DNA from: Yoonia sp. BS5-3
GTDB lineage: Bacteria > Pseudomonadota > Alphaproteobacteria > Rhodobacterales > Rhodobacteraceae
Direction of reading: 5' to 3'
Assembly (NCBI RefSeq): GCF_038069655.2
Contig: NZ_CP150951.2
Span: forward strand, 62,001-126,000
DNA length: 64,000 nt
The notes under the pieces are model-generated. The model was not told the origin of the DNA. It saw only the letters and a list, made by a program, of their open reading frames with translations, and made no database searches. The number at the start of each line of letters is the position of its first letter. Within the stretch, counting starts at the first letter, position 1. The position numbers were made by a program, and so were the translations under genes. Of this stretch, positions 1-64,000 are shown piece by piece.

Positions 1-672
1 ACCTACATCGTCATGGGTGTTATTGGCGGCGGCCGCTTGGGCTATGTGCTGTTTTACAGACCAGGTGAGTATCTCAGCAATCCGCTGGATATTCTGAAAA
101 TCTGGGAGGGCGGGCTGTCTTTTCATGGCGGCTTTCTGGGCGTCGTGGTGGGCGTTTACCTGTTCAGCCGCAGGCACAAAGTGCCCCTACCCGATCTGGC
201 CGATATCATCGCGGTCTCGGCCACACCTGCCGTGCTCTTGGTCCGCTGCGCCAATTTCATCAATGCCGAGCTTTGGGGCCGCCCGACGGACCTGCCCTGG
301 GGCGTCATCTTTCCTGGCGCTGCAGCGCAATCTTGTGCCACGGTTGGCACGCCCTGCGTGCGGCACCCCTCGCAGCTTTATGAGGCGGGGCTTGAAGGTT
401 TGCTGCTTGGCACGATCCTGATGCTGCTAGCCTTCCGCTTTGGTGGGTTGAAAAAACCATGGCTTCTGACGGGTGTCTTTTTTGCAGGTTACGGCTTTGC
501 CCGTTTTCTGGTTGAGTTCGTCCGCCAGCCCGATGCGCAATTTGTCAGCATTGGCAACGAATTAGGGCTCGCCCTACATTATAACGGCTACGGGCTGACC
601 ATGGGACAGCTACTCACGCTTCCGATGATTGTTGTCGGCCTAATGCTGATTTTCTTTGCCCGGCGCAGATGA
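1..672 (+). CDS. lgt: Prolipoprotein diacylglyceryl transferase, 5' end missing
   Basis: Inner-membrane enzyme that moves a diacylglyceryl group from phosphatidylglycerol to the lipobox cysteine of prelipoproteins, the first step of lipoprotein maturation. The reading frame is open from base 1, so the N-terminus lies outside the window; 223 residues remain. Visible family marks are the segment LSFHGGFLG, the signature [14 protein letters not shown], the RHPSQLYEA stretch and several hydrophobic membrane segments, the last near the C-terminus. Its TGA overlaps the ATG of the next gene by 4 bp, so it heads or sits within an operon with the methyltransferase and pgeF. Family assignment is very safe; only the start is unknown. 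Confidence 0.96.
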
Positions 673-1727
673 CAGCGCTGGGTGATCTTCTGGTTGCCCG
701 CATCGCGCAGGCCGGCCCGATCAGCCTGGCTGACTATATGGCTGAATGCCTGATGCATCCCGAACATGGCTATTACGCCACCCGCGATCCGCTGGGCGTG
801 GCAGGGGACTTCATTACCGCGCCAGAGATCAGCCAGATGTTTGGCGAATTGATCGGTCTGGTGCTGGCGCAAACCTGGATCGAGCAAGGCAAACCCGGCA
901 ATTGCATCTTGGCCGAGCTTGGCCCCGGGCGCGGCACATTGATGGCCGATATCTTGCGCGCCACGCGGCGGGTGCCCGGCTTTCACGACGCCGTTGCTGT
1001 GCATTTTGTAGAAACGTCCAAGCCATTGCGGCGCAAACAAGCGCAGCTAGTGCCGGATGCCACATGGCATGATCAGATTGACACACTTCCCCAGGTGCCC
1101 CTTTTCCTGATCGCCAATGAATTTTTCGACGCATTGCCCATCCGGCAATTTATCCGCGAAGGCGGCGGATGGCGGGAACGGATGATCGGGGCGCCTGATG
1201 GCACGCTTACCTTCGGTCTGTCTGATCCTGCCCCGCTGGGCGCATTGGCGCATCGGCTAGAAGACACGCAAGATGGGGATCTGGTCGAATATTGCCCCGC
1301 CTTGCCAGCGATCACCGCCGAAATCGATGACCGTATCGCAACCCATGGCGGGGCCGCGCTGATCATTGATTACGGCGATTGGCAATCGCAAGGGGACACG
1401 TTGCAAGCCCTCGCAGGTCACGCGCGGGCCGATGTCTTAGCCGCCCCGGGTGCGGCGGACCTGACTGCACATGTCGATTTTGCCGCAATCGCGCAGGGTA
1501 CACAGAAGGCCACCCATAGCCGGTTGACGACCCAAGGGGTGTTTCTAGAACGGCTCGGCATCACCGAACGGGCGCAGGCTTTGGCGCGGAATTTGACAGG
1601 TGATGCGCTTGATACGCATATCAAGGCACATCGGCGCTTGACCCACCCGGCTGAAATGGGTGAGCTATTCAAAGTCATCGGGATCACGCCCCGCGACGCA
1701 AATCCGCCACCAGGATTAGAGCCATGA
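669..1727 (+). CDS. MidA/NDUFAF7-type SAM-dependent methyltransferase (DUF185)
   Basis: A 352-residue class I methyltransferase of the MidA/NDUFAF7 family. Eukaryotic members methylate an arginine of a complex I subunit; the bacterial substrate is not evident from sequence. The SAM-binding glycine motif ELGPGRGT is at residues 83-90, and the family-typical [15 protein letters not shown] is at 46-60. The length fits a full protein. The start overlaps lgt by ATGA and the stop overlaps pgeF the same way, so the three genes are almost certainly translationally coupled. Family is clear; the reaction target is inference from homologues. Confidence 0.9.
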
Positions 1728-2479
1728 CACTAGAAGCGATCACCCATCCGGCCTTGCAAGGCACCCAGCACGGGTTCTTTACCCGCAAAGGCGGCGCGTC
1801 ATCGGGCGTGTTTGCGGGACTGAATTGCGGTTTTGGCAGCTCTGACCAACATGACGTGGTTGAAATCAACCGCGAGCGCGTAGCGGCGCAGTTGCAGGTC
1901 GCGCCAGACCGTTTGGTTGGGGTGCATCAAATCCATTCTGCAGTGGTCGTGCCCGTCATGGACGCGATGCACCATCACCCCAAGGCCGATGGGCTTGTCA
2001 CTGCAACGCCGGGTGTCGCCCTATCCATTTTGACTGCGGATTGCCAGCCGGTGCTGTTTTCGGATCAAAAAGCCGGGGTCATTGGCGCGGCCCATGCCGG
2101 CTGGAAAGGCGCGTTGCACGGGGTACTTGAGGAAACGGTACGGCAGATGGAAACGCTTGGCGCTGCCCGGGCCAATATCACAGCGGTGATTGGCCCGTCG
2201 ATCAGTCAACGCAATTACGAAGTCGGCCCGGAGTTTCGGACACAGTTTCTGGACGTTGACGACAGCCATAGCAGGTTTTTTGCAGCCGGCAAAGATGGAC
2301 GTTTCCAATTTGATCTACCCGCTTTTGGCATACACCGCCTGCGCAGCTTTGGCGTCGGCAAGACCAGCTGGACCCGGCACTGCACCTATGCTGATCCAGA
2401 CCGGTTCTATAGCTACCGCCGCTCTGTTCATCAGCGCGAGGCTGATTATGGGCGACTGATCTCAGCCATCCGCCTTTGA
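1724..2479 (+). CDS. pgeF: Peptidoglycan editing factor / purine nucleoside phosphorylase-like protein
   Basis: A 251-residue member of the YfiH/YlmD family, formerly called multicopper polyphenol oxidase or laccase domain. Members act on purine nucleosides, and the E. coli protein prevents misincorporation into peptidoglycan precursors. The probable metal/active-site residues appear in VHQIHS (67-72), TADCQPVLF (104-112, Cys107) and HAGWKG (124-129, His124). It is last in the lgt-methyltransferase-pgeF overlap operon, and its stop directly abuts the convergent oxidoreductase gene. In Rhodobacteraceae this trio is commonly together (from memory). High confidence in family, moderate in physiological substrate. 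Confidence 0.92.
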   Translation: MTLEAITHPALQGTQHGFFTRKGGASSGVFAGLNCGFGSSDQHDVVEINRERVAAQLQVAPDRLVGVHQIHSAVVVPVMDAMHHHPKADGLVTATPGVALSILTADCQPVLFSDQKAGVIGAAHAGWKGALHGVLEETVRQMETLGAARANITAVIGPSISQRNYEVGPEFRTQFLDVDDSHSRFFAAGKDGRFQFDLPAFGIHRLRSFGVGKTSWTRHCTYADPDRFYSYRRSVHQREADYGRLISAIRL

Positions 2480-3529
2480 TCAGCCTTGCGGCACATCGAC
2501 AATGGTCCCTGCCTGAGACGAGCGTTCAATCGCCTCAATCAGACGATGCGATGCCAGCGCCTCACGTCCTGTAACCATTGGCGCCTGCCCTGCCCGTATC
2601 GCGGCGATAAAATCTTCGATGACGGCTTGATGCCACTCAAACCGCCCCGTGAGCGAGGCAACAGCAGCTTCTGTTCTTGACTGACCCTCGATCTGATGTC
2701 GGCCATCGCGCCAATGAACATCCAGCGCGTCCTTATCCATCCGCAATGACCCGTTTTCAAAATGCAAGGTGATCGTTTCGGTGCGGTGCGGGAACATAGC
2801 CGTGCTGGCCGTGAAAGTACCCACCGCCCCGTTCGCAAATGTCAGACCCGCAGTGGCAAAGTCTTCGGCCTCCATCTGATGCAGCGGCGTTGTGGCGGTC
2901 ATCGCTTGTACCTGTATGACCGGGCCAGTCAGGCTAAGCGCCAGATCAATAGAATGGATTGCATTGGTGATCATCACCCCGCCGCCATCGCGCGCATAGG
3001 TTCCGCGACCAAGCTCATCATAATAGGATTGCGCCCGCCAGAGCGGAACAGCGATCTCAACCAATCCAAGCTTACCAAGCGCACCGCTCGCGACATGCCG
3101 GGCCGCAGCCATTGCAGGCGCCCGCATCCGGTGCTGGAACAACATACCCAATGTGACACCATGCGCCGCGCATATCTCAACAACGTCCTGCGCCTCGCGG
3201 CTGTTGCGCGCCACCGGCTTTTCAAGAAGGATATGCTTGCCAGCGCTTGCGAATGTGCCGATGATTTCATGACGCACGCTTGGCGGTGTCGCGATGATCA
3301 CGATCTCAATCGATGGATCAGCGGCGACTGCAGCAATATCTGATGTGAAGACTGGCGCAGGCCCTTCATAAAAATCTTTCAGATAATACGCCTTGTCGGG
3401 GTTGCGCGAGACAATCGCGGATAGCCGTGCAATATCACGCGCCGCCGACAGCGCGGCCACATGGGTTTTGGCAATCATACCCGCACCGATCAAAGCAACG
3501 CCGATGGGGATGTCCCGTGATGTGACCAT
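2480..3529 (-). CDS. Gfo/Idh/MocA-family NAD(P)-dependent oxidoreductase
   Basis: A 349-residue cytoplasmic dehydrogenase with an N-terminal Rossmann fold (GAGMIAKTH at residues 15-23) and the family EKP motif (EKPVARN, 103-109). The C-terminal dimer/catalytic domain contains GGGVMITNAIHSIDL. Substrates in this family are usually sugars, inositols or similar hydroxy compounds, and nothing here fixes which. The frame stays open upstream to 3664, but the ATG at 3529 is preceded by a good GAGGA ribosome site and directly starts the fold, so it is preferred. The gene ends immediately at the pgeF stop (convergent). It stands alone, with no pathway neighbours. Confidence 0.88.
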   Translation of the reverse strand: MVTSRDIPIGVALIGAGMIAKTHVAALSAARDIARLSAIVSRNPDKAYYLKDFYEGPAPVFTSDIAAVAADPSIEIVIIATPPSVRHEIIGTFASAGKHILLEKPVARNSREAQDVVEICAAHGVTLGMLFQHRMRAPAMAAARHVASGALGKLGLVEIAVPLWRAQSYYDELGRGTYARDGGGVMITNAIHSIDLALSLTGPVIQVQAMTATTPLHQMEAEDFATAGLTFANGAVGTFTASTAMFPHRTETITLHFENGSLRMDKDALDVHWRDGRHQIEGQSRTEAAVASLTGRFEWHQAVIEDFIAAIRAGQAPMVTGREALASHRLIEAIERSSQAGTIVDVPQG

Positions 3530-3727
3530 ATCTTTGTCCTCTATCCGTTTGATGGGTTTATCTGGCAAGCCGAAGGTCGACACCAGCCGTTTTCGGTGCT
3601 GCGTGAAAGCCATCTGGCCAGCGACATTCAAATAAGGCCGATCAAGCGTGCCCCCTCGCAACATCAGGGCGGTAATATGGCAAGACGGCGATCACGGCAC
3701 ATTCCGTTAAACTCCGGTTCATCATAC

Positions 3728-3755
3728 TTGACGCCGAAAGCAGGTAAAATATACA
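3728..3755 (+). promoter_or_regulatory. Candidate sigma-70 promoter for the small gene at 3904
   Basis: TTGACG (3728-3733) lies 16 bp upstream of TATACA (3750-3755) in an AT-rich intergenic stretch. It would give a leader of about 140 nt that includes the hairpin at 3807-3850. Assigned by eye only. Confidence 0.4.
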
Positions 3756-3806
3756 TTATTTCAGATACATAGAGTCATTTTACCAGTATTTCTTGTTTGA
3801 TCTGCG

Positions 3807-3850
3807 CTTGTCGTCTCAGCGTCAAACTGTCGCCAGTTTGGTCCGACAAG
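3807..3850 (+). promoter_or_regulatory. Two-stem hairpin in the leader of the 53-residue protein gene
   Basis: CTTGTCG (3807-3813) pairs perfectly with CGACAAG (3844-3850). Inside this, CAAACTG (3823-3829) pairs with CAGTTTG (3834-3840) around a TCGC tetraloop. The two 7-bp stems are joined by an asymmetric internal loop of 9 and 3 nt. It lies 53 nt before the start codon and has no T-run, so it is a leader structure or operator rather than a simple terminator. The rest of the 374-base gap holds no gene that can be supported. Confidence 0.5.
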
Positions 3851-3903
3851 TTAGGCTTAACGGCGGAAATAGAAGCCCCGCTGATGAAGAAAAGAGGTAT
3901 CAG

Positions 3904-4065
3904 ATGAAAAGCCGCTGGCAAAAATCGCTCGAAGCCGCCGTCGCTGCATATGACACACCCATGCCATGGGAGCGCGGCGAGACGCGCAAAGCCATGATCG
4001 CACGTCGGCAAGCCAAGACGAAGCTGGTCCGCCTGCCACGCAATGCCGAAGCGCGCCGCGCTTAG
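3904..4065 (+). CDS. Small basic conserved protein, unknown function
   Basis: A 53-residue, strongly basic protein. The frame is open from 3793, but the ATG at 3904 follows AGAGG at normal spacing, and the sequence from there (KSRWQKSLEAAVAAYDTPMP) has the look of a conserved roseobacter small protein, with an Arg/Lys-rich C-terminal half (KAMIARRQAKTKL). No membrane segment or known motif is visible. It precedes the Hint gene by 61 bp and could share its transcript. Function unknown; nucleic-acid binding is conceivable from charge alone but not shown. Confidence 0.6.
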   Translation: MKSRWQKSLEAAVAAYDTPMPWERGETRKAMIARRQAKTKLVRLPRNAEARRA

Positions 4066-4126
4066 TTCCGCGTGCGACCGCCAAACATATCAAGAATGAT
4101 ATATCGGCGATCGAACGGTCCATTCC

Positions 4127-4915
4127 ATGGATAAAATACCTTCGTCAAATGGGGCCCGCTCTGGCCCACGGGGGAAAACATCACCCCGCTCCCCGTCCTC
4201 GCCCAGCGGGACAGCGCGCACGCAATTTCCGCTGCGCAAATACAGCATTACCTATCTAACACCCGACAACCAAATCAACGAATTAACCCGCGAGGCACCA
4301 GCCATCGCGTCGTTTGAAGATGCCTTTGGGGCCTTGGGCCATGGCGCGATCGTTCAGACCAAAGCCGGGCCGATGGCTGTCGAAGATCTTTTGCCGGGGG
4401 ATGAAATCCGCCTGGCAAATATGCAATATGACAAGTTGCTTTGGCGCGGCTCGATGACAGTTGACCCAGCCAGACCCTGTGCCGATGCCGCACAGCACAG
4501 TCTGACCCGGATCACCGCCGAGGCGTTGGGCCCAAACCGCCCCTCACCCGATCTTATTCTCGGCCCCACAGCGCGGCTTTTGCACCGCTCGCCGGGTATT
4601 CGCACCCTGACGGGGCGTGGCTCTGCCTTTTTGCCGATGCGGGACTTTCTGGATGGGATCAACATCATCGAACTGCGCCCTGCTGCGCCAGTGCGTGTCT
4701 ACCAACTTGGGTTCGAACGGCACCAAAGCCTGTCGGTCAATGGTGTCGAAATCGAAAGCCTGCATCCTGGCACGGCCTTTGCGCTTGGGCTGCGCGGTGA
4801 TATGCTGGCGCAATATCTCGCGCTGTTCCCACATAAGATTGATTTGGAAGACTTCGGCGACATGAAAAGCCCACGCCTGCGTCTGCGTGACCTTGAGCTG
4901 CTGGATGGTATCTAA
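4127..4915 (+). CDS. Hint-domain (hedgehog/intein fold) protein lacking the usual nucleophile
   Basis: A 262-residue protein of the Rhodobacteraceae Hint_2 type. After a basic, Ser/Pro-rich N-terminus (residues 1-38), the Hint-like fold starts near residue 66 with the characteristic AVEDLLPGDEI turn (84-94); ...HQSLSVNGVEIESLHPG... marks the C-terminal part. Classical Hint domains begin with a catalytic Cys or Ser; here the corresponding stretch reads FGALGHGAIV, so self-splicing or autoprocessing is not expected. Paralogues of this type occur in many copies in roseobacter genomes, some fused to secreted repeats. The C-terminus overlaps the convergent MATE gene by 4 bp. Molecular role unknown. 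Confidence 0.82.
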   Translation: MDKIPSSNGARSGPRGKTSPRSPSSPSGTARTQFPLRKYSITYLTPDNQINELTREAPAIASFEDAFGALGHGAIVQTKAGPMAVEDLLPGDEIRLANMQYDKLLWRGSMTVDPARPCADAAQHSLTRITAEALGPNRPSPDLILGPTARLLHRSPGIRTLTGRGSAFLPMRDFLDGINIIELRPAAPVRVYQLGFERHQSLSVNGVEIESLHPGTAFALGLRGDMLAQYLALFPHKIDLEDFGDMKSPRLRLRDLELLDGI

Positions 4916-6270
4916 GCTGTCGCCCGATATACCGCATACCCCCAAAAACGCCAGGACAACGTAACCGCCGCAAGCGCAAGTCCCACAACCAGCCCGGCCC
5001 ATAGGCCTGCCGGACCAAAGCCCAGCGGGAAGGCCAGCACATAGCTACATGGTAAACCGATACCCCAATAGCTGAATGATGCCATGATCATCGGCACTGC
5101 CGTATCCTGCACCCCGCGCAGCAGCCCAAGTGCCATAACCTGCAGCCCATCAACCAGCTGGAACACAGCCGAAAGGATGATGAGACTGACACCAACCTCA
5201 AGCAGGGCCGCGCGCTGCGGCTCATCGGGGTCAATGAAAAGTCCGACAAGCTGCTCGGCGAACACCACAAAGACGACGGACGTGGCCAATGCATAGCAGG
5301 CCGACATCGCAATAGCGGTCTTTCCTCCGCGGCGCAGCGCCAGCTCATCTTTGCGGCCCAGCGCCCGACCGGCACGCACCGTCGCCGCCTGCGAAAAGCC
5401 GATATGAACCATAAAGGTCAGCCCCGACAGCTGGATTGCAATACCATGGGCAGCCAGCGGGATCGGGCCGATCCACCCCATCATCACGGCAGCCGCACTG
5501 AAAAGGCCACCTTCGGCCAAAGATGTCAGCCCAATTGGCCAGCCGACGCGGAACACGCGGGCCATCACATCACGGTCACTGCGCCAGATATTCCGGAACA
5601 GCTGATATTGCGGCAGACGGCGCAGCGTATAGATAAGCAGGATCAAAACGCTGATGGCTGTCACACTAAGCGACGCGATTGCGGCGCCGCGAATGCCCAG
5701 TTCAGGCGCGCCCCAATTTCCGAAAATCAGCGCGTAATTTACAAATATATTCAGGACCGCCGCCCCACCCGTTGCCCAAAGGATGATGGCCGTATGTTCC
5801 AATGCGGCCAGAAAAGACTTCAAGACCATCACGATCAAAGCTGGCACCATCTGCCAAATCGCAATCCACAAGTAAATCTGCGCCAGTTCAGCCACGGCAG
5901 GATCTTGGCCAATGGCGATCAGGATCTTTTCTGTCCAAAAGAAAGGGATTGTTATCGCGACCCCATAGAACACAGACAGCCACAGCCCCATCCGCGTGAC
6001 ACGGCGAACCTGCACATCGTCATTCTCTTCTGCGGCCGCCGCAACCAGGGGCGTGACAGCCTGCGCAAAACCGGCGCCCACAATAAATGTGATAAAGAAC
6101 ATCGTCCCCGCAATGGTGGATGCGGCCAATGCCGTTACATCGTACCAGCCGAGCATGATTGTATCTGTGATATGGATCGCGAACTGGGCCAAATTGCTCA
6201 GAATCAGCGGCATTCCCAGCACATATATCGCGCGCGCATGTTGTCGATATGTCTGTGCTGACCCAGTCAT
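4912..6270 (-). CDS. MATE-family multidrug/cation exporter (NorM-like)
   Basis: A 452-residue inner-membrane protein with about 12 hydrophobic segments arranged as two homologous halves, typical of Na+- or H+-driven MATE exporters of cationic drugs and dyes. The first half opens with ...LGMPLILSNLAQFAIHITDTIMLGWYD, the conserved first-helix region. The ATG at 6270 is chosen; a TTG two codons earlier (6276) is possible, and neither has a strong ribosome site. Convergent 4-bp overlap with the Hint gene. The substrate cannot be read from sequence. Confidence 0.93.
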   Translation of the reverse strand: MTGSAQTYRQHARAIYVLGMPLILSNLAQFAIHITDTIMLGWYDVTALAASTIAGTMFFITFIVGAGFAQAVTPLVAAAAEENDDVQVRRVTRMGLWLSVFYGVAITIPFFWTEKILIAIGQDPAVAELAQIYLWIAIWQMVPALIVMVLKSFLAALEHTAIILWATGGAAVLNIFVNYALIFGNWGAPELGIRGAAIASLSVTAISVLILLIYTLRRLPQYQLFRNIWRSDRDVMARVFRVGWPIGLTSLAEGGLFSAAAVMMGWIGPIPLAAHGIAIQLSGLTFMVHIGFSQAATVRAGRALGRKDELALRRGGKTAIAMSACYALATSVVFVVFAEQLVGLFIDPDEPQRAALLEVGVSLIILSAVFQLVDGLQVMALGLLRGVQDTAVPMIMASFSYWGIGLPCSYVLAFPLGFGPAGLWAGLVVGLALAAVTLSWRFWGYAVYRATA

Positions 6271-6358
6271 CAGCAAGGCTTAAGCCAGAACCAGGGCACG
6301 CGTCCATAGACAATCGATTGCAATGCATGGCAGGTTTTTGCCAGCGGAGGACAGCCAG

Positions 6359-7006
6359 ATGTCAAAGAACGACACATTGATTAGCGATGCAGTGCAATTC
6401 TATGAAGCACTGGCCGCGAATAACACCAAGACCTGGTGGCAGGACAACAAACCGACTTATGACACCAAGCTGAAGGCACCTGCCCTTCAATTGCTCGAAG
6501 ACATTGCAGCCCCCCTCGCGAAGCTGACCGATCTCCCCATCCATACCAAGCTTTTTCGGCCGCATCGGGATGTGCGGTTCTCAAAGGACAAAACCCCGTA
6601 TAACACCCATCTTCATATGATGTGGCGGGTGGAAAGCGGGGCGCCGCAAGACCCTGTTTTCTTTTTCGGTGTCGGCCGGGATTACGTCACAACGGGCGCA
6701 GGCATCATGGGGTTTGATAAGCCCGTACTCTCTAACTGGCGGCAGATGGTGGATTTGGATACAGACCGGATCACGGCAATCACCACTGATCTGACCGGGC
6801 AGGGTTTTACGTTTCGGGAACCCGCCCTGAAACGCGTGCCAGCCCCCTTTGACAAAGACCATCCTGCTGCTTCGTTACTGCGCATGAAAGGTGTCGTCGC
6901 CAGCCGTGAATTGGAAAGTAGCGGCACGCTGGAAGAGCAGATCATGTCTGCATTCAACGCGCTGTGGCCACTAAACAGCCTCCTCATTTCGATCGCTGAT
7001 GCTTAG
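6359..7006 (+). CDS. DUF2461 (TIGR02453) family protein
   Basis: A 215-residue protein of the TIGR02453/DUF2461 family, widespread and of unknown function. Family marks are AVQFYEALAANNTKTWWQDNK near the N-terminus and the run FRPHRDVRFSKDKTPYNTH, which is rich in conserved Arg/Lys/His/Asp residues. The ATG at 6359 is preceded by GCGGAGG at 8-9 nt; an in-frame ATG at 6323 has no such site. The 3' end overlaps the convergent DUF4166 gene by 36 bp, a long overlap that may cause antisense interference between the two transcripts. Confidence 0.88.
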   Translation: MSKNDTLISDAVQFYEALAANNTKTWWQDNKPTYDTKLKAPALQLLEDIAAPLAKLTDLPIHTKLFRPHRDVRFSKDKTPYNTHLHMMWRVESGAPQDPVFFFGVGRDYVTTGAGIMGFDKPVLSNWRQMVDLDTDRITAITTDLTGQGFTFREPALKRVPAPFDKDHPAASLLRMKGVVASRELESSGTLEEQIMSAFNALWPLNSLLISIADA

Positions 7007-8653
7007 AGATGGCGAGTCTGAACTCATCTTGTCTTGTGTCGCTGTAGCCGCCCGTTCCAGCCAGCCTTGATAATGGACAATCAGACCGCACGTGATCGGC
7101 GCCTTCAACGCTACATCAAAATGAAACCGTCCATCTTGTTCATATTCACAGGCAACGCTTTGCGGCAGACAAAATCGCGGTATTGGCAGCGGGCCCAACC
7201 GCCCGGCCTCAACCGGGAAATGCAGCTGTCCCCCCGACACATGCAGGCCCAGCCGAAAAGTAAACGGCCCGAACCGCTCGGTCATCTTTCCATCCTTTTC
7301 GCGCAGAAAAGACCGAAATAATCTGCCGCCGAACTGCCGTTCCCATAGCTCACCATCCCTTTGGGGGATCATTGCGACTGTCACGGGCACATTTTCATCC
7401 GCCGGAGGAAAGCCAAAGAGCCGCGCCAACATCCGCGCCCAAAGCGATGCCCCGCGGCTCACCCGCGCCTTACCCGACCAACGGCGGGGCCCATAAACCG
7501 CATGCGCCTGCTGAACAGATGGCGGAAGCTGTGCGAACTGATCCTTAAGCTGGCGTGGGAACAAAGGGGTCATCGGATGATCGACCATTCTTGTCGTCAC
7601 CTGCAGATCAGCCATCGCGGCCTCAATCCTGGCCAAGGGCAATGTCGCAAGCGCCGGGCGCGCGCCAGTGTTAATCGCCTCTGGCTGTCGCAAAATCGCG
7701 CGCGCTGCTACGGCTGGGATGAACGGGCCGTCACCCGCTTCTGCGACCAGGCACCATTCTTTGCGTTCCCATCCCGTTGCGCCGCGCCCCGTCACGGATA
7801 CATACATGCCGCCGCGATCCGATCCAAAGGGCCACAGAAGCTGGGCCATCCGCACCATCAGCCCAACAAACCAGGGCGCGATCCCAAAACCCGAATAGCG
7901 GCGCAGCGAGGATAAGACGCCTAACCCGTAATTCATCACGCCCAGCTCAAGCCCGGCCCGGAAGAACACGCTGCGCGCTTTGAAATATGGGGCAAATAGC
8001 CGGTGGTCGGGAACCTCAATCATCCAACCTTGGCGGATCAGGCCGCCGCCCAAATCAAAACGCTCTGGTTCAGACCAGCTACGGTGCGGGCAGGCGACCC
8101 CGTCGATTTGCACGTCAAATGGCCGGCCGCATTGATGCAATATACTTGCCACAACCGACCGTCCGCGCGGGGCGCGATTGCCTGGCAAGATGGCCGTGCT
8201 GATCGTATCAATCTCACGCATATCTTGCGCCAAGGCCGCCACTGCCGCCGATGAGATCGCGGGCACGCTGGACACGCCCGACAGAACAAAGACACCGGCA
8301 TCTTTGGCGCTTTTATCAAGCTCCGCAATGCCAGCACAAAAGGCCGGGTCATCCGCCAAATCCAGATAGTGAAGACCGTGCGCGATGCATTGCTTTGGCA
8401 AGCCATAGGGATCATCGCCATAGGCATGAAAGGCGCCGGCTGCATCGATCAGCACATCTGGTTTTTCGGCCCAAAGCGCATCCAGCGGACCGGTCCGATC
8501 AACAACCAGCGCCGATGCGCCCAATTCCTGGGCCAAAGCCTCGGCCTTATTGGCTGTCCGTCCAGCGACAATGACCTCATGCCCATCACGCAGCAACAGC
8601 CGTGCAAGCCGCTCTCCAAAAACGCCATATCCGCCCAGGATCACCGCTTTCAT
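6971..8653 (-). CDS. Saccharopine-dehydrogenase-like NAD(P)-binding protein with DUF4166 C-terminal domain
   Basis: A 560-residue two-domain protein. Residues 1-130 form a Rossmann fold (ILGGYGVFGERLARLLL; GR near residue 31 as dinucleotide-phosphate contact). The middle resembles saccharopine dehydrogenase/short-chain reductases, and the last ~170 residues match the DUF4166 type (GPFTFRLGLHVSGGQLHFPVE). It is the last gene of a four-gene minus-strand operon and overlaps the DCC gene by 4 bp. Such fusions are usually annotated as oxidoreductases, with a proposed link to lipid or secondary metabolism. Substrate unknown. Confidence 0.82.
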   Translation of the reverse strand: MKAVILGGYGVFGERLARLLLRDGHEVIVAGRTANKAEALAQELGASALVVDRTGPLDALWAEKPDVLIDAAGAFHAYGDDPYGLPKQCIAHGLHYLDLADDPAFCAGIAELDKSAKDAGVFVLSGVSSVPAISSAAVAALAQDMREIDTISTAILPGNRAPRGRSVVASILHQCGRPFDVQIDGVACPHRSWSEPERFDLGGGLIRQGWMIEVPDHRLFAPYFKARSVFFRAGLELGVMNYGLGVLSSLRRYSGFGIAPWFVGLMVRMAQLLWPFGSDRGGMYVSVTGRGATGWERKEWCLVAEAGDGPFIPAVAARAILRQPEAINTGARPALATLPLARIEAAMADLQVTTRMVDHPMTPLFPRQLKDQFAQLPPSVQQAHAVYGPRRWSGKARVSRGASLWARMLARLFGFPPADENVPVTVAMIPQRDGELWERQFGGRLFRSFLREKDGKMTERFGPFTFRLGLHVSGGQLHFPVEAGRLGPLPIPRFCLPQSVACEYEQDGRFHFDVALKAPITCGLIVHYQGWLERAATATQDKMSSDSPSLSISDRNEEAV

Positions 8654-9060
8654 GGCAAAAGCCTTGCTTGAAAAGCGGCATCAGGCACCGTGCAGAAATC
8701 GGCCCGCCCAAAGAGCCGATAACGGTTGCGCGCCACACGCGCACAAAGCCAATTGCGCAACGCGCGCGGGATGCAACGGAGCAGCAGACAGACCCGGCCC
8801 AAACCGCCCGAGCGTGAACCAACTGCAATCACCGCATCAAAGTCACGCCAGACATGATCGTTTTCGATGAAAAGCCAGCTTTCAGGGCCCAGCGGATCAA
8901 GCCCATGCGCAAGCATCAGTGCAGCGCCGGTATCGGATTGGATGGCAGCAATACGTATGGCGCCGCCTTTGTCCATCCGGTGCAGCATACGGGCGCCCCA
9001 ACAGCATAGGGCGCATGTCCCATCCATCACCGCAACAGGATAATCACTGCCAGGTTTCAA
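8650..9060 (-). CDS. DCC-family (DUF393) thiol-disulfide oxidoreductase-like protein
   Basis: A 136-residue small protein of the DCC family, named for its Asp-Cys-Cys motif; here DGTCALC occupies residues 13-19 with Cys16 and Cys19. The frame extends to 9156 without a good start. I place the start at a TTG (9058-9060) whose last two bases form part of the TGA of the upstream oxygenase gene, a normal coupling geometry; an ATG at 9027 would begin directly at the motif. It overlaps both operon neighbours by 4 bp. The redox role is inferred from CxxC; the partner is unknown. Confidence 0.8.
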   Translation of the reverse strand: MKPGSDYPVAVMDGTCALCCWGARMLHRMDKGGAIRIAAIQSDTGAALMLAHGLDPLGPESWLFIENDHVWRDFDAVIAVGSRSGGLGRVCLLLRCIPRALRNWLCARVARNRYRLFGRADFCTVPDAAFQARLLP

Positions 9061-9995
9061 ACGCCAGTCGCCTTGAATTTGCCCATCAAATAGGGACCCG
9101 AACGGACAGGCGGATAGGCGGTTGAGCCATCTAAGGGGGCGATATTGGCGTCCCAATCAGGCTGATGGAAATACGCCAGTGAAAAGCGCGCCTTTTGGCC
9201 CGGCTGCGCCACAACACGGTGCAGCGTGCTAACCCAGCGATCCGCCGTCCAGCGGGCCATCAGATCGCCGATATTGATCACAAAGGCATCCTGTGGTGCG
9301 GGCACGTCAACCCATGCACTGCCCTGCTGCACCTGAAGCCCGGGGCGGCCCGGTTGAGGCAGCAAGATCGTCAGCGATCCATAATCCGAATGTGCCCCAG
9401 CGCGCTGCTGGCCCACCTCGGGCGCGCCAAGCGTCGCTGGATAATGCAAAGCACGCAGGGCCGAAATTGGATGGCCAATCATCGGCGCAAAGAAATCATC
9501 GGGCAGCTGCAATGCGGCCGCAAAGGCGCGCATGATCCGCTCAGCCAAATCCTCCATCGCGGCGTAATAGGCCTCCCATGCGGGGCGAAACCCTGGCAAG
9601 TCGGGCCAAAGCGTGGGTTTGTAGCAAAAATCAAGCGCCTCGGCACTGGCCTGTGCAGGCACGCTCAGCGGGCCGCCATTGAAGCTCTCCTTCAGATCGG
9701 GCGGCGTATCTTCCCCGCGCGAGCGGGCCAAAGCCTCGGCATTGGGGCCCAGATAACCATAGGGGTAACCTTGATATGGCGGCGCCACTTGCCCTTTCGC
9801 ATCCGGGTCTTGTGCAAAGAATTCCCCGACGGCCTGCCAGACATCGTCAATCACCTGCGGATCGACACCATGGCCGCGCAGAACCAAGAAGCCAATGCTG
9901 CGGCAAATCTCATCCAGACGCAGGGCCAGCCCCGCGCGCGCCTCGCCCGTTGCGGTCTCAAACGCGGTCAAATCAAAACTGGGGAAATTCGTCAT
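9057..9995 (-). CDS. Isopenicillin-N-synthase-like Fe(II)/2-oxoglutarate oxygenase
   Basis: A 312-residue nonheme iron oxygenase. The N-terminal DIOX_N-type segment contains CRSIGFLVLRGHGVD (31-45), and the catalytic jelly roll holds the iron triad His202-x-Asp204 (HSDYGS) and His259 (STLHRVV). Arg270 and Ser272 (ARFS) are the pair that binds the 2-oxoglutarate carboxylate. Presence of R-x-S argues for a 2-oxoglutarate-using enzyme rather than true isopenicillin N synthase. It lies between an epimerase and a DCC protein with 4-bp overlaps on both sides. Substrate unknown. Confidence 0.9.
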   Translation of the reverse strand: MTNFPSFDLTAFETATGEARAGLALRLDEICRSIGFLVLRGHGVDPQVIDDVWQAVGEFFAQDPDAKGQVAPPYQGYPYGYLGPNAEALARSRGEDTPPDLKESFNGGPLSVPAQASAEALDFCYKPTLWPDLPGFRPAWEAYYAAMEDLAERIMRAFAAALQLPDDFFAPMIGHPISALRALHYPATLGAPEVGQQRAGAHSDYGSLTILLPQPGRPGLQVQQGSAWVDVPAPQDAFVINIGDLMARWTADRWVSTLHRVVAQPGQKARFSLAYFHQPDWDANIAPLDGSTAYPPVRSGPYLMGKFKATGV

Positions 9996-10876
9996 GACAA
10001 CACGTCGCGCCAGGAATGTTTCGGCGCAAAGCCAACCATTTTCTTGGCTTTGTCATTCGCAAAAAACGTCTCATCCGGGCGCATAGATCGGCGGACGGGG
10101 ACATCTTGATAGAAACGGGCGATCACCTCATCCGACGTGATCGCAACAGACATATCGTCATTGGCGACATTAAAGATCTGATAGCCCAGACCATCGGTAG
10201 AAAGACAACAATCAACCATATGACCAAGATCACGGGCATCGATATAGCCAAAGATATTGCGGCGGCGTGTTGCGGGGTCTTTCATAAACGCAGGGAAGTT
10301 TTCCGCATATTCATGTGGTTCAATCACATTATTCAGACGCAGCCCGTATATGTCGCAGCCCGTGCGGGCCTGAAAGGATCTTGCCGTCGCCTCGTTGCAG
10401 ATTTTGGACATCGCATAGCTGTCATGGGGCACTGTGAGGTGGTCTTCATCCACAGGTACATAGTCAGGCTTGACCTCACCATCGGCGAAACAGACGCCAT
10501 ATGTGGTCTCAGAACTGGCAAAGATCACCTTTGGAATCCCCAGCTTTATGGCCGCCTCAATGACATTATAAGTGCTTAAAGTGTTTTGGCGGAAACATTC
10601 ACCATCGGTGCCAATCATCACGCGCGGAACAGCCGCGAAATGGACCACTGCATCATAGCGGGGCACGCCCGTGCCCGCATCCAATTCAGGAAAATCGGTG
10701 AATTGCGACATGGCACCAATCACTTGGCCTGCATCACATAAATCAATCAGTAATTCAGACACATCCAGACCAGAGGGGACGCGGTCCGCATTCACAACCG
10801 AATGACCCTTTTCTTGCAAATGCCGGATGGACCACTTGCCAGCCTTACCGCTACCTCCTGTAAAGAAAACACGCAT
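9992..10876 (-). CDS. NAD-dependent epimerase/dehydratase (extended SDR)
   Basis: A 294-residue extended short-chain dehydrogenase: TGGSGKAGKW near the N-terminus is the GxxGxxG cofactor loop, and SYAMSK supplies the catalytic Tyr-x3-Lys. The long upstream open frame (to 11047) is not used; the ATG at 10876 has a GGAGTGG ribosome site and begins exactly at the first strand. First gene of the operon with the oxygenase, DCC and DUF4166 genes. The family includes sugar-nucleotide epimerases and uronate dehydrogenases; lack of sugar genes around it leaves the substrate open. Confidence 0.88.
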   Translation of the reverse strand: MRVFFTGGSGKAGKWSIRHLQEKGHSVVNADRVPSGLDVSELLIDLCDAGQVIGAMSQFTDFPELDAGTGVPRYDAVVHFAAVPRVMIGTDGECFRQNTLSTYNVIEAAIKLGIPKVIFASSETTYGVCFADGEVKPDYVPVDEDHLTVPHDSYAMSKICNEATARSFQARTGCDIYGLRLNNVIEPHEYAENFPAFMKDPATRRRNIFGYIDARDLGHMVDCCLSTDGLGYQIFNVANDDMSVAITSDEVIARFYQDVPVRRSMRPDETFFANDKAKKMVGFAPKHSWRDVLS

Positions 10877-10999
10877 CGTCCACTCCGTTTTGACCCAACC
10901 TACCCCGGCATGTGCACGGCGAGCAATGCGCATTCGTGGCTCGCGTCTGAATAGAACCGTCGTTAGGGTCCGCATACAAATTTGCAGCAAAGGTCGCAT

Positions 11000-11509
11000 A
11001 TGGAATTTTGGGCAGACATCGCAGATTGGGCCTGGGCCAGGCACCATAATGAGCTAAGCTGGTATACCCGCCCGTTGATTATGCTGGCCTTTTGCGCCGC
11101 AGCTTGGTTTCGCAGCCTGATTGGCACCATTGCTTTGGCGGTCTTTTTCCCAATCAGCGCCGTGATCTTTCCAGCCCCCGACATACCCAAACCTTACGTG
11201 ATCGACTTTCTGCAAAAAGAACGTGAGATGCTCGAAGGGCTGACATTGCTTGGCTGGGTCGGATTTGTATCGGCGGTCGTCATCTTTTTGTGGCTTTTGG
11301 CCGCGGCGTTTTGGAAACGCAGTTTCTGGTACGGGCTGGCTGTTGCCAACCTTGGGGCGCTTGCCAAATTAGGGGTAAGTATTTTCCTGTGGAAGGATAT
11401 CGGCAACACCGCGATCTTGCCGACGATTACAACTGCCGTGGTCTTTGACGGGGGTGTGATTGCGATATGGGCCTGGCTGCGCAACAGGCGCGGGCAGGAA
11501 GGGCGTTAA
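11000..11509 (+). CDS. Integral membrane protein, unknown
   Basis: A 169-residue hydrophobic protein with about four to five membrane segments (roughly residues 26-55, 75-105, 110-130 and 140-160 by inspection) and few charged loops. No family motif is recognised. The ATG at 11000 is chosen over an in-frame upstream codon (10982) because AAAGG lies at usable distance; support is modest. It is divergent from the epimerase operon (123 bp apart) and its end overlaps the convergent hpt gene by 4 bp. Confidence 0.7.
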
Positions 11510-12060
11510 GCCCCCTCTTCCGCCTCAACGAAGCGCACCTTGCCGATATGCGGCAGGTTTCTGTTGCGCTGCGCAAAATCGATCCCATACCCTACCACAA
11601 ATTCATCAGGGATTTCAAAACCGGTCCAATCGGCTTTGAAATCAACCTCGCGCCGGGCGGGTTTATCCAAAAGCGCGATGGAACGCAGCCGCGAGGGGTG
11701 TTTGGTTTTCAGATAATCGCTGACATGGGACAGGGTATGGCCGGTGTCTATAATATCCTCGACCACAAGCACGTCGCGCCCTTCAATCTGGCCGCGCAGG
11801 TCCTTGAAAATGCGCACTTCACGGCTGCTTTCCATCGCATCGCCATAGGAAGACGCCTCTAGAAAATCGACCTCAACAGGCAGGTCCAATTCGCGCACAA
11901 GGTCGGCGATAAAAACAAATGACCCACGCAGAAGCCCCACGACAACCAACTTACTTGTGCCCGAGAATTCAGTCTGAATTTCGCGGGCCAGGCCTTCGAT
12001 GCGTGCGGCAATGGCTTTGGCGCTAATCATTTCATCAATCACGTAGGGGGAATGCGTCAT
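11506..12060 (-). CDS. hpt: Hypoxanthine phosphoribosyltransferase
   Basis: A 184-residue purine salvage enzyme that makes IMP or GMP from hypoxanthine or guanine and PRPP. The PRPP-binding motif [11 protein letters not shown] sits at residues 99-109, and RGSF (45-48) belongs to the pyrophosphate loop. Length is standard. The ATG at 12060 begins the normal HPRT N-terminus; the frame upstream of it (to 12168) is not conserved in look and overlaps the divergent ratA-like gene. Cytoplasmic, likely monocistronic. Confidence 0.95.
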
Positions 12061-12145
12061 AGCGACCTCAGACCAGTTCAAGGGTTGATTTTCGACGCGG
12101 AGTTTACGACATCCTATCGCGAAGTCACTCGCGAAAGACCCCAAG

Positions 12146-12589
12146 ATGCCGACGCATTCCGAAACCAAGCAGCTGCCTTATTCTGCACGGCAAATGTATG
12201 ATCTTGTGGCGGATGTGGCGAATTACCCGAAGTTTCTGCCTTGGACAGCAGCGGCCCGTATCCGTAGCACCACGGATGAGGGCGACAAAATCGTGATGCT
12301 GGCCGATCTAGTCATTTCTTTCAAAGTCTTTCGCGAACGCTTTGGCAGCCGCGTGACCATGTGGCCAGATGATCTGAAAATAGACACCTCTTACCTTGAT
12401 GGGCCGGTGCGCCATCTGGAAAGCCAATGGCAATTCCGGGACATCGAAGGCGGGTGTGAAGTCGACTTTTCCGTCGATTTCGAATTCAAAAACAGATTGA
12501 TGCAGGGCGCGGCCACGATGTTTTTCAATGACGCAATGCAGCGGGTTGTCCGGGCCTTCGAACGGCGCGCGTCCGAGCTTTATGACTAA
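12146..12589 (+). CDS. COQ10/RatA-type START-domain protein (ubiquinone-binding)
   Basis: A 147-residue single-domain protein of the polyketide cyclase/START fold. Family marks are the opening [20 protein letters not shown] and the C-terminal [17 protein letters not shown]. In mitochondria and alphaproteobacteria these proteins bind coenzyme Q or its intermediates and help respiration; the E. coli homologue RatA is described as a ribosome-association toxin, but no RatB partner gene is adjacent here. I favour the COQ10-like role. Divergent from hpt; the 85-bp spacer has two TCGCGA palindromes (12117-12122 and 12129-12134). Confidence 0.88.
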
Positions 12590-12594
12590 TCGCA

Positions 12595-14142
12595 CTATTT
12601 GTTGAAAGTCACCTTGGCCTCGGCGTTCAAGGCCGTGGCTAGCGCAGCAAAACGCGCTTCTGCAACCTCACCAAAAAGCGGGCGGGTATGGGCATTCAGC
12701 TTCAGCGTCAACGCGCGCTGCTTGGCGTTCCATTTCAATGTGCCGGGGCCCTCATCGGCATTTAGACGCAGCATCGCGCCCAGGCGCATCGCCTTTCCTA
12801 GCACCTCGGCCTCTTTAATCTGATCGTCATTGAGCAATGCAAAGAGCGGCTCAAACCGCGAATTACGGCTCTTGTTGGTGTAACGGTTCATCAAGGCCAG
12901 CCCTAAAAGAATCCGTTCATAATGTTTCAGCCCGCCCAGATTGGCCCGCGTGGCATTATCAAACGTGACCTCGGCCCGGTAGTCGGGATGGGCGCGCCAA
13001 CTCACATCATGCAAAAGACATGCCGCCTTGATGATACGTTTGCGCTGCCAATTGGCCCGGGGGAATAGTGGTTTGACAAAATCATAAAGAACCCGTCCAA
13101 AACCCGGCATACGGGCATCTTTGGCCTCGGCAAAGCGGCAGGCCTCAACCAGCGGATCACGTTCGCGCAGGGCACGGGGCATTTGTTCATAAAGCATCCC
13201 CTCGCGAATACCGTATGAAGACACGGCCACATCTTTGGGTTTGAATGTGCGCATCAGCTCTTTCAGAACAATCGTAGCCAAGGGCACTAGGGACATGCGG
13301 CTTTCCGATATATTGCAGCGATTGCGCAACTCGCCCAAATCCGATTTGCGAATAAATTCGGCCGTCTTGCTGATCTGGCGCGATGACATACGATATTCAT
13401 GCAAGACCGTCAGCGGATAATCACGCCGCAGCATATCAACGCGGGCAATCGCGCGCCACGACCCGCCCACAAGGAAAAGCCGCATGCCTGTGACGCCGCC
13501 CATCTCAACATGCAGCTGTTCCATTGTCTCGCGCACATAGGCCTTCACGGCCTTCCGCCCGCCTTTGATCTCACGCAGCTTCAGCGGCCCCAAGGCCGAG
13601 GTAACGCGGCGTCCAACCCGGCCTTCGGCCAAATCGGCCAGCTCCATAGAGGACCCACCAATATCGCAGACCAGACCATAGCTGCCCGGCCAACCTAGCA
13701 GCACACCTTGCGCAGACAGCCGGGCCTCTTCCTTGCCATCAATGATCCACAGCTTAATGCCGGTTTCGCGCAGAACTTCGTCACGAAAATCCTTGCCATC
13801 ACTGGCTTCGCGCACAGCGGCGGTCGCAACAGCGGTTAGCGGCAAAATACCCATCCCCGCAGCGAGGGCCGAAAAACGGCGGATCGCAGATAGGGCGCGC
13901 TGACGTCCTTCGGGGTTAAGATGCCCGGTTTGCGAAAGGCCAGCCCCCAAGGCGCACATGATCTTTTCGTTGTAAAAATACGCAGGCGATCTGGCAGCGC
14001 CGTCAAACACGACCAGCCGGACGGAATTTGAACCAACATCAATCACGCCAACCCGGCTGAGGTTTTTGGCAGCATCATCTTCGAATAACGGTCGCCCGAA
14101 CGGCCCCCAATCGACTGTATCTGGGTTCGCCTGCTCAGCCAT
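12595..14142 (-). CDS. ppx: Ppx/GppA-family exopolyphosphatase
   Basis: A 515-residue phosphatase of the actin-like ATPase superfamily that trims inorganic polyphosphate or hydrolyses pppGpp. The first phosphate motif appears as IDVGSNSVRLVVFDG, the second as CDIGGSSMELADL, and the C-terminal HD-like helical domain includes ACLLHDVSWRAHPDYR. The ATG at 14142 follows GAGGGATCA, better than an in-frame codon at 14169. It lies 125 bp downstream of ppk1 on the same strand, so the two opposing polyphosphate activities are probably co-expressed. Distinguishing Ppx from GppA activity needs biochemistry. Confidence 0.9.
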   Translation of the reverse strand: MAEQANPDTVDWGPFGRPLFEDDAAKNLSRVGVIDVGSNSVRLVVFDGAARSPAYFYNEKIMCALGAGLSQTGHLNPEGRQRALSAIRRFSALAAGMGILPLTAVATAAVREASDGKDFRDEVLRETGIKLWIIDGKEEARLSAQGVLLGWPGSYGLVCDIGGSSMELADLAEGRVGRRVTSALGPLKLREIKGGRKAVKAYVRETMEQLHVEMGGVTGMRLFLVGGSWRAIARVDMLRRDYPLTVLHEYRMSSRQISKTAEFIRKSDLGELRNRCNISESRMSLVPLATIVLKELMRTFKPKDVAVSSYGIREGMLYEQMPRALRERDPLVEACRFAEAKDARMPGFGRVLYDFVKPLFPRANWQRKRIIKAACLLHDVSWRAHPDYRAEVTFDNATRANLGGLKHYERILLGLALMNRYTNKSRNSRFEPLFALLNDDQIKEAEVLGKAMRLGAMLRLNADEGPGTLKWNAKQRALTLKLNAHTRPLFGEVAEARFAALATALNAEAKVTFNK

Positions 14143-14191
14143 TGATCCCTCTTCCCCGGTCAGGCCCAAACATGCGATGCGTGCGCAGGTC

Positions 14192-14219
14192 AGTCAATTC
14201 GCAAAGCGGCGAATTGACT
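14192..14219 (-). promoter_or_regulatory. 11-bp perfect inverted repeat between ppk1 and ppx
   Basis: AGTCAATTCGC (14192-14202) and GCGAATTGACT (14209-14219) flank a 6-nt loop. It lies between the ppk1 stop and the ppx start. No T-run follows in the direction of transcription, so it is more likely an operator or an mRNA-processing/stability hairpin than a terminator. A GANTC site (14216-14220), a possible CcrM methylation target, overlaps one arm. Confidence 0.5.
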
Positions 14220-14267
14220 CTAAGTCACTGACAGCCAGAAAAAGTTTTTACGTGCGCCTACCCTGGC

Positions 14268-16436
14268 TTAGTCGTCCGTATGTGTCAGTTGCGGCACGTC
14301 AGATGCACCGGCCGACCCGCGCCCGGACAGCGATGGGTTTTCCATAAAGAAGCGGTGGCAATTAAAGGCAAATGCACCTTCATCAATAGTTGCACGGGTA
14401 AAACTGCCATCGGGGGCCATCACCCAGCTTTGTGCCACATCAGCCATATTGGCGGCCATGATCTGACCGACGATCTGCGCTTTGACGGTGGCATTCTTGA
14501 TTTCCACCAGCGTTTCAACCCGCCGGTTCAAATTACGGCCCATCCAATCGGCCGAGCTCATATAGACCTTCGCCTTTTTCGAGGGCAGCGCGTTGCCATT
14601 GCCAAAGCAAACAATCCGCGAATGCTCTAGGAAGCGACCGATAATGGATTTCACGCGGATATTTTCGGACAGCCCCGCTACTCCGGGGCGCAAACCGCAA
14701 ATGCCGCGCACCACAAGGCTGATTTTCACACCCGCCTGACTGGCCGCATAAAGCGCATCAATCACGTCGGATTCGATCAAAGAATTCATCTTGGCCCAGA
14801 TCACCGCAGGCTTCCCGGCGCGGGCATTTTCAGCCTCAGCCGCGATATTATCCAGCAGGGTTTGTTTCAGGGTCAGCGGCGAGATGTTGAGATTTTGCAG
14901 TCCATCAGGCTGAGCATACCCGGACAGATAATTGAACACCTTTGTGGCGTCCCGGCCCAGGTTCGCATCGCATGTGAACAGGCTCAGATCGGTATAAATC
15001 CGTGCTGTGATTGGATGATAATTGCCCGTGCCGAAGTGGGTATAGGTGACCAGCTTATCGCCTTCGCGGCGCACGACGGTGCTGATCTTGGCATGGGTCT
15101 TATATTGCAAAAATCCGTAAACCACATGTGCGCCAGCCCGTTCAAGGCGGCGGGACTGCCGAATATTGGCTGCCTCATCAAACCGGGCTTTCAGCTCAAC
15201 CAATGCTGTCACCGATTTACCGTCTTCGGCCGCTTCGCAAAGCGCCTCAACAATGGGTGAGCGCTTCGAGGTCCGATAAAGCGTTTGCTTGATCGCGACA
15301 ACATTGGGATCACGGGCCGCTTGGTTCAGAAACCGGACGACCATGTCAAAGGTTTCGTACGGGTGATGCAGCAACATGTCCTTTTGGCGAATGGCCGCAA
15401 ACATATCGCCATCATGGTCCTGCACGCGCTCTGGCACACGCGGGGCAAAGGGAGGCCATAACAGATCGGGGCGGCTATCAAGCACCAGCTCTTTCAGATC
15501 GGCGATTCCAATCAGACCGTCGACCTCAACCACTGTTTCTTCGGTGACATGCAACTCATCCATGATCAGCGATTTCAACGCGCCTGGCGCACCGGCCGAG
15601 ATTTTCAGGCGCACAACCTCGCCCCGCCGACGCCGTTTCAGCGCGGTTTCAAATTCGCGCACCAGATCCTCGGCTTCGTCTTCGACTTCCAGATCGCTAT
15701 CGCGCAGCACTTTGAACGCGCAGCTGCCTTTCAACTTATATCCAGGGAAAAGGCGGCTAATATGCAAAAGCAGCAACTCTTCGAGCGGCAAAAACCGGTG
15801 GCCGTTCTCAGATGGCAGCGGCACGAAGCGATCAATTTGTGCGGGCACGGGCAAAAGCGAACGCAGCTGGCGCTTGTCGGACGGGCGCTCTAGCTGCAAG
15901 GCCAGCGCAAAGCCTTCATTGGGCAAAAACGGGAACGGGTGCGCCGGATCGATCGCCAGAGGCGACAGGACGGGAAAGACCTTTTCCAAAAAGACGTCTT
16001 CAAGATGGGCGATATCTGCGTCGCTCAGCGTGTCGCGGGTGAGCAGATGAATATCCTGATCGGCCATCTCTGATTGCAGCGTACTGTAGACGGTCTGCTG
16101 GCGGGCCATCAGCGCACGCGCATCAATATCAATCAGGACCAGTTGCTCGGCAGGGCTGCGCCCATCAAGACCGGGCGTGGTGTTTCCTTCATTGGCAAGC
16201 TCGCGCAGACCAGCGACGCGCACCGTATAAAACTCATCCAGATTGGTGGCAGAAATCGACAAAAAGCGCAGCCGTTCCAGCAAGGGAACACGCGGGTTTT
16301 CGGCCTCTTCCAGCACACGCCAATTGAAGCCCAGCCAGCTAAGCTCGCGGTTCACGAAGCGGGCTGGCGACGCCAGATCGATATCGAGTGTGGTGGGCGA
16401 CGGATAGTCGCCTTCAAGAAAATTCGCTTTGCTCAT
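14268..16436 (-). CDS. ppk1: Polyphosphate kinase 1
   Basis: A 722-residue enzyme that reversibly polymerises the ATP gamma-phosphate into polyphosphate. The N-terminal domain carries NRELSWLGFNWRVLEEA (29-45). The phospholipase-D-like catalytic core contains the phosphorylated histidine in YKTHAK (His448) and the second histidine in HFGTGNYH (His474). Full length. Upstream is hdaA on the same strand with a 50-bp spacer holding a 15-bp palindrome; downstream is ppx. Polyphosphate turnover next to a replication-initiation regulator is a common alphaproteobacterial arrangement. Confidence 0.96.
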   Translation of the reverse strand: MSKANFLEGDYPSPTTLDIDLASPARFVNRELSWLGFNWRVLEEAENPRVPLLERLRFLSISATNLDEFYTVRVAGLRELANEGNTTPGLDGRSPAEQLVLIDIDARALMARQQTVYSTLQSEMADQDIHLLTRDTLSDADIAHLEDVFLEKVFPVLSPLAIDPAHPFPFLPNEGFALALQLERPSDKRQLRSLLPVPAQIDRFVPLPSENGHRFLPLEELLLLHISRLFPGYKLKGSCAFKVLRDSDLEVEDEAEDLVREFETALKRRRRGEVVRLKISAGAPGALKSLIMDELHVTEETVVEVDGLIGIADLKELVLDSRPDLLWPPFAPRVPERVQDHDGDMFAAIRQKDMLLHHPYETFDMVVRFLNQAARDPNVVAIKQTLYRTSKRSPIVEALCEAAEDGKSVTALVELKARFDEAANIRQSRRLERAGAHVVYGFLQYKTHAKISTVVRREGDKLVTYTHFGTGNYHPITARIYTDLSLFTCDANLGRDATKVFNYLSGYAQPDGLQNLNISPLTLKQTLLDNIAAEAENARAGKPAVIWAKMNSLIESDVIDALYAASQAGVKISLVVRGICGLRPGVAGLSENIRVKSIIGRFLEHSRIVCFGNGNALPSKKAKVYMSSADWMGRNLNRRVETLVEIKNATVKAQIVGQIMAANMADVAQSWVMAPDGSFTRATIDEGAFAFNCHRFFMENPSLSGRGSAGASDVPQLTHTDD

Positions 16437-16449
16437 GAGGCCTTATGTC

Positions 16450-16464
16450 CCGCAACTGTTGCGG
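16450..16464 (-). promoter_or_regulatory. 15-bp perfect palindrome in front of ppk1
   Basis: CCGCAAC-T-GTTGCGG, 13 bp upstream of the ppk1 start codon and downstream of the hdaA stop. In RNA it would form a 7-bp stem with an impossible single-base loop unless the centre opens, so a protein-binding operator or a hairpin with melted centre is likelier than a terminator. Confidence 0.4.
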
Positions 16465-16486
16465 TTCTATGACAAGTATTGCGGTG

Positions 16487-17146
16487 TTAGCCCGCGTTGT
16501 CCAGCAGCGCCCGGGCCAGGGTGATATTGATCTTGCGGTTTTGTGCAAACGCGGTTGCATCCAGCCGCGCCACGATATCGGCAGCCGCTGCAAACGAACG
16601 CTCAATCCGCGGCACCAGATAAGTCACAAGATCGGGTTTAGGCATGATCTGGCGATCTGCAAACAGCTTCATGATCAAGGCCGACAGCAGGGCATCATCA
16701 GGGCTATCAATCCGGGTAATATGGGTGGCCTGCATGCGGCTGGCCAGATCAGGCAGGGCGATAGACCACCGGCTTGGCGGGATGCTGGCGGTCATCAACA
16801 ACATGCCGCCCGTATTGCGAAGGTGATTATGCAGATGAAACATCGGCTCTTCGGCGCTTTGTGCAAGCTGCTCCATGTCTTCGACAATGACCGATGCGGC
16901 ATCCGCCCGAAAACTTGCCTGCAAATCAGCAGCGGCAACAAGCTGGGCACCTTTTTGATCAGCAAAAATCCGGGTCAGATGGCTTTTGCCAGACCCCGCA
17001 GGGCCGACAACAACCAGCTTGCGATCCGGCCAGGACTGCGGCGCATTGATCATCGCATAGGCCTGTTCATTGGCCTCAGAGACAAAGAAATCCTCAGGGC
17101 CCAGCGCTACCCCGGTAGGCCAGTCGAAAGACAGCTGATTACGCAT
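16487..17146 (-). CDS. hdaA: DnaA inactivator HdaA
   Basis: A 219-residue AAA+ protein homologous to the DnaA ATPase core but lacking the DNA-binding domain. It stimulates hydrolysis of DnaA-bound ATP while attached to the beta sliding clamp, preventing over-initiation of replication. The clamp-binding box QLSFDW is at residues 4-9 and Walker A GPAGSGKSH at 48-56; IVEDMEQL is the Walker B region. The ATG at 17146 gives exactly this N-terminus; the frame upstream overlaps the preceding permease gene. One base separates the two genes, so they are co-transcribed. Confidence 0.9.
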   Translation of the reverse strand: MRNQLSFDWPTGVALGPEDFFVSEANEQAYAMINAPQSWPDRKLVVVGPAGSGKSHLTRIFADQKGAQLVAAADLQASFRADAASVIVEDMEQLAQSAEEPMFHLHNHLRNTGGMLLMTASIPPSRWSIALPDLASRMQATHITRIDSPDDALLSALIMKLFADRQIMPKPDLVTYLVPRIERSFAAAADIVARLDATAFAQNRKINITLARALLDNAG

Positions 17147-17147
17147 T

Positions 17148-18251
17148 TCATTCGTCTCTGGACAGCCCACGGAACAGCAGGCTGCCCTTATATTGCTCAA
17201 GCCCGTATCGGGCCAAAACGCCAATGACAGCGGCCACAGGAACGGCCACCAACATGCCCACAAAGCCAAAAAGCGAACCAAAGACAGACAGGGCGAAAAG
17301 CAGCCAGACCGGGTGCAATCCAACCGAACTCCCCACCAACTTTGGCGTCAGAATGTTCCCTTCAAGGAATTGCCCAAGACCAAAAATACCCGCCACAATC
17401 CCGATGCGCAGCCAATTCGTGGCATAGGTCACGGTCTCACCATCTGTCACCTCAACCGAGCCCCAAAACTGGAACAGGGCGAGGCCCACGGCCAGCGCAC
17501 CGCCAACAAGGGCACCCACATATGGGATAAAAGTAATCAACCCGGCAATAAAGCCAACGATCAACCCAAAGTTCAGCCCCGCCAGCATCAATCCAGCCGC
17601 ATAATAAGTGCCCAAGACCAGACAAACGGTGCCCTGCCCCCGGATAAAAGACGCAAGGGTGCGATCAATCTGCGAAAACAGATGCCGGATGGTATCAACA
17701 TGATCACGGGGCAACATACTGTCGACCTTTGCGGTCATATTGTCCCAGTCCAGCAACATATAGAATGCGACGACAGGCACGATGATCAAAAGCACAAGGA
17801 TGTTGATCAGGCCCAGCGCGGAATTGACAATGCCGTTTACCAGCTCTCCGCCCTTTGACTGAATGGCTTCGCCGATGGCCAATAACTGCTGGCGGATGGT
17901 GCTATCGGCATCCATCAGCGCCGGGAACCGCTCGGTCAACCAGCCTTGAAGACGCTCAAACAGCTCTGGCGCGGTGTCAATCAGCGCGGCGGTCTGCTGG
18001 ATCAGTGTTGGAATGACCAACAGGATCAACAACACAAAAACCAGCGTCGCGATGGCCGAGATGATGACCACCGAAATGGTCCGGGTGAACCCCGCCCGCT
18101 CAAGCCGGTCAGCAACCGGATCCAGAAAATAGGCAATCGCCCCGCCCAGCACAAATGGCAGTATCACATCGTGCAAAAACCATAAAAGCAGCAGTAAGAC
18201 CGCGGCGGTGATGCTCCAATATTTGACTTGCTGTTCAACGGGAAGTGCCAT
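17148..18251 (-). CDS. AI-2E-family transporter (PerM-like permease)
   Basis: About 367 residues with seven to eight membrane segments and the conserved C-terminal region LITFIPYVGALVGG typical of the AI-2E/PerM exporter family; members have been linked to autoinducer-2 export or Na+/H+ antiport. Three in-frame ATGs (18275, 18263, 18251) compete. I choose the last because it directly precedes ALPVEQQVKYW and the others add a Cys-containing stretch unlike the family; none has a strong ribosome site. Upstream of hdaA in the same transcript. Confidence 0.86.
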   Translation of the reverse strand: MALPVEQQVKYWSITAAVLLLLLWFLHDVILPFVLGGAIAYFLDPVADRLERAGFTRTISVVIISAIATLVFVLLILLVIPTLIQQTAALIDTAPELFERLQGWLTERFPALMDADSTIRQQLLAIGEAIQSKGGELVNGIVNSALGLINILVLLIIVPVVAFYMLLDWDNMTAKVDSMLPRDHVDTIRHLFSQIDRTLASFIRGQGTVCLVLGTYYAAGLMLAGLNFGLIVGFIAGLITFIPYVGALVGGALAVGLALFQFWGSVEVTDGETVTYATNWLRIGIVAGIFGLGQFLEGNILTPKLVGSSVGLHPVWLLFALSVFGSLFGFVGMLVAVPVAAVIGVLARYGLEQYKGSLLFRGLSRDE

Positions 18252-18448
18252 GCAGATGTCCATTTTTGCCTGCATGATAGATGCGGTATGGGCGGCGCCA
18301 GTGCAAGAGGCGGGAAAAATTTACCCCAGCGTTGTGACAAGGACCCGATTCAGATGCCAAATTATCCGGCACCGCGTTTTGTCGGTGCTTGCCAGTCTGG
18401 GCGCGGCACCCTAAACCGGGAAAACCAACGACATATAGGGACATTCAC

Positions 18449-19789
18449 ATGCGCCTGAGCCGCTATTTCCTGCCTGTTCTCAAAGAGACACCGCGCGAGG
18501 CCCAAATCGTCAGCCACCGCTACATGCTGCAGGCTGGCATGATCAAGCAATCCAGCGCAGGCATCTATTCCTGGCTGCCGCTGGGCTTTAAGGTGCTGCG
18601 CAAGCTGGAAAACATCGTGCATGAAGAACAGCAGCGCGCGGGCCATCTGCCGATGCTGATGCCCACGCTGCAACCGGCCGAGCTATGGCAGGAAAGCGGG
18701 CGCTACAATGACTATGGCCGCGAGATGTTGCGGATCGAGGATCGGCATGGGCGCGACATGCTTTATGGTCCGACCAACGAAGAGCTGATCACCGACATCT
18801 TCCGCAGCCATATCACCAGTTACAAAGAGCTCCCGCTGACGCTCTACCACATCCAGTGGAAGTTCCGGGATGAGGTCCGTCCTCGCTTTGGCGTCATGCG
18901 GGGCCGCGAGTTCTTTATGAAAGACGGCTATAACTTCGATCTGAGCAAAGAAGACGCGCTGCACGCCTATAACCGCCATCTTGTCAGCTACCTGCGCACC
19001 TATGAACGCATGGGGCTGAAAGCGATCCCCATGCAGGCTGATGGCGGCCCGATTGGCGGCGACTATACCCATGAATTCCTGGTGCTCGCCGAAACTGGCG
19101 AAAGCGAGGTTTTCTACGACAGTAAGGTCCTTGACCTGCACCTGGGCGATCGTGAGATTGATTTTGACGATGTCGCGCAGTGTCAGGGCATTTTCGACGA
19201 ATGGACAGCCCATTACGCCCGCACGGATGAGACGCATGATGACGCGATCTACGCCGAAGTCCCCGAAGAGCGGCGGCAAAAGGCGCGCGGCATCGAAGTC
19301 GGCCAGATTTTCTATTTCGGCACCAAATATTCCCAGACGATGAATGCCACCGTCGATGATGGCAAAGGCAATAAAGTCAACGTGCATATGGGCAGCCATG
19401 GCATCGGGGTCTCGCGCCTGCTTGGCGCGATCATTGAGGCCAGCCATGACGACAAAGGCATCATCTGGCCCGAAGGCGTCACCCCCTTCCATTGCGGTAT
19501 CCTGAATATGAAATCAGGCGACGCCGAGGCGGATGCGGCCTGCGAGGCGATCTATAACAGCCTGACCGCCTTGGGGCTTGAGCCGCTTTATGACGACCGG
19601 GACGAACGGGCCGGGGCCAAATTTGGGACCATGGATATGGTCGGCCTGCCATGGCGGATCACCGTTGGGCCGCGCGGTTTGAAAAACGGCGTGGTTGAGG
19701 TGACGTGCCGACGCACTGGCGACAGCGAAGAAATGCCGCCCGAACAAGCGGTTGAGAAGATCGCGAAAATCTACGCTGGCATCGCATGA
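18449..19789 (+). CDS. proS: Prolyl-tRNA synthetase (short alphaproteobacterial type)
   Basis: A 446-residue class II aminoacyl-tRNA synthetase charging tRNA-Pro. Motif 2 is seen in the region [25 protein letters not shown] (split across residues ~125-150), and motif 3 in [15 protein letters not shown]. The length is about 130 residues shorter than the E. coli enzyme because the INS editing domain is missing, as is normal in alphaproteobacteria. The ATG at 18449 begins the canonical [13 protein letters not shown] start; AGGGA lies upstream. Its TGA overlaps the peroxiredoxin start. Confidence 0.97.
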
Positions 19790-20343
19790 GCCTGACCGAG
19801 GTCGATTGGACCCTGATCCCGGCCCCCGCCGATGATGGGGCCGCTTATCACCTCCACGGGATGGCCTTGCCGGATGTGACGCTACCCGCAACGAAGGGGC
19901 CAAATGTCAACCTGTCATCGCTGACGGGCACCGTGGTGATCTATGTCTACGCGATGACAGGCCGCCCTGAGCGGGACCTGCCGGACGGGTGGGACAACAT
20001 CCCCGGCGCCCGCGGCTGCACCCCGCAATCCTGCGCCTTTCGTGATCACGCGGCAGAGCTGAGGGGCTACGGCGTCGATCACCTCTTTGGGCTCTCGGCC
20101 CAAGACAGCGCCTATCAATCTGAAGCTGCCGAACGGCTGCATCTGCCGTTCCCCCTGCTATCGGATTCCGAAGGGGCCTTTGGTCAGGCGTTGACCCTGC
20201 CCAGCTTTGAAGCGGATGGAAAAACCCTGCTGAAACGGCTGACATTGATCGCCCGAGAAGGAACCATCAAACAGGTCTTCTACCCGGTCTTTCCGCCCGA
20301 TCAGGACGCCGAGAATGTCATTAGATGGTTGGGCAATGCCTAA
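19786..20343 (+). CDS. Peroxiredoxin of the redoxin/AhpC-TSA superfamily
   Basis: A 185-residue thioredoxin-fold peroxidase reducing hydroperoxides. The active-site stretch [15 protein letters not shown] gives peroxidatic Cys78 and a second Cys83, a spacing of the PrxQ/BCP kind. No signal peptide, so cytoplasmic. It overlaps proS by ATGA, and its TAA overlaps the next ATG (TAATG at 20341-20345). Confident family, electron donor unknown. Confidence 0.88.
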
Positions 20344-21257
20344 TGGCTCGGAGGGTGCCCGAATACAGTTTTCGGCAAGCACAATCCGCCTTTGATCTGA
20401 TCTCATTGCTTCAGGCACACGATGATCAACGCCTTACCACCATTGGCGGGTCAAATTTGATCCGCGTCATCCGAGAAAACGGCTGCCGCTTTTTGTGTGA
20501 TGACGATCAGGCAAGTTACGAAGAGCTGGCTACACTATGTCTCGATGCATCCGACGATGCCGAAATTGCAACGGCCGTATTGATCGCGAATACCCTGCAA
20601 CATGGGCTCTGGCATGAAGATACAAAAGACTTCGCGGACGCAGCAACTGTGCGCATCCACGAAGCACCGGACGTCCTGCGCGCAGCCATCCTGCGTGGAT
20701 TGGACACGATCGAAGATAGCGCGTTCCGTTACGAACCTGCGTCATATCTTTTGCCACAAACAAGCCGGTTAACCCAGCATGTCGGTGATGTCATGCCTGC
20801 GCTCTGCCGACTTGCCCAAAGAATGGATTCACATATCCAAAAGTCAGTGTCTCAAGCAGATTACGGGTATCTGGCGGATCAACATCTTGAGGCGCTAGGT
20901 GAAGCGCTGGCGAACGAAGACTGCCAGTTTCCAAAAAATGAGTCCTGGTTTCCACGTGAGGTTGTTGAATTGGTCGCCCATGTCCCCAGCACGCCGGGTT
21001 TCGTTGAATGTACGGCGCTTTTGCTGGCCAATGCATTGCCCACCAATGATCGCATGGGATGGTTTAATTTTCGCTGGGAACGGCTTTCCGCTGAATACAA
21101 TGGGTTACCTGAAAGCTGCCGAAACACGATCTTTGCGGGGTTTCGGTACCTTTATGAGGCGGACAAAGAATTCCTGTGTTTTTCACAAAGAAAGAACTGG
21201 CATCCGATCCAAGCGTCGGAAGGCATGATCCCCATTAATCCGCCCGCATCCCAATAA
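20343..21257 (+). CDS. Unknown protein, translationally coupled to the peroxiredoxin
   Basis: A 304-residue soluble protein with no recognised motif, no signal peptide and no membrane segment. Predicted mainly helical by composition, with a tryptophan-containing central part (ESWFPREVVELVAHVPSTPG) and Cys scattered without CxxC pairs. An ATG at 20325 is in frame, but the ATG at 20343 forms a TAATG stop-start with the peroxiredoxin and is preferred. Base composition is visibly less G+C-rich than proS, suggesting later acquisition. Its coupling to an antioxidant enzyme is the only functional hint. Confidence 0.72.
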   Translation: MARRVPEYSFRQAQSAFDLISLLQAHDDQRLTTIGGSNLIRVIRENGCRFLCDDDQASYEELATLCLDASDDAEIATAVLIANTLQHGLWHEDTKDFADAATVRIHEAPDVLRAAILRGLDTIEDSAFRYEPASYLLPQTSRLTQHVGDVMPALCRLAQRMDSHIQKSVSQADYGYLADQHLEALGEALANEDCQFPKNESWFPREVVELVAHVPSTPGFVECTALLLANALPTNDRMGWFNFRWERLSAEYNGLPESCRNTIFAGFRYLYEADKEFLCFSQRKNWHPIQASEGMIPINPPASQ

Positions 21258-21353
21258 ACCGTTAACGCGCCTGCAAAACCCTGCTATTCTGCCTGCAAAA
21301 CAAAATGTCACGAGGCAGCAGATGACATCCCAAACAACCCATGAGGCCTTGCA

Positions 21354-21962
21354 ATGATCAAGGTCCTTTGTCTTGCAGGCGCGCTATGCGGCGCGGGCGC
21401 TTTGTCGCAATTTCCTGAGTTTTCCCAGCAATATCTGCAACGCCTTGGCGGGCAGGTGGATGAGCTGACGCGCTTTGTCAAAGACTTCGACGCCTCCGCC
21501 CTGGCCGAGGGGCTCGGCCGTGAAGAGGCGCTTGAACAGCTGGGCGGCGAAGGTTTTGCCGATCGCCATCAGGCCGATATGCGCAGCACATTCGCCCGCC
21601 ACGCGCGGCTGTCCGAGCATTTGCAGGTGTTGCAAGAGGCCAGCGCCCTTGAACGCCTGACCCTCGTTCACCGCATGGCCGACAGCGAAACGCTGGCTGC
21701 AACTTGGGGCGATTACAGCCCGGCGGTGCCTGCCAGCCTGGCCGGTGTCGCCAGCGCAGGTACTGGTTTTCTAGGCGGCTGGGCGCTGATGGCGGCGCTG
21801 CTTGCCAGCTGCACCGCGCCCTTTCGCCGTCTCAAAGCGCGCCGGCCAGAGCCGGTTAAACGGAAAGAACCGGGGATGCGCAAAGACCCACCCGTGGCCC
21901 GGCCAACGCTGGTCACGGACACGCCCAGCCATATCCCGCGCCTTGCGGGGGCGCAGCGATGA
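21354..21962 (+). CDS. DUF2937-family membrane protein
   Basis: A 202-residue protein: hydrophobic N-terminus (1-18), an amphipathic helical middle with GGQVDELTRFVKDFD (33-47), a second membrane segment near 124-150 and a basic, proline-rich cytoplasmic tail. This matches the DUF2937 family of uncharacterised proteobacterial envelope proteins. The stop overlaps the ThuA gene by 4 bp. Upstream, GCCTGCAAAAC occurs twice at a 22-bp interval (21269-21279 and 21291-21301). Confidence 0.78.
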   Translation: MIKVLCLAGALCGAGALSQFPEFSQQYLQRLGGQVDELTRFVKDFDASALAEGLGREEALEQLGGEGFADRHQADMRSTFARHARLSEHLQVLQEASALERLTLVHRMADSETLAATWGDYSPAVPASLAGVASAGTGFLGGWALMAALLASCTAPFRRLKARRPEPVKRKEPGMRKDPPVARPTLVTDTPSHIPRLAGAQR

Positions 21963-22660
21963 CCAAGGCGCTAATTGTCTGGGGTGGCTGGGACGGGCAT
22001 GAGCCGCAAAAAGTGGCAGCGCTGTTCCAGAGCATGCTGGACGGTGATGTAACTGTCACCGACACGCTGGAGTGTTTCGACGACGCCGAAACCTTGAAAA
22101 CCTATGACCTGATCATCCCGGTCTGGACCGACGGCACGATCAGCCGCGAGGCAGCCAGCAATGTGGCCGAAGCGGTGGCCCATGGCACAGGCCTTGCAGG
22201 CTGCCACGGGGGGATGTGCGATGCGTTCCGGTCCTCACCGCTTTGGCAATTCATGACCGGGGCCAATTGGGTGGCGCATCCGGGCGGGGATGGGGTGCAA
22301 TACCGGGTGCAGATCACATCCGATGATCCGCTGGTCGCAGGCATCCCCGATTTTGATGTCACGTCCGAGCAATATTACCTGCATATTGACCCCGCCAACC
22401 GGGTGCTCGCCACAACGCGGACAGATGCGGTCACCTGGTATCACAGCCCTAATGGACCAGTGGACATGCCCGTGGTCTGGACGCGGCAATGGGGGCTGGG
22501 CCGGGTCTATTACAACGCACTGGGGCATAAGGCCGATGTCATCGACCATGGGCCCGCCTATGAGATGCTCAAACGCGGGGTGCTTTGGGCGGCGGCCGGC
22601 AAGGCGGCGGCCAAGGGGCGCGATCTTGCCCCCCTTCAAAGCCCGGGAAACCACTGGTAA
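21959..22660 (+). CDS. ThuA-domain protein
   Basis: A 233-residue protein of the ThuA family (class I glutamine-amidotransferase-like fold), named after a trehalose utilisation gene. Visible marks are IVWGGWDGHEP at the N-terminus, GLAGCHGGMCDAFR (78-91) with Cys82 at the position of a possible nucleophile, and a C-terminal W-G-R-V-Y-Y-ALGH segment (GLGRVYYNALGHKADV). Substrate unknown; sugar-related neighbours are absent. Coupled to the DUF2937 gene and 31 bp ahead of the Lol genes. Confidence 0.87.
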   Translation: MTKALIVWGGWDGHEPQKVAALFQSMLDGDVTVTDTLECFDDAETLKTYDLIIPVWTDGTISREAASNVAEAVAHGTGLAGCHGGMCDAFRSSPLWQFMTGANWVAHPGGDGVQYRVQITSDDPLVAGIPDFDVTSEQYYLHIDPANRVLATTRTDAVTWYHSPNGPVDMPVVWTRQWGLGRVYYNALGHKADVIDHGPAYEMLKRGVLWAAAGKAAAKGRDLAPLQSPGNHW

Positions 22661-22691
22661 GGGTTTGTCCAACCCCGTGAAAGGAACCCCC

Positions 22692-23957
22692 ATGGCGACG
22701 GTCAAACACACCGCCCCCTTTTCGAAATTCGAATGGATGATCGCCTGGCGGTACATCCGGGCCAAACGGGCCGAAGGCGGGGTCAGCGTCATGACCTGGA
22801 TCAGCCTGATCGGGGTGACGTTGGCAGTGTTTGCATTGATTGCCGTCATGGCCGTGCGATCGGGTTTCCGGGCTGAATTCATTGACACGATTGCCGGGGC
22901 AAACGCGCATGTTTCTGTGGTCATGCCGCGCGACGTGATCACCGATTACGACGCGATGGCAGAGCGCATCAAAGCGGTTGACGGGGTGCGGTCGGTCGCG
23001 CCTTTGGTCCGGGGGCAAGCGATGGCGTCAGGCTCGGGCGAAATCGGGCTTGCAGATATTTACGGGATCAAGCTGGAGGATTTGAAAGCCTCTGATGCGA
23101 TTGTGCAAAGCGAACGGACCATCGGCAATATCGACGATCTGCCCAATGGTATCGCGCTTGGCTCTGCGCTTGCATCCAATCTAGGGCTTGGGATCGGTGA
23201 CACGATCGAAATCACGGTGCGCTCTGGTGCGCAAAGCCCCTTTGGGCAATCACTGCGACGCAATGCATATGAAATCGTCTATATTTTCTCAACCGGGCGC
23301 TATCAGATTGATGAAGTGCGGGCCTATCTGCCATTCGACGTCGCGCAGCTGATTTTCAATCGCGATGGGGCAGCAGATGAGCTTGAAGTGCGGCTGAACG
23401 ACATCAATATGTCCGAAACGCTCAAACAACCCATCGCCAATGCGGCTGGAGCCGGTATCTGGGCTTATAGCTGGCAGGACCGTGTCGGGCGCTTTCTGCG
23501 GGCGCTGACCATCGAAGACAACGTCATGTTCGTGATCATGGCGATCCTGGTGCTGGTCGCTTCAATGAACATTATCAGCGGCCTTGTGATGCTGGTGAAA
23601 AACAAGGGACGCGATGTGGGGATCCTGCGGACAATGGGGCTGACCGAAGGATCAATCTTGCGGATTTTCTTCATCTGCGGGGCAGGTATCGGGACGTTGG
23701 GGACAGCCTTTGGGGTGATCCTGGGCTGCCTTTTCGCGCTCTACATTGATCAGATTTTCAGCCTGGTGAATTTCGTGGCTGGTGGCGGGGTGTGGGATCC
23801 GTCCATTCGGGGCATCTATAATGTCCCGGCGCAGCTACATGCTGCGGACGTCATCAAAGCGGTATCGCTGTCACTAGGACTGTCTTGGATCATCACGATC
23901 TTTCCCGCCCGCCGTGCGGCGCGGATGAACCCGGTTGAGGCGCTGCGCTATGAATGA
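22692..23957 (+). CDS. lolC: Lipoprotein-releasing ABC transporter permease (LolC/LolE)
   Basis: A 421-residue inner-membrane subunit of the LolCDE machine that extracts mature lipoproteins and hands them to LolA. It shows four membrane segments: one after residue 35 ([20 protein letters not shown]) and three in the C-terminal 150 residues, separated by a large periplasmic MacB-like domain. The frame opens at 22290, but the ATG at 22692 with GGAAC upstream starts the family-typical [17 protein letters not shown] single permease gene followed by lolD indicates a homodimeric LolC/E (LolF-like) type. Functionally linked to lgt at the other end. Confidence 0.92.
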
Positions 23958-24630
23958 TCTGACCTTACGCCTGACCGGCCTGACCAAATCCTATAACAGC
24001 GGCAAACCCAATGAGGTCAAAGTACTGCAAGGCGTGTCGCTGGACGTTAAACCGGGCGAGGTTGTGGCACTTGTCGCCCCCTCGGGCGCGGGTAAATCGA
24101 CCCTTCTGCATATCGCCGGACTGCTGGATACGCCCGATGCGGGCTCTGTGGCCATTGAGGGCACGGATATGACCAACCTGCCCGATCGCAAACGCACGGC
24201 CATACGCCGGTCAACCGTTGGATTTATTTACCAGTTCCATCATCTTTTGCCGGAATTCAGCGCACTGGAAAATATCGTTCTGCCTCAGCTGGCGAACGGG
24301 GTTTCCGCAAAGGCGGCGGAAGAGCGCGCGATGGCCCTGCTTGACAAGGTCGGCATCGCTGCGCGGGCCGGACATCGGCCAGCGGCCCTATCCGGCGGCG
24401 AGCAGCAGCGCGTCGCATTCTGCCGCGCATTGGCCAATGAACCGGCGCTTTTGCTGGCGGATGAGCCGACCGGAAACCTTGATCCCGATACCTCTGACAA
24501 GGTGTTTGACGCGCTGATGAGCCTGGTGCGCGACACCGGTCTTGCCGCCGTGATCGCAACCCACAATCTGGAATTGGCGGGGCGTATGGACAGGCAAGTA
24601 CGGCTCAACGGCGGGGTGCTTGAGGCCTAG
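23950..24630 (+). CDS. lolD: Lipoprotein-releasing ABC transporter ATPase
   Basis: A 226-residue ATPase of LolCDE. Walker [10 protein letters not shown] (43-51), the ABC signature LSGGEQQR, and Walker [13 protein letters not shown] are all intact. The ATG at 23950 overlaps the end of the permease gene by 8 bp; an in-frame codon at 23935 is less likely. Standard length, cytoplasmic and membrane-associated. Confidence 0.96.
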
Positions 24631-24643
24631 GCCCCTGCCCTTT

Positions 24644-25078
24644 TTAGGTCTTTTGCGTCACAAAAACACCCGTCGCCATTAGCGCGATACCTGCCGCGCG
24701 CGTCCAGTTCAGCGGGGTGCTTTGCGCCGCGAACATGCCGTAATGATCAATGGCTGCAGCTGAAATCAGCTGGCCAAGCAATACGAAAAACACCGCATTG
24801 CCAACCCCCATGACCGGCGCGATCCAGGTGATGGACAGCACGTAGAACGCCACGAAAACGCCTGCGATAAACAGATGGCGCGGGGCAGTGGCAAGCTTGG
24901 CCACGGCTTGCGGGTTGGTTGCCAAGGCCACAACCAATGCAACGCTAAACGCCACGACGAACAACGTGCAAGCCGCCACGGCAGGTGATCCGATATGACG
25001 GCCAAGGGCCGCGTTCAGGGCCGCAAGAACCGGGATGCCGATACCGGCCGCAAGCATGATAAGCGCGTGATGAAGCAT
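24644..25078 (-). CDS. DMT-superfamily small transporter (DUF606/YdcZ)
   Basis: A 144-residue hydrophobic protein with about five membrane segments, matching the YdcZ/DUF606 branch of the drug/metabolite transporter superfamily; family marks include GIGIPVLAALNAALGRHIGSP at the N-terminus. Substrate unknown. Convergent with lolD (13 bp apart) and divergent from the cytochrome c gene. Confidence 0.86.
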   Translation of the reverse strand: MLHHALIMLAAGIGIPVLAALNAALGRHIGSPAVAACTLFVVAFSVALVVALATNPQAVAKLATAPRHLFIAGVFVAFYVLSITWIAPVMGVGNAVFFVLLGQLISAAAIDHYGMFAAQSTPLNWTRAAGIALMATGVFVTQKT

Positions 25079-25109
25079 GATCTCTCCGTCCTGAATGATT
25101 GATGCGACC

Positions 25110-25123
25110 CTGACCTAGATCAA
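25110..25123 (+). promoter_or_regulatory. FNR/FnrL-like box upstream of cytochrome c
   Basis: CTGAC-CTAG-ATCAA compared with the FNR consensus TTGAT-N4-ATCAA: the right half is perfect and the left has two mismatches. It lies 51 bp before the cytochrome start. Oxygen control would suit a haem protein, but one imperfect site is weak evidence. Confidence 0.4.
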
Positions 25124-25162
25124 GGCGAGAGGCCAGCCACTGCGTTAACCATGTCTTAGGAT

Positions 25163-25169
25163 AGGAGGT
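25163..25169 (+). promoter_or_regulatory. Near-ideal ribosome binding site
   Basis: AGGAGGT, complementary to the 16S rRNA tail, 5 nt before the ATG at 25175. It is the strongest such site seen in the window and fixes the cytochrome start. Confidence 0.8.
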
Positions 25170-25174
25170 CCCCA

Positions 25175-25558
25175 ATGCGCTATTTCGTCATTCTGATCAG
25201 TCTCGGATTAACCGCCTGTGTCGAAGAACCCGTCAATGGCAGGACCGCTTATCTGGAAAGCTGCGCCGGTTGCCATGGCGCGGATGCGACCGGCAGCGGG
25301 CCTGCGGCTGGCGGACTGGCCACAACGCCCCCCGATCTGACAAGTATTGCAGCGCGAAATGGCGGCGTGTTCCCACGCGATCAGGTGATGAGCACGATAG
25401 ACGGGCTTGATCGGGGCGCCCATTTCAGCACCGCCATGCCAGAATTCGGTGCGGGTGATCTGGGCGAGGCGGTTATCGTCGAAAATGATGGCCTGGGTAC
25501 GCCGGTGCCCCTGAAGTTACTGGCTCTGACGGATTATCTGGAAGGCCTGCAGCGGTAA
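25175..25558 (+). CDS. Lipoprotein c-type cytochrome
   Basis: A 127-residue small class I cytochrome c. The N-terminus is a short lipoprotein signal with lipobox LTAC (Cys15), so the mature protein should be membrane-anchored in the periplasm. Haem attaches at CAGCH (30-34), and Met in TAMPEFG (near 89) is the likely axial ligand. Not adjacent to any oxidase or dehydrogenase, so its redox partner is unknown. An FNR-like box and a strong ribosome site lie upstream. Its lipobox makes it a probable client of Lgt and LolCD encoded in this window. Confidence 0.9.
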   Translation: MRYFVILISLGLTACVEEPVNGRTAYLESCAGCHGADATGSGPAAGGLATTPPDLTSIAARNGGVFPRDQVMSTIDGLDRGAHFSTAMPEFGAGDLGEAVIVENDGLGTPVPLKLLALTDYLEGLQR

Positions 25559-25653
25559 CGAAGTTGACAATGGTGTGACCTCACAGCTTCGCGAAGAGCA
25601 TGTTTGGCATTTCAGTCGCATAACGGGCCCAATACGCAACAAAGGAAGTGCTC

Positions 25654-26295
25654 ATGCGCCAGATACTCGCCACACTCACTGCAATTTCACTTGCCCTGCC
25701 CGCCGCTGCCGGTCCGATCAGCTTTGCCAATGGCTGGCAGGAACAACGGTTGTCGCTCTTCAGCTCGAATGATTACAGCTTTGGCAATACGCTCAGCATG
25801 GCCTCAGACGGGTCCGTCTCAATCGCATGGACCCGGGTCAGCCAAAGCGACTGGGGCAGCCGGGGGGCGTCCTGGGCCTGGACGGTAGAGCAGTCGGTGC
25901 CAGCGACAAATCTGGCGCAGAAAGGCGGGGATGATCGAAATATCTCGCTCTATTTTGTGTTTGTGCCCGAAAGCGTGGCGCCCAGCTTGCAAGGGGCCAA
26001 TATCCGCAGCCTGCTTGGCAACGATGACGTACGGATCATCCAATACGCATGGGGCGGCAACCACGGGCGAGGTCAGGTGATCCCTTCACCTTATGGGCCA
26101 AGCGGCCAAGGTGTGACCATCGCGCTGCGACAGGCCGGCACCGGATCGCACAGCGAAAGCGTTGATCTCGCTGCAGATTATGCGCGGGCCTTTGGCGGGC
26201 AACCTGGCGCGCTGGTTGGGCTGGCCGTGTCGGGCGATAGCGACGACACAGACAGCATGATCCGGGCCGCGATTGGTAATCTGGTCTTGCGTTAA
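25654..26295 (+). CDS. DUF3047-family secreted protein
   Basis: A 213-residue protein with an Ala-rich signal peptide (cleavage near AAAGP). The remainder matches the DUF3047 family: a beta-rich domain with NISLYFVFVPE in the middle and a C-terminal AVSGDSDDTDSMIRAAIGNLVLR that recalls the family's VMTDADNT element. The ATG at 25654 sits behind AAGGAAG; a GTG at 25648 overlaps that site and is rejected. Periplasmic, function unknown. Ends in a 4-bp convergent overlap with the DUF1194 gene. Confidence 0.84.
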   Translation: MRQILATLTAISLALPAAAGPISFANGWQEQRLSLFSSNDYSFGNTLSMASDGSVSIAWTRVSQSDWGSRGASWAWTVEQSVPATNLAQKGGDDRNISLYFVFVPESVAPSLQGANIRSLLGNDDVRIIQYAWGGNHGRGQVIPSPYGPSGQGVTIALRQAGTGSHSESVDLAADYARAFGGQPGALVGLAVSGDSDDTDSMIRAAIGNLVLR

Positions 26296-26999
26296 TCCCC
26301 CAACAGCAATGTGGCGTAGCGGGTCTGCGGGGTTGTGCCTGCGATCTCAAGAATCAGCTTACGCTTCACGGCTTCGGTAAACTCAGGCCCGCTTTGCGCG
26401 GGAAGGACAAAAGCGTTTGGGCCGCCGATGATATTGTCCTCATAGGCTTGGGGCAGATCGAAGCCGAAATTGCGCCCGTCGCGCAGGATGGGCAGGGCGT
26501 TGATGGTGATGCCGTCGGCCACAACTTCATCGCGGGCGACGGTAATGGGGGGGCCGTAGGTGTTGCCCATGCTGTCGCCAGAGAAATCGATCACGCGGCG
26601 GAAGCCCCTGATATCATTGTTATTTATCCGGCTCATACCGTAGAGCAACGCCGATCCGATCGCGTTGCGCCCCGATGCCCCGCGCGGGGGGCCGATCAGG
26701 GCGTTGGCAAAGCTTTCGGCGCTTTGCATATCGGCGATGATCGTCCATTCAACCACGGTTGATTGGTTCGTCGCCCATTCGACGTAAGTCACTGCGATTG
26801 AACCATAAAGTGTGTTTTCAATGGCCGCCACGACCGCCGGATCGGTGATCGCGGCGGCGTAAGATTGGCGTTGAAAGGCCAGCTCATCGGCATCGATTGA
26901 GCCAGAGGCATCGGCCAAAAGGACCAGTTCAAGGTCGGTTTCTATTTCCTGGGCGGAGACGGGTGCAGCAAGGCAAAGGGCAAGGATGAGAAAGCGCAT
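26292..26999 (-). CDS. DUF1194 von Willebrand factor A-like secreted protein
   Basis: A 235-residue protein with a signal peptide ending near PVSAQE and a VWA-like fold carrying the metal-ion-dependent adhesion motif DASGS (30-34) in LELVLLADASGSID. A later VIDFSGDSMGN resembles the second MIDAS loop. DUF1194 proteins are common in Rhodobacteraceae and uncharacterised. The ATG at 26999 starts the signal peptide; the longer frame (to 27119) is rejected. Upstream lies a repeat-rich region with two GTACATAT copies. Confidence 0.85.
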   Translation of the reverse strand: MRFLILALCLAAPVSAQEIETDLELVLLADASGSIDADELAFQRQSYAAAITDPAVVAAIENTLYGSIAVTYVEWATNQSTVVEWTIIADMQSAESFANALIGPPRGASGRNAIGSALLYGMSRINNNDIRGFRRVIDFSGDSMGNTYGPPITVARDEVVADGITINALPILRDGRNFGFDLPQAYEDNIIGGPNAFVLPAQSGPEFTEAVKRKLILEIAGTTPQTRYATLLLGD

Positions 27000-27407
27000 A
27001 ATCGGGATGGTAGCGCGAAAATGCGTGTATGCAATGCGTACATATCCCGTACAGCTTGTGTACATATGATTTCGGCAATTTGCGCGTGGGTGCGCGTTTT
27101 GGGGGCGCGTGGGTTTCACCCACCCTACGGAACGTCAGCCGGGATGAGCGCCGGACCGAGGGGCGGCGATGCGCCATAGCCCGCAGCTTGATTTATGGTG
27201 GCCAGATACATCTTCCATTTCGGCGGTGTGCGAGGTTGACCAAATCGCCGACCCGCTGGGTCGGTGTCGCCATTGTCTCTCGGACCAATGGCGTTCCAAT
27301 GGCGACCGATCAGACCGGCGCCATCGGCTTGTCGCGGTCAGGTTAGCAAGTGGGTTTCTCCCATCCTACAGGAAAAACCCCCCGGTGGAAATGTCCCGCC
27401 CGGCAAC
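27000..27407. repeat. Repeat- and hairpin-rich intergenic region left of the insertion element
   Basis: No convincing gene in these 408 bases. It holds GTACATAT twice (27038-27045, 27060-27067) around GTACA-GCTTG-TGTAC (27049-27063). The hairpin-forming repeat GTGGGTTTCACCCACCCTAC occurs at 27110-27129, with a degraded copy (GTGGGTTTCTCCCATCCTAC) at 27350-27369. A CCGACCC-GCT-GGGTCGG hairpin lies at 27248-27264, and CGCCATTG (27268-27275) pairs with CAATGGCG (27286-27293), which recurs at 27297-27304. The region ends in the left half of a REP-like repeat that the element interrupted. Confidence 0.65.
27400..27407 (+). repeat. 8-bp target site duplication, left copy
   Basis: CCGGCAAC immediately before the left terminal repeat; identical to 29927-29934 after the right terminal repeat. 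Confidence 0.9.
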
Positions 27408-27428
27408 GGTAGTGGGTCACTTTGAAAT
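27408..27428 (+). repeat. Left terminal inverted repeat
   Basis: Twenty-one bases beginning GGTAGTGGGTCACTTTGA, exactly complementary to 29906-29926. It includes the transposase stop codon (27417-27419). Confidence 0.95.
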
Positions 27429-28310
27429 ATCTTTTTTCTTATAAGGCCCGCGTTTCTTTGGCGCAGCGTCTTCTGCCTTTTCTACCAGCTTGATAATGTC
27501 TTCAACTTCCCAAGGGCTTTCGACAAGGCCAGCGGCCATTGCTGGCGTCATGCGCAGCGTCTTGTGTGTGCGAACAAAGTTGTAGTGCATAAAGTGAAGG
27601 GCAACCGCATAGGCGTGGTTCTCCGCCTTCTTAGAGAAAGCGTTGGTAAGGCGAGTGAAGCGACGCATACCCATGCGCATTGTCAGGTTTTGGCGCTCAA
27701 TGTGCGATGTGCCAACATCTTCCATGATTGGATTGCCAAATACCTTCTCTTTGATCGCGCCAGTGCACTCGGCGGGGGAATACTTGCGCTCATGGCCTTT
27801 TGTGCCCGTAGGGTCGCCGTACTGCTTTATCAGCATCGCGTAATCTACATCGCCGGAGAATGCGTCTGTAACGGCCTTGAGGTAAGCGCCGTGGCCGTCT
27901 GTGGTCAACTGGATGCGATTGGCAACGCGGGATGCCAAATCGAACATGAACTCACGGGCTGTTGCGCCGGAACGATCACCGATTGTGTAAGAGATCATCA
28001 ACTTGCTGTCGCGATCCATTGCAGTCCACGTCCAAATGTCGCCAGCATCCGCAGGTGCGGCCTTCGCGCCCTCAACGTTTTTCGCTTTGGCGTAGCAGAA
28101 TGACCAAATCTCGTCTGCCTGAACGTGCTTTGCCTCGACGCCCTTGACGTTTTCGTCATGGTAGGCGGCGCAAGCTTTGCCCGCATCCTCAAGCAGCTTG
28201 CTGACGGTGTTCTTGGACACGTCAGCAATCCGCGATGTGGCGCGGATGGAGTTGCCCTCCACCAGAAGGCGGATGATCAAGGCGCGGGTTTTGGTGTCCA
28301 ATTTTCTCAT
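27417..28310 (-). CDS. DDE transposase, IS1-like family
   Basis: A 297-residue complete transposase of the type usually labelled IS1 family in alphaproteobacteria. A helix-turn-helix-like N-terminus (about 10-42, RLLVEGNSIRATSRIADVSK) is followed by a catalytic core with a plausible DDE triad: Asp66 in QADEIWSF, Asp138 in TTDGHGAY and Glu205 in SHIERQNLTMRM. A basic C-terminus ends in PKKRGPYKKKD. Unlike classical IS1 there is no two-frame InsA-InsB' arrangement; it is one continuous frame. The reading frame is intact and the terminal repeats are perfect, so the element may be active. Confidence 0.93.
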   Translation of the reverse strand: MRKLDTKTRALIIRLLVEGNSIRATSRIADVSKNTVSKLLEDAGKACAAYHDENVKGVEAKHVQADEIWSFCYAKAKNVEGAKAAPADAGDIWTWTAMDRDSKLMISYTIGDRSGATAREFMFDLASRVANRIQLTTDGHGAYLKAVTDAFSGDVDYAMLIKQYGDPTGTKGHERKYSPAECTGAIKEKVFGNPIMEDVGTSHIERQNLTMRMGMRRFTRLTNAFSKKAENHAYAVALHFMHYNFVRTHKTLRMTPAMAAGLVESPWEVEDIIKLVEKAEDAAPKKRGPYKKKDISK

Positions 28311-28322
28311 ACAGCCAACCTA

Positions 28323-28343
28323 ATTTCAAACTGACCGATAGTC
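28323..28343 (+). repeat. Internal degenerate copy of the right terminal repeat
   Basis: ATTTCAAACTGACC (28323-28336) matches the inner part of the right repeat, ATTTCAAAGTGACC, at 13 of 14 positions in the same orientation; the outer seven bases have mostly diverged. It sits 12 bp upstream of the transposase start, where the right end of a minimal single-gene IS (about 936 bp, 27408-28343) would be expected. Confidence 0.6.
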
Positions 28344-28368
28344 AAGCAAAAGATACCTTGAAAAGCCG

Positions 28369-28403
28369 AACTAACCTTAGTAATGCTATCACTAAGGTTA
28401 GTT
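28369..28403 (+). promoter_or_regulatory. 12-bp perfect inverted repeat between transposase and ATPase genes
   Basis: AACTAACCTTAG (28369-28380) and CTAAGGTTAGTT (28392-28403) are perfect inverted repeats with an 11-bp spacer, placed in the divergent intergenic region 59 bp from the transposase start and 28 bp from the ATPase start. It looks like a dyad operator or a docking site for one of the element's own proteins. Its presence also argues against the ATG at 28383, which would lie inside it, as the ATPase start. Confidence 0.65.
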
Positions 28404-28430
28404 TATAGGGAACTAGAAATAGTGGTGAAG

Positions 28431-29666
28431 ATGACGGATGACGACTGGCGAGCTTTGAGGTTCCACGCAGCGGACCTATTTACTCCATCAAGTCCAGTGA
28501 CGACAACTGAACTGTTTGCCGGTCGGGCATCGCAGATCGATAAGTTGGTTGAGGCTGTCGCGGAACGTGGTCGTCATGCGATCTTGTTTGGTGAGCCAGG
28601 CGTTGGGAAAACTTCAATTGCAAAGCTTCTCCAATATTTTGTCCCAAGGGGATTAAAGAGCGTCCAGTATGTCCGCAAGGCTGTGGTTAGCACGGATACG
28701 TTTACCTCGATCTGGGAGAATGTTTTCCGGAGCATCAAATTTCAAGCTCATAGGGATGGCATTTATCAGGAGTACAACGTCGCAGACTTGTACCCAGATA
28801 ATATCAGTCCATCAGACGTTGTTCGCGAACTAAATTATTTCGGAGAATCGGTAATTCCCATCATCGTTATTGATGAATTCCAACAGCTTAAAGATGAAGA
28901 GGCCGCCCGCCTAATGTCTGAGACTGTTAAGGCCGTGTCGGACGAGGGCACACCTGCGACTATCGTAGTGGTTGGGGTGGGCGACAATGTGGATGATCTC
29001 GTCCGAGGTCACGGCTCAATTATCAGATGTTCCGAAGAGGTTTTGATGCCCCGCATGAAGACCGAGGAAATCCAGTTGCTTCTCAATCAACGGATTGAGC
29101 AGCTCGGAATGACACTTAGCGGTGACGCAAAATGGAAAATTACGGGTCTTTCTAAGGGTCTCCCTTCTTTCGCACACGCCTTAGGGAGAGCATCTGTTTA
29201 TTCTGCAATTGATAGGCAAAGCCTAAACGTCGCCGAAGAAGACATTGATAATGGGATTTTGACCGCGATTGAAAGCTCCCAGCACACTCTCAAAAGTGCG
29301 TATGAGACTGCCACGAATAGTAATCAGGCAAGAGCTACATTTCGGCAGCTTTTAACGGCATGTGCGCTTACCAAAACCGATGCAAGTGGATGGTTCACTC
29401 CAAAGGATGTGGAGCAACCATTTAGTGGTATCATCGGAGAAAAAAGAACGGTTGAATATTTTAACGGTAATCTTACCGACTTCGCCTCTGATAAGAGAGG
29501 AGACATACTTCAGCAAAAGGGTACCGTTAGGAATTTTAGGTTTAGGTTCACGGAACCTGCCATGCAGCCATATGTATTGATGAAAGGCATTCAGGCGGGG
29601 ATCATTCCCGAAGACGCTATGAGCGCTCTTTCGTCTCCTGAACAGGGTGAACTTTTTGCGATTTAG
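28431..29666 (+). CDS. AAA+ ATPase carried by the insertion element (ORC/TniB-like in layout)
   Basis: A 411-residue P-loop ATPase. FAGRASQIDKLVEAV (29-43) resembles the box that precedes the P-loop in ORC1/Cdc6-like and STAND ATPases. Walker A is GEPGVGKTS (54-62), Walker B IIVIDEFQQL (144-153) and sensor-1-like VVVGVGDN (179-186). A lid and a C-terminal helical/winged-helix-like region follow. No transposase, nuclease or TIR domain is fused. Its layout recalls the target-selection ATPases TniB, TnsC and IstB, but such partners are not established for IS1-like transposases. The start at 28431 is preferred because the ATG at 28383 lies in a dyad repeat. Function is inference. Confidence 0.85.
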   Translation: MTDDDWRALRFHAADLFTPSSPVTTTELFAGRASQIDKLVEAVAERGRHAILFGEPGVGKTSIAKLLQYFVPRGLKSVQYVRKAVVSTDTFTSIWENVFRSIKFQAHRDGIYQEYNVADLYPDNISPSDVVRELNYFGESVIPIIVIDEFQQLKDEEAARLMSETVKAVSDEGTPATIVVVGVGDNVDDLVRGHGSIIRCSEEVLMPRMKTEEIQLLLNQRIEQLGMTLSGDAKWKITGLSKGLPSFAHALGRASVYSAIDRQSLNVAEEDIDNGILTAIESSQHTLKSAYETATNSNQARATFRQLLTACALTKTDASGWFTPKDVEQPFSGIIGEKRTVEYFNGNLTDFASDKRGDILQQKGTVRNFRFRFTEPAMQPYVLMKGIQAGIIPEDAMSALSSPEQGELFAI

Positions 29667-29862
29667 CCTCGCCCCCCTTGCGGGCAATTGCTTCGCGCTC
29701 TGCCTTGGTTAGGTTTCTGGCTCTCGCCTTTCCGCCTTTTAGACCGCCCTTGCGCTGCGCTGACGTGTCAGGCTCATGCACAGGTTCTTCACCTGTCGCC
29801 ACGTCCACAATGAACTTGGCAAGCTGGTTGGCGTCACGGGGTCTTCTGGTTTTATCTGTCAT
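29617..29862 (-). CDS. Small basic Gly/Lys/Arg-rich protein of the insertion element
   Basis: An 81-residue basic protein: RPRDANQLAKFIVDVATGE (7-25), then the repeat-like KGGLKGGKARARNLTKAERE (38-57), ending in a charged tail. Proteins with this KGG-x-ARA-x-LT-x2-ER pattern are frequent next to IS1-like transposases in Rhodobacteraceae and Rhizobiales (from memory), which supports a role in the element, possibly nucleic-acid binding. It overlaps the convergent ATPase 3' end by 50 bp, so each transcript is antisense to the other. A plausible promoter and palindrome lie between it and the right terminal repeat. Confidence 0.8.
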   Translation of the reverse strand: MTDKTRRPRDANQLAKFIVDVATGEEPVHEPDTSAQRKGGLKGGKARARNLTKAEREAIARKGGEAKSQKVHPVQETKERS

Positions 29863-29870
29863 GATCCCAA

Positions 29871-29900
29871 GATAAGCACTCCCTCGCGCGAGGGCAAACT
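29871..29900 (-). promoter_or_regulatory. Promoter with 14-bp palindrome for the small basic protein
   Basis: On the minus strand TTGCCC (-35-like) and TATCTT (-10-like) are separated by 17 bp. The perfect palindrome CCCTCGCGCGAGGG (29881-29894) overlaps the -35 and spacer, an arrangement typical of a repressor operator. It lies directly inside the right terminal repeat. Confidence 0.5.
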
Positions 29901-29905
29901 ATCTA

Positions 29906-29926
29906 ATTTCAAAGTGACCCACTACC
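29906..29926 (-). repeat. Right terminal inverted repeat
   Basis: Exact reverse complement of 27408-27428. Confidence 0.95.
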
Positions 29927-29934
29927 CCGGCAAC
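29927..29934 (+). repeat. 8-bp target site duplication, right copy
   Basis: CCGGCAAC, identical to 27400-27407. Continuing into GCCGGG, it completes the hairpin into which the element inserted. Confidence 0.9.
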
Positions 29935-29937
29935 GCC

Positions 29938-30004
29938 GGGCAGCGCCCGAGCCTCCCCCATGGGGAGGGCGCTTCGCACCCACCCCGAGGCTCAGGCGAT
30001 GCCC
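29938..30004. repeat. REP-like structured repeat interrupted by the element
   Basis: 29938-29954 (GGGCAGCGCCCGAGCCT) pairs with 29988-30004 (AGGCTCAGGCGATGCCC) at 15 of 17 positions. Nested in it is CCTCCCC-CAT-GGGGAGG (29952-29968). Together with the split CCCGGC-AAC-GCCGGG hairpin this forms a compact intergenic repeat of a kind scattered in roseobacter genomes; no other copy was seen in this window. Confidence 0.55.
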
Positions 30005-30045
30005 TTTGTGTCGAGAAGCATCTTAGGGGTTGATTTTGCTTGAAC

Positions 30046-30051
30046 TATAAT
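30046..30051 (+). promoter_or_regulatory. Consensus -10 box TATAAT for the gene at 30106
   Basis: A perfect TATAAT in an AT-rich stretch 54 bp before the start codon; the expected -35 position (TTAGGG, 30023-30028) is weak. Confidence 0.45.
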
Positions 30052-30105
30052 TCCATTTAGAGTTGAATTTTGTGATTAAGAGTAACACTTTTCGGAGTTA
30101 CAAGT

Positions 30106-30552
30106 ATGTCCGGTATTTTGACCGACTTAACCAAAGGTGCGAGACGCCTTGCTGAGATAAAAAAAGATTTTTCTGATCTCGAATTTAAAGAGAGAATTTT
30201 GGAACTTCGAGAACTGCTTTTAGCGGCGAAAGAAGAAATCCTAAACCGAGACACGGAAATAGCCGAACTTAAAGCTACGCTTATGGCGCATGAGCGAAGG
30301 GCCGAACTACAGTCAAATCTACTGGAAGTCGAAGGCTTCAAGTATGAAGTTTCTGAAGGTAAACCAGTGGGACTACCTTTCTGCCCCACTTGTGAAGTTA
30401 AAGAAGACGGTAAGCTCTACCGGCTAGGTCGGATGAATGATCAATACAGTGAATGCCCAAACTGCAAATATAGCTTTAATGCAGGCTCAAACGGCTTAGT
30501 TCATGGAAAGAGAACAAGGCCCCCGATACATAGAAAGCGGGGCTTTGTTTAG
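30106..30552 (+). CDS. Coiled-coil/zinc-ribbon protein, AT-rich, unknown
   Basis: A 148-residue protein. Residues 17-72 are a charged heptad-like coiled coil (LEFKERILELRELLLAAKEE). Residues 88-125 form a zinc ribbon with two CxxC pairs (Cys93/Cys96 and Cys117/Cys120), followed by a basic tail. Its base composition is far more A+T-rich than parE or the other neighbours, so it was probably acquired horizontally. It lies outside the terminal repeats of the insertion element, 172 bp beyond the right end, and its stop is 7 bp from the convergent parE stop. Similar proteins occur beside mobile and defence genes, but no such function can be read here. Confidence 0.75.
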   Translation: MSGILTDLTKGARRLAEIKKDFSDLEFKERILELRELLLAAKEEILNRDTEIAELKATLMAHERRAELQSNLLEVEGFKYEVSEGKPVGLPFCPTCEVKEDGKLYRLGRMNDQYSECPNCKYSFNAGSNGLVHGKRTRPPIHRKRGFV

Positions 30553-30558
30553 GCCAAC

Positions 30559-32517
30559 TCAAACATCCAATTCCTCCACGAACTTCGCGTTTTCCTGAAT
30601 ATACTGGAATCGCAGCTCCGGCTTCTTGCCCATCAGACGTTCGACCAGGTCGGCTGTCTCCCCCGGTTCTTCATCATGCACGGTGACGCGGATCAGTTTG
30701 CGGGTTGCCGGGTCCATGGTTGTCTCTTTGAGGTCTTTGGCGTCCATTTCGCCGAGGCCTTTAAACCGCTGCACGTCGATTTTGCCTTTGCCGCCGAGGC
30801 CTTTGGCCATCACGGCCTCTTTTTCCGCATCATCGGCCACATAGACCCGCCGCGCGCCTTGTGTCAGCCGGTAGAGCGGCGGGCAGGCGAGGTAGAGGTG
30901 CCCTTGGTCGATCAGAGGCCGCATTTGGGTGAAGAAGAAGGTCATCAAGAGGGACGCGATATGCGCGCCGTCGACATCCGCGTCGGTCATGATGATGATT
31001 TTGTCATAACGCAGATCGTCGACGTTGAATTTGGTGCCCATACCGACGCCAAGCGCCTCGCAGAGGTCGTTGATTTCGGCGTTTGAGGTCAACTTGTTTG
31101 AGGCCGCCCCGAGCACGTTGAGGATTTTCCCCTTCAGCGGCAAGAGCGCCTGTTTTTCACGGTTGCGCGCGCCTTTGCCGGAACCGCCAGCGCTGTCGCC
31201 CTCGACAATGAACAGCTCGGTGCCCGCCCGGTCTTTGGATGTGCAATCGGTCAGCTTGCCGGGCAGCCGCAGTTTCTTGGTGGCACTCTTGCGCGCCGTT
31301 TCCTTTTCCTGCTTGCGGCGCAGCCGCTCTTCGGCCCGCAGCACAAGGAAATCGAGGATCGCGCCTGCGGATTTCGTATCCGACGCCAGCCAAGTATCAA
31401 AGTGGTCGCGCACTGCCCCTTCAACCATTTTCTGCACGTTTTCATTGGACAGCCGGTCTTTGGTTTGCCCGACATATTGCGGATCGCGGATGAAGACCGA
31501 GACAAGCGCCGCCCCGCCCGTCAGCAGATCATCGCGGGTGATCTGTTTGGCTTTCTTGTTGCCGACCCGTTCGCCATAGGCGCGGATGCCTTTGAGGATC
31601 GCGGCCCATAGCCCGGCCTCATGCGTGCCGCCTTCTGGCGTGGGCACGGTGTTACAGTAGGATTGGATGAACCCGTCGCGCACGGGCGACCAGTTGATCG
31701 CCCAATCGACTTTGCCGGGTTCCTGAAACTTGTCCATGAACTCAACCGTGCCCGCAAAGGGTTTGTCGGCGTAGGTTGTCGCCCCTTCAAGCCGCTCGTT
31801 CAGGTAATCAGCCAGCCCGCCGGGGAAGTGGAACTTGGCCTGCATGGGCGTGTCCCCATCGGCAATCGCCGTCTTCCACCGGATTTCGACGCCTGAGAAA
31901 AGATAGGCCTTGGACCGCGCCATCGCGAAAAGTTTCGCGGGCTTGAGTTTGAGCGATCCAAAGATCTCCGGGTCGGGGTGGAAGGTGACTTTGGTGCCGC
32001 GCCGGTTGGGGGCCGCACCGACCTTTTCCAGTTTTGTCGTGGGCGCGCCGCGCTGGAATTCCATCGCGACCAGTTCCTTGTTCCGCGCGACTTCGACCCG
32101 CAGATGATCAGAGAGCGCGTTGACCACCGAGGAGCCTACCCCGTTCAGCCCGCCCGAGGTTTCATAGTTCTTGCCCGAGAATTTCCCCCCGGCGTTGAGC
32201 GTGCAAAAGATAATCTCGAGCGTGGATTTTTTCGGGTCGGACGGGTGCGGGTCGGTTGGGATGCCCCGCCCGTTGTCGGTGATCGACACGTTCCGGTTTT
32301 CGTCCAGTTCGACCTCAATCCAGGTGGCGTGTCCGGCGACGGCTTCGTCCATCGAGTTGTCGATGATCTCGGCCACCATATGGTGCATGGCCCGGTCATC
32401 CTTGCCCCCGATATACATCCCCGGACGCAACCGGACATGTTCCATGTCATCGAGCACTTCGATGCTGTCGGCGTTATAGTCGTCGGGGCTGCCCCCGGAG
32501 AGAAGGTCATTGGCCAT
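30559..32517 (-). CDS. parE: DNA topoisomerase IV subunit B
   Basis: A 652-residue GHKL ATPase/TOPRIM subunit of topoisomerase IV, which decatenates replicated chromosomes. The ATP-lid and N-box (EIIDNSMDEAVAG, ITDNGRGIP) and the TOPRIM signature EGDSAGGSGKGARNR are intact, as is the IMTDADVDGAHI metal site. Length is typical. ParE rather than GyrB is favoured by the absence of the GyrB-type insert and the overall alphaproteobacterial pattern. parC is not in the window, as is usual in this group. Confidence 0.93.
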   Translation of the reverse strand: MANDLLSGGSPDDYNADSIEVLDDMEHVRLRPGMYIGGKDDRAMHHMVAEIIDNSMDEAVAGHATWIEVELDENRNVSITDNGRGIPTDPHPSDPKKSTLEIIFCTLNAGGKFSGKNYETSGGLNGVGSSVVNALSDHLRVEVARNKELVAMEFQRGAPTTKLEKVGAAPNRRGTKVTFHPDPEIFGSLKLKPAKLFAMARSKAYLFSGVEIRWKTAIADGDTPMQAKFHFPGGLADYLNERLEGATTYADKPFAGTVEFMDKFQEPGKVDWAINWSPVRDGFIQSYCNTVPTPEGGTHEAGLWAAILKGIRAYGERVGNKKAKQITRDDLLTGGAALVSVFIRDPQYVGQTKDRLSNENVQKMVEGAVRDHFDTWLASDTKSAGAILDFLVLRAEERLRRKQEKETARKSATKKLRLPGKLTDCTSKDRAGTELFIVEGDSAGGSGKGARNREKQALLPLKGKILNVLGAASNKLTSNAEINDLCEALGVGMGTKFNVDDLRYDKIIIMTDADVDGAHIASLLMTFFFTQMRPLIDQGHLYLACPPLYRLTQGARRVYVADDAEKEAVMAKGLGGKGKIDVQRFKGLGEMDAKDLKETTMDPATRKLIRVTVHDEEPGETADLVERLMGKKPELRFQYIQENAKFVEELDV

Positions 32518-32638
32518 GGGTTCTGCTCATATCTTTGCTTTGCGCAGCATTATGGCAGGCTGGCCCTTCCGGGGGAAGCGATTGTTGCGGTTGAGATGGC
32601 CCGTTTTGACCCTTGGCGATTGCCGGTCAGAGGTTGCG

Positions 32639-33922
32639 TTACTCCCGTGCCGTTCTTGTTTCAAACATCAGCCCAAAGGCGCTGCGCTGCCGGAAGCCGG
32701 TCCAGTAGGTATGCTCGGCCGCGTGATCGCCGTTATCGTCGACCGCCCAGACCCCGTCCCCGCCTGATAGGATCAGGTCAAAATAGGCCGCTTTGTCGCT
32801 GTCTTCTTTGAGGTGCAGATCAAGGTAGCCGGTGATGAAATGCTGGCTGATATTGTTCATTTTGGTCGTGTCCCAGACCGCATCAGCGTAATGGCCAAAG
32901 GGGAACCAGCCATCGGCGGCAGGCAACCCGTAACTTTCAACGGGCGCGGGCATGGGCGCCCCGGCATTGTGGTTTGCGTTCTCAAAGGTCAGCAGGTGCC
33001 GCGTTGTGTTTACAGTGCCCTCAAAAATCCCCCGGATCGCATCATATTGCGAGATATCATCTACGCTGCCTGCGATCAGCATCAGCGGTTTGTTCACCCC
33101 GGCCAAGCCATCGGCGTCCCAGAACCCCGCATTATTCCCCCAAGGCCCAAAAGCAACAAAGGCCTTCACCCGGTCGTCGGCCAGCGCGGCATGGCTGTCG
33201 GTGCCCATCATGTTCCGTTCCAGCAGCCCCTGCGGTGCCCCCCATTCATAGGTCGTGCTCACCGGCGTCACCCCTGCCCCGGCATAGATCAGCGCCCCAT
33301 AGCCGCCCATCGAATAGCCGATGATCGCGACGTTATCGTCTTGGATAATACCGCCCAGATCGCCCTCAAGCGCGCCCATCTGATCAATCACAAACCGTTG
33401 GTCCCACGGCCGGTTGACAAGGGTCGACCCAAAGGCCGTTTGATCGTCATAGGTGCTGTCTGGATGGTCGATCGCGGCCACCACATAGCCCTTTGAGGCC
33501 AGGTTTTCAGCCAAAGGCGCCATCAGAAACCGATTGCCCGGATAGCCATGCGAGACAACTACAAGCGGGAATGTACCAGAGGTATCAGGCAGCGCATCGC
33601 GGGCCGCCTGCCCGGTCAGAACGGCTTCGGTCACGCCGTCGCGCAGCAGCGCGGTGAGCGTGCCGCCTGCCTGGGTCTCGGCCACAGCCGGATACCAGAT
33701 TTCAACGGTCAGGCTACGGTCGTACCGTGCGATTTCGCCCTCAGCCCCGGTATTGACCACGTCAATCTGATCAGGATTGGTGAAGATCATGCTGGTCACG
33801 CCGATCTTGTGATCACCATATGCCGCCAATGCGGGCGCGTCAGGCCGGACGATATCGATCCGGTTTTCAGCAAAAGCTGCTGTTGCCCCGATCAAGGCCA
33901 GGGCTGTTGAAATCGCACGCAT
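32639..33922 (-). CDS. Secreted alpha/beta-hydrolase, platelet-activating-factor acetylhydrolase-like
   Basis: A 427-residue hydrolase with a signal peptide (MRAISTALALIGATAAFAEN). The nucleophile elbow is GYSMGGYG, after VVSHGYPGNR, which supplies the oxyanion region. The layout matches the PAF-AH isoform II/dienelactone-hydrolase superfamily, so an esterase acting on short or oxidised acyl chains is likely. A candidate catalytic His lies in FENANHNAG. Monocistronic by spacing; no substrate context. Confidence 0.85.
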   Translation of the reverse strand: MRAISTALALIGATAAFAENRIDIVRPDAPALAAYGDHKIGVTSMIFTNPDQIDVVNTGAEGEIARYDRSLTVEIWYPAVAETQAGGTLTALLRDGVTEAVLTGQAARDALPDTSGTFPLVVVSHGYPGNRFLMAPLAENLASKGYVVAAIDHPDSTYDDQTAFGSTLVNRPWDQRFVIDQMGALEGDLGGIIQDDNVAIIGYSMGGYGALIYAGAGVTPVSTTYEWGAPQGLLERNMMGTDSHAALADDRVKAFVAFGPWGNNAGFWDADGLAGVNKPLMLIAGSVDDISQYDAIRGIFEGTVNTTRHLLTFENANHNAGAPMPAPVESYGLPAADGWFPFGHYADAVWDTTKMNNISQHFITGYLDLHLKEDSDKAAYFDLILSGGDGVWAVDDNGDHAAEHTYWTGFRQRSAFGLMFETRTARE

Positions 33923-33993
33923 TTAAGTCTCCCCCATAAGTTGTTTTACGGGAAGGAACGTAGCGCAGGATGCCCCCCTGAACAGGGTCCGTA

Positions 33994-34640
33994 TTATTTT
34001 TGGTCGTGGACCGGCGGATTTCGCCACCGGGTTGGCTGGAACGGCGCATGCAAGGCCCGGTCAAGCATTTCAAGCCTGTCCTGGCCATAGAACATTTCAC
34101 CCGCAAGCACATAACTGGGCGAGCCAAACACATTTGCGCGCAGCGCCTCACTTGCGTTCTCAGCGTAGCGCGCCAGGACGTCGGCACATTGGGCCAGTGC
34201 GATCAGCGCATCCCCGTTATGCCCAAGATCACTGGCCAAAGCGGCCAGTGTCGGCACATCAGATAGGTCCGCGTCATCGCCCAATGGGCCTGCAGAATAG
34301 CGTGCGCCAGCGCATCCACAGCCGGCCCTTGATCGCCCAGCGCGACGATCATTTGGCTGGCCAGACTGTAATCAGCATCATGGTAGGTCGGGCGGTGGCT
34401 GATCACTGGCACCGAACGCGTATCCGCCCATCGTTCGATTTCGCGACCAAAGAAATAATCAACATGGGCCTGCGTGCGGTCCCGAAACGGAAGGCTGCCT
34501 TGCGCCTCGACCACTGGCGATAGCGGGATCGGTCTGTGGATCAACCTGGCATCATGTGCTGCGCAGATAGCACTCAGCCGCGCCGAGCCCAGATAGGCAA
34601 AAGCCGAATGGGCCGAATAGTAATAGATGATTTCTGTCAT
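33994..34640 (-). pseudogene. 2-hydroxychromene-2-carboxylate isomerase-like gene with a frameshift
   Basis: A DsbA-fold glutathione-dependent isomerase family gene split by a one-base frameshift. The upstream part (34640 down to about 34285) encodes the normal N-terminus IIYYYSAHSAFAYLGSARL and runs to AILQAHWA. The family-expected continuation (DDADLSDVPTLAALASDLG ... VFGSPSYVLAGEMFYGQDRL) is in another frame from about 34284. Adding one base near 34280 (TGGGC-GATGAC) restores a full ~215-residue protein. Either a recent pseudogene or a sequencing error; the two halves are otherwise well conserved. The homologues act in naphthalene-type aromatic degradation. Confidence 0.82.
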
Positions 34641-35075
34641 AAGCTTGCCTGTGTGCCGTCCCAAGCAGAGTGACTACCTTACGGATAAGACACAAGCGCG
34701 CGATACGTGCGTGGCCGTTCACAGGCCGCAACCGCATCGTTTCGAATATGGGTAATAAACTCCCAGGCAGACATTTTTGTTTCAGTTTTTTCGGGTGCAC
34801 GATCGGCAAACGAATCTGTTTATGATCGGAATCTCCACCTTTCCACCCGGTTTCGAACCCCGCGATGCTGCAGAGAAAAGTAAAATTTACTCAAAAAAGC
34901 GCGAATAAATTAATCACTCGCATGATTGTGCGACATTAACGGCGACTATCGCACCACCAATGGGGTGTCGCCATAATGTTGACAAATTCTAAACCTTCCT
35001 TAGCGTCACTCATTTTGTGACTTCGACTTTTTTTGTCGCTCGTCAAAGTTTTTTATGTGTTTTGTGAGGGGTGAT
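34641..35075. other. Long AT-rich intergenic region before the PP2C gene
   Basis: No gene can be supported in these 435 bases. A consensus TTGACA occurs at 34979-34984 but no good -10 follows. GGCGAC (34940-34945) and GGTGTCGCC (34964-34972) can form a bulged stem, and CGAC-TTTTTTT-GTCG (35027-35041) a T-rich hairpin. Probably the regulatory region of the phosphatase gene. Confidence 0.4.
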
Positions 35076-36056
35076 ATGATGTTTGATTCAGGCAAAAGTG
35101 CTGGAACAACCTTATCTTTCGACGCAGCAAGCGTCTCTTATCAAGGGGCGAGATCTTATCAAGAAGACTCGGTCCTGTGCAGCTTTCCAATCGGCCATCC
35201 ACTGGGCTTTTCCGTTATCGCAGACGGGATTGGCGGCCATGTCTCGGGCCATGTCGCAAGTGCCTTGGCCACAACCGAGGTCTATAGCCAACTGAAGATG
35301 AACGAAGCGGCGCTGACTGCGGGAAGTCAGAGCATTCCGGCAACGCTGCAGAATGCCGCCAATCAGGCCAATGAACGCATCGCAGCCCATACCGCCGCCG
35401 ATGATGAAACGACCGGCATGGGCTCTACCCTGCTCGTGACGGTGGTCAAGGGCGATAAGCTGCATTGGTTGTCGATTGGCGATTCACCATTGCTGTTGTT
35501 CCGCGGCGGTGCTTTGCGTCTGTTGAACAAAGACCATTCAATGGCCCCGCAGATCGATATGATGGTCAAGATGGGATCAATGACGCCCGAGGTGGGCCGC
35601 GATCATCCAGACCGCAACACGCTGGTGTCGGTCGTCGATGGCAATGAAATCGCCATGGTCGACTGCCCCACCGCCCCGCTTAGCCTGCTGCCGGATGATA
35701 TCATCATCGCCGCCAGCGACGGTTTGCAATATCTGCCTAATGCGACCCTGGCCAATGTGCTGATGCTGTCCAAAGATGGGCGCAGCGCGGATATTGCCAA
35801 TGCCCTTTTGGGTGCGCTGCAACAGTTGGATCACCCCGAGCAGGACAACACGGCCTTCTGCGTGATCAAGTTCGGCGATATGCGCCAGGCACCCAATGAA
35901 TTGCACGCCGAGGATATCCCGGTTTTGGCGGTCGCCGACAGTGTCGAGACACCCCAGGCCCCCGCCGCTGCTACCGCACCGGACCCTGCCGCCGCAGAGG
36001 CCGAACGCGAGAAGAAGGCCTATTGGTATCGCGGTCAGAAATATTACAAAGATTAA
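35076..36056 (+). CDS. PP2C-family serine/threonine phosphatase
   Basis: A 326-residue metal-dependent phosphatase. Metal- and phosphate-binding elements are visible in order: GARSYQEDS (24-32, Asp31), VIADGIGGH (47-55), GMGSTLLV, SIGDSPL and ASDGLQYL. After the catalytic domain (~265 residues) comes an Ala/Pro-rich linker and a short aromatic C-terminal tag YWYRGQKYYKD. The start at 35076 follows GAGGGG; an adjacent ATG (35079) is equivalent. No kinase gene is adjacent, so its target (type VI secretion, stress or other signalling) is unknown. Confidence 0.9.
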   Translation: MMFDSGKSAGTTLSFDAASVSYQGARSYQEDSVLCSFPIGHPLGFSVIADGIGGHVSGHVASALATTEVYSQLKMNEAALTAGSQSIPATLQNAANQANERIAAHTAADDETTGMGSTLLVTVVKGDKLHWLSIGDSPLLLFRGGALRLLNKDHSMAPQIDMMVKMGSMTPEVGRDHPDRNTLVSVVDGNEIAMVDCPTAPLSLLPDDIIIAASDGLQYLPNATLANVLMLSKDGRSADIANALLGALQQLDHPEQDNTAFCVIKFGDMRQAPNELHAEDIPVLAVADSVETPQAPAAATAPDPAAAEAEREKKAYWYRGQKYYKD

Positions 36057-36078
36057 GCGCTTGTCGGGATAGGGCTGG

Positions 36079-36453
36079 TTACAGCTCTATCTCGCCCGTT
36101 TCGCCTTCGGGCATCCAAAGCGGGGCGGTGGGTTTGCGCCGCATGATAATATCCCCATTGGGCATGAACTCCGGCGGGGCATAGTGGCTGAAATCATCGA
36201 CCTCGGCCAGTAATTCAGACAGGGCTGGCCCCATCGTGGTGATAAATGTGCCCAGCTCCGGGCCCATTTCTTCCAATGTGCTGCGCAGATCATCGATGGC
36301 CGGGGCGACCTCTGACATCAGACCGCGCATAAGCAATTTTGCGCCCTCTTCCATCAGGTCAAACCCTTCGCTGACATCGTCTTCCTCATCCTGGGCGAGG
36401 ACCGGCGCCGCGCAAATGCCCGCCGCGAAACAAAGGATCATAAGCCGTTTCAT
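36079..36453 (-). CDS. Small secreted acidic protein
   Basis: A 124-residue protein with a signal peptide (MKRLMILCFAAGICAAPVLA) and an acidic, helical mature part with MEEGAKLLMRGLMSEVAPAIDDL and MGPALSELLAEVDDF, ending in PNGDIIMRRKPTAPLW. A conserved roseobacter protein often mislabelled as an AAA+ ATPase; no P-loop is present. The ATG at 36453 is chosen because it starts the signal peptide. Periplasmic, function unknown. Confidence 0.75.
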   Translation of the reverse strand: MKRLMILCFAAGICAAPVLAQDEEDDVSEGFDLMEEGAKLLMRGLMSEVAPAIDDLRSTLEEMGPELGTFITTMGPALSELLAEVDDFSHYAPPEFMPNGDIIMRRKPTAPLWMPEGETGEIEL

Positions 36454-36490
36454 GCCATCTGTTATAGGCGATGAGGCCCCAAATTTCAAA

Positions 36491-37489
36491 TCACAAACGG
36501 ATATCAAGCACGACAGGAAAGTGATCAGAAGCCTGTAACAGCGCCGCGCGTAACGCTTTATTTTCATAGCATTCAGGATGATCAAACGGGTGCCAAATCT
36601 GCCAGGAGGGTGATTTTTTCATAAGTCCCGGTGAGATCATCACATAGTCCAAAAGCGCCTGCAGATAGGGTTGCCCCTTGCGCCGGAACCGGGCCGTGGC
36701 GGGTGTCGCCCCTACCCGGCGCCCCAGCACCATGCGCGCATGCGGATCAAAAAGCCGCGGCCCATCGCCTTCGCCCAAAACGATCTCGATCCCTGAGAGC
36801 CCGAAAAGCTTTTCATATTCATCCAAGCCCGGCCCATCATTGAAATCGCCAAGTACGATCAGGTCGTCCCCCCGCCCCAGGTGATGTTCGACCCTTTTAC
36901 GCAGCCAGATACATTGCGCCAGTTGCTTGCGCCGGTTTTCGATCGAGATTCGGATGGCCTCTGCATCGCTGCGCGCGCCATGTGGGGCCTTGGATTTGGC
37001 GTGAACACCAATCAGCCGCAGCTTTGTCCCCCCAACGGTCAGCGCCACTTCGAGCGGCGGTTTGGACCAGCGCACCGGGTCAGGCGCCGCGTCCACATCA
37101 AGGTCCATGGCAAAATCGCGATCAAAGCGCGGGCTTTGCGGGTCATCGACGGGATCATGGACGGCTTGCACAACCGATGGATCATAAAGCAGGGCGATTT
37201 CCTGCTGGGTGTCATTGGTAAAGCCTGTCAGGGCCTTGGTGGTCCGCAATCCAAAATGCGCCGCAAAGAATTCGAGCGCGCGCACAGTGCTGCGGTTCGG
37301 GCTTGTATCTGGCGCCTCGATAATCATCACCGCATCTGCATCAAGTGCAGCAAACACGGCGCCCAGCGCGGCGGCCTGTTGCGCCTTGGTGACGTTCCAG
37401 CGCGATGACCAGCTATCGTCGCCTATCAACGCCCCGTCATTGTCAAAAAGCGTGTTGAACCATTCGATATTATAGGTTGCGATCCTCAC
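36491..37489 (-). CDS. Endonuclease/exonuclease/phosphatase-family protein
   Basis: A 332-residue metal-dependent phosphodiesterase fold. Signature residues are YNIEWF at the N-terminus (Asn), EAPDTS with the metal Glu, VLGDFNDGPG and the C-terminal SDHFPV. No signal peptide, so cytoplasmic. It overlaps the upstream DnaJ/TerB gene by 4 bp. Substrate may be nucleic acid or a phosphomonoester; not determinable. Confidence 0.88.
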   Translation of the reverse strand: MRIATYNIEWFNTLFDNDGALIGDDSWSSRWNVTKAQQAAALGAVFAALDADAVMIIEAPDTSPNRSTVRALEFFAAHFGLRTTKALTGFTNDTQQEIALLYDPSVVQAVHDPVDDPQSPRFDRDFAMDLDVDAAPDPVRWSKPPLEVALTVGGTKLRLIGVHAKSKAPHGARSDAEAIRISIENRRKQLAQCIWLRKRVEHHLGRGDDLIVLGDFNDGPGLDEYEKLFGLSGIEIVLGEGDGPRLFDPHARMVLGRRVGATPATARFRRKGQPYLQALLDYVMISPGLMKKSPSWQIWHPFDHPECYENKALRAALLQASDHFPVVLDIRL

Positions 37490-38166
37490 GCAGCGGCCTG
37501 CTGGATTTCTTCCCAGGCGCGGTTGATCGCGACCATCCGGCGTTCGGCCAGCTTAATTGCCTCTTCAGGGACGCCCCGGGCGATCATTTGGTCAGGATGG
37601 GTTTCACGGACAAGCTTGCGCCAGGCAGCCCGGACCTCTTCCATCGGTGCAGAAGGGTCAACGCCCAGCACGTCATAGGGGTCGCGCTCCGCCTCGGCCA
37701 CAAATTGCGCCCGGATCCCGCGAAAGCGGCGGTCGTCAAAGCCAAAGATCCCCGCGACCTGATACAGAAAATCATCTTCCTTATCGTGATAACGGCCATC
37801 AGCCACAGCGATATGAAAGAGCCCCTCCATCAAGTCACAAAGCGGCGCATCGTCATCGGCATACATTGCCTTGATCCGCCGGGCGTATATCTCAAATCCG
37901 GCAACATCCTGGCGGGCCAGGTTGAACACGCGGGCGGCGTTCGCCTCATCTTCGGGGGCGATGACAAAAACCTCGCGGAAGGCTACGACCTCATCCCGGG
38001 TGACGATCCCGTCCGCTTTGGCCATTTTGGCCCCTAGCGCGATGACTGCGATGGTAAAGGCAACCGTTCTGTCTGGCGCAGCGCGCAATTTGTCGAAAAC
38101 AACAGAAAGCCCCTCACCCTTGGCCAGGGCGGCGATTGCGTCTGCCACACGCGACCAGATCGACAT
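37486..38166 (-). CDS. TerB-DnaJ co-chaperone (DjiA/DjlA-like)
   Basis: A 226-residue protein: a helical TerB-like acid-residue-rich domain (about 25-150) followed by a C-terminal J domain, with DPYDVLGVDPSAPMEEV at 162-178 and the HPD tripeptide at 190-192. It should stimulate DnaK ATPase. Unlike E. coli DjlA, no clear membrane anchor is seen at the N-terminus. Overlaps the nuclease-like gene by ATGA and follows the GNAT gene by 12 bp, in the same strand run. Confidence 0.9.
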   Translation of the reverse strand: MSIWSRVADAIAALAKGEGLSVVFDKLRAAPDRTVAFTIAVIALGAKMAKADGIVTRDEVVAFREVFVIAPEDEANAARVFNLARQDVAGFEIYARRIKAMYADDDAPLCDLMEGLFHIAVADGRYHDKEDDFLYQVAGIFGFDDRRFRGIRAQFVAEAERDPYDVLGVDPSAPMEEVRAAWRKLVRETHPDQMIARGVPEEAIKLAERRMVAINRAWEEIQQAAA

Positions 38167-38178
38167 AGCGCGGTCCTT

Positions 38179-38649
38179 TCAAAGGCGTTTCTGCATCAGG
38201 ACCAGATCGATCCAACGCCCAAACTTGAACCCGACTTCGGGCATGGTTGCAACCGTTTCAAAGCCGCAGGCCGCATGAAACCCAATGGCCGCCGGACATT
38301 CCGCGCTACATCCGGCAATCATCATGCGGATATCCTTGCTGCGCGCCATATCGCAAAGCGCCACCAACAATGCCTTGCCCCCGCCGCGCCCGCGCGCATC
38401 CGCGTGCAACATGATCGTATGCTCTGCGGTATGCCGATACCCAGGTCCGCCGCGAAAGGGAAAGAACCGCGCAAAGCCCATAACCTGCCCCGCCGCCTCC
38501 CAGACAAGCGTGTCTTGGGTGATAAGACTGCCCACCTCATCGTCACTTTTTTCGACCGTGTTGAAGGTGATCACCGTATCGCGGATCACCGTATTCCAGA
38601 TGGCTGCGATCTGCGGCGCATCAGTTTTCGTTGCGGGGCGGATCGTCAT
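38179..38649 (-). CDS. GNAT-family N-acetyltransferase
   Basis: A 156-residue acetyl-CoA-dependent transferase. The acetyl-CoA loop is ADARGRGGGKALLVAL (a Q/R-x-x-G-x-G/A variant), and the N-terminus IRPATKTDAPQIAAIWNTVI is that of phosphinothricin-acetyltransferase-like members. The C-terminus GFHAACGFETVATMPEVGFKFGRW fits the same branch. Substrate likely a small amine or amino-acid analogue; unproven. Overlaps the VOC gene by 4 bp. Confidence 0.88.
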   Translation of the reverse strand: MTIRPATKTDAPQIAAIWNTVIRDTVITFNTVEKSDDEVGSLITQDTLVWEAAGQVMGFARFFPFRGGPGYRHTAEHTIMLHADARGRGGGKALLVALCDMARSKDIRMMIAGCSAECPAAIGFHAACGFETVATMPEVGFKFGRWIDLVLMQKRL

Positions 38650-39233
38650 AAGTGCCTGACGCCGGAAGGCGTGTCAAAACTGGCCGAGAACCCCTTTGGA
38701 CCTTTCCGAAATTGCACCCGGGGGTCAGTCAAATCGCACATGGCTGCAATTCTGCCCGCCTCTGGATGGCTGACAACAAAGCTGCGCAGGCGGCAGCCAC
38801 TGTCACGCAGCGTGCTGGCCGGATGGGCGCTGCCCGCACCCCATTTGATCAAGGTTGGATATGCGCCGTCATAGGGCAGGCTGCCATCCTCGGGCACGGT
38901 CAGCTGCCAGCGCAGATCGCCGCGCGACAGGTCCCTGGGCGGTCCTGCAATTGGGTCAAACTGCGTCGTTTGGCAAATCCAATTGGCCAGGCGCGGCGGG
39001 CCGGAAAAGCGATCAAGCGCAAACCAGCGCGGCCCGTCAAAGGCAGCCGCATTCGGATCAGGGGCAATCACCTCAAGATAAAGATCGCCAAGTCCCAACA
39101 AGGTGTTGTGTGTACCATAACGGCGATGTTTGCCGCCGAGTTGCAGCGTGACACCAAGTTGTGTTTCAACCCAGCCCGTCCCTGCTGCCAGATCGGAACA
39201 ACCAACGGCGATATGATCAAAGGTCAAACGCAT
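38646..39233 (-). CDS. VOC-superfamily (glyoxalase-like) protein
   Basis: A 195-residue protein with the glyoxalase_3-type opening TFDHIAVGCSDLAAGTGWVETQLGV; His6 and later Glu residues may bind metal. The ATG at 39233 is chosen over an adjacent GTG (39236). Function cannot be read; the family includes isomerases, epimerases and ring-cleaving enzymes. Its position downstream of methylmalonyl-CoA mutase might suggest methylmalonyl-CoA epimerase, a VOC enzyme, but its length and motif layout differ from epimerases, so I do not assign this. Confidence 0.8.
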   Translation of the reverse strand: MRLTFDHIAVGCSDLAAGTGWVETQLGVTLQLGGKHRRYGTHNTLLGLGDLYLEVIAPDPNAAAFDGPRWFALDRFSGPPRLANWICQTTQFDPIAGPPRDLSRGDLRWQLTVPEDGSLPYDGAYPTLIKWGAGSAHPASTLRDSGCRLRSFVVSHPEAGRIAAMCDLTDPRVQFRKGPKGFSASFDTPSGVRHL

Positions 39234-39281
39234 CACAAACGCGCAACGGCGCAGATCAAATTTCTAGAAATTTGATGCATC

Positions 39282-41408
39282 TCAACCCCGCGCCTCACCG
39301 ATCAGGCCCAGAATATTCTGGGCCGCCTCGGGAATGTTCGTACCCGGGCCAAAGATCGCCTTGACCCCCGCATCATAGAGAAACTGATAATCTTGCTGCG
39401 GGATCACACCGCCGCAGATGACAATGATATCGTCAGCATCCGCGTCCTTCAGCGCTTGCACCAGCTTGGGCGCAAGCGTCTTATGTCCCGCCGCTTGGCT
39501 GCTGATGCCAATCACATGCACATCATTATCGATGGCATCCTGTGCAGCCTCGTCCGGAGTTTGAAATAGCGGGCCTACGTCCACATCAAAGCCAATGTCC
39601 GCAAAGGCGGTTGCAATCACCTTGGCCCCACGGTCGTGCCCATCCTGCCCCATTTTCACGACCAGCATACGTGGGCGTCGGCCTTCGTCTTCGGCAAAAC
39701 ACTCAACACTTTTTTGGATCGCGGCGAAGCCTTCATCGCCCTCATAGGCGGCGCCATAGACACCGGCGAGGGTTTTGACCTCGGCCCGGTGGCGCCCGAA
39801 TGCTTTTTCCATGGCCATGCTGATTTCTCCGACTGTGGCGCGTTGGCGCGCGGCTTCGACTGCGGCTTCCAAAAGGTTCCCACCATCTTGCGCCCTGCGG
39901 GTCAGTTCTGCGAGGGCGGCGTTGCAGGCCGGTTCGTCACGCTGTTCTTTCGTGGCGATGATACGGGCGACCTGTGCGTCGCGGACGGCGGCGTTATCAA
40001 TATCGAGGATATCAATCGGCTCTTCCGCGTCCTTGCGATATTTATTGACGCCGACAATCACCTCGGTCCCCCGATCAATCCCTGCCTGCCGTTTGGCGGC
40101 GGTTTCTTCGATCCGCAGTTTCGGCATGCCAGAGGCCACGGCTTTGGTCATGCCGCCCATTTCCTCGACCTCTTCGATCAGGGCCCAGGCTTTTTCCGCC
40201 AGTTCATTGGTCAGGCTTTCGACATAGTAAGAACCGGCCAGCGGGTCGACCACATTGGTCACACCGGTTTCCTCTTGCAGGATCAATTGCGTATTCCGCG
40301 CGATGCGTGCACTGAATTCCGTGGGCAAAGCAATCGCCTCATCCAGCGCATTCGTGTGCAAGGATTGCGTACCGCCCAGAACTGCGCTCATCGCTTCATA
40401 TGCCGTGCGGATCACGTTGTTATACGGGTCCTGTTCTTGCAAAGACACGCCCGATGTCTGGCAATGGGTCCGCAGCATCGATGATTTGGGGTTCTTCGGC
40501 TCAAACTCGGCCATGATCCGCGCCCAAAGAAGGCGGGCGGCGCGCAGTTTCGCGGCCTCCATAAAGAAATTCATGCCGATGGCGAAAAAGAAACTCAAGC
40601 GGCCTGCAAACTGATCCACATCCATGCCGCGTGCGATGGCCGTACGCACATATTCGCGCCCATCGGCCAGCGTATAGGCCAGTTCCTGCACCAGATTCGC
40701 CCCGGCCTCTTGCATGTGATATCCGCTAATGCTGATCGAATTGAATTTCGGCATCTCCTGGGTCGTATATTCGATGATATCCGCGATGATCCGCATCGAG
40801 GGTTCGGGCGGATAGACATAGGTGTTGCGGACCATGAATTCCTTCAGGATATCGTTCTGGATCGTGCCGGATAAGACCGAACGATCATGCCCCTGCTCTT
40901 CGCCTGCCACGATGAAATTGGCGAGGATCGGGATGACCGCGCCATTCATCGTCATAGAGACGCTGACCTTGTCCAGCGGGATGCCGTCGAACAGGATTTT
41001 CATATCCTCGACACTGTCGATGGCAACGCCTGCCTTGCCCACATCGCCTTCGACACGGGGGTGATCGCTATCATAGCCACGATGGGTGGCCAGATCGAAA
41101 GCGACAGAGACCCCCTGCTGCCCCGCATCCAGCGCCTTGCGGTAAAAGGCATTCGACTCCTCGGCCGTGGAAAACCCCGCATATTGCCGGATCGTCCAGG
41201 GGCGGCCTGCATACATCGTGGCCTTGACCCCGCGCGTGAAAGGGGCCCGACCGGGGATACCACCCAAATGCGGCAGCTCAGCGATGTCTTCGGCTGTGTA
41301 AAGCGGTTTGACCGTGATGCCTTCCAGCGTTTGCCAATCCAGCGTCTCAAGCGGTTTGCCGCGCAATTCTTTGGTCGCGATTTCGGCCCATCTTGTCTTG
41401 TCTGTCAT
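39282..41408 (-). CDS. scpA: Methylmalonyl-CoA mutase
   Basis: A 708-residue adenosylcobalamin enzyme converting (R)-methylmalonyl-CoA to succinyl-CoA, the last step of propionyl-CoA assimilation. The N-terminal TIM-barrel substrate domain has [11 protein letters not shown] and the radical-shuttle region; the C-terminal B12 domain carries DGHDRG (589-594) with axial His591. Single-polypeptide homodimer type. A GCAAA-N4-TTTGC operator candidate (41439-41452) lies 31-44 bp upstream, matching PccR-type sites near pccB and pccR. Confidence 0.96.
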
Positions 41409-41436
41409 GTCATTCTCCGCAACGTCATGGACGCAA

Positions 41437-41454
41437 ACGCAAAATTGTTTGCGG
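41437..41454 (-). promoter_or_regulatory. Candidate PccR operator in front of methylmalonyl-CoA mutase
   Basis: CGCAAA-ATTG-TTTGCG, an inverted repeat with a 4-bp spacer. It corresponds to the inner GCAAA-N4-TTTGC core of the TTTGCAAA-N4-TTTGCAAA motif described (from memory) for Rhodobacter PccR. Confidence 0.6.
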
Positions 41455-41507
41455 CAATTGCACCCAAAGGCTTAGCTTTTCTGCACGCGGCCTCTATATC
41501 TGTTCTT

Positions 41508-41975
41508 ATGAAGTTACCCACATATATCGCCGCCATCATCGCGCTGGCTTGTGCACCCGCTGCCTTTGCCCAGGACCTGACGATCCCCGAGCGCTGGGAA
41601 GAGGACCATACACAGGTTTTCGATGCGGCCGAGATCAGCCTGACCGATCTGCAATGGATCGCGCGGCCTTTGGTTGTTTTTGCGGATACGCCAAACGATC
41701 CGCGCTTTCGCCAACAGATGGATCTACTGCTGGCAGATATCGATGATCTGGCTGAGCGGGATGTGATTGTCATCACCGACACCGATCCCGAGGGCGGGTC
41801 AGATCTACGTACCACACTGCGCCCGCGTGGGTATATGATGGCCCTTGTCGGCAAGGATGGGCGCGTGGCACTGCGCAAACCATCCCCTTGGAGCGTGCGC
41901 GAGCTGTCGCGCAGCATCGACAAGATGCCCCTGCGCCAGCAAGAGATCGCGGATCGGCGGTTGATCGGGCAATAA
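41508..41975 (+). CDS. DUF4174 secreted protein
   Basis: A 155-residue protein with a signal peptide ending near AAFAQD and a thioredoxin-like core of the DUF4174 family: RPLVVFADTPNDPRFRQQ, then VIVITDTDPEG, and GYMMALVGKDGRVALRKPSPW at the C-terminus. No catalytic CxxC, so not a classical disulfide enzyme. The ATG at 41508 starts the signal peptide; the longer open frame in this direction is antisense to the mutase gene and is not coding. Encoded between mutase and pccA on the opposite strand. Confidence 0.83.
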   Translation: MKLPTYIAAIIALACAPAAFAQDLTIPERWEEDHTQVFDAAEISLTDLQWIARPLVVFADTPNDPRFRQQMDLLLADIDDLAERDVIVITDTDPEGGSDLRTTLRPRGYMMALVGKDGRVALRKPSPWSVRELSRSIDKMPLRQQEIADRRLIGQ

Positions 41976-41980
41976 GCCAC

Positions 41981-44080
41981 CTATTCGAACTCCATGATCA
42001 CATCGTCAACGGCCAGGCTGTCACCGGCACCGGCATTGACCTTTTTGATCCGGCCCTTCTTTTCGGCGCGCAGGATGTTTTCCATTTTCATGGCCTCCAC
42101 AGTGCAAAGCGCTTGACCCTCTTGCACCTCATCCCCTGCGGCCACATCGACCTTCACAATCAGGCCCGGCATGGGGCACAGCAGTTGTTTTGAGGTATCA
42201 GGCGGCAATTTTTCAGGCATCAACGCTGCCAATTCAGCCTGACGTGGCGTTCTTACATAGACCTTTAGATCGGCCCCACGATACCGCACGAAGAAACCGC
42301 TGGTAAAGCGTGTAACCTTCGCAACCAGATCATATGGTTCACCCACAACTCTTTGATCAACAGGATCAAATCGGGCGCGCACCAGTGTGTCACCCGGGCC
42401 CCAGCAAAATTCCATCGCGACCGAGCGCAGCTTTAAGTCGCCGATCTGATCCATGTCGAAATCATCTGGAATGCTTGCCAGCCGGGTGGCAGGCCACGCC
42501 CCCCTGTCGCGCGCTGCGTGGGGTTGCCTGGGGTTAAAGGCTAAATGCACAAGAAACTTTGCGGACCCGATTTGAACCACGAGAAGGCGTGGCGCTTTAT
42601 ATTCTTCGGTCCGCAGCGCCCCGCTGATTTGAGCATCGCGTGCACGATGAATCGCTTCCATTGTCGCACATAAGCGGGCAAGCTGCTCCATCACGTCCGA
42701 GGTCGGCTCTACACCGGCAAAACCTTCGGGGTATTCCTCTTCAATGAACGCCGTTGTCATATCGCCGCTTGTGAATTTCGGATGGTCGTAGACCGCCGAT
42801 AGGAATGGTAAGTTGTGACCGATCCCTTCAACCTCGAACGCGTCCAGCGCTTTGCGCATCTCTTCAATCGCCGTGTCCCGGTCTGGGCCCCAGGTGCAGA
42901 GTTTGGCAATCATCGGGTCGTAATACATGCTGATCTCGCCACCCTCAAAAACGCCGGTGTCATTGCGGACGGCGTGGGTGTCTGTCGCGACCTCTTCCGG
43001 CGGGCGATAGCGGGTCAGACGCCCAATGGAGGGTAGGAAGTTGCGGTAAGGGTCTTCGGCGTAAAGGCGGCTTTCCATCGCCCAGCCGTTGATCTTCAAA
43101 TCCGACTGCTCGAAGGGCAGCTTTTCTCCGGCAGCAACACGGATCATCTGTTCAACCAGGTCAATACCGGTGATCAATTCGGTCACCGGATGTTCCACCT
43201 GCAACCGGGTGTTCATTTCAAGAAAGTAGAAATTGCGATCACCGTCCACGATGAATTCAACCGTGCCAGCGCTGGTATAGCCCACGGCCTGCGCCAGGGC
43301 AGTAGATTGTTCACCCATGGCTTTGCGGGTCGCCTCATCCAAGAAAGGGCTCGGTGCCTCTTCGATGACCTTTTGGTTCCGGCGTTGAATGCTGCATTCA
43401 CGTTCATGCAGGTAGACGGCGTTGCCGTGGCTGTCGCAGAGCACCTGAATTTCGATATGCCGCGGTTGGGTGACGAATTTTTCGATAAAAATTCGATCGT
43501 CGCCAAAGCTGTTGGCCGCCTCATTCTTCGAGCTTTGGAAGCCCTCGCGCGCCTCATCATCATTCCAGGCGATCCGCATGCCTTTGCCGCCGCCACCGGC
43601 GCTGGCCTTGATCATCACCGGATAGCCGATCTCATTGCTGATTTTCACCGCTTCATCGGCGTCCTCGATCAGGCCCATATAACCCGGCACGGTCGAAACA
43701 TTCGCATCCTGCGCGATTTTCTTTGAGGTGATCTTGTCCCCCATCGCCTCAATCGCGCCTTTGGGTGGGCCGATGAAGGCAACGCCTGCGGCCTCAAGCG
43801 CTTCAGCAAATTTGGGGTTTTCGGACAGAAATCCATAACCCGGATGCACAGCCTCGGCCCCGGTTTGTTTGATGGCATCCATCACCTTATCGATGACGAT
43901 ATAGGATTGGTTGGCGGGGGGCGGGCCGATATGCACCGCCTCATCAGCCATCTTCACATGCAGCGCGTTGCGGTCTGCGTCTGAATAGATGGCCACCGTT
44001 TGGATGCCCATCTTGCGGGCGGTCTTGATCACCCGGCACGCGATCTCACCACGATTGGCGATCAGTATTTTCTTGAACAT
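41981..44080 (-). CDS. pccA: Propionyl-CoA carboxylase alpha subunit (biotin carboxylase plus biotin carrier)
   Basis: A 699-residue biotin-dependent subunit. The N-terminal biotin carboxylase domain begins FKKILIANRGEIACRVIKTA and contains the ATP-grasp loop KASAGGGGKGMR. A linker (BT-type) domain precedes the C-terminal biotinyl domain with EAMKMEN, biotinylated at Lys665. The ATG at 44080 follows AAGGAA. Partner PccB is encoded about 2.7 kb upstream on the same strand; a porin gene is inserted between them in the opposite direction. Makes (S)-methylmalonyl-CoA from propionyl-CoA. Confidence 0.94.
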   Translation of the reverse strand: MFKKILIANRGEIACRVIKTARKMGIQTVAIYSDADRNALHVKMADEAVHIGPPPANQSYIVIDKVMDAIKQTGAEAVHPGYGFLSENPKFAEALEAAGVAFIGPPKGAIEAMGDKITSKKIAQDANVSTVPGYMGLIEDADEAVKISNEIGYPVMIKASAGGGGKGMRIAWNDDEAREGFQSSKNEAANSFGDDRIFIEKFVTQPRHIEIQVLCDSHGNAVYLHERECSIQRRNQKVIEEAPSPFLDEATRKAMGEQSTALAQAVGYTSAGTVEFIVDGDRNFYFLEMNTRLQVEHPVTELITGIDLVEQMIRVAAGEKLPFEQSDLKINGWAMESRLYAEDPYRNFLPSIGRLTRYRPPEEVATDTHAVRNDTGVFEGGEISMYYDPMIAKLCTWGPDRDTAIEEMRKALDAFEVEGIGHNLPFLSAVYDHPKFTSGDMTTAFIEEEYPEGFAGVEPTSDVMEQLARLCATMEAIHRARDAQISGALRTEEYKAPRLLVVQIGSAKFLVHLAFNPRQPHAARDRGAWPATRLASIPDDFDMDQIGDLKLRSVAMEFCWGPGDTLVRARFDPVDQRVVGEPYDLVAKVTRFTSGFFVRYRGADLKVYVRTPRQAELAALMPEKLPPDTSKQLLCPMPGLIVKVDVAAGDEVQEGQALCTVEAMKMENILRAEKKGRIKKVNAGAGDSLAVDDVIMEFE

Positions 44081-44157
44081 GCGCACATTCCTTCAGTCAA
44101 AATCCGGTGAGCTTTCGCCCGCAACACAGCGAGTTGTCTTGGCGTGATCCAGCCATC

Positions 44158-44174
44158 GCATACAATTGCATACA
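44158..44174 (+). repeat. Direct repeat GCATACA
   Basis: GCATACA at 44158-44164 and 44168-44174, one helical turn apart, just upstream of the near-perfect palindrome in the porin promoter region. Confidence 0.4.
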
Positions 44175-44178
44175 GCGT

Positions 44179-44199
44179 GACAGCTTGTGACAACCTGTC
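44179..44199 (+). promoter_or_regulatory. Near-perfect 21-bp palindrome in front of the porin gene
   Basis: GACAGCTTGT and ACAACCTGTC flank a central G; nine of ten base pairs match. It ends 69 bp before the porin ATG and 99 bp from the pccA start on the other strand. Size and symmetry fit a GntR- or LacI-type operator; no cognate regulator is adjacent. Confidence 0.55.
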
Positions 44200-44267
44200 G
44201 CAGCCACGCCGTGTAATGGTCTGTCCATCGCCGGATGACCCCGGCTCATTTGAGAAGGAAGACCACC

Positions 44268-45326
44268 ATGTCCACAATGAAACACATTTCGCGCAGCTTG
44301 CTTTACGCTGGCGTTACTGCCGCTGTTGCGCCGATTGCGGCCCAGGCCGAAACGACCATCGATGTTTACGGCTACACCAAACTTGATCTTATCTACGACC
44401 TTGACGCCAATCTGGGCGACACCACTGGCGGGCTCGGCAGCCTTGAGCCTGGGTTCGACAGCGACACCAGTAGTCGGGCGCATGCCCGCCAGACGCGGCT
44501 TGGGGTTCGGGTCGACAGCGATACCGCATGGGGCGACCTGAAAGCTGTAATCGAAGGCGATTTCTTTGGGGGCGCCGCCAACCCATTCCGCCTGCGCCAG
44601 GGGTATGGAGAGATCAACGGCATTCTTGCGGGGCAGACCTGGACCAATTTTATGCCCATCGAAAGCTATCCGGGCACCGTCGACTTCCAAGGACCTGCGG
44701 GCATTCCCTTCGCCCGGGTCGCGCAGCTGCGCTACACCTATGACACTGGTAGCGGCTTCAAACTCTCCGGATCCATTGAGGACGATGTATCGGCCAGCAG
44801 CGAAACCGGCGTCGTGGGCGAGTCTGACCACTTGGCGGTGACGGCGGCTGCCAGCTATGCGTTTAACGGCGGTTTTGTAAAACTGGCCGGTATCGGCAGA
44901 CAGCTGAACGGCGACACTGGCGACGTCGACGGGTTCGGGATCAATCTGTCCGGCAACGTTCAGCCCTGGCAAGGTGGCAGCATTCAGGCCAGCTACACCA
45001 CGGGTGAGGGCATTGGATCGCTGCTGGTGTTTGGCGGCACAGACGTTGACGGAGATGACGCAATTGAGACCGATGGTTTCACAATTGGCATCACCCAAGC
45101 TGTGAGCGAACAATTCAAGATCGGCGCGGCCTATGGTTTGCGCGAAATCGACAGCGGCGCCGCAACCGACACCGAGTCGCTTGAAACTATCCACGCCTCT
45201 GCGTTCTACTCGCCCGTCAGTGATGTCACCTTCGGTCTGGAGTATTTCACCGGAGAACGCACATTGTTCGATAACAGCACGGCCGAAGCAGACCGGATTC
45301 AGGCCTCGGTCCAGTTCACCTTCTGA
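44268..45326 (+). CDS. DcaP-like outer-membrane porin
   Basis: A 352-residue porin with a signal peptide cleaved near AAQAET (after residue 27). The mature protein is rich in alternating beta strands, begins TTIDVYGYTKLDLIYDLDA (a DcaP-type opening), contains QTRLGVRVDSDTAWGDLKAVIEGDFFGG, and ends in the outer-membrane insertion signal QASVQFTF with terminal Phe. Family members pass organic acids or other small solutes. Its position between pccA and pccB suggests uptake of a propionate-related acid, but this is inference. Start chosen by the GAAGGAAG ribosome site. Confidence 0.87.
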   Translation: MSTMKHISRSLLYAGVTAAVAPIAAQAETTIDVYGYTKLDLIYDLDANLGDTTGGLGSLEPGFDSDTSSRAHARQTRLGVRVDSDTAWGDLKAVIEGDFFGGAANPFRLRQGYGEINGILAGQTWTNFMPIESYPGTVDFQGPAGIPFARVAQLRYTYDTGSGFKLSGSIEDDVSASSETGVVGESDHLAVTAAASYAFNGGFVKLAGIGRQLNGDTGDVDGFGINLSGNVQPWQGGSIQASYTTGEGIGSLLVFGGTDVDGDDAIETDGFTIGITQAVSEQFKIGAAYGLREIDSGAATDTESLETIHASAFYSPVSDVTFGLEYFTGERTLFDNSTAEADRIQASVQFTF

Positions 45327-45350
45327 TGCGGAACTGACCCAGTCCTGTTG

Positions 45351-45388
45351 CCCCACCGCCCGAACCCAAGACGGGCGGTGGGGCGCTT
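45351..45388 (+). terminator. Rho-independent terminator after the porin gene
   Basis: CCCCACCGCCCG (45351-45362) pairs perfectly over 12 bp with CGGGCGGTGGGG (45372-45383), followed by CGCTTTT. 24 bp beyond the porin stop. Confidence 0.85.
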
Positions 45389-45423
45389 TTCCTTTCGTCC
45401 GCGCCGTCGGGCGGGTACTGCGT

Positions 45424-45630
45424 TTACCGGCAGCCGTTGATGCCTGCGTCGTCGCACAGAACGCCGATCGCAGCGCCTGCGATAGCCGTACCTGTTGGAT
45501 CTGTGTCCAGAACTTCAGCAGCCACAAGACCGCCTGCTGCACCTGCAACGCCGCGCTCGACATCGCCTTCAAGACAGCCGGCAAGGCCAAATACGGCAAC
45601 TGCGGCGAGGATGATTGATTTTTTCTGCAT
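45424..45630 (-). CDS. Small glycine-zipper lipoprotein
   Basis: A 68-residue protein with a lipoprotein signal and lipobox LAGC (Cys19). The mature part has Gly/Ala repeats (GVAGAAGGLVAAEVL ... TAIAGAAIGVL), as in glycine-zipper proteins, and a C-terminal pair CDDAGINGC that could form a disulfide. Strong candidate Lgt/LolCD client. Lies convergent to the porin beyond its terminator. Function unknown. Confidence 0.78.
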   Translation of the reverse strand: MQKKSIILAAVAVFGLAGCLEGDVERGVAGAAGGLVAAEVLDTDPTGTAIAGAAIGVLCDDAGINGCR

Positions 45631-45970
45631 AGTCTTCTGCCTAACTTTGTTGTTCCTGTGGCGTCGGGAATAACGCCCACTGCAGCTAACTCAATAGGGG
45701 AATGGCGATGATATCCAATATCAAGCGCAAATTTCCTGGCATATCGGCGAAAAAATGTCGCCGGCCCGCCTGTCAAACAGGCGAACCGGTCAAGGGAAGG
45801 GTAACGTAGTAGACAATTATCAATCAGAGGCTTGCTGGAACGCCCGATTGACAAAGACAGATTGCCGCATGCGCCCGGCATTGCAAAGCGACGTAATCTG
45901 TCCCCCCATAAATGGGCGGATTCTCGCCCCAGTTGCATGTCAAGAGATGTATTCCCGCGCGCCACAAACA
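45631..45970. other. Non-coding stretch with hairpins in the pcc region
   Basis: No supported gene in 340 bases. It holds GGCGA-AAAAATG-TCGCC (about 45746-45762), then CCGG-cc-CGCCTG-TCAAA-CAGGCG-aa-CCGG (45761-45789), in which a 6-bp stem with a pentaloop is extended by CCGG pairs. A TTGACA box lies at 45848-45853 without a good -10. It could be a small RNA or processed leader; unproven. A 214-codon plus-strand frame crossing it is judged a shadow of the 117-residue gene. Confidence 0.35.
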
Positions 45971-46324
45971 TTAACGCAAACCTTGGATTTCAGGGAAACT
46001 GACACCAGCGACCGCCACATCGATTTGCAGCAGCGCATCATAGCTGGTGGGATCAAACGGGTCCTCGGCCGGGATCACTTCACGGCCGAAAAGCCAGCTA
46101 AGACGTCCCGCATCCAGATTGCCGCGCACAAAGGGCTGATCGCCAAATTGCTCCCACAATGCTTGCATGAACCCCGCATCCGCGCGTTTGTCTGCCGGGC
46201 GACGGTCTGGATAGCGTATACGCTCGGTCAGGGCGGTGGCGATCCCGTCCTTGTTTGCGCGCCGAATGGTGAATTGGAAATCCGTGCCAGGAAGGCGTCC
46301 GGGGAAACCGCGATGCTTTTCCAT
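45971..46324 (-). CDS. Conserved hypothetical protein of the pcc locus
   Basis: A 117-residue soluble protein (MEKHRGFPGRLPGTDFQF at the start, EVIPAEDPFDPTSYDALLQI near the end). A strongly ordered codon pattern and position between pccB and pccA on the same strand support a real gene. It has no signal peptide or known motif. In Rhodobacteraceae a small unknown gene often lies here (from memory), so it may assist the carboxylase. Function unknown. Confidence 0.68.
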   Translation of the reverse strand: MEKHRGFPGRLPGTDFQFTIRRANKDGIATALTERIRYPDRRPADKRADAGFMQALWEQFGDQPFVRGNLDAGRLSWLFGREVIPAEDPFDPTSYDALLQIDVAVAGVSFPEIQGLR

Positions 46325-46392
46325 ATCACACCTCCTTGCGGCAAAGAGGTGCGTGGCGGACGGGGGCCTGTCCCCGCCCGCGACACAAATGC

Positions 46393-46536
46393 TTAGTTGA
46401 CAATCCGCTCAGTTGAGACGGCCTGTAACAGGGCCATATCCGATGTAACTTGTAACGGGGAACGGTCCTGACTGCCCGATACAGCCACGAGCGCCAAAAG
46501 CGCCGCGAATGCAAAAGCCAGAAGTCCTTGTACCAT
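46393..46536 (-). CDS. Small single-pass membrane protein
   Basis: A 47-residue protein: MVQGLLAFAFAALLALVAVS as membrane or signal segment, then a short polar tail ending STERIVN. The frame opens at 46611, but the ATG at 46536 follows AGGCAGG and starts the hydrophobic segment. It lies between pccB and the 117-residue gene on the same strand; a 9-bp hairpin (46563-46584) precedes it. Moderate support because of the size. Confidence 0.5.
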   Translation of the reverse strand: MVQGLLAFAFAALLALVAVSGSQDRSPLQVTSDMALLQAVSTERIVN

Positions 46537-46562
46537 TTTTGTTGCCTGCCTCTGGGTTTGCA

Positions 46563-46584
46563 GGGCCTTGGAGAACCAAGGCCC
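46563..46584 (-). promoter_or_regulatory. 9-bp hairpin downstream of pccB
   Basis: GGGCCTTGG and CCAAGGCCC close an AGAA loop (TTCT on the transcribed strand). It lies 26 nt ahead of the 47-residue gene and about 230 bp after the pccB stop. No T-run, so a stability or processing hairpin is more likely than termination. Confidence 0.45.
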
Positions 46585-46814
46585 CACGAGGGTGCGAAAT
46601 CCACTTCGCATGACATCATCATAGCCAAAAACCTTTTCTTTCCAATCGGCTGCGAGGCGAACTCACAGTAGTGTGACACGGCGGCATCATCGGCCATCAT
46701 CCTTCCATTGGCGGGTCACTATATTTTGTGGGGCGATCACCGAAGGCTCCAGATTTAGTTGGGCCAAGGGGCGCGCCTCTGTCTGCCCATTTGGCAATTT
46801 CCCGCCCAAGCCGC

Positions 46815-48344
46815 TCATAGCGGAATGTTGTCGTGCTTTTTCCATGGGTTTTTCAGCTGCTTGCCCCGCAGCGACGCAAAGGCCCGGCACACCCGTTTGC
46901 GGGTCGATTGCGGCATGATGACCTCGTCGATAAACCCCTTTTCGGCGGCCACAAACGGATTGGCGAAACGGTCTTCGTAATCCTTTGTGTGTTGCGCGAG
47001 CTTATCCCCATCACCCAAATCGGCGCGATGGATGATCTCGGTCGCGCCCTTGGCACCCATCACCGCAATCTCGGCCGAGGGCCAGGCATAGTTGAAATCG
47101 CCGCGCAGATGTTTTGAGGCCATCACATCATAGGCCCCGCCATAGGCCTTGCGGGTGATCACCGTGACCTTTGGTACTGTCGCCTCGCCATAGGCAAAGA
47201 GCAGCTTGGCCCCGTGTTTGATCACCCCCCCATATTCCTGGCTGGTTCCGGGCAGGAAACCGGGCACATCAACCAGAGTCAGGATCGGAATTTCAAACGC
47301 GTCACAAAAGCGCACAAAGCGGGCCGCCTTGCGACTGCTGTCAATATCCAGACAGCCGGCAAGCACCATCGGCTGGTTTGCAACCACGCCCACTGTGGTG
47401 CCTTCCAGCCGGATAAATCCGGTCAGGATGTTCTTCGCGAAATCCTCTTGGATCTGGTAAAAATCGCCCTCATCCGCCAGTTTGACGATCAGCTCAGACA
47501 TATCGTAGGGCGCGTTCGGGTTGTCCGGCACCAATGTGTTCAGGCTTTCGTCAAGCCGATCCGCATCATCAAAAAACGGGCGTGTCGGGGCCTTTTCGCG
47601 GTTGTTCAGCGGCAGGAAATCAAACAGGCGCCGGGTCTCGGCCAAGGCTACAACATCGTTTTCAAAAGCGGCATCCGCGACCGAGGATTTCTTGGTATGG
47701 GTTGACGCACCGCCCAGTTCTTCGGCCGAGACGACTTCGTTTGTCACCGTCTTGACCACATCGGGCCCGGTGACAAACATGTAACTGCTGTCTTTGACCA
47801 TGAAGATGAAATCCGTCATGGCCGGGCTGTAAACCGCCCCGCCAGCGCAGGGGCCCATGACCAGACTGATTTGCGGCACCACCCCCGAGGCCATGATATT
47901 GCGCTGAAACACTTCGGCATAACCAGCAAGACTGGCCACACCTTCCTGAATCCGTGCACCACCTGAATCGTTGATCCCAATCACTGGCGCGCCATTCTGC
48001 ATGGCCATATCCATGATCTTACAGATCTTTTGGGCATGAGTTTCGGATAACGAGCCGCCAAAAACCGTAAAGTCCTGACTGAACACATAGACCATGCGCC
48101 CATTGATCGTCCCCCACCCCGTGACAACGCCGTCCCCTGCTGGCTTGTCCTGCGCCATCCCGAAATCGGTGCAGCGATGGGTGACAAACATGTCGAACTC
48201 TTCGAACGAGCCTTCATCAAGCAACAGCTCAATCCGTTCGCGGGCCGTCAGTTTGCCTTTGGCATGTTGGGCCGCGATCCGCCGTTCGCCACCGCCCATC
48301 CGGGCAGCTTCGCGGCGTTTCTCAAGCTCTTGCAAAACATCCAT
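46815..48344 (-). CDS. pccB: Propionyl-CoA carboxylase beta subunit
   Basis: A 509-residue carboxyltransferase. The N-terminal half has the acyl-CoA site with [18 protein letters not shown] and the oxyanion-forming [16 protein letters not shown]-like segment; the C-terminal half has the biotin-side [25 protein letters not shown] and ends [10 protein letters not shown]. The frame continues to 48506, but the ATG at 48344 with AAAAGGA is the conserved [19 protein letters not shown] start. TTTGCAAA operator candidates lie 73-128 bp upstream. Confidence 0.96.
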
Positions 48345-48416
48345 GCGCGTTGTCCTTTTATGTTCTGGGGCGACCATAACGGGAAGGTCAGGCAGGCAGA
48401 AGCCAGAAACGGCATA

Positions 48417-48472
48417 TTTGCAAAACCTATGCTTCGCTACATACTTCATTTGCAAATCTGCAAATTTCGCAA
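48417..48472. promoter_or_regulatory. Cluster of TTTGCAAA-type sites (candidate PccR operators) between pccB and the exporter gene
   Basis: Exact TTTGCAAA palindromes at 48417-48424 and 48449-48456 (32 bp apart, three helical turns). The second is followed directly by TCTGCAAA (48457-48464) and TTTCGCAA (48465-48472), making a tandem 8-bp array. It lies in the divergent promoter region of pccB and the MFS gene, so both may be controlled. Confidence 0.7.
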
Positions 48473-48535
48473 TTTCTCGTGCGCCCGCAAGGGTTGTCAT
48501 GGACAAGTGCCCTGCACCACCCTAACTCTTTCACT

Positions 48536-49747
48536 ATGAATGATTTACCGGCGATCCGATTTCTGGACCGCACCACACCACCACATATTTTCACGCTGAT
48601 CCTGATCACAGGCATGTCAGCGCTGAACATGTCGATCTTCCTGCCGTCGCTGGCGGGGATGACCAGCTATTTCAACACCGAATATGCGATCATGCAGATC
48701 GCACTGTCGGGCTATCTGGCCGCCACAGCAGTACTGCAAATCTTCATCGGCCCGATCTCGGACCGCTATGGGCGGCGGATCTTGGTGCTTAGCGCGCTTG
48801 CGGTTTTTGTGGCCGCGACTTTGGGCACGTTGATCGCCACAAATGTCGAAACCTTTCTGTTCTTTCGGATCATGCAGGCAGCGGTCGCCACCTCGATGGC
48901 GCTCAGCCGGGCCATCGTCCGCGATATCGTCCCGCAGGAAGAGGCCGCATCGCGGATCGGCTATGTCACGATGGGCATGGCGCTGGTGCCTATGGTCGGG
49001 CCGATGATCGGCGGGGCGCTGGACCAGATGTTTGGCTGGCACGCGACTTTTGTCTTTCTGGCCATCGCTGGGGCCGGCACATTTGCGCTATGCTATTTTG
49101 ACCTTGGCGAAACGGTGGCAGAGGGCGGGCTGAGCTTTCGCGAACAGGCCAAGGGCTATCCTGAATTGTTCCGCTCACCCCGGTTCTGGGGTTATGTGGC
49201 CTGCGCCGCTTTCAGCTCTGGCGCGTTTTTTGCGCTGCTGGGCGGGGCGTCTTTTGTTGGCGATACGCTGTTCGGACTATCCCCGATGTGGAACGGGGTG
49301 GCCTTAGGCGCACCAGCGATTGGTTATGCGCTGGGGAACTACCTGTCGGGGCGGTTTTCGGTGCGACTAGGGATCAATGCGATGGCCCTGATCGGGACCG
49401 GCGTGACGATCCTGGGGCTTGGCACATCGGCCCTTCTGACCATCAGCGGGCTGGATCATCCGCTGAATTTCTTTGGCTTTTGCACGATGCTGGGCCTTGG
49501 AAACGGGATGACTTTGCCCAATGTGATGGCCGGGTCGATTTCGGTCAGGCCGCATCTGGCGGGCACGGCCAGCGGGCTTGGCGGGGCCATCATGATCGCA
49601 GGCGGCGCCGCGCTGTCGCAATTTGCCGGCGGTATGCTGACCCAAGAAACCGGCACCCTGCCCTTGCAGCTTTTGATGCTTGGCGTGTCCGTTCTGGCGA
49701 TGCTGTCGGTGATTTTTGTGATCTGGCGGGAAAAGCGGCTGGCTTGA
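48536..49747 (+). CDS. MFS exporter, Bcr/CflA type
   Basis: A 403-residue major facilitator with 12 hydrophobic segments. The opening FTLILITGMSALNMSIFLPSL and the loop GPISDRYGRRILVL (the MFS A-motif between helices 2 and 3) are characteristic of the drug:H+ antiporter branch DHA1, Bcr/CflA. The ATG at 48536 is chosen because the upstream frame (to 48479) runs over the regulatory region. Sits between pccB and pccR on the pccR strand; substrate unknown, perhaps an organic acid or drug. Confidence 0.9.
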   Translation: MNDLPAIRFLDRTTPPHIFTLILITGMSALNMSIFLPSLAGMTSYFNTEYAIMQIALSGYLAATAVLQIFIGPISDRYGRRILVLSALAVFVAATLGTLIATNVETFLFFRIMQAAVATSMALSRAIVRDIVPQEEAASRIGYVTMGMALVPMVGPMIGGALDQMFGWHATFVFLAIAGAGTFALCYFDLGETVAEGGLSFREQAKGYPELFRSPRFWGYVACAAFSSGAFFALLGGASFVGDTLFGLSPMWNGVALGAPAIGYALGNYLSGRFSVRLGINAMALIGTGVTILGLGTSALLTISGLDHPLNFFGFCTMLGLGNGMTLPNVMAGSISVRPHLAGTASGLGGAIMIAGGAALSQFAGGMLTQETGTLPLQLLMLGVSVLAMLSVIFVIWREKRLA

Positions 49748-49754
49748 CGCAGAG

Positions 49755-49790
49755 TTTGCAGTTGCTAAACCTGTCTAGCAAAACTGCAAA
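49755..49790 (+). promoter_or_regulatory. Inverted-repeat operator candidate in front of pccR
   Basis: TTTGCAGT (49755-49762) and ACTGCAAA (49783-49790) are perfect inverted repeats. The match continues inward as GCTA/TAGC with two extra bases on one side. It ends 8 bp before the pccR start codon, as expected for negative autoregulation. Confidence 0.65.
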
Positions 49791-49798
49791 GAGACCCC

Positions 49799-51199
49799 AT
49801 GGCCACACAGAAACTTTATGCCGGTGCGAAACTGCGTGAATTGCGCGGACGTCTGTCGCTGACGCAAAAGGACTTCGCCACCAAGCTGGGCGTCTCGCTA
49901 CCCTATCTGAACCAGATGGAAAACAACAACCGGCCGGTTTCCACTGCTGTCGTTCTGGGGCTTGCGCAGGAATTCGGTTTTGACGTGACCGAGCTGCAAT
50001 CAGGGGACGAGGCCCGCCTTGTCAGCGACATGCGCGAGGCCCTTGCCGACCCGGTTTTTGCAAACGCCGCCCCGCCTTTGGCCGATTTGCGGCTAGCCGC
50101 TGCAAACGCACCCAGCTTGGCGCGCGCCTTTTTGGATCTGCATACGGCCTACCGGCAAACCCATGAACGGCTCGCCTCATTGGATGAGGCATTGGGCCGC
50201 GAAGATGCGCGTCTACAGCCCAGCCCCTGGGAAGAAGTGCGCGATTTCTTTCATTATTGCGACAATTATATCGATGCCGTTGACCGCAGCGCCGAGCGTT
50301 TTGCCAGCCAGCGTCGCCCGGGCGAAACCATGGCAGAAGCTGCCATCCGCACCTTGGGCCAGCGGCAAATCACCGTCAATTTCGCCGATTGCAGCGCGAT
50401 CCGGCATTATGATCCGGCCAGTAAGACCCTGACCCTGTCACAGCGCAGCACGCCTGCCACGCAGAGCTTTCAACTGCTTCTCCAGGTGGCATTGATCGAT
50501 CAACACGCGCTGCTTGAGGCAACACTTGATCTTGCGCGTTTTCAATCGGACGAGGCGCGCGGCATCGCAAAGGTTGGATTGGCAAACTATTTCGCGGGTG
50601 CCGCCCTGATGCCCTATCAGACCTTCCTTGATGCCGCCCAAAGCACCCGGCATGATCTTGAAATCCTTGCGGCCCGCTTTGGCACATCGCTTGAGCAAGT
50701 GGCGCACAGGCTTTCCACGATGCAAAGACCCGGTGCAAAGGGTGTGCCCTTTTTCTTTGTGCGCGTGGATCAGGCAGGCACGATCACCAAACGCCACTCC
50801 GCCACAACACTGCAATTTGCCCGCTATGGCGGGGCCTGCCCGCTGTGGAATGTGCATCAGGCCTTTGAACTGCCCGGGCAATTCCTGCGCCAGCTAGCGG
50901 AAACTCCTGATGGGGTGCGTTATTTCTGCCTTGCACGGGATGTCAGCAAATCAGGGGGCGGATATAATACGCCCACACGGCGCTATGCGATTGGGCTGGG
51001 CTGCGAGGTGAAACATGCAGGCAGTCTGGTCTATGCCGACCACATGCATGTCAATGACACGGACGCCTTCGCGCCAATCGGGATTTCCTGCCGGATTTGC
51101 GAAAGACGGGGCTGCCATCAACGCGCTGTCCCCCCGCTTGAGCGGCAATTGCGCGTCGATCCGAACCGGCGCGGCACGCTGCCCTATCAACTGGATTAA
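49799..51199 (+). CDS. pccR: Short-chain fatty acyl-CoA regulator PccR (ScfR family)
   Basis: A 466-residue transcription factor: XRE-type helix-turn-helix at about 8-63 (LRGRLSLTQKDFATKLGVS), a DUF955-like middle domain, and a C-terminal DUF2083-type domain ending with a cysteine cluster CRICERRGC (Cys431, Cys434, Cys439). This matches the ScfR family, whose Rhodobacter member PccR senses propionyl-CoA-related esters and controls pccB, mutase and itself. Related regulators are RamB and MccR. Location beside pccB and matching operator motifs at three promoters make the assignment strong. Confidence 0.9.
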   Translation: MATQKLYAGAKLRELRGRLSLTQKDFATKLGVSLPYLNQMENNNRPVSTAVVLGLAQEFGFDVTELQSGDEARLVSDMREALADPVFANAAPPLADLRLAAANAPSLARAFLDLHTAYRQTHERLASLDEALGREDARLQPSPWEEVRDFFHYCDNYIDAVDRSAERFASQRRPGETMAEAAIRTLGQRQITVNFADCSAIRHYDPASKTLTLSQRSTPATQSFQLLLQVALIDQHALLEATLDLARFQSDEARGIAKVGLANYFAGAALMPYQTFLDAAQSTRHDLEILAARFGTSLEQVAHRLSTMQRPGAKGVPFFFVRVDQAGTITKRHSATTLQFARYGGACPLWNVHQAFELPGQFLRQLAETPDGVRYFCLARDVSKSGGGYNTPTRRYAIGLGCEVKHAGSLVYADHMHVNDTDAFAPIGISCRICERRGCHQRAVPPLERQLRVDPNRRGTLPYQLD

Positions 51200-51204
51200 G
51201 CCCG

Positions 51205-51855
51205 CTATCCGCCGCGGGCCGCACGCCAACCGGCGGCTTCGGCCTCATGCGCGGTACAAAACCACCGCTCGCCCCGGCCCGTATTGATCGCGGTACGCTG
51301 ATACACCGCACTGCCCGGCAGGTGATAGATATGACCATTGTCCGAAATATTGCCCTTGATGGTGCAATTGGGATCGGGGGCAGTGGGACCTGCCGCTTGG
51401 GCCTGCCGATAGGCGGCCGCTCTTTCAACCTCGAGCGACCATAATCCGCGCGCATGCACAGCGGCGGCTTTTTCATCCAATGCGTAGCGATCCGAATAAC
51501 GCAGATAGGCCCAGGCCCATCCGGCATTGACGATCTCGGCGCCCATATCGACGCCGCCCACATGACAGATCGCCACAACCCGGTCATAGCGGTCGACGTC
51601 TTGCTGTGTACACACCGCCCAGGCATTTTCAAACTGATCGCGGACCTGATCGCGCGCCCAGCGCCCGCAATCCCAGACCGCCCCATCAGCATCGCATGGC
51701 TGGCCAATCTCTGGCGCATCGATCCCAAAAAGACGGACGCGCGTGCCGCCAATGTCAAATGTATCAGCGTCGATGACACGCACAGCGCCCTCCGGCGCAG
51801 CCGGTGCGACGGTGGCAAAACAGATCAGAAAAAGGGCATAGAGAAGTCGGAACAT
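51205..51855 (-). CDS. Secreted thermonuclease-like (SNase) protein
   Basis: A 216-residue protein with a signal peptide (to about APAAPE). The staphylococcal-nuclease-like domain shows VIDADTFDIGGTRVRLFGIDAPE, with the metal Asp and catalytic Arg, and CGRWARDQV. A C-terminal extension, NCTIKGNISDNGHIYH ... GERWFCTAHEAEAAGWRAAR, is a separate small domain often attached to such nucleases. Periplasmic or extracellular DNA/RNA degradation is likely. Converges with pccR (5 bp apart). Confidence 0.9.
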   Translation of the reverse strand: MFRLLYALFLICFATVAPAAPEGAVRVIDADTFDIGGTRVRLFGIDAPEIGQPCDADGAVWDCGRWARDQVRDQFENAWAVCTQQDVDRYDRVVAICHVGGVDMGAEIVNAGWAWAYLRYSDRYALDEKAAAVHARGLWSLEVERAAAYRQAQAAGPTAPDPNCTIKGNISDNGHIYHLPGSAVYQRTAINTGRGERWFCTAHEAEAAGWRAARGG

Positions 51856-51920
51856 CCCCCGACCTAGTCGCCCCGACCGGCCCCAATCAAGCGAAAGCGT
51901 TCATCATTCTTAACAAAACA

Positions 51921-53579
51921 CTAACGCTGTGATGTTTCCCACGCAGGATTGATCCAAGGCGCATCATTGGCAGGCGGCAACGGATGCCGCTGCAGCACAT
52001 GATCGGCCACCTTTTCGCCCACCATGATCGAGGGCGCGTTCAGATTGCCATTGGTGATACGCGGAAAGACCGAACTGTCGGCAACACGCAGCCCATCAAC
52101 GCCAATCACCCGCGCCTGAGGGTCAACAACAGCCATCGGATCATCCGCGCGCCCCATTTTACAGGTGCCGCATGGGTGATAAGCGCTTTCGACATGCTGC
52201 CGGATGAACGCGTCAAGCGCCTCATCGCTTTGCGCCGCATCGCCCGGCTGGATTTCATGACCCCGATAAGGATCAAAGGCAGGCTGGGCAAAAATTTCGC
52301 GTGTCAGCCGGATACAGGTGCGAAAATCGGCCCAATCCTGCGGGTCGGACATATAATTAAACTGGATCCGAGGCGGCGCATTTGGATCAGCCGCGCGCAG
52401 CGTGACCTGCCCCCGCGAGGCGGATCGCATGGGACCGACATGGGCCTGAAACCCGTGTCCTTCAGGGGCCACCTTGCCATCATAACTGACGGCGATGGGC
52501 AGAAAATGGAACTGGATATCGGGGTAGTCGACCCCGGAACGCGACCGGATGAAACCTGCGCTTTCAAACTGGTTTGAACTGCCCAGACCCGTTTTCCAAA
52601 GCAGCCATTCGGCCCCAATCCGGGCCTTGCCGCGTAGGTTCCAATAGGAAAACAGGGTGACGGGCTTGGTCGCTGCCTGCTGGATGTAAAGCTCTAGATG
52701 GTCTTGCAGGTTCTGACCAACGCCCGGGCGATCCGAAATCACGTCGATCCCATGTTCGGCCAGATGGGCAGCAGGACCGATGCCAGACAGCATCAGCAGC
52801 TTTGGCGAATTGAGCGAGGATGCAGCGACGATCACCTCGGTATTTGCGCCGATAATCTCGGTCTTGCCGCCGCGGCTGATCTCAACCCCGGTGGCGCGGC
52901 CATCCTCGATGATCACCCGGCGCGCAAAGGCGCGGATCAGATTGCAATTGGGCCGTCGCAAGGCCGGACGCAGATAGGCGCTGGCCGCTGACCAACGCCG
53001 CCCTTTGTAGATTGTCGCATCAAAAGGGCCGAAGCCTTCTTGCTGTTCGCCGTTGTAATCACCGGTGATCGGATAGCCCGCTTCGGCGCCTGCGGCGACA
53101 AAGGCACGGGTCAGCGGGTTGGTGCGCGGGCCGCGCGTGACATGCAGCGGGCCGTCATTGCCGCGCCAATCAGGGTTGCCGCCATGCCCGCCATCATGCC
53201 AATGCTCCATCCGTTTGAAATAGGGCAGCACATCGGCATAAGACCAACCCTGCGCCCCCATCTCTGCCCAATGATCAAAATCGCGGGCATGACCGCGCAC
53301 ATAGATCATCCCGTTGATTGAAGACGACCCCCCAATGACCTTACCGCGCGGCGTAACCAGCTGGCGGCCGTCCAAATGCGGCTCGGGTTCGGTTTTGAGC
53401 CCCCAATCATAGCGCTTCATATTCATCGGATAAGACAGCGCGGCGGGCATCTGAATGAACGGGCCGCGATCGGACCCGCCATATTCAATCACCAAAACCT
53501 GCTTGCCCGCCTCGGCAAGGCGGTAAGCCATCGCGCAGCCTGCCGATCCGGCACCGATGATCACATAGTCTGCGCGCAA
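51921..53579 (-). CDS. betA: Choline dehydrogenase
   Basis: A 552-residue FAD-dependent GMC oxidoreductase converting choline to betaine aldehyde. The ADP-binding GAGSAG is at 9-14, the GMC signature [18 protein letters not shown] follows, and the catalytic His region is [12 protein letters not shown]. It directly abuts betB with no spacer and is the last gene of betC-betB-betA. Confidence 0.95.
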
Positions 53580-55031
53580 CTAGAACGGTGCCTCCAGATC
53601 GCCCATGCGCACGTAAACACCCTTGATCTGGCTGTAATGTTCAATCGCCGCCTTTGAGTTTTCACGCCCGACGCCCGATAGTTTTGAGCCCCCAAAGGGC
53701 GCTTCGACCGGCGCATCATTATAGGTGTTGATATAGCATGTCCCGGCCTCAAACCCAGCAGCCATCCGGTGGGCGCGGGTCAGATCGCTGGTAAAGACCC
53801 CGGCGGCCAGGCCAAAGGCGGTATCATTGGCGCGGCGCAGCGCCTCTTCCTCGGTTTCGAAATCCAGAACGGACATCACCGGACCAAAGATTTCATCCGT
53901 CGCGATGGTCATATCGTCGGTGACATCGGCAAAGACGGTTGGCTGCAAAAAGAACCCGTCCCCGTCCACGCGTTGCCCGCCTGTGACCAAGGTCGCGCCC
54001 TCTTCCTGACCTTTGGCGATAAAGCCTTCGACGATATCGCGCTGGCGTTCGGATACCATGGGGCCAAAATTGACCTCGGGGTCTTGCGGATCGCCCATTT
54101 TCACATCGGCCAGACGTTCGGCAAGTCGCTTCAGGAACGCATCCTTGATCCCTTTTTGCACAAAGACACGAGTCCCGTTTGAGCAAACCTGCCCAGACGA
54201 ATAGAAATTGCCCAAGATCGCACCCGATACGGCATTTTCCAGATCGGCGTCATCAAAAATGACAAGGGGCGATTTGCCGCCCAGCTCCATCGTGACATGA
54301 CGCACGCCATCGGCTGCGGCCGCATAGACCTTGCGGCCCGTTGGGACTGACCCAGTCAGGGACACTTTGTCGACGCGCGCATCCGTGATCAGCGAGGCGC
54401 CCACCGCACCATAACCCTGGACGACGTTGTAAACCCCTGCAGGCGCACCGGCCTCATGCAGGATTTCGGCCACTTTCAAGGCGCAAAGGGGCGTAGTCTC
54501 AGAAGGCTTAAAGATCATCGCATTCCCGCAAGCCAGCGCAGGCGCGCCTTTCCAGCATGCGATCTGGGTCGGGTAGTTCCATGCGCCGATCCCAACGCAG
54601 ACCCCTAAAGGTTCGCGCCGAGTATAGACGAAATCCTCGCCCAGCGGGATATGTTCGCCGGTCACGCTGGCGATCAAGCCGCCGAAATATTCCAGTGAAT
54701 CCGCCCCCGATGTCGCGTCAACGACGCTGGTTTCCTGATAGGGTTTGCCGGTGTCGTATGTTTCAAGCACGGACAGATCATGGTTCCGCTCGCGCATGAT
54801 CTGGGCGGCACGGCGCAAGACGCGCCCGCGTTCGGTGGGGGACCAGGCCGCCCATTCTTTTTGCGCCCGCTGGGCACTGGCCAGCGCCTGCTCAAGGATT
54901 GCCGGGGTCGCCGCATGCAGCGTGGCAATCACTGCACCGGTCGCGGGATAGATCACCTCAATGAGCTCTCCGGCGGTGTCTTCGACATAGTCGCCATCGA
55001 TGAAATGGCTGGCTTTGGGCTGTGTGTTCAT
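53580..55031 (-). CDS. betB: Betaine aldehyde dehydrogenase
   Basis: A 483-residue NAD(P)+-dependent dehydrogenase making glycine betaine. The catalytic elements are [14 protein letters not shown] (Glu) and the [16 protein letters not shown] segment with the nucleophilic Cys. The frame extends to 55289, but the ATG at 55031 starts the normal [17 protein letters not shown]-terminus. Stop adjoins betA; betC lies 43 bp upstream. Confidence 0.95.
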
Positions 55032-55074
55032 GGGTCGGATGCCTTTAGCGATAGTGGGGCGGATAGGTGAATGA

Positions 55075-56586
55075 TTATTCCCCGCGGGGGAAGCGTTGGT
55101 TTTCCTCAACCACGTTGAGATCCATGTGATTGCGCATGTAACGTTCAGAAGCCTTTTGCAAGGGTTGGTAATCCCATGGATAGTAATTGCCGTTGCGCAA
55201 GGCCTCATAGACAACCCAGCGGCAGGCCTGGCTATGCCGGATATCAGCGTCAAACTGGGCCAGATCCCAACGGGCTTCGGATTTGGCACGCAGCTGGGTC
55301 ACGGTGCCTTGATGGGCAGGGACATCTGCCAGATTTGTCAGCTCTGCCGGATCAGCCTCAAGATCGAACAGTTGATCGGGGTCCAGCGCGCAGCGGTTAT
55401 ATTTCCACTTGCCGTAACGCAGCGACACCAGCGGGGCATAAGACCCCTCGGCGGCGTATTCCATCGCAACGGGCGTATCGCGGCTGCCGCCTTGGCCCAA
55501 TGGCACAAGGGTTTCGCCTTGGGTCCAAGGCATGACCTCCGCCATATCGATGCCGGCCAAGTCGCATAAGGTCGGCGCCACATCAATTGTGCTGACGGGC
55601 GTATCCACCCGCCCTGGGGCCATGCCCGGTGCCGCGATCATCAGCGGCACGCGCGATGATCCTTCATAGAAGGACATCTTGAACCACAACCCCCGTTCCC
55701 CCAGCATATCGCCGTGATCGGACACGAACATGATGATCGGCTCCTGCCCGGTATCTTTCAGCACCTGCAACAGCTGCGCCACCTTGTCATCAAGGTAAGA
55801 AATATTGGCAAAATAGGCATGGCGGGCACGTTTCACCTGATCTTCGGTGATCGTGAAATTCTCATGATCATTCGCATCCAGAATGCGCTGGGAATGGGGG
55901 TCTTGGTCTGCATAGGGGATCGGGCCAACCTGCGGCAGCAGTTGATCGCAGTCTTCATAAAGGTCCCAATATTTCCGGCGTGCGACGTAAGGATCATGCG
56001 GATGGGTAAAACTGACGGTCAGACACCAGGGCCGCGCGTCATGCCCGCGCGCCAGATCATAAAGCTTGGCGCAGGCGTGATGGGCGACATCGTCATCATA
56101 TTCCATCTGGTTGGTGATCTCGGCCAGGCCCGCCCCGGTGACCGAGCCCATATTGTGATACCACCAATCAATCCGCTCGCCCGGTTTGCGATAATCGGGG
56201 GTCCAACCGAAATCAGCGGGGTAGATATCGGTGGTCAGACGCTCTTCGAAGCCATGCAGCTGATCGGGGCCGACAAAGTGCATCTTGCCCGACAGGCAGG
56301 TCTGATAGCCCGCACGGCGCAGGTGATGGGCGTAGGTGGGGATGCTGGATGCAAATTCCGCCGCATTGTCATAGACGCCGGTGCGCGATGGCAATTGACC
56401 CGACATAAACGCAGCGCGGCCAGGCGCGCAGAGCGGTGACGCCGTGTAGGCATTGGCAAAACGGGTCGACCGGGCCGCGAGCGCCTTCAGATGCGGGGCA
56501 TGCAGCCAATCCGCCGGACCATCAGGAAACAGGGTACCGTTCAGCTGGTCCACCATGATGATCAGGATATTCGGCTTAGACATCAT
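55075..56586 (-). CDS. betC: Choline-sulfatase
   Basis: A 503-residue arylsulfatase-fold enzyme hydrolysing choline-O-sulfate to choline and sulfate. The sulfatase motif PLCAPGR (51-57) contains Cys53, the residue converted to formylglycine. The first metal site is IMVDQ (Asp13), and the second appears in [14 protein letters not shown]. The last ~90 residues are the choline-sulfatase-specific C-terminus with [20 protein letters not shown]. No signal peptide: cytoplasmic, so choline sulfate must be imported. First gene of the bet operon; the start at 56586 (or the next ATG) begins the fold. Confidence 0.95.
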
Positions 56587-56734
56587 GCGCCCCAATGGAT
56601 GCGCCGCAACCGCTGATGGACCGGGCCGGGACAATCGTGGCTTTCACAAAGGCCGCGCGCCGGATAGGCTCTTTTCCAAGCTCGGGCATTTCATCCTCTT
56701 CACGGTCCGCTCTGAGCAGATAAATCGTTCTGTT

Positions 56735-56748
56735 ATTGACTCGTCAAT
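56735..56748. promoter_or_regulatory. BetI-like operator between betC and choX
   Basis: ATTGAC-TC-GTCAAT, a perfect 6-bp inverted repeat with 2-bp centre, 24 bp before the choX start and 148 bp from betC. Its form suits a TetR-type regulator such as BetI. No betI gene is found in this window. Confidence 0.6.
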
Positions 56749-56772
56749 CATCAAAAGAAATCGGAGCCTTAA

Positions 56773-57696
56773 ATGACATTTAAACCGACAATATCCGCCC
56801 TCGCCCTATGCGCCGCCGCCCCTGTATGGGCTGATTGCGACACCGTGACGTTTTCTGACGTGGGCTGGACAGATATCACCGCCACAACCGCCGCAACCAG
56901 CGTCGTGCTTGAGGCGCTTGGCTATGAGACCGATATCAAAGTGCTCTCGGTCCCGGTGACCTATATTTCATTGGCCGAAGGGGATGTGGATGTGTTCCTG
57001 GGTAACTGGATGCCCACGATGGAGGCCGATATCGCCCCCTACCGCGACGCGGGCACGGTCGACACTGTGCGCGCCAATCTGGAAGGGGCCAAATATACGC
57101 TTGCCGTGAATAAGGCGGCGGCGGACATGGGCATCGCTGACTTTGCGGATCTGGCCGCAAATGCGGATGCGTTGGATGGCAAAATCTACGGGATTGAGCC
57201 GGGCAATGATGGCAACCGCCTGATCATGGATATGATTGCCGAAAATGCCTTTGGTCTGGAAGATTTCGAAGTTGTCGAAAGCTCTGAGCAAGGGATGCTT
57301 GCGCAAGTTGACCGGGCCTCCGGCCGGGATGAGCCGATCGTCTTTCTGGGGTGGGAGCCGCACCCGATGAATGCCAATTTTGACATGGCTTATCTGACGG
57401 GTGGTGATGATTGGTTTGGCCCGAACCTTGGCGGAGCGACTGTTTACACCAACACTGCCGCAGGCTTTGCCGACAGCTGCCCGAACCTGGGCCAGCTACT
57501 GAACAATCTGGAATTTTCGCTGGCCATGGAAAATGAGATCATGGGCGCGATCCTCAATGACGGGGAAGATCCGGCTGATGCGGCCAGCGCATGGCTTGCG
57601 GGCAATCCAGACAGTTTTACGGCCTGGCTTGACGGGGTCACCACCAAAGATGGCGGCGATGCCGTCGCGGCGGTCAAAACAGCGCTTGGGCAATAG
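56773..57696 (+). CDS. choX: Choline ABC transporter, substrate-binding protein
   Basis: A 307-residue periplasmic protein with a signal peptide ending near VWADC. It belongs to the OpuAC-type choline/betaine binders; the choline-binding aromatic box is suggested by NWMPTME, VGWTD and LGWEPHPMN. First gene of choX-choW-GFA-choV. GGAG precedes the ATG. A hairpin terminator-like element follows, which would make this gene more abundant than the downstream ones, as usual for binding proteins. Confidence 0.93.
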   Translation: MTFKPTISALALCAAAPVWADCDTVTFSDVGWTDITATTAATSVVLEALGYETDIKVLSVPVTYISLAEGDVDVFLGNWMPTMEADIAPYRDAGTVDTVRANLEGAKYTLAVNKAAADMGIADFADLAANADALDGKIYGIEPGNDGNRLIMDMIAENAFGLEDFEVVESSEQGMLAQVDRASGRDEPIVFLGWEPHPMNANFDMAYLTGGDDWFGPNLGGATVYTNTAAGFADSCPNLGQLLNNLEFSLAMENEIMGAILNDGEDPADAASAWLAGNPDSFTAWLDGVTTKDGGDAVAAVKTALGQ

Positions 57697-57703
57697 GTGA
57701 TCT

Positions 57704-57727
57704 GGCGGGGGCAGCCCCCCGCCTTTT
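57704..57727 (+). terminator. Attenuator between choX and choW
   Basis: GGCGGGGG (57704-57711) pairs with CCCCCGCC (57716-57723) across a 4-nt loop, followed by TTTT (57724-57727). Placed 7 bp after choX within the operon; probably a partial terminator. Confidence 0.7.
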
Positions 57728-57747
57728 CGGGCAAAGGATAGCGCTGC

Positions 57748-58581
57748 ATGGATTGGTTGACCGACAACAAGATCCCGGTCGGAGATGTCGCCGAAACCGT
57801 TTTCGATTGGATGAATGACAATCTGGCCGTCCTGTTTGACTGGCTGTCAAACGTGATGGAGGCGCTGATTGACGCGATCCTTTGGGTGCTTGAAACCCCG
57901 CATCCTTTCCTGGTGATCGCGGCTTTTGCCGGGCTGACATGGGCGTTGCAGCGTAGCTGGAAGACCACGGGTTTTGTGGTCTTGGGCTTTTTGTTCATCA
58001 TCAATCAAGACTACTGGGAAGAAACGATGCAGTCACTGACGTTGGTCTTGTCGGCCTGCGTTGTGTGCATGGGGATCGGTGTGCCCATCGGGATTGCAGC
58101 CGCGCACCGGCCCCGGCTTTACCGCGCCATGGTGCCGGTGCTTGATCTGATGCAAACGCTGCCCACATTCGTCTATCTGATCCCAGCAATTGTCTTTTTC
58201 GGGATCGGTATGGTGCCGGGGCTGATCGCCACCGTGATTTTTGTGCTGCCCGCCCCTATCCGGCTGACCTATCTGGGGATCGCATCAACGCCCACAGCAT
58301 TGCTGGAAGCCGCCGAGGCTTTCGGGGCAAGTAAACGGCAAGTGCTGTTCAAAGTTGAACTGCCATCGGCGTTGCCGCAGATCATGGCGGGGCTGAACCA
58401 GACGATCATGCTGTCGCTATCGATGGTGGTGATCGCCGCGCTGGTCGGGGCTAGTGGGCTTGGTGTGCCAGTGATCCGGGCGCTGAACACCGTGAACACA
58501 TCTTTGGGGTTTGAAAGCGGTTTTGTGATCGTGGTCGTGGCGATCATGCTGGACCGCATGTTGAGGGTCAGACAAAAATGA
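57748..58581 (+). CDS. choW: Choline ABC transporter, permease
   Basis: A 277-residue inner-membrane permease of the ProW/OpuAB class. It begins with an amphipathic stretch (DWLTDNKIPVGDVAETVFDW), then about six membrane segments, and carries the EAA loop EAAEAFGASKRQVLFKVELP that contacts the ATPase. Its TGA overlaps the GFA start by 4 bp. Confidence 0.94.
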   Translation: MDWLTDNKIPVGDVAETVFDWMNDNLAVLFDWLSNVMEALIDAILWVLETPHPFLVIAAFAGLTWALQRSWKTTGFVVLGFLFIINQDYWEETMQSLTLVLSACVVCMGIGVPIGIAAAHRPRLYRAMVPVLDLMQTLPTFVYLIPAIVFFGIGMVPGLIATVIFVLPAPIRLTYLGIASTPTALLEAAEAFGASKRQVLFKVELPSALPQIMAGLNQTIMLSLSMVVIAALVGASGLGVPVIRALNTVNTSLGFESGFVIVVVAIMLDRMLRVRQK

Positions 58582-58988
58582 TCAATGGGCGCTGCCATTG
58601 CGGCAAAGTAGAATTCACCGTGCAATTGTCAGACGGGATCGCCAGCGCGCGGCGCTGTGATTGCTCGCTCTGTTTACGGCGGGGGGCGGTCGCGGTTACG
58701 GCGGCCAAAGACGCCATCACATATACCGCTGGCGAAGAATTCCTGACGCTCTATCAATTTGGGACCGGCGTGGCGAAGCATTATTTCTGCAAAATCTGCG
58801 GGATTTACACGCATCACAACCGGCGCTCGAACCCCGATGAGATCGGCGTGAACCTGGCATGCCTTGACGGGCAAACCCCGCTTTTGCCCGAAATCATCGT
58901 CAATGACGGACAAAACCACCCCACTGATGTCGGGTATAATGGCACGGTCGGGGTTCTGCGCTTTGTCGCGGAAAAAGGCACCGAATGA
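58578..58988 (+). CDS. GFA-family protein (glutathione-dependent formaldehyde-activating enzyme fold)
   Basis: A 136-residue zinc protein. Cys ligands are seen as CHC (6-8), CDCSLC (27-32) and CKIC (71-74), the standard GFA layout; the founding enzyme condenses formaldehyde with glutathione. It overlaps choW upstream and choV downstream by 4 bp each, so it is an integral part of the transporter operon. Demethylation of glycine betaine releases formaldehyde-level carbon, so detoxification would make sense. Many GFA proteins have other or unknown roles, so this is inference. Confidence 0.9.
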   Translation: MINGRCHCGKVEFTVQLSDGIASARRCDCSLCLRRGAVAVTAAKDAITYTAGEEFLTLYQFGTGVAKHYFCKICGIYTHHNRRSNPDEIGVNLACLDGQTPLLPEIIVNDGQNHPTDVGYNGTVGVLRFVAEKGTE

Positions 58989-60022
58989 GCGCTGTTGCCT
59001 TCGATAACGTTTCGATCGTGTTTGGCGACGCGCCTAAAAAGGCACTGCCACTGATGGATCAAGGATTGGACCGGGGGGCGATTCAATTGCAAACGGGCCA
59101 AGTCCTGGGGGTGCATGATTGCACGCTCAGCGTTGATACGGGTGAGATTTTGGTGCTGATGGGCCTGTCAGGTTCGGGCAAATCCACGCTTTTGCGGGCG
59201 GTCAACGGGCTGAACCCGGTCATCCGCGGGGATATCCGCATCAATGACGGTGATTGGCAGTGCAATATCGCAAACTGCACCGCATCTGATTTGCAGCGGG
59301 TGCGGCGCGAATGCGTCTCGATGGTGTTTCAGCAATTCGGGCTTCTGCCCTGGCGCAGCGTGCGCGAAAATGTTGGGCTGGGGCTTGAGCTGGCCGGCAT
59401 GGACAAGGCCGCGCGGCGCAAACGGGTTGATCAAGAACTGGACATGGTCGGCCTTGCGGACCGGGCCGATGCGCTGGTGGGCGAGCTGTCGGGCGGGATG
59501 CAACAGCGGGTCGGGCTGGCGCGGGCTTTTGCGACGGATGCGCCAATCCTGTTGATGGATGAGCCCTTCTCGGCGCTCGATCCGTTGATCCGCACGCGGC
59601 TGCAGGATGAGCTGCTGGATCTGCAAAAACAGCGGGGCCGGACGATCATCTTTGTCAGCCACGATCTGGACGAGGCGTTCAAGATCGGCAACCGGATCGC
59701 GATCATGGAGGGCGGCCGGATCGTGCAAACTGGAACCCCGCGCCAGATCTTCACAAACCCGGTCAACAATTATGTGGCTGACTTTGTGGCACATATGAAC
59801 CCGCTGGGCGTACTAACCGCTCGGGATGTCATGACCAGCGGCGGTGCAACCGGCCCTCGTGTAGACGCCGAAACACCGGTCCAAGACATCTTGAAACAGA
59901 TCGGAAATGGCACGCTTCAGGTGATCGAGAACGGCGCGCTTATTGGGCGCGTCACACAGGCATCTTTACTGGCACGGCTAACCCCATCCAGCGCTGTTGA
60001 AAGTGATGAGCAGATCACATGA
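58985..60022 (+). CDS. choV: Choline ABC transporter, ATPase
   Basis: A 345-residue ATPase of the ProV/OpuAA class. Walker A GLSGSGKST (60-68), the signature LSGGMQQRVGLARA and Walker B ILLMDEPFSALD are intact. The C-terminal ~80 residues form a single reduced CBS-like module (ARDVMTSGG ... GTLQVIENGALIG). Energises ChoW; its start overlaps the GFA stop. Confidence 0.95.
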   Translation: MSAVAFDNVSIVFGDAPKKALPLMDQGLDRGAIQLQTGQVLGVHDCTLSVDTGEILVLMGLSGSGKSTLLRAVNGLNPVIRGDIRINDGDWQCNIANCTASDLQRVRRECVSMVFQQFGLLPWRSVRENVGLGLELAGMDKAARRKRVDQELDMVGLADRADALVGELSGGMQQRVGLARAFATDAPILLMDEPFSALDPLIRTRLQDELLDLQKQRGRTIIFVSHDLDEAFKIGNRIAIMEGGRIVQTGTPRQIFTNPVNNYVADFVAHMNPLGVLTARDVMTSGGATGPRVDAETPVQDILKQIGNGTLQVIENGALIGRVTQASLLARLTPSSAVESDEQIT

Positions 60023-60111
60023 TAAATAGCGACATGCTGTCCTTACATAGTCAATCAAAGGCCTATGTTTAACGCTTTTCTATTCATTCGCCTTTAGCTA
60101 TCCTCTTTGAC

Positions 60112-60951
60112 ATGACGCTGTATTGGACCTGCCTGCTGATCTTTGGATTGTTAACCTTGGTCTTTGCACTACCCAGCGTCGCTGGATTATCTATCGTTTG
60201 GACATTTGGATTAGCATTTTTTGCTATTCTCATCGTGGTACACTTATTTGTCGTCTTATTTTTGTTCCTGCCGTTGGCACTTGCTCCGGAGGGATGGAAG
60301 ATAGCAGGGTTTCTGGCAAGCTTGGCGCTGATTGGCACCTACGCATTCGTTCCCGCACTGATCGGAAAACGTCAAAGCGCGCAACTTCTTGCGATGGTCA
60401 GCGAACTTGATATCCCGTCTGCAGCCCAACCATCAGACGCACGTAGCTTCGAATTGGTGTTCAGCAATGCGGCGCCCGCCAACCCGCGCTCGCGGGCGGT
60501 TTACGCACTTTTGGTTGGCGGTGACGCAGATTGGGTCCGCATCGTATATTCCAACAATAAAAGCTACACTTTCGAATTAGACGCAGACGCGGAAGAACCA
60601 ACAACGGTGATCGTTTCCCCAACTGATCAACAGGCCGATATTATTGTATCCGTGATGCCGTTTGAGGATGACGCCCTATCAGAAACCGTTGAAAACAGTC
60701 CTTTCATTGATCGTCTCATCGTCCATGACGCGCAGGTCAGAACACATTCTGAAACCTTGTATCGTAGGGTTGCCTTGCAGATCGATAGCCCAACTACCCC
60801 AACTCTGCTGCATCCTGATGTTGAAAATTTAATGGTCAATGCCGCACGGTATGTTGACCATGGCTATTTGATCTCAAAGGCGCGTATCGGCACGTCCGGC
60901 ATCACGCATTTGGATGCATTGCAGGCTATGGGATGGGGCATGGAAAAATAG
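60112..60951 (+). CDS. Membrane-anchored protein, unknown
   Basis: A 279-residue protein with three hydrophobic segments in the first ~85 residues (about 5-27, 31-55 and 63-83), then a soluble domain of about 190 residues without a recognised motif. Acidic residues cluster in DADAEEPTTVIVSPTDQQAD. Noticeably more A+T-rich than choV, which suggests later acquisition. Not coupled to the cho operon (89 bp gap, no ribosome overlap). Topology places the soluble part probably in the periplasm; role unknown. Confidence 0.66.
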   Translation: MTLYWTCLLIFGLLTLVFALPSVAGLSIVWTFGLAFFAILIVVHLFVVLFLFLPLALAPEGWKIAGFLASLALIGTYAFVPALIGKRQSAQLLAMVSELDIPSAAQPSDARSFELVFSNAAPANPRSRAVYALLVGGDADWVRIVYSNNKSYTFELDADAEEPTTVIVSPTDQQADIIVSVMPFEDDALSETVENSPFIDRLIVHDAQVRTHSETLYRRVALQIDSPTTPTLLHPDVENLMVNAARYVDHGYLISKARIGTSGITHLDALQAMGWGMEK

Positions 60952-61097
60952 GCCTTTACGATTTCCGCAGATTGCACGTCACGGGGTATTGATACCCGGC
61001 ACGAAAAAGGATCCGTCGATAGTTAGGCTTTTTGGTGCTTCTTCATCGCCTGGAATGGCCGCCTGAAAGTGGCACGCCAAACAAGTTCGATATTTGC

Positions 61098-61607
61098 TTA
61101 GTCACCCGTCGGTTCGGACATCCAATCGCATGTCATCGCACCTTCTCGATCCAGTCTATACCGGGTGGCCGAACTGCCCTGTTCGACCAAAGATGAACCA
61201 TAGAACGCGTTTGTACAATTATTGTCGGAAAGACGGAACCTATTCGTCTCAATCACTATGCTTTCAAAGTCGCTTTCGATGACATCAAAGCCGCCGCCAT
61301 CACAATCCAAGTTAAATCTTTGCGACACGTCGTAATTGACTGCGTTCACAGCAAATTCTGACATCTGCGCCCCACCAAAGCCGTCGCGTCTGGCGTGCCC
61401 CTGATTTGCGAAGAGAACCCGAACCGCCGCCGTAATAATGCCATCTCTGTGAATGAATAGGATACTCATTTTATCCACAACCTGCTCAGGGTTTTGTGCT
61501 AGATGCGCATCCGAATAATCTCTTGTGTAACACCCCATCGGAACATGTTGTGCAATCGCAGATGTTGCTGTCGTAAGAATGATAGCAAGCACCGGGATGT
61601 ACCGCAT
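61098..61607 (-). CDS. Secreted cysteine-containing protein, unknown
   Basis: A 169-residue protein with a signal peptide (MRYIPVLAIILTTATSAIAQ) and a mature domain with four cysteines (in GCYTRDY, LDCDGGG, NNCTNAF and MTCDWM) that could form two disulfides. The ATG at 61607 starts the signal; the frame upstream is rejected. Less G+C-rich than its neighbours. Convergent with the unknown membrane protein gene (146-bp gap with no feature seen). No family recognised. Confidence 0.68.
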   Translation of the reverse strand: MRYIPVLAIILTTATSAIAQHVPMGCYTRDYSDAHLAQNPEQVVDKMSILFIHRDGIITAAVRVLFANQGHARRDGFGGAQMSEFAVNAVNYDVSQRFNLDCDGGGFDVIESDFESIVIETNRFRLSDNNCTNAFYGSSLVEQGSSATRYRLDREGAMTCDWMSEPTGD

Positions 61608-61683
61608 TTTCCACTCAAATACTGATCTGTTTGAAAAAACGCCTGTTCGGTCAGAAAACATATTTTACGGCCCCGCCCCCTAA

Positions 61684-62586
61684 TCAAACCTTCGTTGCAG
61701 ACACAACCGGGGTCACTGACCGCCGGGCGACGGCTTCGCGCCAGGTGATGAAGGTCACTGATCCCAGGATCACCGCGCCGCCCAATACCACCCAGCCATC
61801 CACTGGTTCGCCGAAAACGACAGCGCCTAGGATCACCGCCCATACCAGCTGCAGAAAAGTCACTGGTTGAGTCACGGTCAAGGGCGCCGCGGCAAAGGCC
61901 AGTGTCATCGTGTAATGCCCCGCCGTTGCAAAGCAGGCCACCAGGAACAACCAACCAAGCTGAGGTAGGGTGGGTGTAACCCACACGGCCCAAGCAAAAG
62001 GGGAAAGCCCGATTGTGACCGTGATCGACAACATGCCAACCACCACAGCCGCGCTGACCTCGCCCGATAGCTGCTTGGCAATCAGATAGCCCGCAGCAAA
62101 GAACAACGCCGTGCCCAACATGGCGATATGACCAATCTCAATCGCCTTCATGCCCGGGCGCAGGATGATCAGGGCGCCGATCAGCGCGACAATGACAGCG
62201 GCAAGGCGGCGCGGCGGTAGCCTTTCGCCCATGAACAGTGCCGCCCCGATCGTGATATAAACGGGCGATAGGTAATTCATGGCCGTTACCTCGGCGATGG
62301 GAATGCGCGCCATGGCAAAGAACCACAAGATAACCGCGAGCGTATGCACCGCCCCGCGCAGGCCAAAAAGCCTGATCTGCCGGCCCGTCAGCCGGGCTGC
62401 CACAATGGGGCGGATCATCGGGATCAGAAAAACAAGCCCCAGCACATAGCGCAAAAATGCGGCCTGCGCGGCAGGCACCCCGTCACCCACATGTTTGACC
62501 ACGGCGGTGACTGCAACAAACATCACCCCGGTCAGGGCCATCCAAAGAATGCCCGCTAAAGGGCGCGATGCTTGGGGAGATTGCAT
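61684..62586 (-). CDS. EamA/DMT-family transporter
   Basis: A 300-residue permease with ten hydrophobic segments in two EamA repeats. The first repeat shows AAQAAFLRYVLGLVFLIPM and AEVTAMNYLSPVYITIGAALFMGERL; the second ends QLVWAVILGAVVFGEPVDGW. Typical of RhaT/RarD-like exporters of metabolites. The ATG at 62586 (MQSPQASRPLAG) is chosen over 62634. Substrate unknown. Confidence 0.9.
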   Translation of the reverse strand: MQSPQASRPLAGILWMALTGVMFVAVTAVVKHVGDGVPAAQAAFLRYVLGLVFLIPMIRPIVAARLTGRQIRLFGLRGAVHTLAVILWFFAMARIPIAEVTAMNYLSPVYITIGAALFMGERLPPRRLAAVIVALIGALIILRPGMKAIEIGHIAMLGTALFFAAGYLIAKQLSGEVSAAVVVGMLSITVTIGLSPFAWAVWVTPTLPQLGWLFLVACFATAGHYTMTLAFAAAPLTVTQPVTFLQLVWAVILGAVVFGEPVDGWVVLGGAVILGSVTFITWREAVARRSVTPVVSATKV

Positions 62587-62644
62587 GCGCCATGGGTGGC
62601 ACCAAGCGCAGGTCAGGTCCACCCCTTTTTGCACAATTTACCGA

Positions 62645-63220
62645 TCACTCAAGCAGGCGGCCCAAACCTGAGCAGGCCGGGTAGCCATAGCCCCACCGCC
62701 AAGGCAGCCCCGTACAAGGCCGCCCGCCAAGGCGGACTGCCGCAAACATCCCCCCCGCAATCCGTTCATACGCCCAAGCGATCTGATCCGGGGTCAGATT
62801 GTAAGTCGCGGCCAATTCATCGCGCCGGGTCGCCTGGGTGGCCATCACACAAGCCTCTAATGCGCGGTCAGCGGCAAGACGGGCGTCAAAGCTAGCGCTG
62901 ATATCCGCTGCGCTGCCCGCATTGTGATAGGCCCGATCATGGGTAACGCAGCAGCTTTCCCATGGCGGGGCCGCCTGATGCGCGGCAGCGAAGGCCGGGA
63001 ACCGGGCAGACACGACACGCCATGCGCCGGATAAACCGCCGCTGCATCCGTCCGTTTCAAACGGAGCCAAAGCGCTGCCCGGTTCGGCAATGCGGCTCAT
63101 CAACGCCTCATGACCGGGTTCTTCAAGCCATCGCATCAAGTCCCAATCCTGCGCCTGCCCGGCGCTTCCACATAGGATCAAGGCCAAAACCAGCCGTATC
63201 TGTCGGATCGTGCTTCTCAT
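62645..63220 (-). CDS. Secreted phospholipase-A2-like protein
   Basis: A 191-residue protein with a signal peptide (to about GQAQDW). DGCSGGLSG (57-65) could bind Ca2+ as the glycine-rich loop, and CCVTHDRAYH (90-99) reproduces the PLA2 active-site C-C-x2-H-D with His94 and Asp95. Further cysteines (ACVMATQ, GRPCTG, YPACSG) could form the usual disulfides. Spacing is prokaryotic-like and the overall match to characterised PLA2 is limited, so the family call is moderate. If active, it would cleave sn-2 acyl chains of phospholipids outside the cytoplasm. Confidence 0.7.
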   Translation of the reverse strand: MRSTIRQIRLVLALILCGSAGQAQDWDLMRWLEEPGHEALMSRIAEPGSALAPFETDGCSGGLSGAWRVVSARFPAFAAAHQAAPPWESCCVTHDRAYHNAGSAADISASFDARLAADRALEACVMATQATRRDELAATYNLTPDQIAWAYERIAGGMFAAVRLGGRPCTGLPWRWGYGYPACSGLGRLLE

Positions 63221-63361
63221 GACCAGAGGCTAGCATCAGACGGGGCGGCCAACAACGCGCCTGCACATCCGGTGGGCATCCCGCTCATTTTGACGCGCAT
63301 CGCAACGACATAGGCGTTTTCGCTCTGGCGTCATCTTGAGCAAGCGCATACCACGGGATCT

Positions 63362-64000
63362 ATGAAAATACTCTTTCTTGGCGATGTCATGGGCCGCGCA
63401 GGCCGGGCTGCAATCACAAACCACCTGCCCCGCTTGCGGACAGAATGGAAGCTCGATTTTGTGGTGGTGAACGGGGAAAACGCGACCTCAGGGATGGGGC
63501 TATCGGGGGATCACGCACAACTGATCCTGGATGCGGGGGCCGATGTGATCACCCTTGGCGATCACGCGTTTGACCAAAAAGACATGCTGAAATTCATCGC
63601 CCAGGAACCCCGGGTGATCCGACCGATCAATTTCTCAAAGGCCGCCCCCGGCGTTGGCGCACGGGTTTTCAATGCGCCAGGCGGGCGCAAAGTGCTCGTG
63701 GCGCAGGTGCTCGGCCAAGTCTTCATGAAACGGCCCTTTGACGACCCGTTCTCAGCGCTGGACGGCGTACTGAAACAATACCCGATGGGCGGGCAAGTAC
63801 AGGCCAGCCTGATCGATATCCACTGCGAGGCCACATCCGAGAAAATGGCCACCGGCCATTTCTGCGACGGGCGGGCCAGCATCGTTGTTGGGACACATAC
63901 GCATGTGCCGACCGCCGATGCGATGATCTTGCCGGGCGGGACGGCCTATCAATCAGACGCCGGCATGTGCGGCGACTACAATTCGGTGATCGGCATGGAG
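63362..64000 (+). CDS. YmdB-type (TIGR00282) metallophosphoesterase, 3' end outside the window
   Basis: The first 213 residues of a calcineurin-like phosphoesterase of the YmdB family (2',3'-cyclic nucleotide phosphodiesterase activity in Bacillus). Metal-binding motifs are in order: LFLGDVMGRAGR (Asp8), VVNGENATSG, LGDHAFDQK, and GTHTHVPTAD. The frame runs open to the last base. About 55-60 residues are expected beyond the end. Start ATG at 63362. The 141-bp gap before it holds no other feature. Confidence 0.92.
   Translation, partial: MKILFLGDVMGRAGRAAITNHLPRLRTEWKLDFVVVNGENATSGMGLSGDHAQLILDAGADVITLGDHAFDQKDMLKFIAQEPRVIRPINFSKAAPGVGARVFNAPGGRKVLVAQVLGQVFMKRPFDDPFSALDGVLKQYPMGGQVQASLIDIHCEATSEKMATGHFCDGRASIVVGTHTHVPTADAMILPGGTAYQSDAGMCGDYNSVIGME

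What the first reader, a model, noticed from the sequence alone, without database searches (positions are those of the whole stretch)
27408..29926. IS1-like transposon carrying its own AAA+ ATPase and a small basic protein
The sequence shows perfect 21-bp terminal repeats and an 8-bp duplication enclosing a DDE transposase, a 411-residue AAA+ ATPase and an 81-residue basic protein. AAA+ partners that choose target sites are known for Tn7 (TnsC), Tn5053-like (TniB), Mu (MuB) and IS21 (IstB), but I know of no described case for IS1-like transposases. The arrangement, with shared ends and divergent regulation, suggests the ATPase could be a target-selection or immunity factor newly recruited to an IS1-type enzyme, or else cargo. 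This would be a new class of transposition system or a new cargo-bearing IS.
Basis: partly seen in the sequence, partly recalled or inferred. Interest (0 to 1): 0.85.

Follow-up and report, generated by a model that had tools for sequence, protein, structure and literature searches.

The report
IS1-type transposon with exchangeable defence cargo
A small jumping gene of the IS1 type carries an ATPase gene in a slot that its relatives fill with many other genes, often toxin-antitoxin or anti-phage genes, so the ATPase looks like swappable (probably defensive) cargo rather than a new part of the jumping machinery.

Summary
Anatomy confirmed: 8-bp duplication, perfect 21-bp ends, IS1-type transposase, 411-aa AAA+ ATPase, 81-aa basic protein. 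The ATPase as recruited target-selection factor is not supported. Of 60 related loci, 46 were delimited, 41 with exact 8-bp duplications; they share ends, transposase and, clearly in 45 of 47 elements counting the window's, the basic protein, with variable DNA between. Only 2 of 46 carry the ATPase. One genome holds two nearly identical ATPase-less copies at different sites. Element-borne ATPases are not one clade (at least three changes) and lie among phage and chromosomal copies. Other cargo: PD-Lambda-2-type, RosmerTA and Panacea modules, a BglII-type restriction-modification pair. PADLOC: of 50 largest cargo proteins 13 match PD-Lambda-2_B and 6 RmrA; among 50 flanking proteins no family matches more than one. 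Best reading: a transporter-IS lineage moving interchangeable, often defence-type cassettes, with the ATPase (ORC/STAND-like fold, common in phages) a candidate single-gene defence cassette. The basic protein, not the ATPase, is the constant second gene. Function is inferred.

The parts
27400..27407 (.). left copy of the 8-bp target-site duplication CCGGCAAC
27408..27428 (+). left terminal inverted repeat GGTAGTGGGTCACTTTGAAAT (21 bp, perfect)
27417..28310 (-). IS1-type DDE transposase, 297 aa; acidic residues D66, D138 (47 of 47 aligned transposases) and E205 (46 of 47) conserved
28349..29725 (.). cargo cassette: stretch without nucleotide similarity to a near relative that carries other cargo (element positions 942-2318)
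   Evidence: window element against L112
28369..28403 (.). operator-like inverted repeat AACTAACCTTAGT-N9-ACTAAGGTTAGTT in front of the ATPase; L114 has the same layout with a matched base change; not seen in the same interval of L112, L057, L117
28431..29666 (+). AAA+ ATPase, 411 aa (AAA_22 / AAA_16 / nSTAND1), predicted ORC/Cdc6-STAND-like fold
29617..29862 (-). small basic protein, 81 aa, with RRPRDANQLAKFIVD and KGGLKGGKARA motifs; constant second gene of the lineage; its 3' end overlaps that of the ATPase by 50 bp
29906..29926 (-). right terminal inverted repeat (21 bp, perfect)
29927..29934 (.). right copy of the 8-bp target-site duplication

Best explanation
The element is one member of a lineage of IS1-type transporter insertion sequences, found so far in the window's own class of bacteria. 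Its constant parts are the two ends, the transposase and, on the other side of the cargo, the small basic protein (shown). Between transposase and basic protein, and in some members also between the left end and the transposase, lies variable, exchangeable DNA (shown). The transposase moves the whole unit and leaves 8-bp duplications (shown by anatomy; no transposition was observed). The cassettes are often toxin-antitoxin, restriction-modification or other anti-phage modules (shown by profile matches). In this copy the cassette is one AAA+/STAND-like ATPase with its own operator-like repeat. Inferred: the ATPase is a self-contained defence or exclusion gene, shared with prophages, that benefits the host or stabilises the element; it is not needed for transposition.
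For: 46 related elements delimited out of 60 loci, 41 with exact 8-bp duplications; 2 of 46 have the ATPase. Window element and L112 match at 1-941 (80%) and 2319-2519 (87%) with nothing between; L138 (ATPase) and L141 (P63C protein), in one genome, match 91% over 1-1140 and again near the right end, with unrelated middles. L058/L059: same element and cargo twice in one genome, different duplications, no ATPase. Cargo class needs at least 20 changes on the transposase tree, 38 of 47 elements labelled (classes seen once count too). Element-borne ATPases are rejected as one clade, at least 3 changes. PADLOC, largest cargo protein of 50 elements: PD-Lambda-2_B 13, RmrA 6, SoFic 1, PDC-S13 1; flanking control: no family in more than 1 of 50. 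Further: Panacea, BglII + MT-A70, RmrT beside RmrA, HigB-like toxin. ATPase relatives in 42 viral loci, 4 of which (L171, L175, L176, L193; L175 and L176 alike) also hold the transposase; in phage Kevin1 the gene lies between lysis genes and integrase/repressor, the region to which cluster N defence genes map (PMC7542560, passages).
Against: No PADLOC family clearly takes in the ATPase (best E 2.4e-4 for the window protein; 1.6e-5 for L138, candidate PDC-S27), and no experiment that I saw links this ATPase family to defence. About half of the 50 cargo proteins have no PADLOC match. The flanking control is not free of defence-type matches (restriction methylase, GajB, PglX, MzaA), so some elements may simply lie in defence-rich regions. 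The ATPase recurs in the slot in several branches, which could mean a benefit to the transposon itself. Some relatives weakly match TniB (6 of 12, best 1.6e-5), the profile weakly matches VchTnsC (E 4.7e-4), and TnsC is among the fold matches.
Confidence: 0.72

Rival explanations
1. The ATPase is a TnsC/TniB/IstB/MuB-like partner that chooses targets or gives immunity for this IS1-type transposase.
For: It sits beside the transposase inside the ends, recurs in five intact elements (window, L114, L138, L171, L175/L176), has an AAA+ fold with TnsC among the structural matches (TMq 0.50), and some relatives weakly match TniB (6 of 12).
Against: Absent from 44 of 46 delimited relatives; an ATPase-less element stands at two sites of one genome with different duplications; ATPases of elements are polyphyletic; 38 of 42 viral loci with the ATPase, and the chromosomal loci L002-L006, show no transposase in the stretch held. 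TniB (14.8 bits, cutoff 22.4) and IstB (13 bits, cutoff 200) profiles not reached by the window protein.
Confidence: 0.06
2. The cassette works as an addiction module: the ATPase mainly stabilises the transposon or its replicon rather than fighting phages.
For: Many sister cassettes are toxin-antitoxin modules; the ATPase has an operator-like repeat of its own; a stabilising role was proposed for toxin-antitoxin pairs in Tn3-family transposons (PMC7157771, sections 14 and 16 read).
Against: The ATPase stands without a visible partner gene in the window element, L114 and L138; its presence in many phages makes plain exclusion or defence likelier.
Confidence: 0.15
3. The ATPase is a neutral passenger, caught by chance, without selected function in the element.
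For: Low frequency, 2 of 46; about half of the cargo proteins are of unknown kind.
Against: Walker A and B residues are invariant in 12 aligned relatives; at least three changes between element and non-element copies on the tree, most simply three gains, and the frame is intact in the window element, L114, L138, L171 and L175.
Confidence: 0.07

Closest known systems
IS1 family insertion sequences
   Same: PF03400 transposase domain, conserved acidic residues, 8-bp duplication, ends beginning GGTAGTG
   Different: One uninterrupted 297-aa transposase frame; 71 bits against the NCBIfam IS1 cutoff of 100; unit of 2.2-4.2 kb with a second constant gene and cargo
Transporter IS (tIS), IS derivatives with passenger genes
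   Same: Single-IS ends enclosing a transposase and passenger genes (definition seen in passages of PMC9330008 and PMC7986276)
   Different: Recurrent exchange of defence-type cassettes in a fixed slot, and a constant small basic protein
Tn3-family transposons with toxin-antitoxin passengers (PMC7157771)
   Same: Several unrelated toxin-antitoxin modules acquired repeatedly at a fixed place beside the transposition genes (sections 14 and 16)
   Different: Different transposase; no resolvase gene recognised among the frames named here; cassettes also include restriction-modification and ATPase genes
TnsC / TniB / IstB / MuB helper ATPases
   Same: AAA+ fold; encoded beside a DDE transposase
   Different: Not co-inherited with the transposase and absent from 44 of 46 relatives; also found alone in phages and chromosomes
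STAND and ORC/Cdc6-type ATPases
   Same: nSTAND1 37 bits (cutoff 27.1); best fold matches Cdc6/Orc1, higher TM-score for the Pyrococcus ATPase 2qen
   Different: Short (411 aa), without the effector domain typical of long STAND defence proteins (recalled)

Membership tests
IS1 family | DDE_Tnp_IS1 domain | tested here: met
   PF03400 42 bits, cutoff 24.1
IS1 family | NCBIfam IS1 equivalog cutoff | tested here: not met
   NF033558 71.3 bits, cutoff 100; still the best of the transposase equivalogs: a divergent member or sister group
IS1 family | 8-9 bp target duplication and ends GGnnnTG (feature recalled) | tested here: met
   8 bp and GGTAGTG in the window; exact 8-bp duplications in 41 of 46 relatives
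IS1 family | catalytic acidic triad | tested here: met
   D66 and D138 in 47 of 47, E205 in 46 of 47 aligned transposases; their catalytic role is recalled
Transporter IS | passenger genes within the ends of a single IS | tested here: met
   46 relatives with differing middles inside the same kind of ends
TnsC/TniB/IstB/MuB helper ATPase | co-inherited with the transposase | tested here: not met
   2 of 46 relatives; polyphyletic
TnsC/TniB/IstB/MuB helper ATPase | family profile cutoff | tested here: not met
   PF05621 TniB 14.8 bits (cutoff 22.4); NF038214 IstB 13 bits (cutoff 200)
TnsC/TniB/IstB/MuB helper ATPase | needed for, or directing, transposition | not testable with these tools
   needs a transposition assay; ATPase-less copies at two sites of one genome argue against need in the lineage
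STAND/AAA+ ATPase | nSTAND1, AAA_22 and AAA_16 profiles, Walker A and B | tested here: met
   K60, D148, E149 invariant in 12 relatives
Known anti-phage system | clear match to a PADLOC family | tested here: not met
   only weak matches, best 2.4e-4 for the window protein, 1.6e-5 for L138

The most novel reading that the evidence does not exclude
An undescribed IS1-type lineage that specialises in carrying interchangeable immune modules, whose second obligate transposition component is the small basic KGG-motif protein. Its sequence type goes with the type of terminal repeat: 21 of 22 GG-type ends have the RPRD type, and every clearly typed protein in elements with other ends is of the KGP type. 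The AAA+ ATPase would be a new single-gene anti-phage system found through this carrier.
Probability: 0.35. Interest if true: 0.75.

Novelty: new variant of a known kind. Interest (0 to 1): 0.56.

Why it matters
If right, unknown genes in these ends become candidates for new anti-phage or toxin-antitoxin systems, and the fixed slot (about 0.94 kb of left end plus transposase, about 0.2 kb of basic protein plus right end) makes them easy to find and test. It would also show that very small transposons, not only islands and prophages, can shuttle single immune modules, and it raises a direct question about the role of the constant basic protein in IS1-type transposition.

Tried and rejected
Target-selection partner: tested by presence/absence in 46 relatives, by trees and by profiles, and rejected as the leading reading.

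Target immunity: L193 seems to hold one such element inside an ATPase-bearing one (ATPase pieces 19-74 and 125-413 far apart, with a Panacea-like frame, a basic-protein piece and one right end between them), but the inner left end was not found and the outer ends lack a matching duplication; suggestive only.

Covariation of basic protein and end type as proof of contact: 21 of 22 GG-type ends go with the RPRD type and the exception is L143, but on the transposase tree this is close to a single switch, so it is weak evidence. The exception list printed was over-long because of a labelling slip of mine (GGT not merged with GGG); I read the pairs from its counter line.

Operator-like repeat as a family feature: 8 of 45 upstream stretches at shuffle p of 0.05 or less (L175 and L176 are the same), so not general; only 100 shuffles each, and stretches with the same best repeat (L163, L164) gave p 0.089 and 0.020.

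Fold search cannot tell TnsC-like from ORC/STAND-like.

Rows not fetched: 3 of 18 family places, 1 of 11 new order places, 2 of 32 class places, 5 of 10 plasmid records (one of them a short match in a Spirosoma plasmid, outside the Proteobacteria), and 5 of 9 new phylum-level genomes (G1015, G648, G1025, G1221, G1202). Loci not delimited: 14 of 60 (L065-L071, L120, L129, L133, L134, L137, L149, L156), mostly fragments or cut by contig ends. 7 of the 46 were delimited without requiring a duplication; of these L121 and L153 have exact duplications, L148 one mismatch, and L117, L124, L139, L152 none. L058 and L059 are one element twice and count as two of the 46 and of the 50. Gene calls inside elements are longest non-overlapping frames, so some cargo frames may be spurious, above all between transposase and basic protein in elements with cargo on the left.
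Full report
Observation. The ends are GGTAGTGGGTCACTTTGAAAT, perfect over 21 bp, flanked by CCGGCAAC on both sides; no other place in the window matches the end with up to 3 mismatches, and none was found in 100 shuffles. Inside are a transposase 27417-28310(-), an ATPase 28431-29666(+) and a small basic protein 29617-29862(-). The element and its transposase have one match each in the host genome; the ATPase has one full match and two weak local ones.

Transposase. It matches Pfam DDE_Tnp_IS1 (42 bits, cutoff 24.1) and, below cutoff, the NCBIfam IS1 equivalog (71 of 100 bits). In 47 aligned transposases D66 and D138 are invariant and E205 is present in 46. It is an IS1-type enzyme, divergent from classical IS1.

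Relatives. I searched the transposase in 295 genomes of the family (15 with a match at E up to 1e-10), 390 of the order (14 at 1e-60), 385 of the class (28 at 1e-60), 319 of the phylum (13 at 1e-40, all in the window's class) and in plasmid records (10 at 1e-20). The four genome counts include the window's own genome, and the samples overlap. The four full-length named plasmid carriers fetched are Alphaproteobacteria (Methylocapsa, Mesorhizobium, Acidiphilium, Hoeflea); a short match in a Spirosoma plasmid was not followed. Of 60 loci fetched for analysis (15, 40), 46 could be delimited: 24 with ends of at most 3 mismatches and an exact 8-bp duplication, 7 by ends and 15 with the left end further from the transposase, all with exact duplications. 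Exact duplications are present in 41 of the 46. Four more (L220-L223) were delimited with exact duplications later.

Architecture. Oriented so that the transposase reads toward the left end, the basic protein lies to the right of it. It was found in all 47 elements (46 and the window's) at the permissive cut-off used; in L150 and L151 that hit is weak or partial, so I count 45 of 47 as clear; in L126, L131 and L150 it reads the other way. Variable DNA lies between transposase and basic protein; in the 15 elements another 0.3-1.4 kb lies between the left end and the transposase. The window element and L112 share positions 1-941 (80% identity) and 2319-2519 (87%), with no similarity between; L138 and L141, from one genome, share 1-1140 at 91% and two stretches at the right end (80 and 87%) and have unrelated middles. 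This is cassette exchange between constant flanks.

The ATPase is a minority cargo. Among the 46 it is found in L114 (71% identical) and L138 (36%). In viral contigs a search seeded with the ATPase gave 42 loci; four of them also hold the transposase (L171, L175, L176 and the broken L193). L171 and L175/L176 (the latter two alike) are complete elements with exact duplications; L175 lacks a detectable basic protein. A tree of 46 ATPases rejects element-borne copies as one clade (AU p 1.7e-31) and needs at least three changes; they lie among phage and chromosomal copies (quick tree, some long branches). The window's nearest transposases by path belong to elements with other cargo (L057, L112, L113), then L114. 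L058 and L059 are two nearly identical copies of one ATPase-less element in one genome with different duplications, so the lineage transposes without an ATPase. A dedicated target-selection partner would not look like this.

What else is carried. Pfam and PADLOC scans of chosen cargo proteins identified PD-Lambda-2_B in L058 and L113, a HigB-like toxin in L113, with homologous 98-aa frames in L124 and L148, RmrA in L121, L132, L144, L147 and L155, with RmrT beside it in L144 and a homologous frame in L155, SocA/Panacea in L063 and L139 with homologues in L064, L119 and L143, a BglII-type endonuclease with an MT-A70 methylase in L115, an Abi_2 protein in L112, Bro-N in L142, P63C in L141 and L150 and an SDH-type serine protease in L154. 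For a count, the largest cargo frame of each of 50 elements (46 and L220-L223; the window's left out; frames chosen) was scanned against PADLOC at 1e-10: PD-Lambda-2_B 13 (L058 and L059 both counted), RmrA 6, SoFic 1, PDC-S13 1, and candidate families PDC-S05, PDC-S24 and PDC-S04 1 each. As a control the largest frame within 2.5 kb outside each element was scanned: 48 families matched, none in more than 1 of 50, among them restriction methylase, GajB, PglX and MzaA models. The tool does not give the number of distinct flanking proteins hit, the flanking frames are longer, and the flanks are not free of defence-type matches, so the control is rough. Adding the 5 Panacea elements and the restriction-modification pair to the 21 elements with PD-Lambda-2_B, RmrA, SoFic or PDC-S13, about 27 of 50 elements carry a recognised toxin-antitoxin, restriction-modification or candidate defence gene; the rest are mostly unassigned.

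The ATPase itself. It has intact Walker motifs; nSTAND1, AAA_22 and AAA_16 pass their cutoffs. The predicted structure (mean pLDDT 82, six sequences) is closest to archaeal Cdc6/Orc1 by E-value; 2qen has the higher TM-score (0.54) and TnsC scores 0.50, so the fold does not separate an ORC/STAND from a TnsC reading. It matches PHROG 6841 (E 6.5e-42, unknown function). Outside the elements it occurs between unrelated genes on chromosomes (by eye) and in many phages. In mycobacteriophage Kevin1 it is gene 30, between lysis genes and integrase/repressor. Kevin1 is a cluster N phage (title in a reference list), and cluster N defence genes map to the central variable region between lysis and immunity cassettes (PMC7542560, passages). 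Upstream of the ATPase the window and L114 have the same operator-like inverted repeat with a matched base change (shuffle p about 0.01 each), while L112, L057 and L117 show none there. This suggests that the cassette brings its own regulation.

The basic protein. In the 295 family genomes its profile matches 17 places in 14 genomes (the first look scores a limited number of candidates per genome, so this may be low). Nine are in delimited elements; of the other eight, six lie beside a lone end-like sequence, one of which (G194) is probably the other half of an element cut by contig ends, and two do not. It therefore looks like a part of this transposon rather than a free gene. Its two sequence types go with two types of end: 21 of 22 GG-type ends have the RPRD type; of the 25 other ends, 22 were typed KGP by the script and one more (L064) is KGP by eye, with L150 and L151 not typed. 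Because this is close to one switch on the transposase tree, it does not prove contact, but it makes the basic protein the better candidate for a second transposition factor.

Known or new. Insertion sequences with passenger genes (transporter IS) are known (PMC9330008, PMC7986276, passages). Tn3-family transposons with repeatedly acquired toxin-antitoxin modules are described (PMC7157771, sections 14 and 16). RosmerTA is described as phage defence (PMC10440598, passages). The listings of seven library searches showed no description of IS1-type elements with exchangeable defence cargo; ISfinder could not be consulted, and I recall that its IS1 entry lists a group with members up to about 4.6 kb. 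I file this as a new variant of a known kind.

Limits. Transposition, defence and any role of the basic protein are inferred from sequence. The same site in close relatives could not be checked.

Noticed in passing
27110-27130 and 27351-27371 (+), 61963-61983 (-): Short repeat TGGGTTTCWCCCAYCCTACRG, three copies with up to 3 mismatches (mean 0.00 in shuffles); two lie just left of the element. Possibly a palindromic intergenic repeat of the host.
   Followed up: partly
L115, element positions 69-1371 (L115:6968-8267): A BglII-type restriction endonuclease and an MT-A70 methylase lie between the left end and the transposase: a restriction-modification pair within IS1-type ends.
   Followed up: partly
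L193:92-7109: An ATPase-bearing element appears interrupted by a second element of the same kind with a Panacea-like gene: possible nesting, which would argue against strong target immunity.
   Followed up: partly
L219:5310-5671: A 362-bp stretch with one end of each type, an exact duplication CAAAGCTA and a piece of the basic protein but no transposase: a possible non-autonomous miniature.
   Followed up: no
L057, L123, L136, L143, L145: A shared cargo family of 250-312 aa; of those scanned, L057 has no Pfam match above cutoff and L145 none: a candidate new defence or toxin-antitoxin gene.
   Followed up: no
L146, L222: A shared pair of unknown cargo proteins (about 260 and 80-90 aa) in two elements.
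   Followed up: no
29863-29905: The basic protein starts 43 bp from the right terminal repeat (64 bp from the element's end), so its promoter must lie in or very near the repeat; in L060, L117, L121 and L145 a further frame of 56-98 aa lies there.
   Followed up: no
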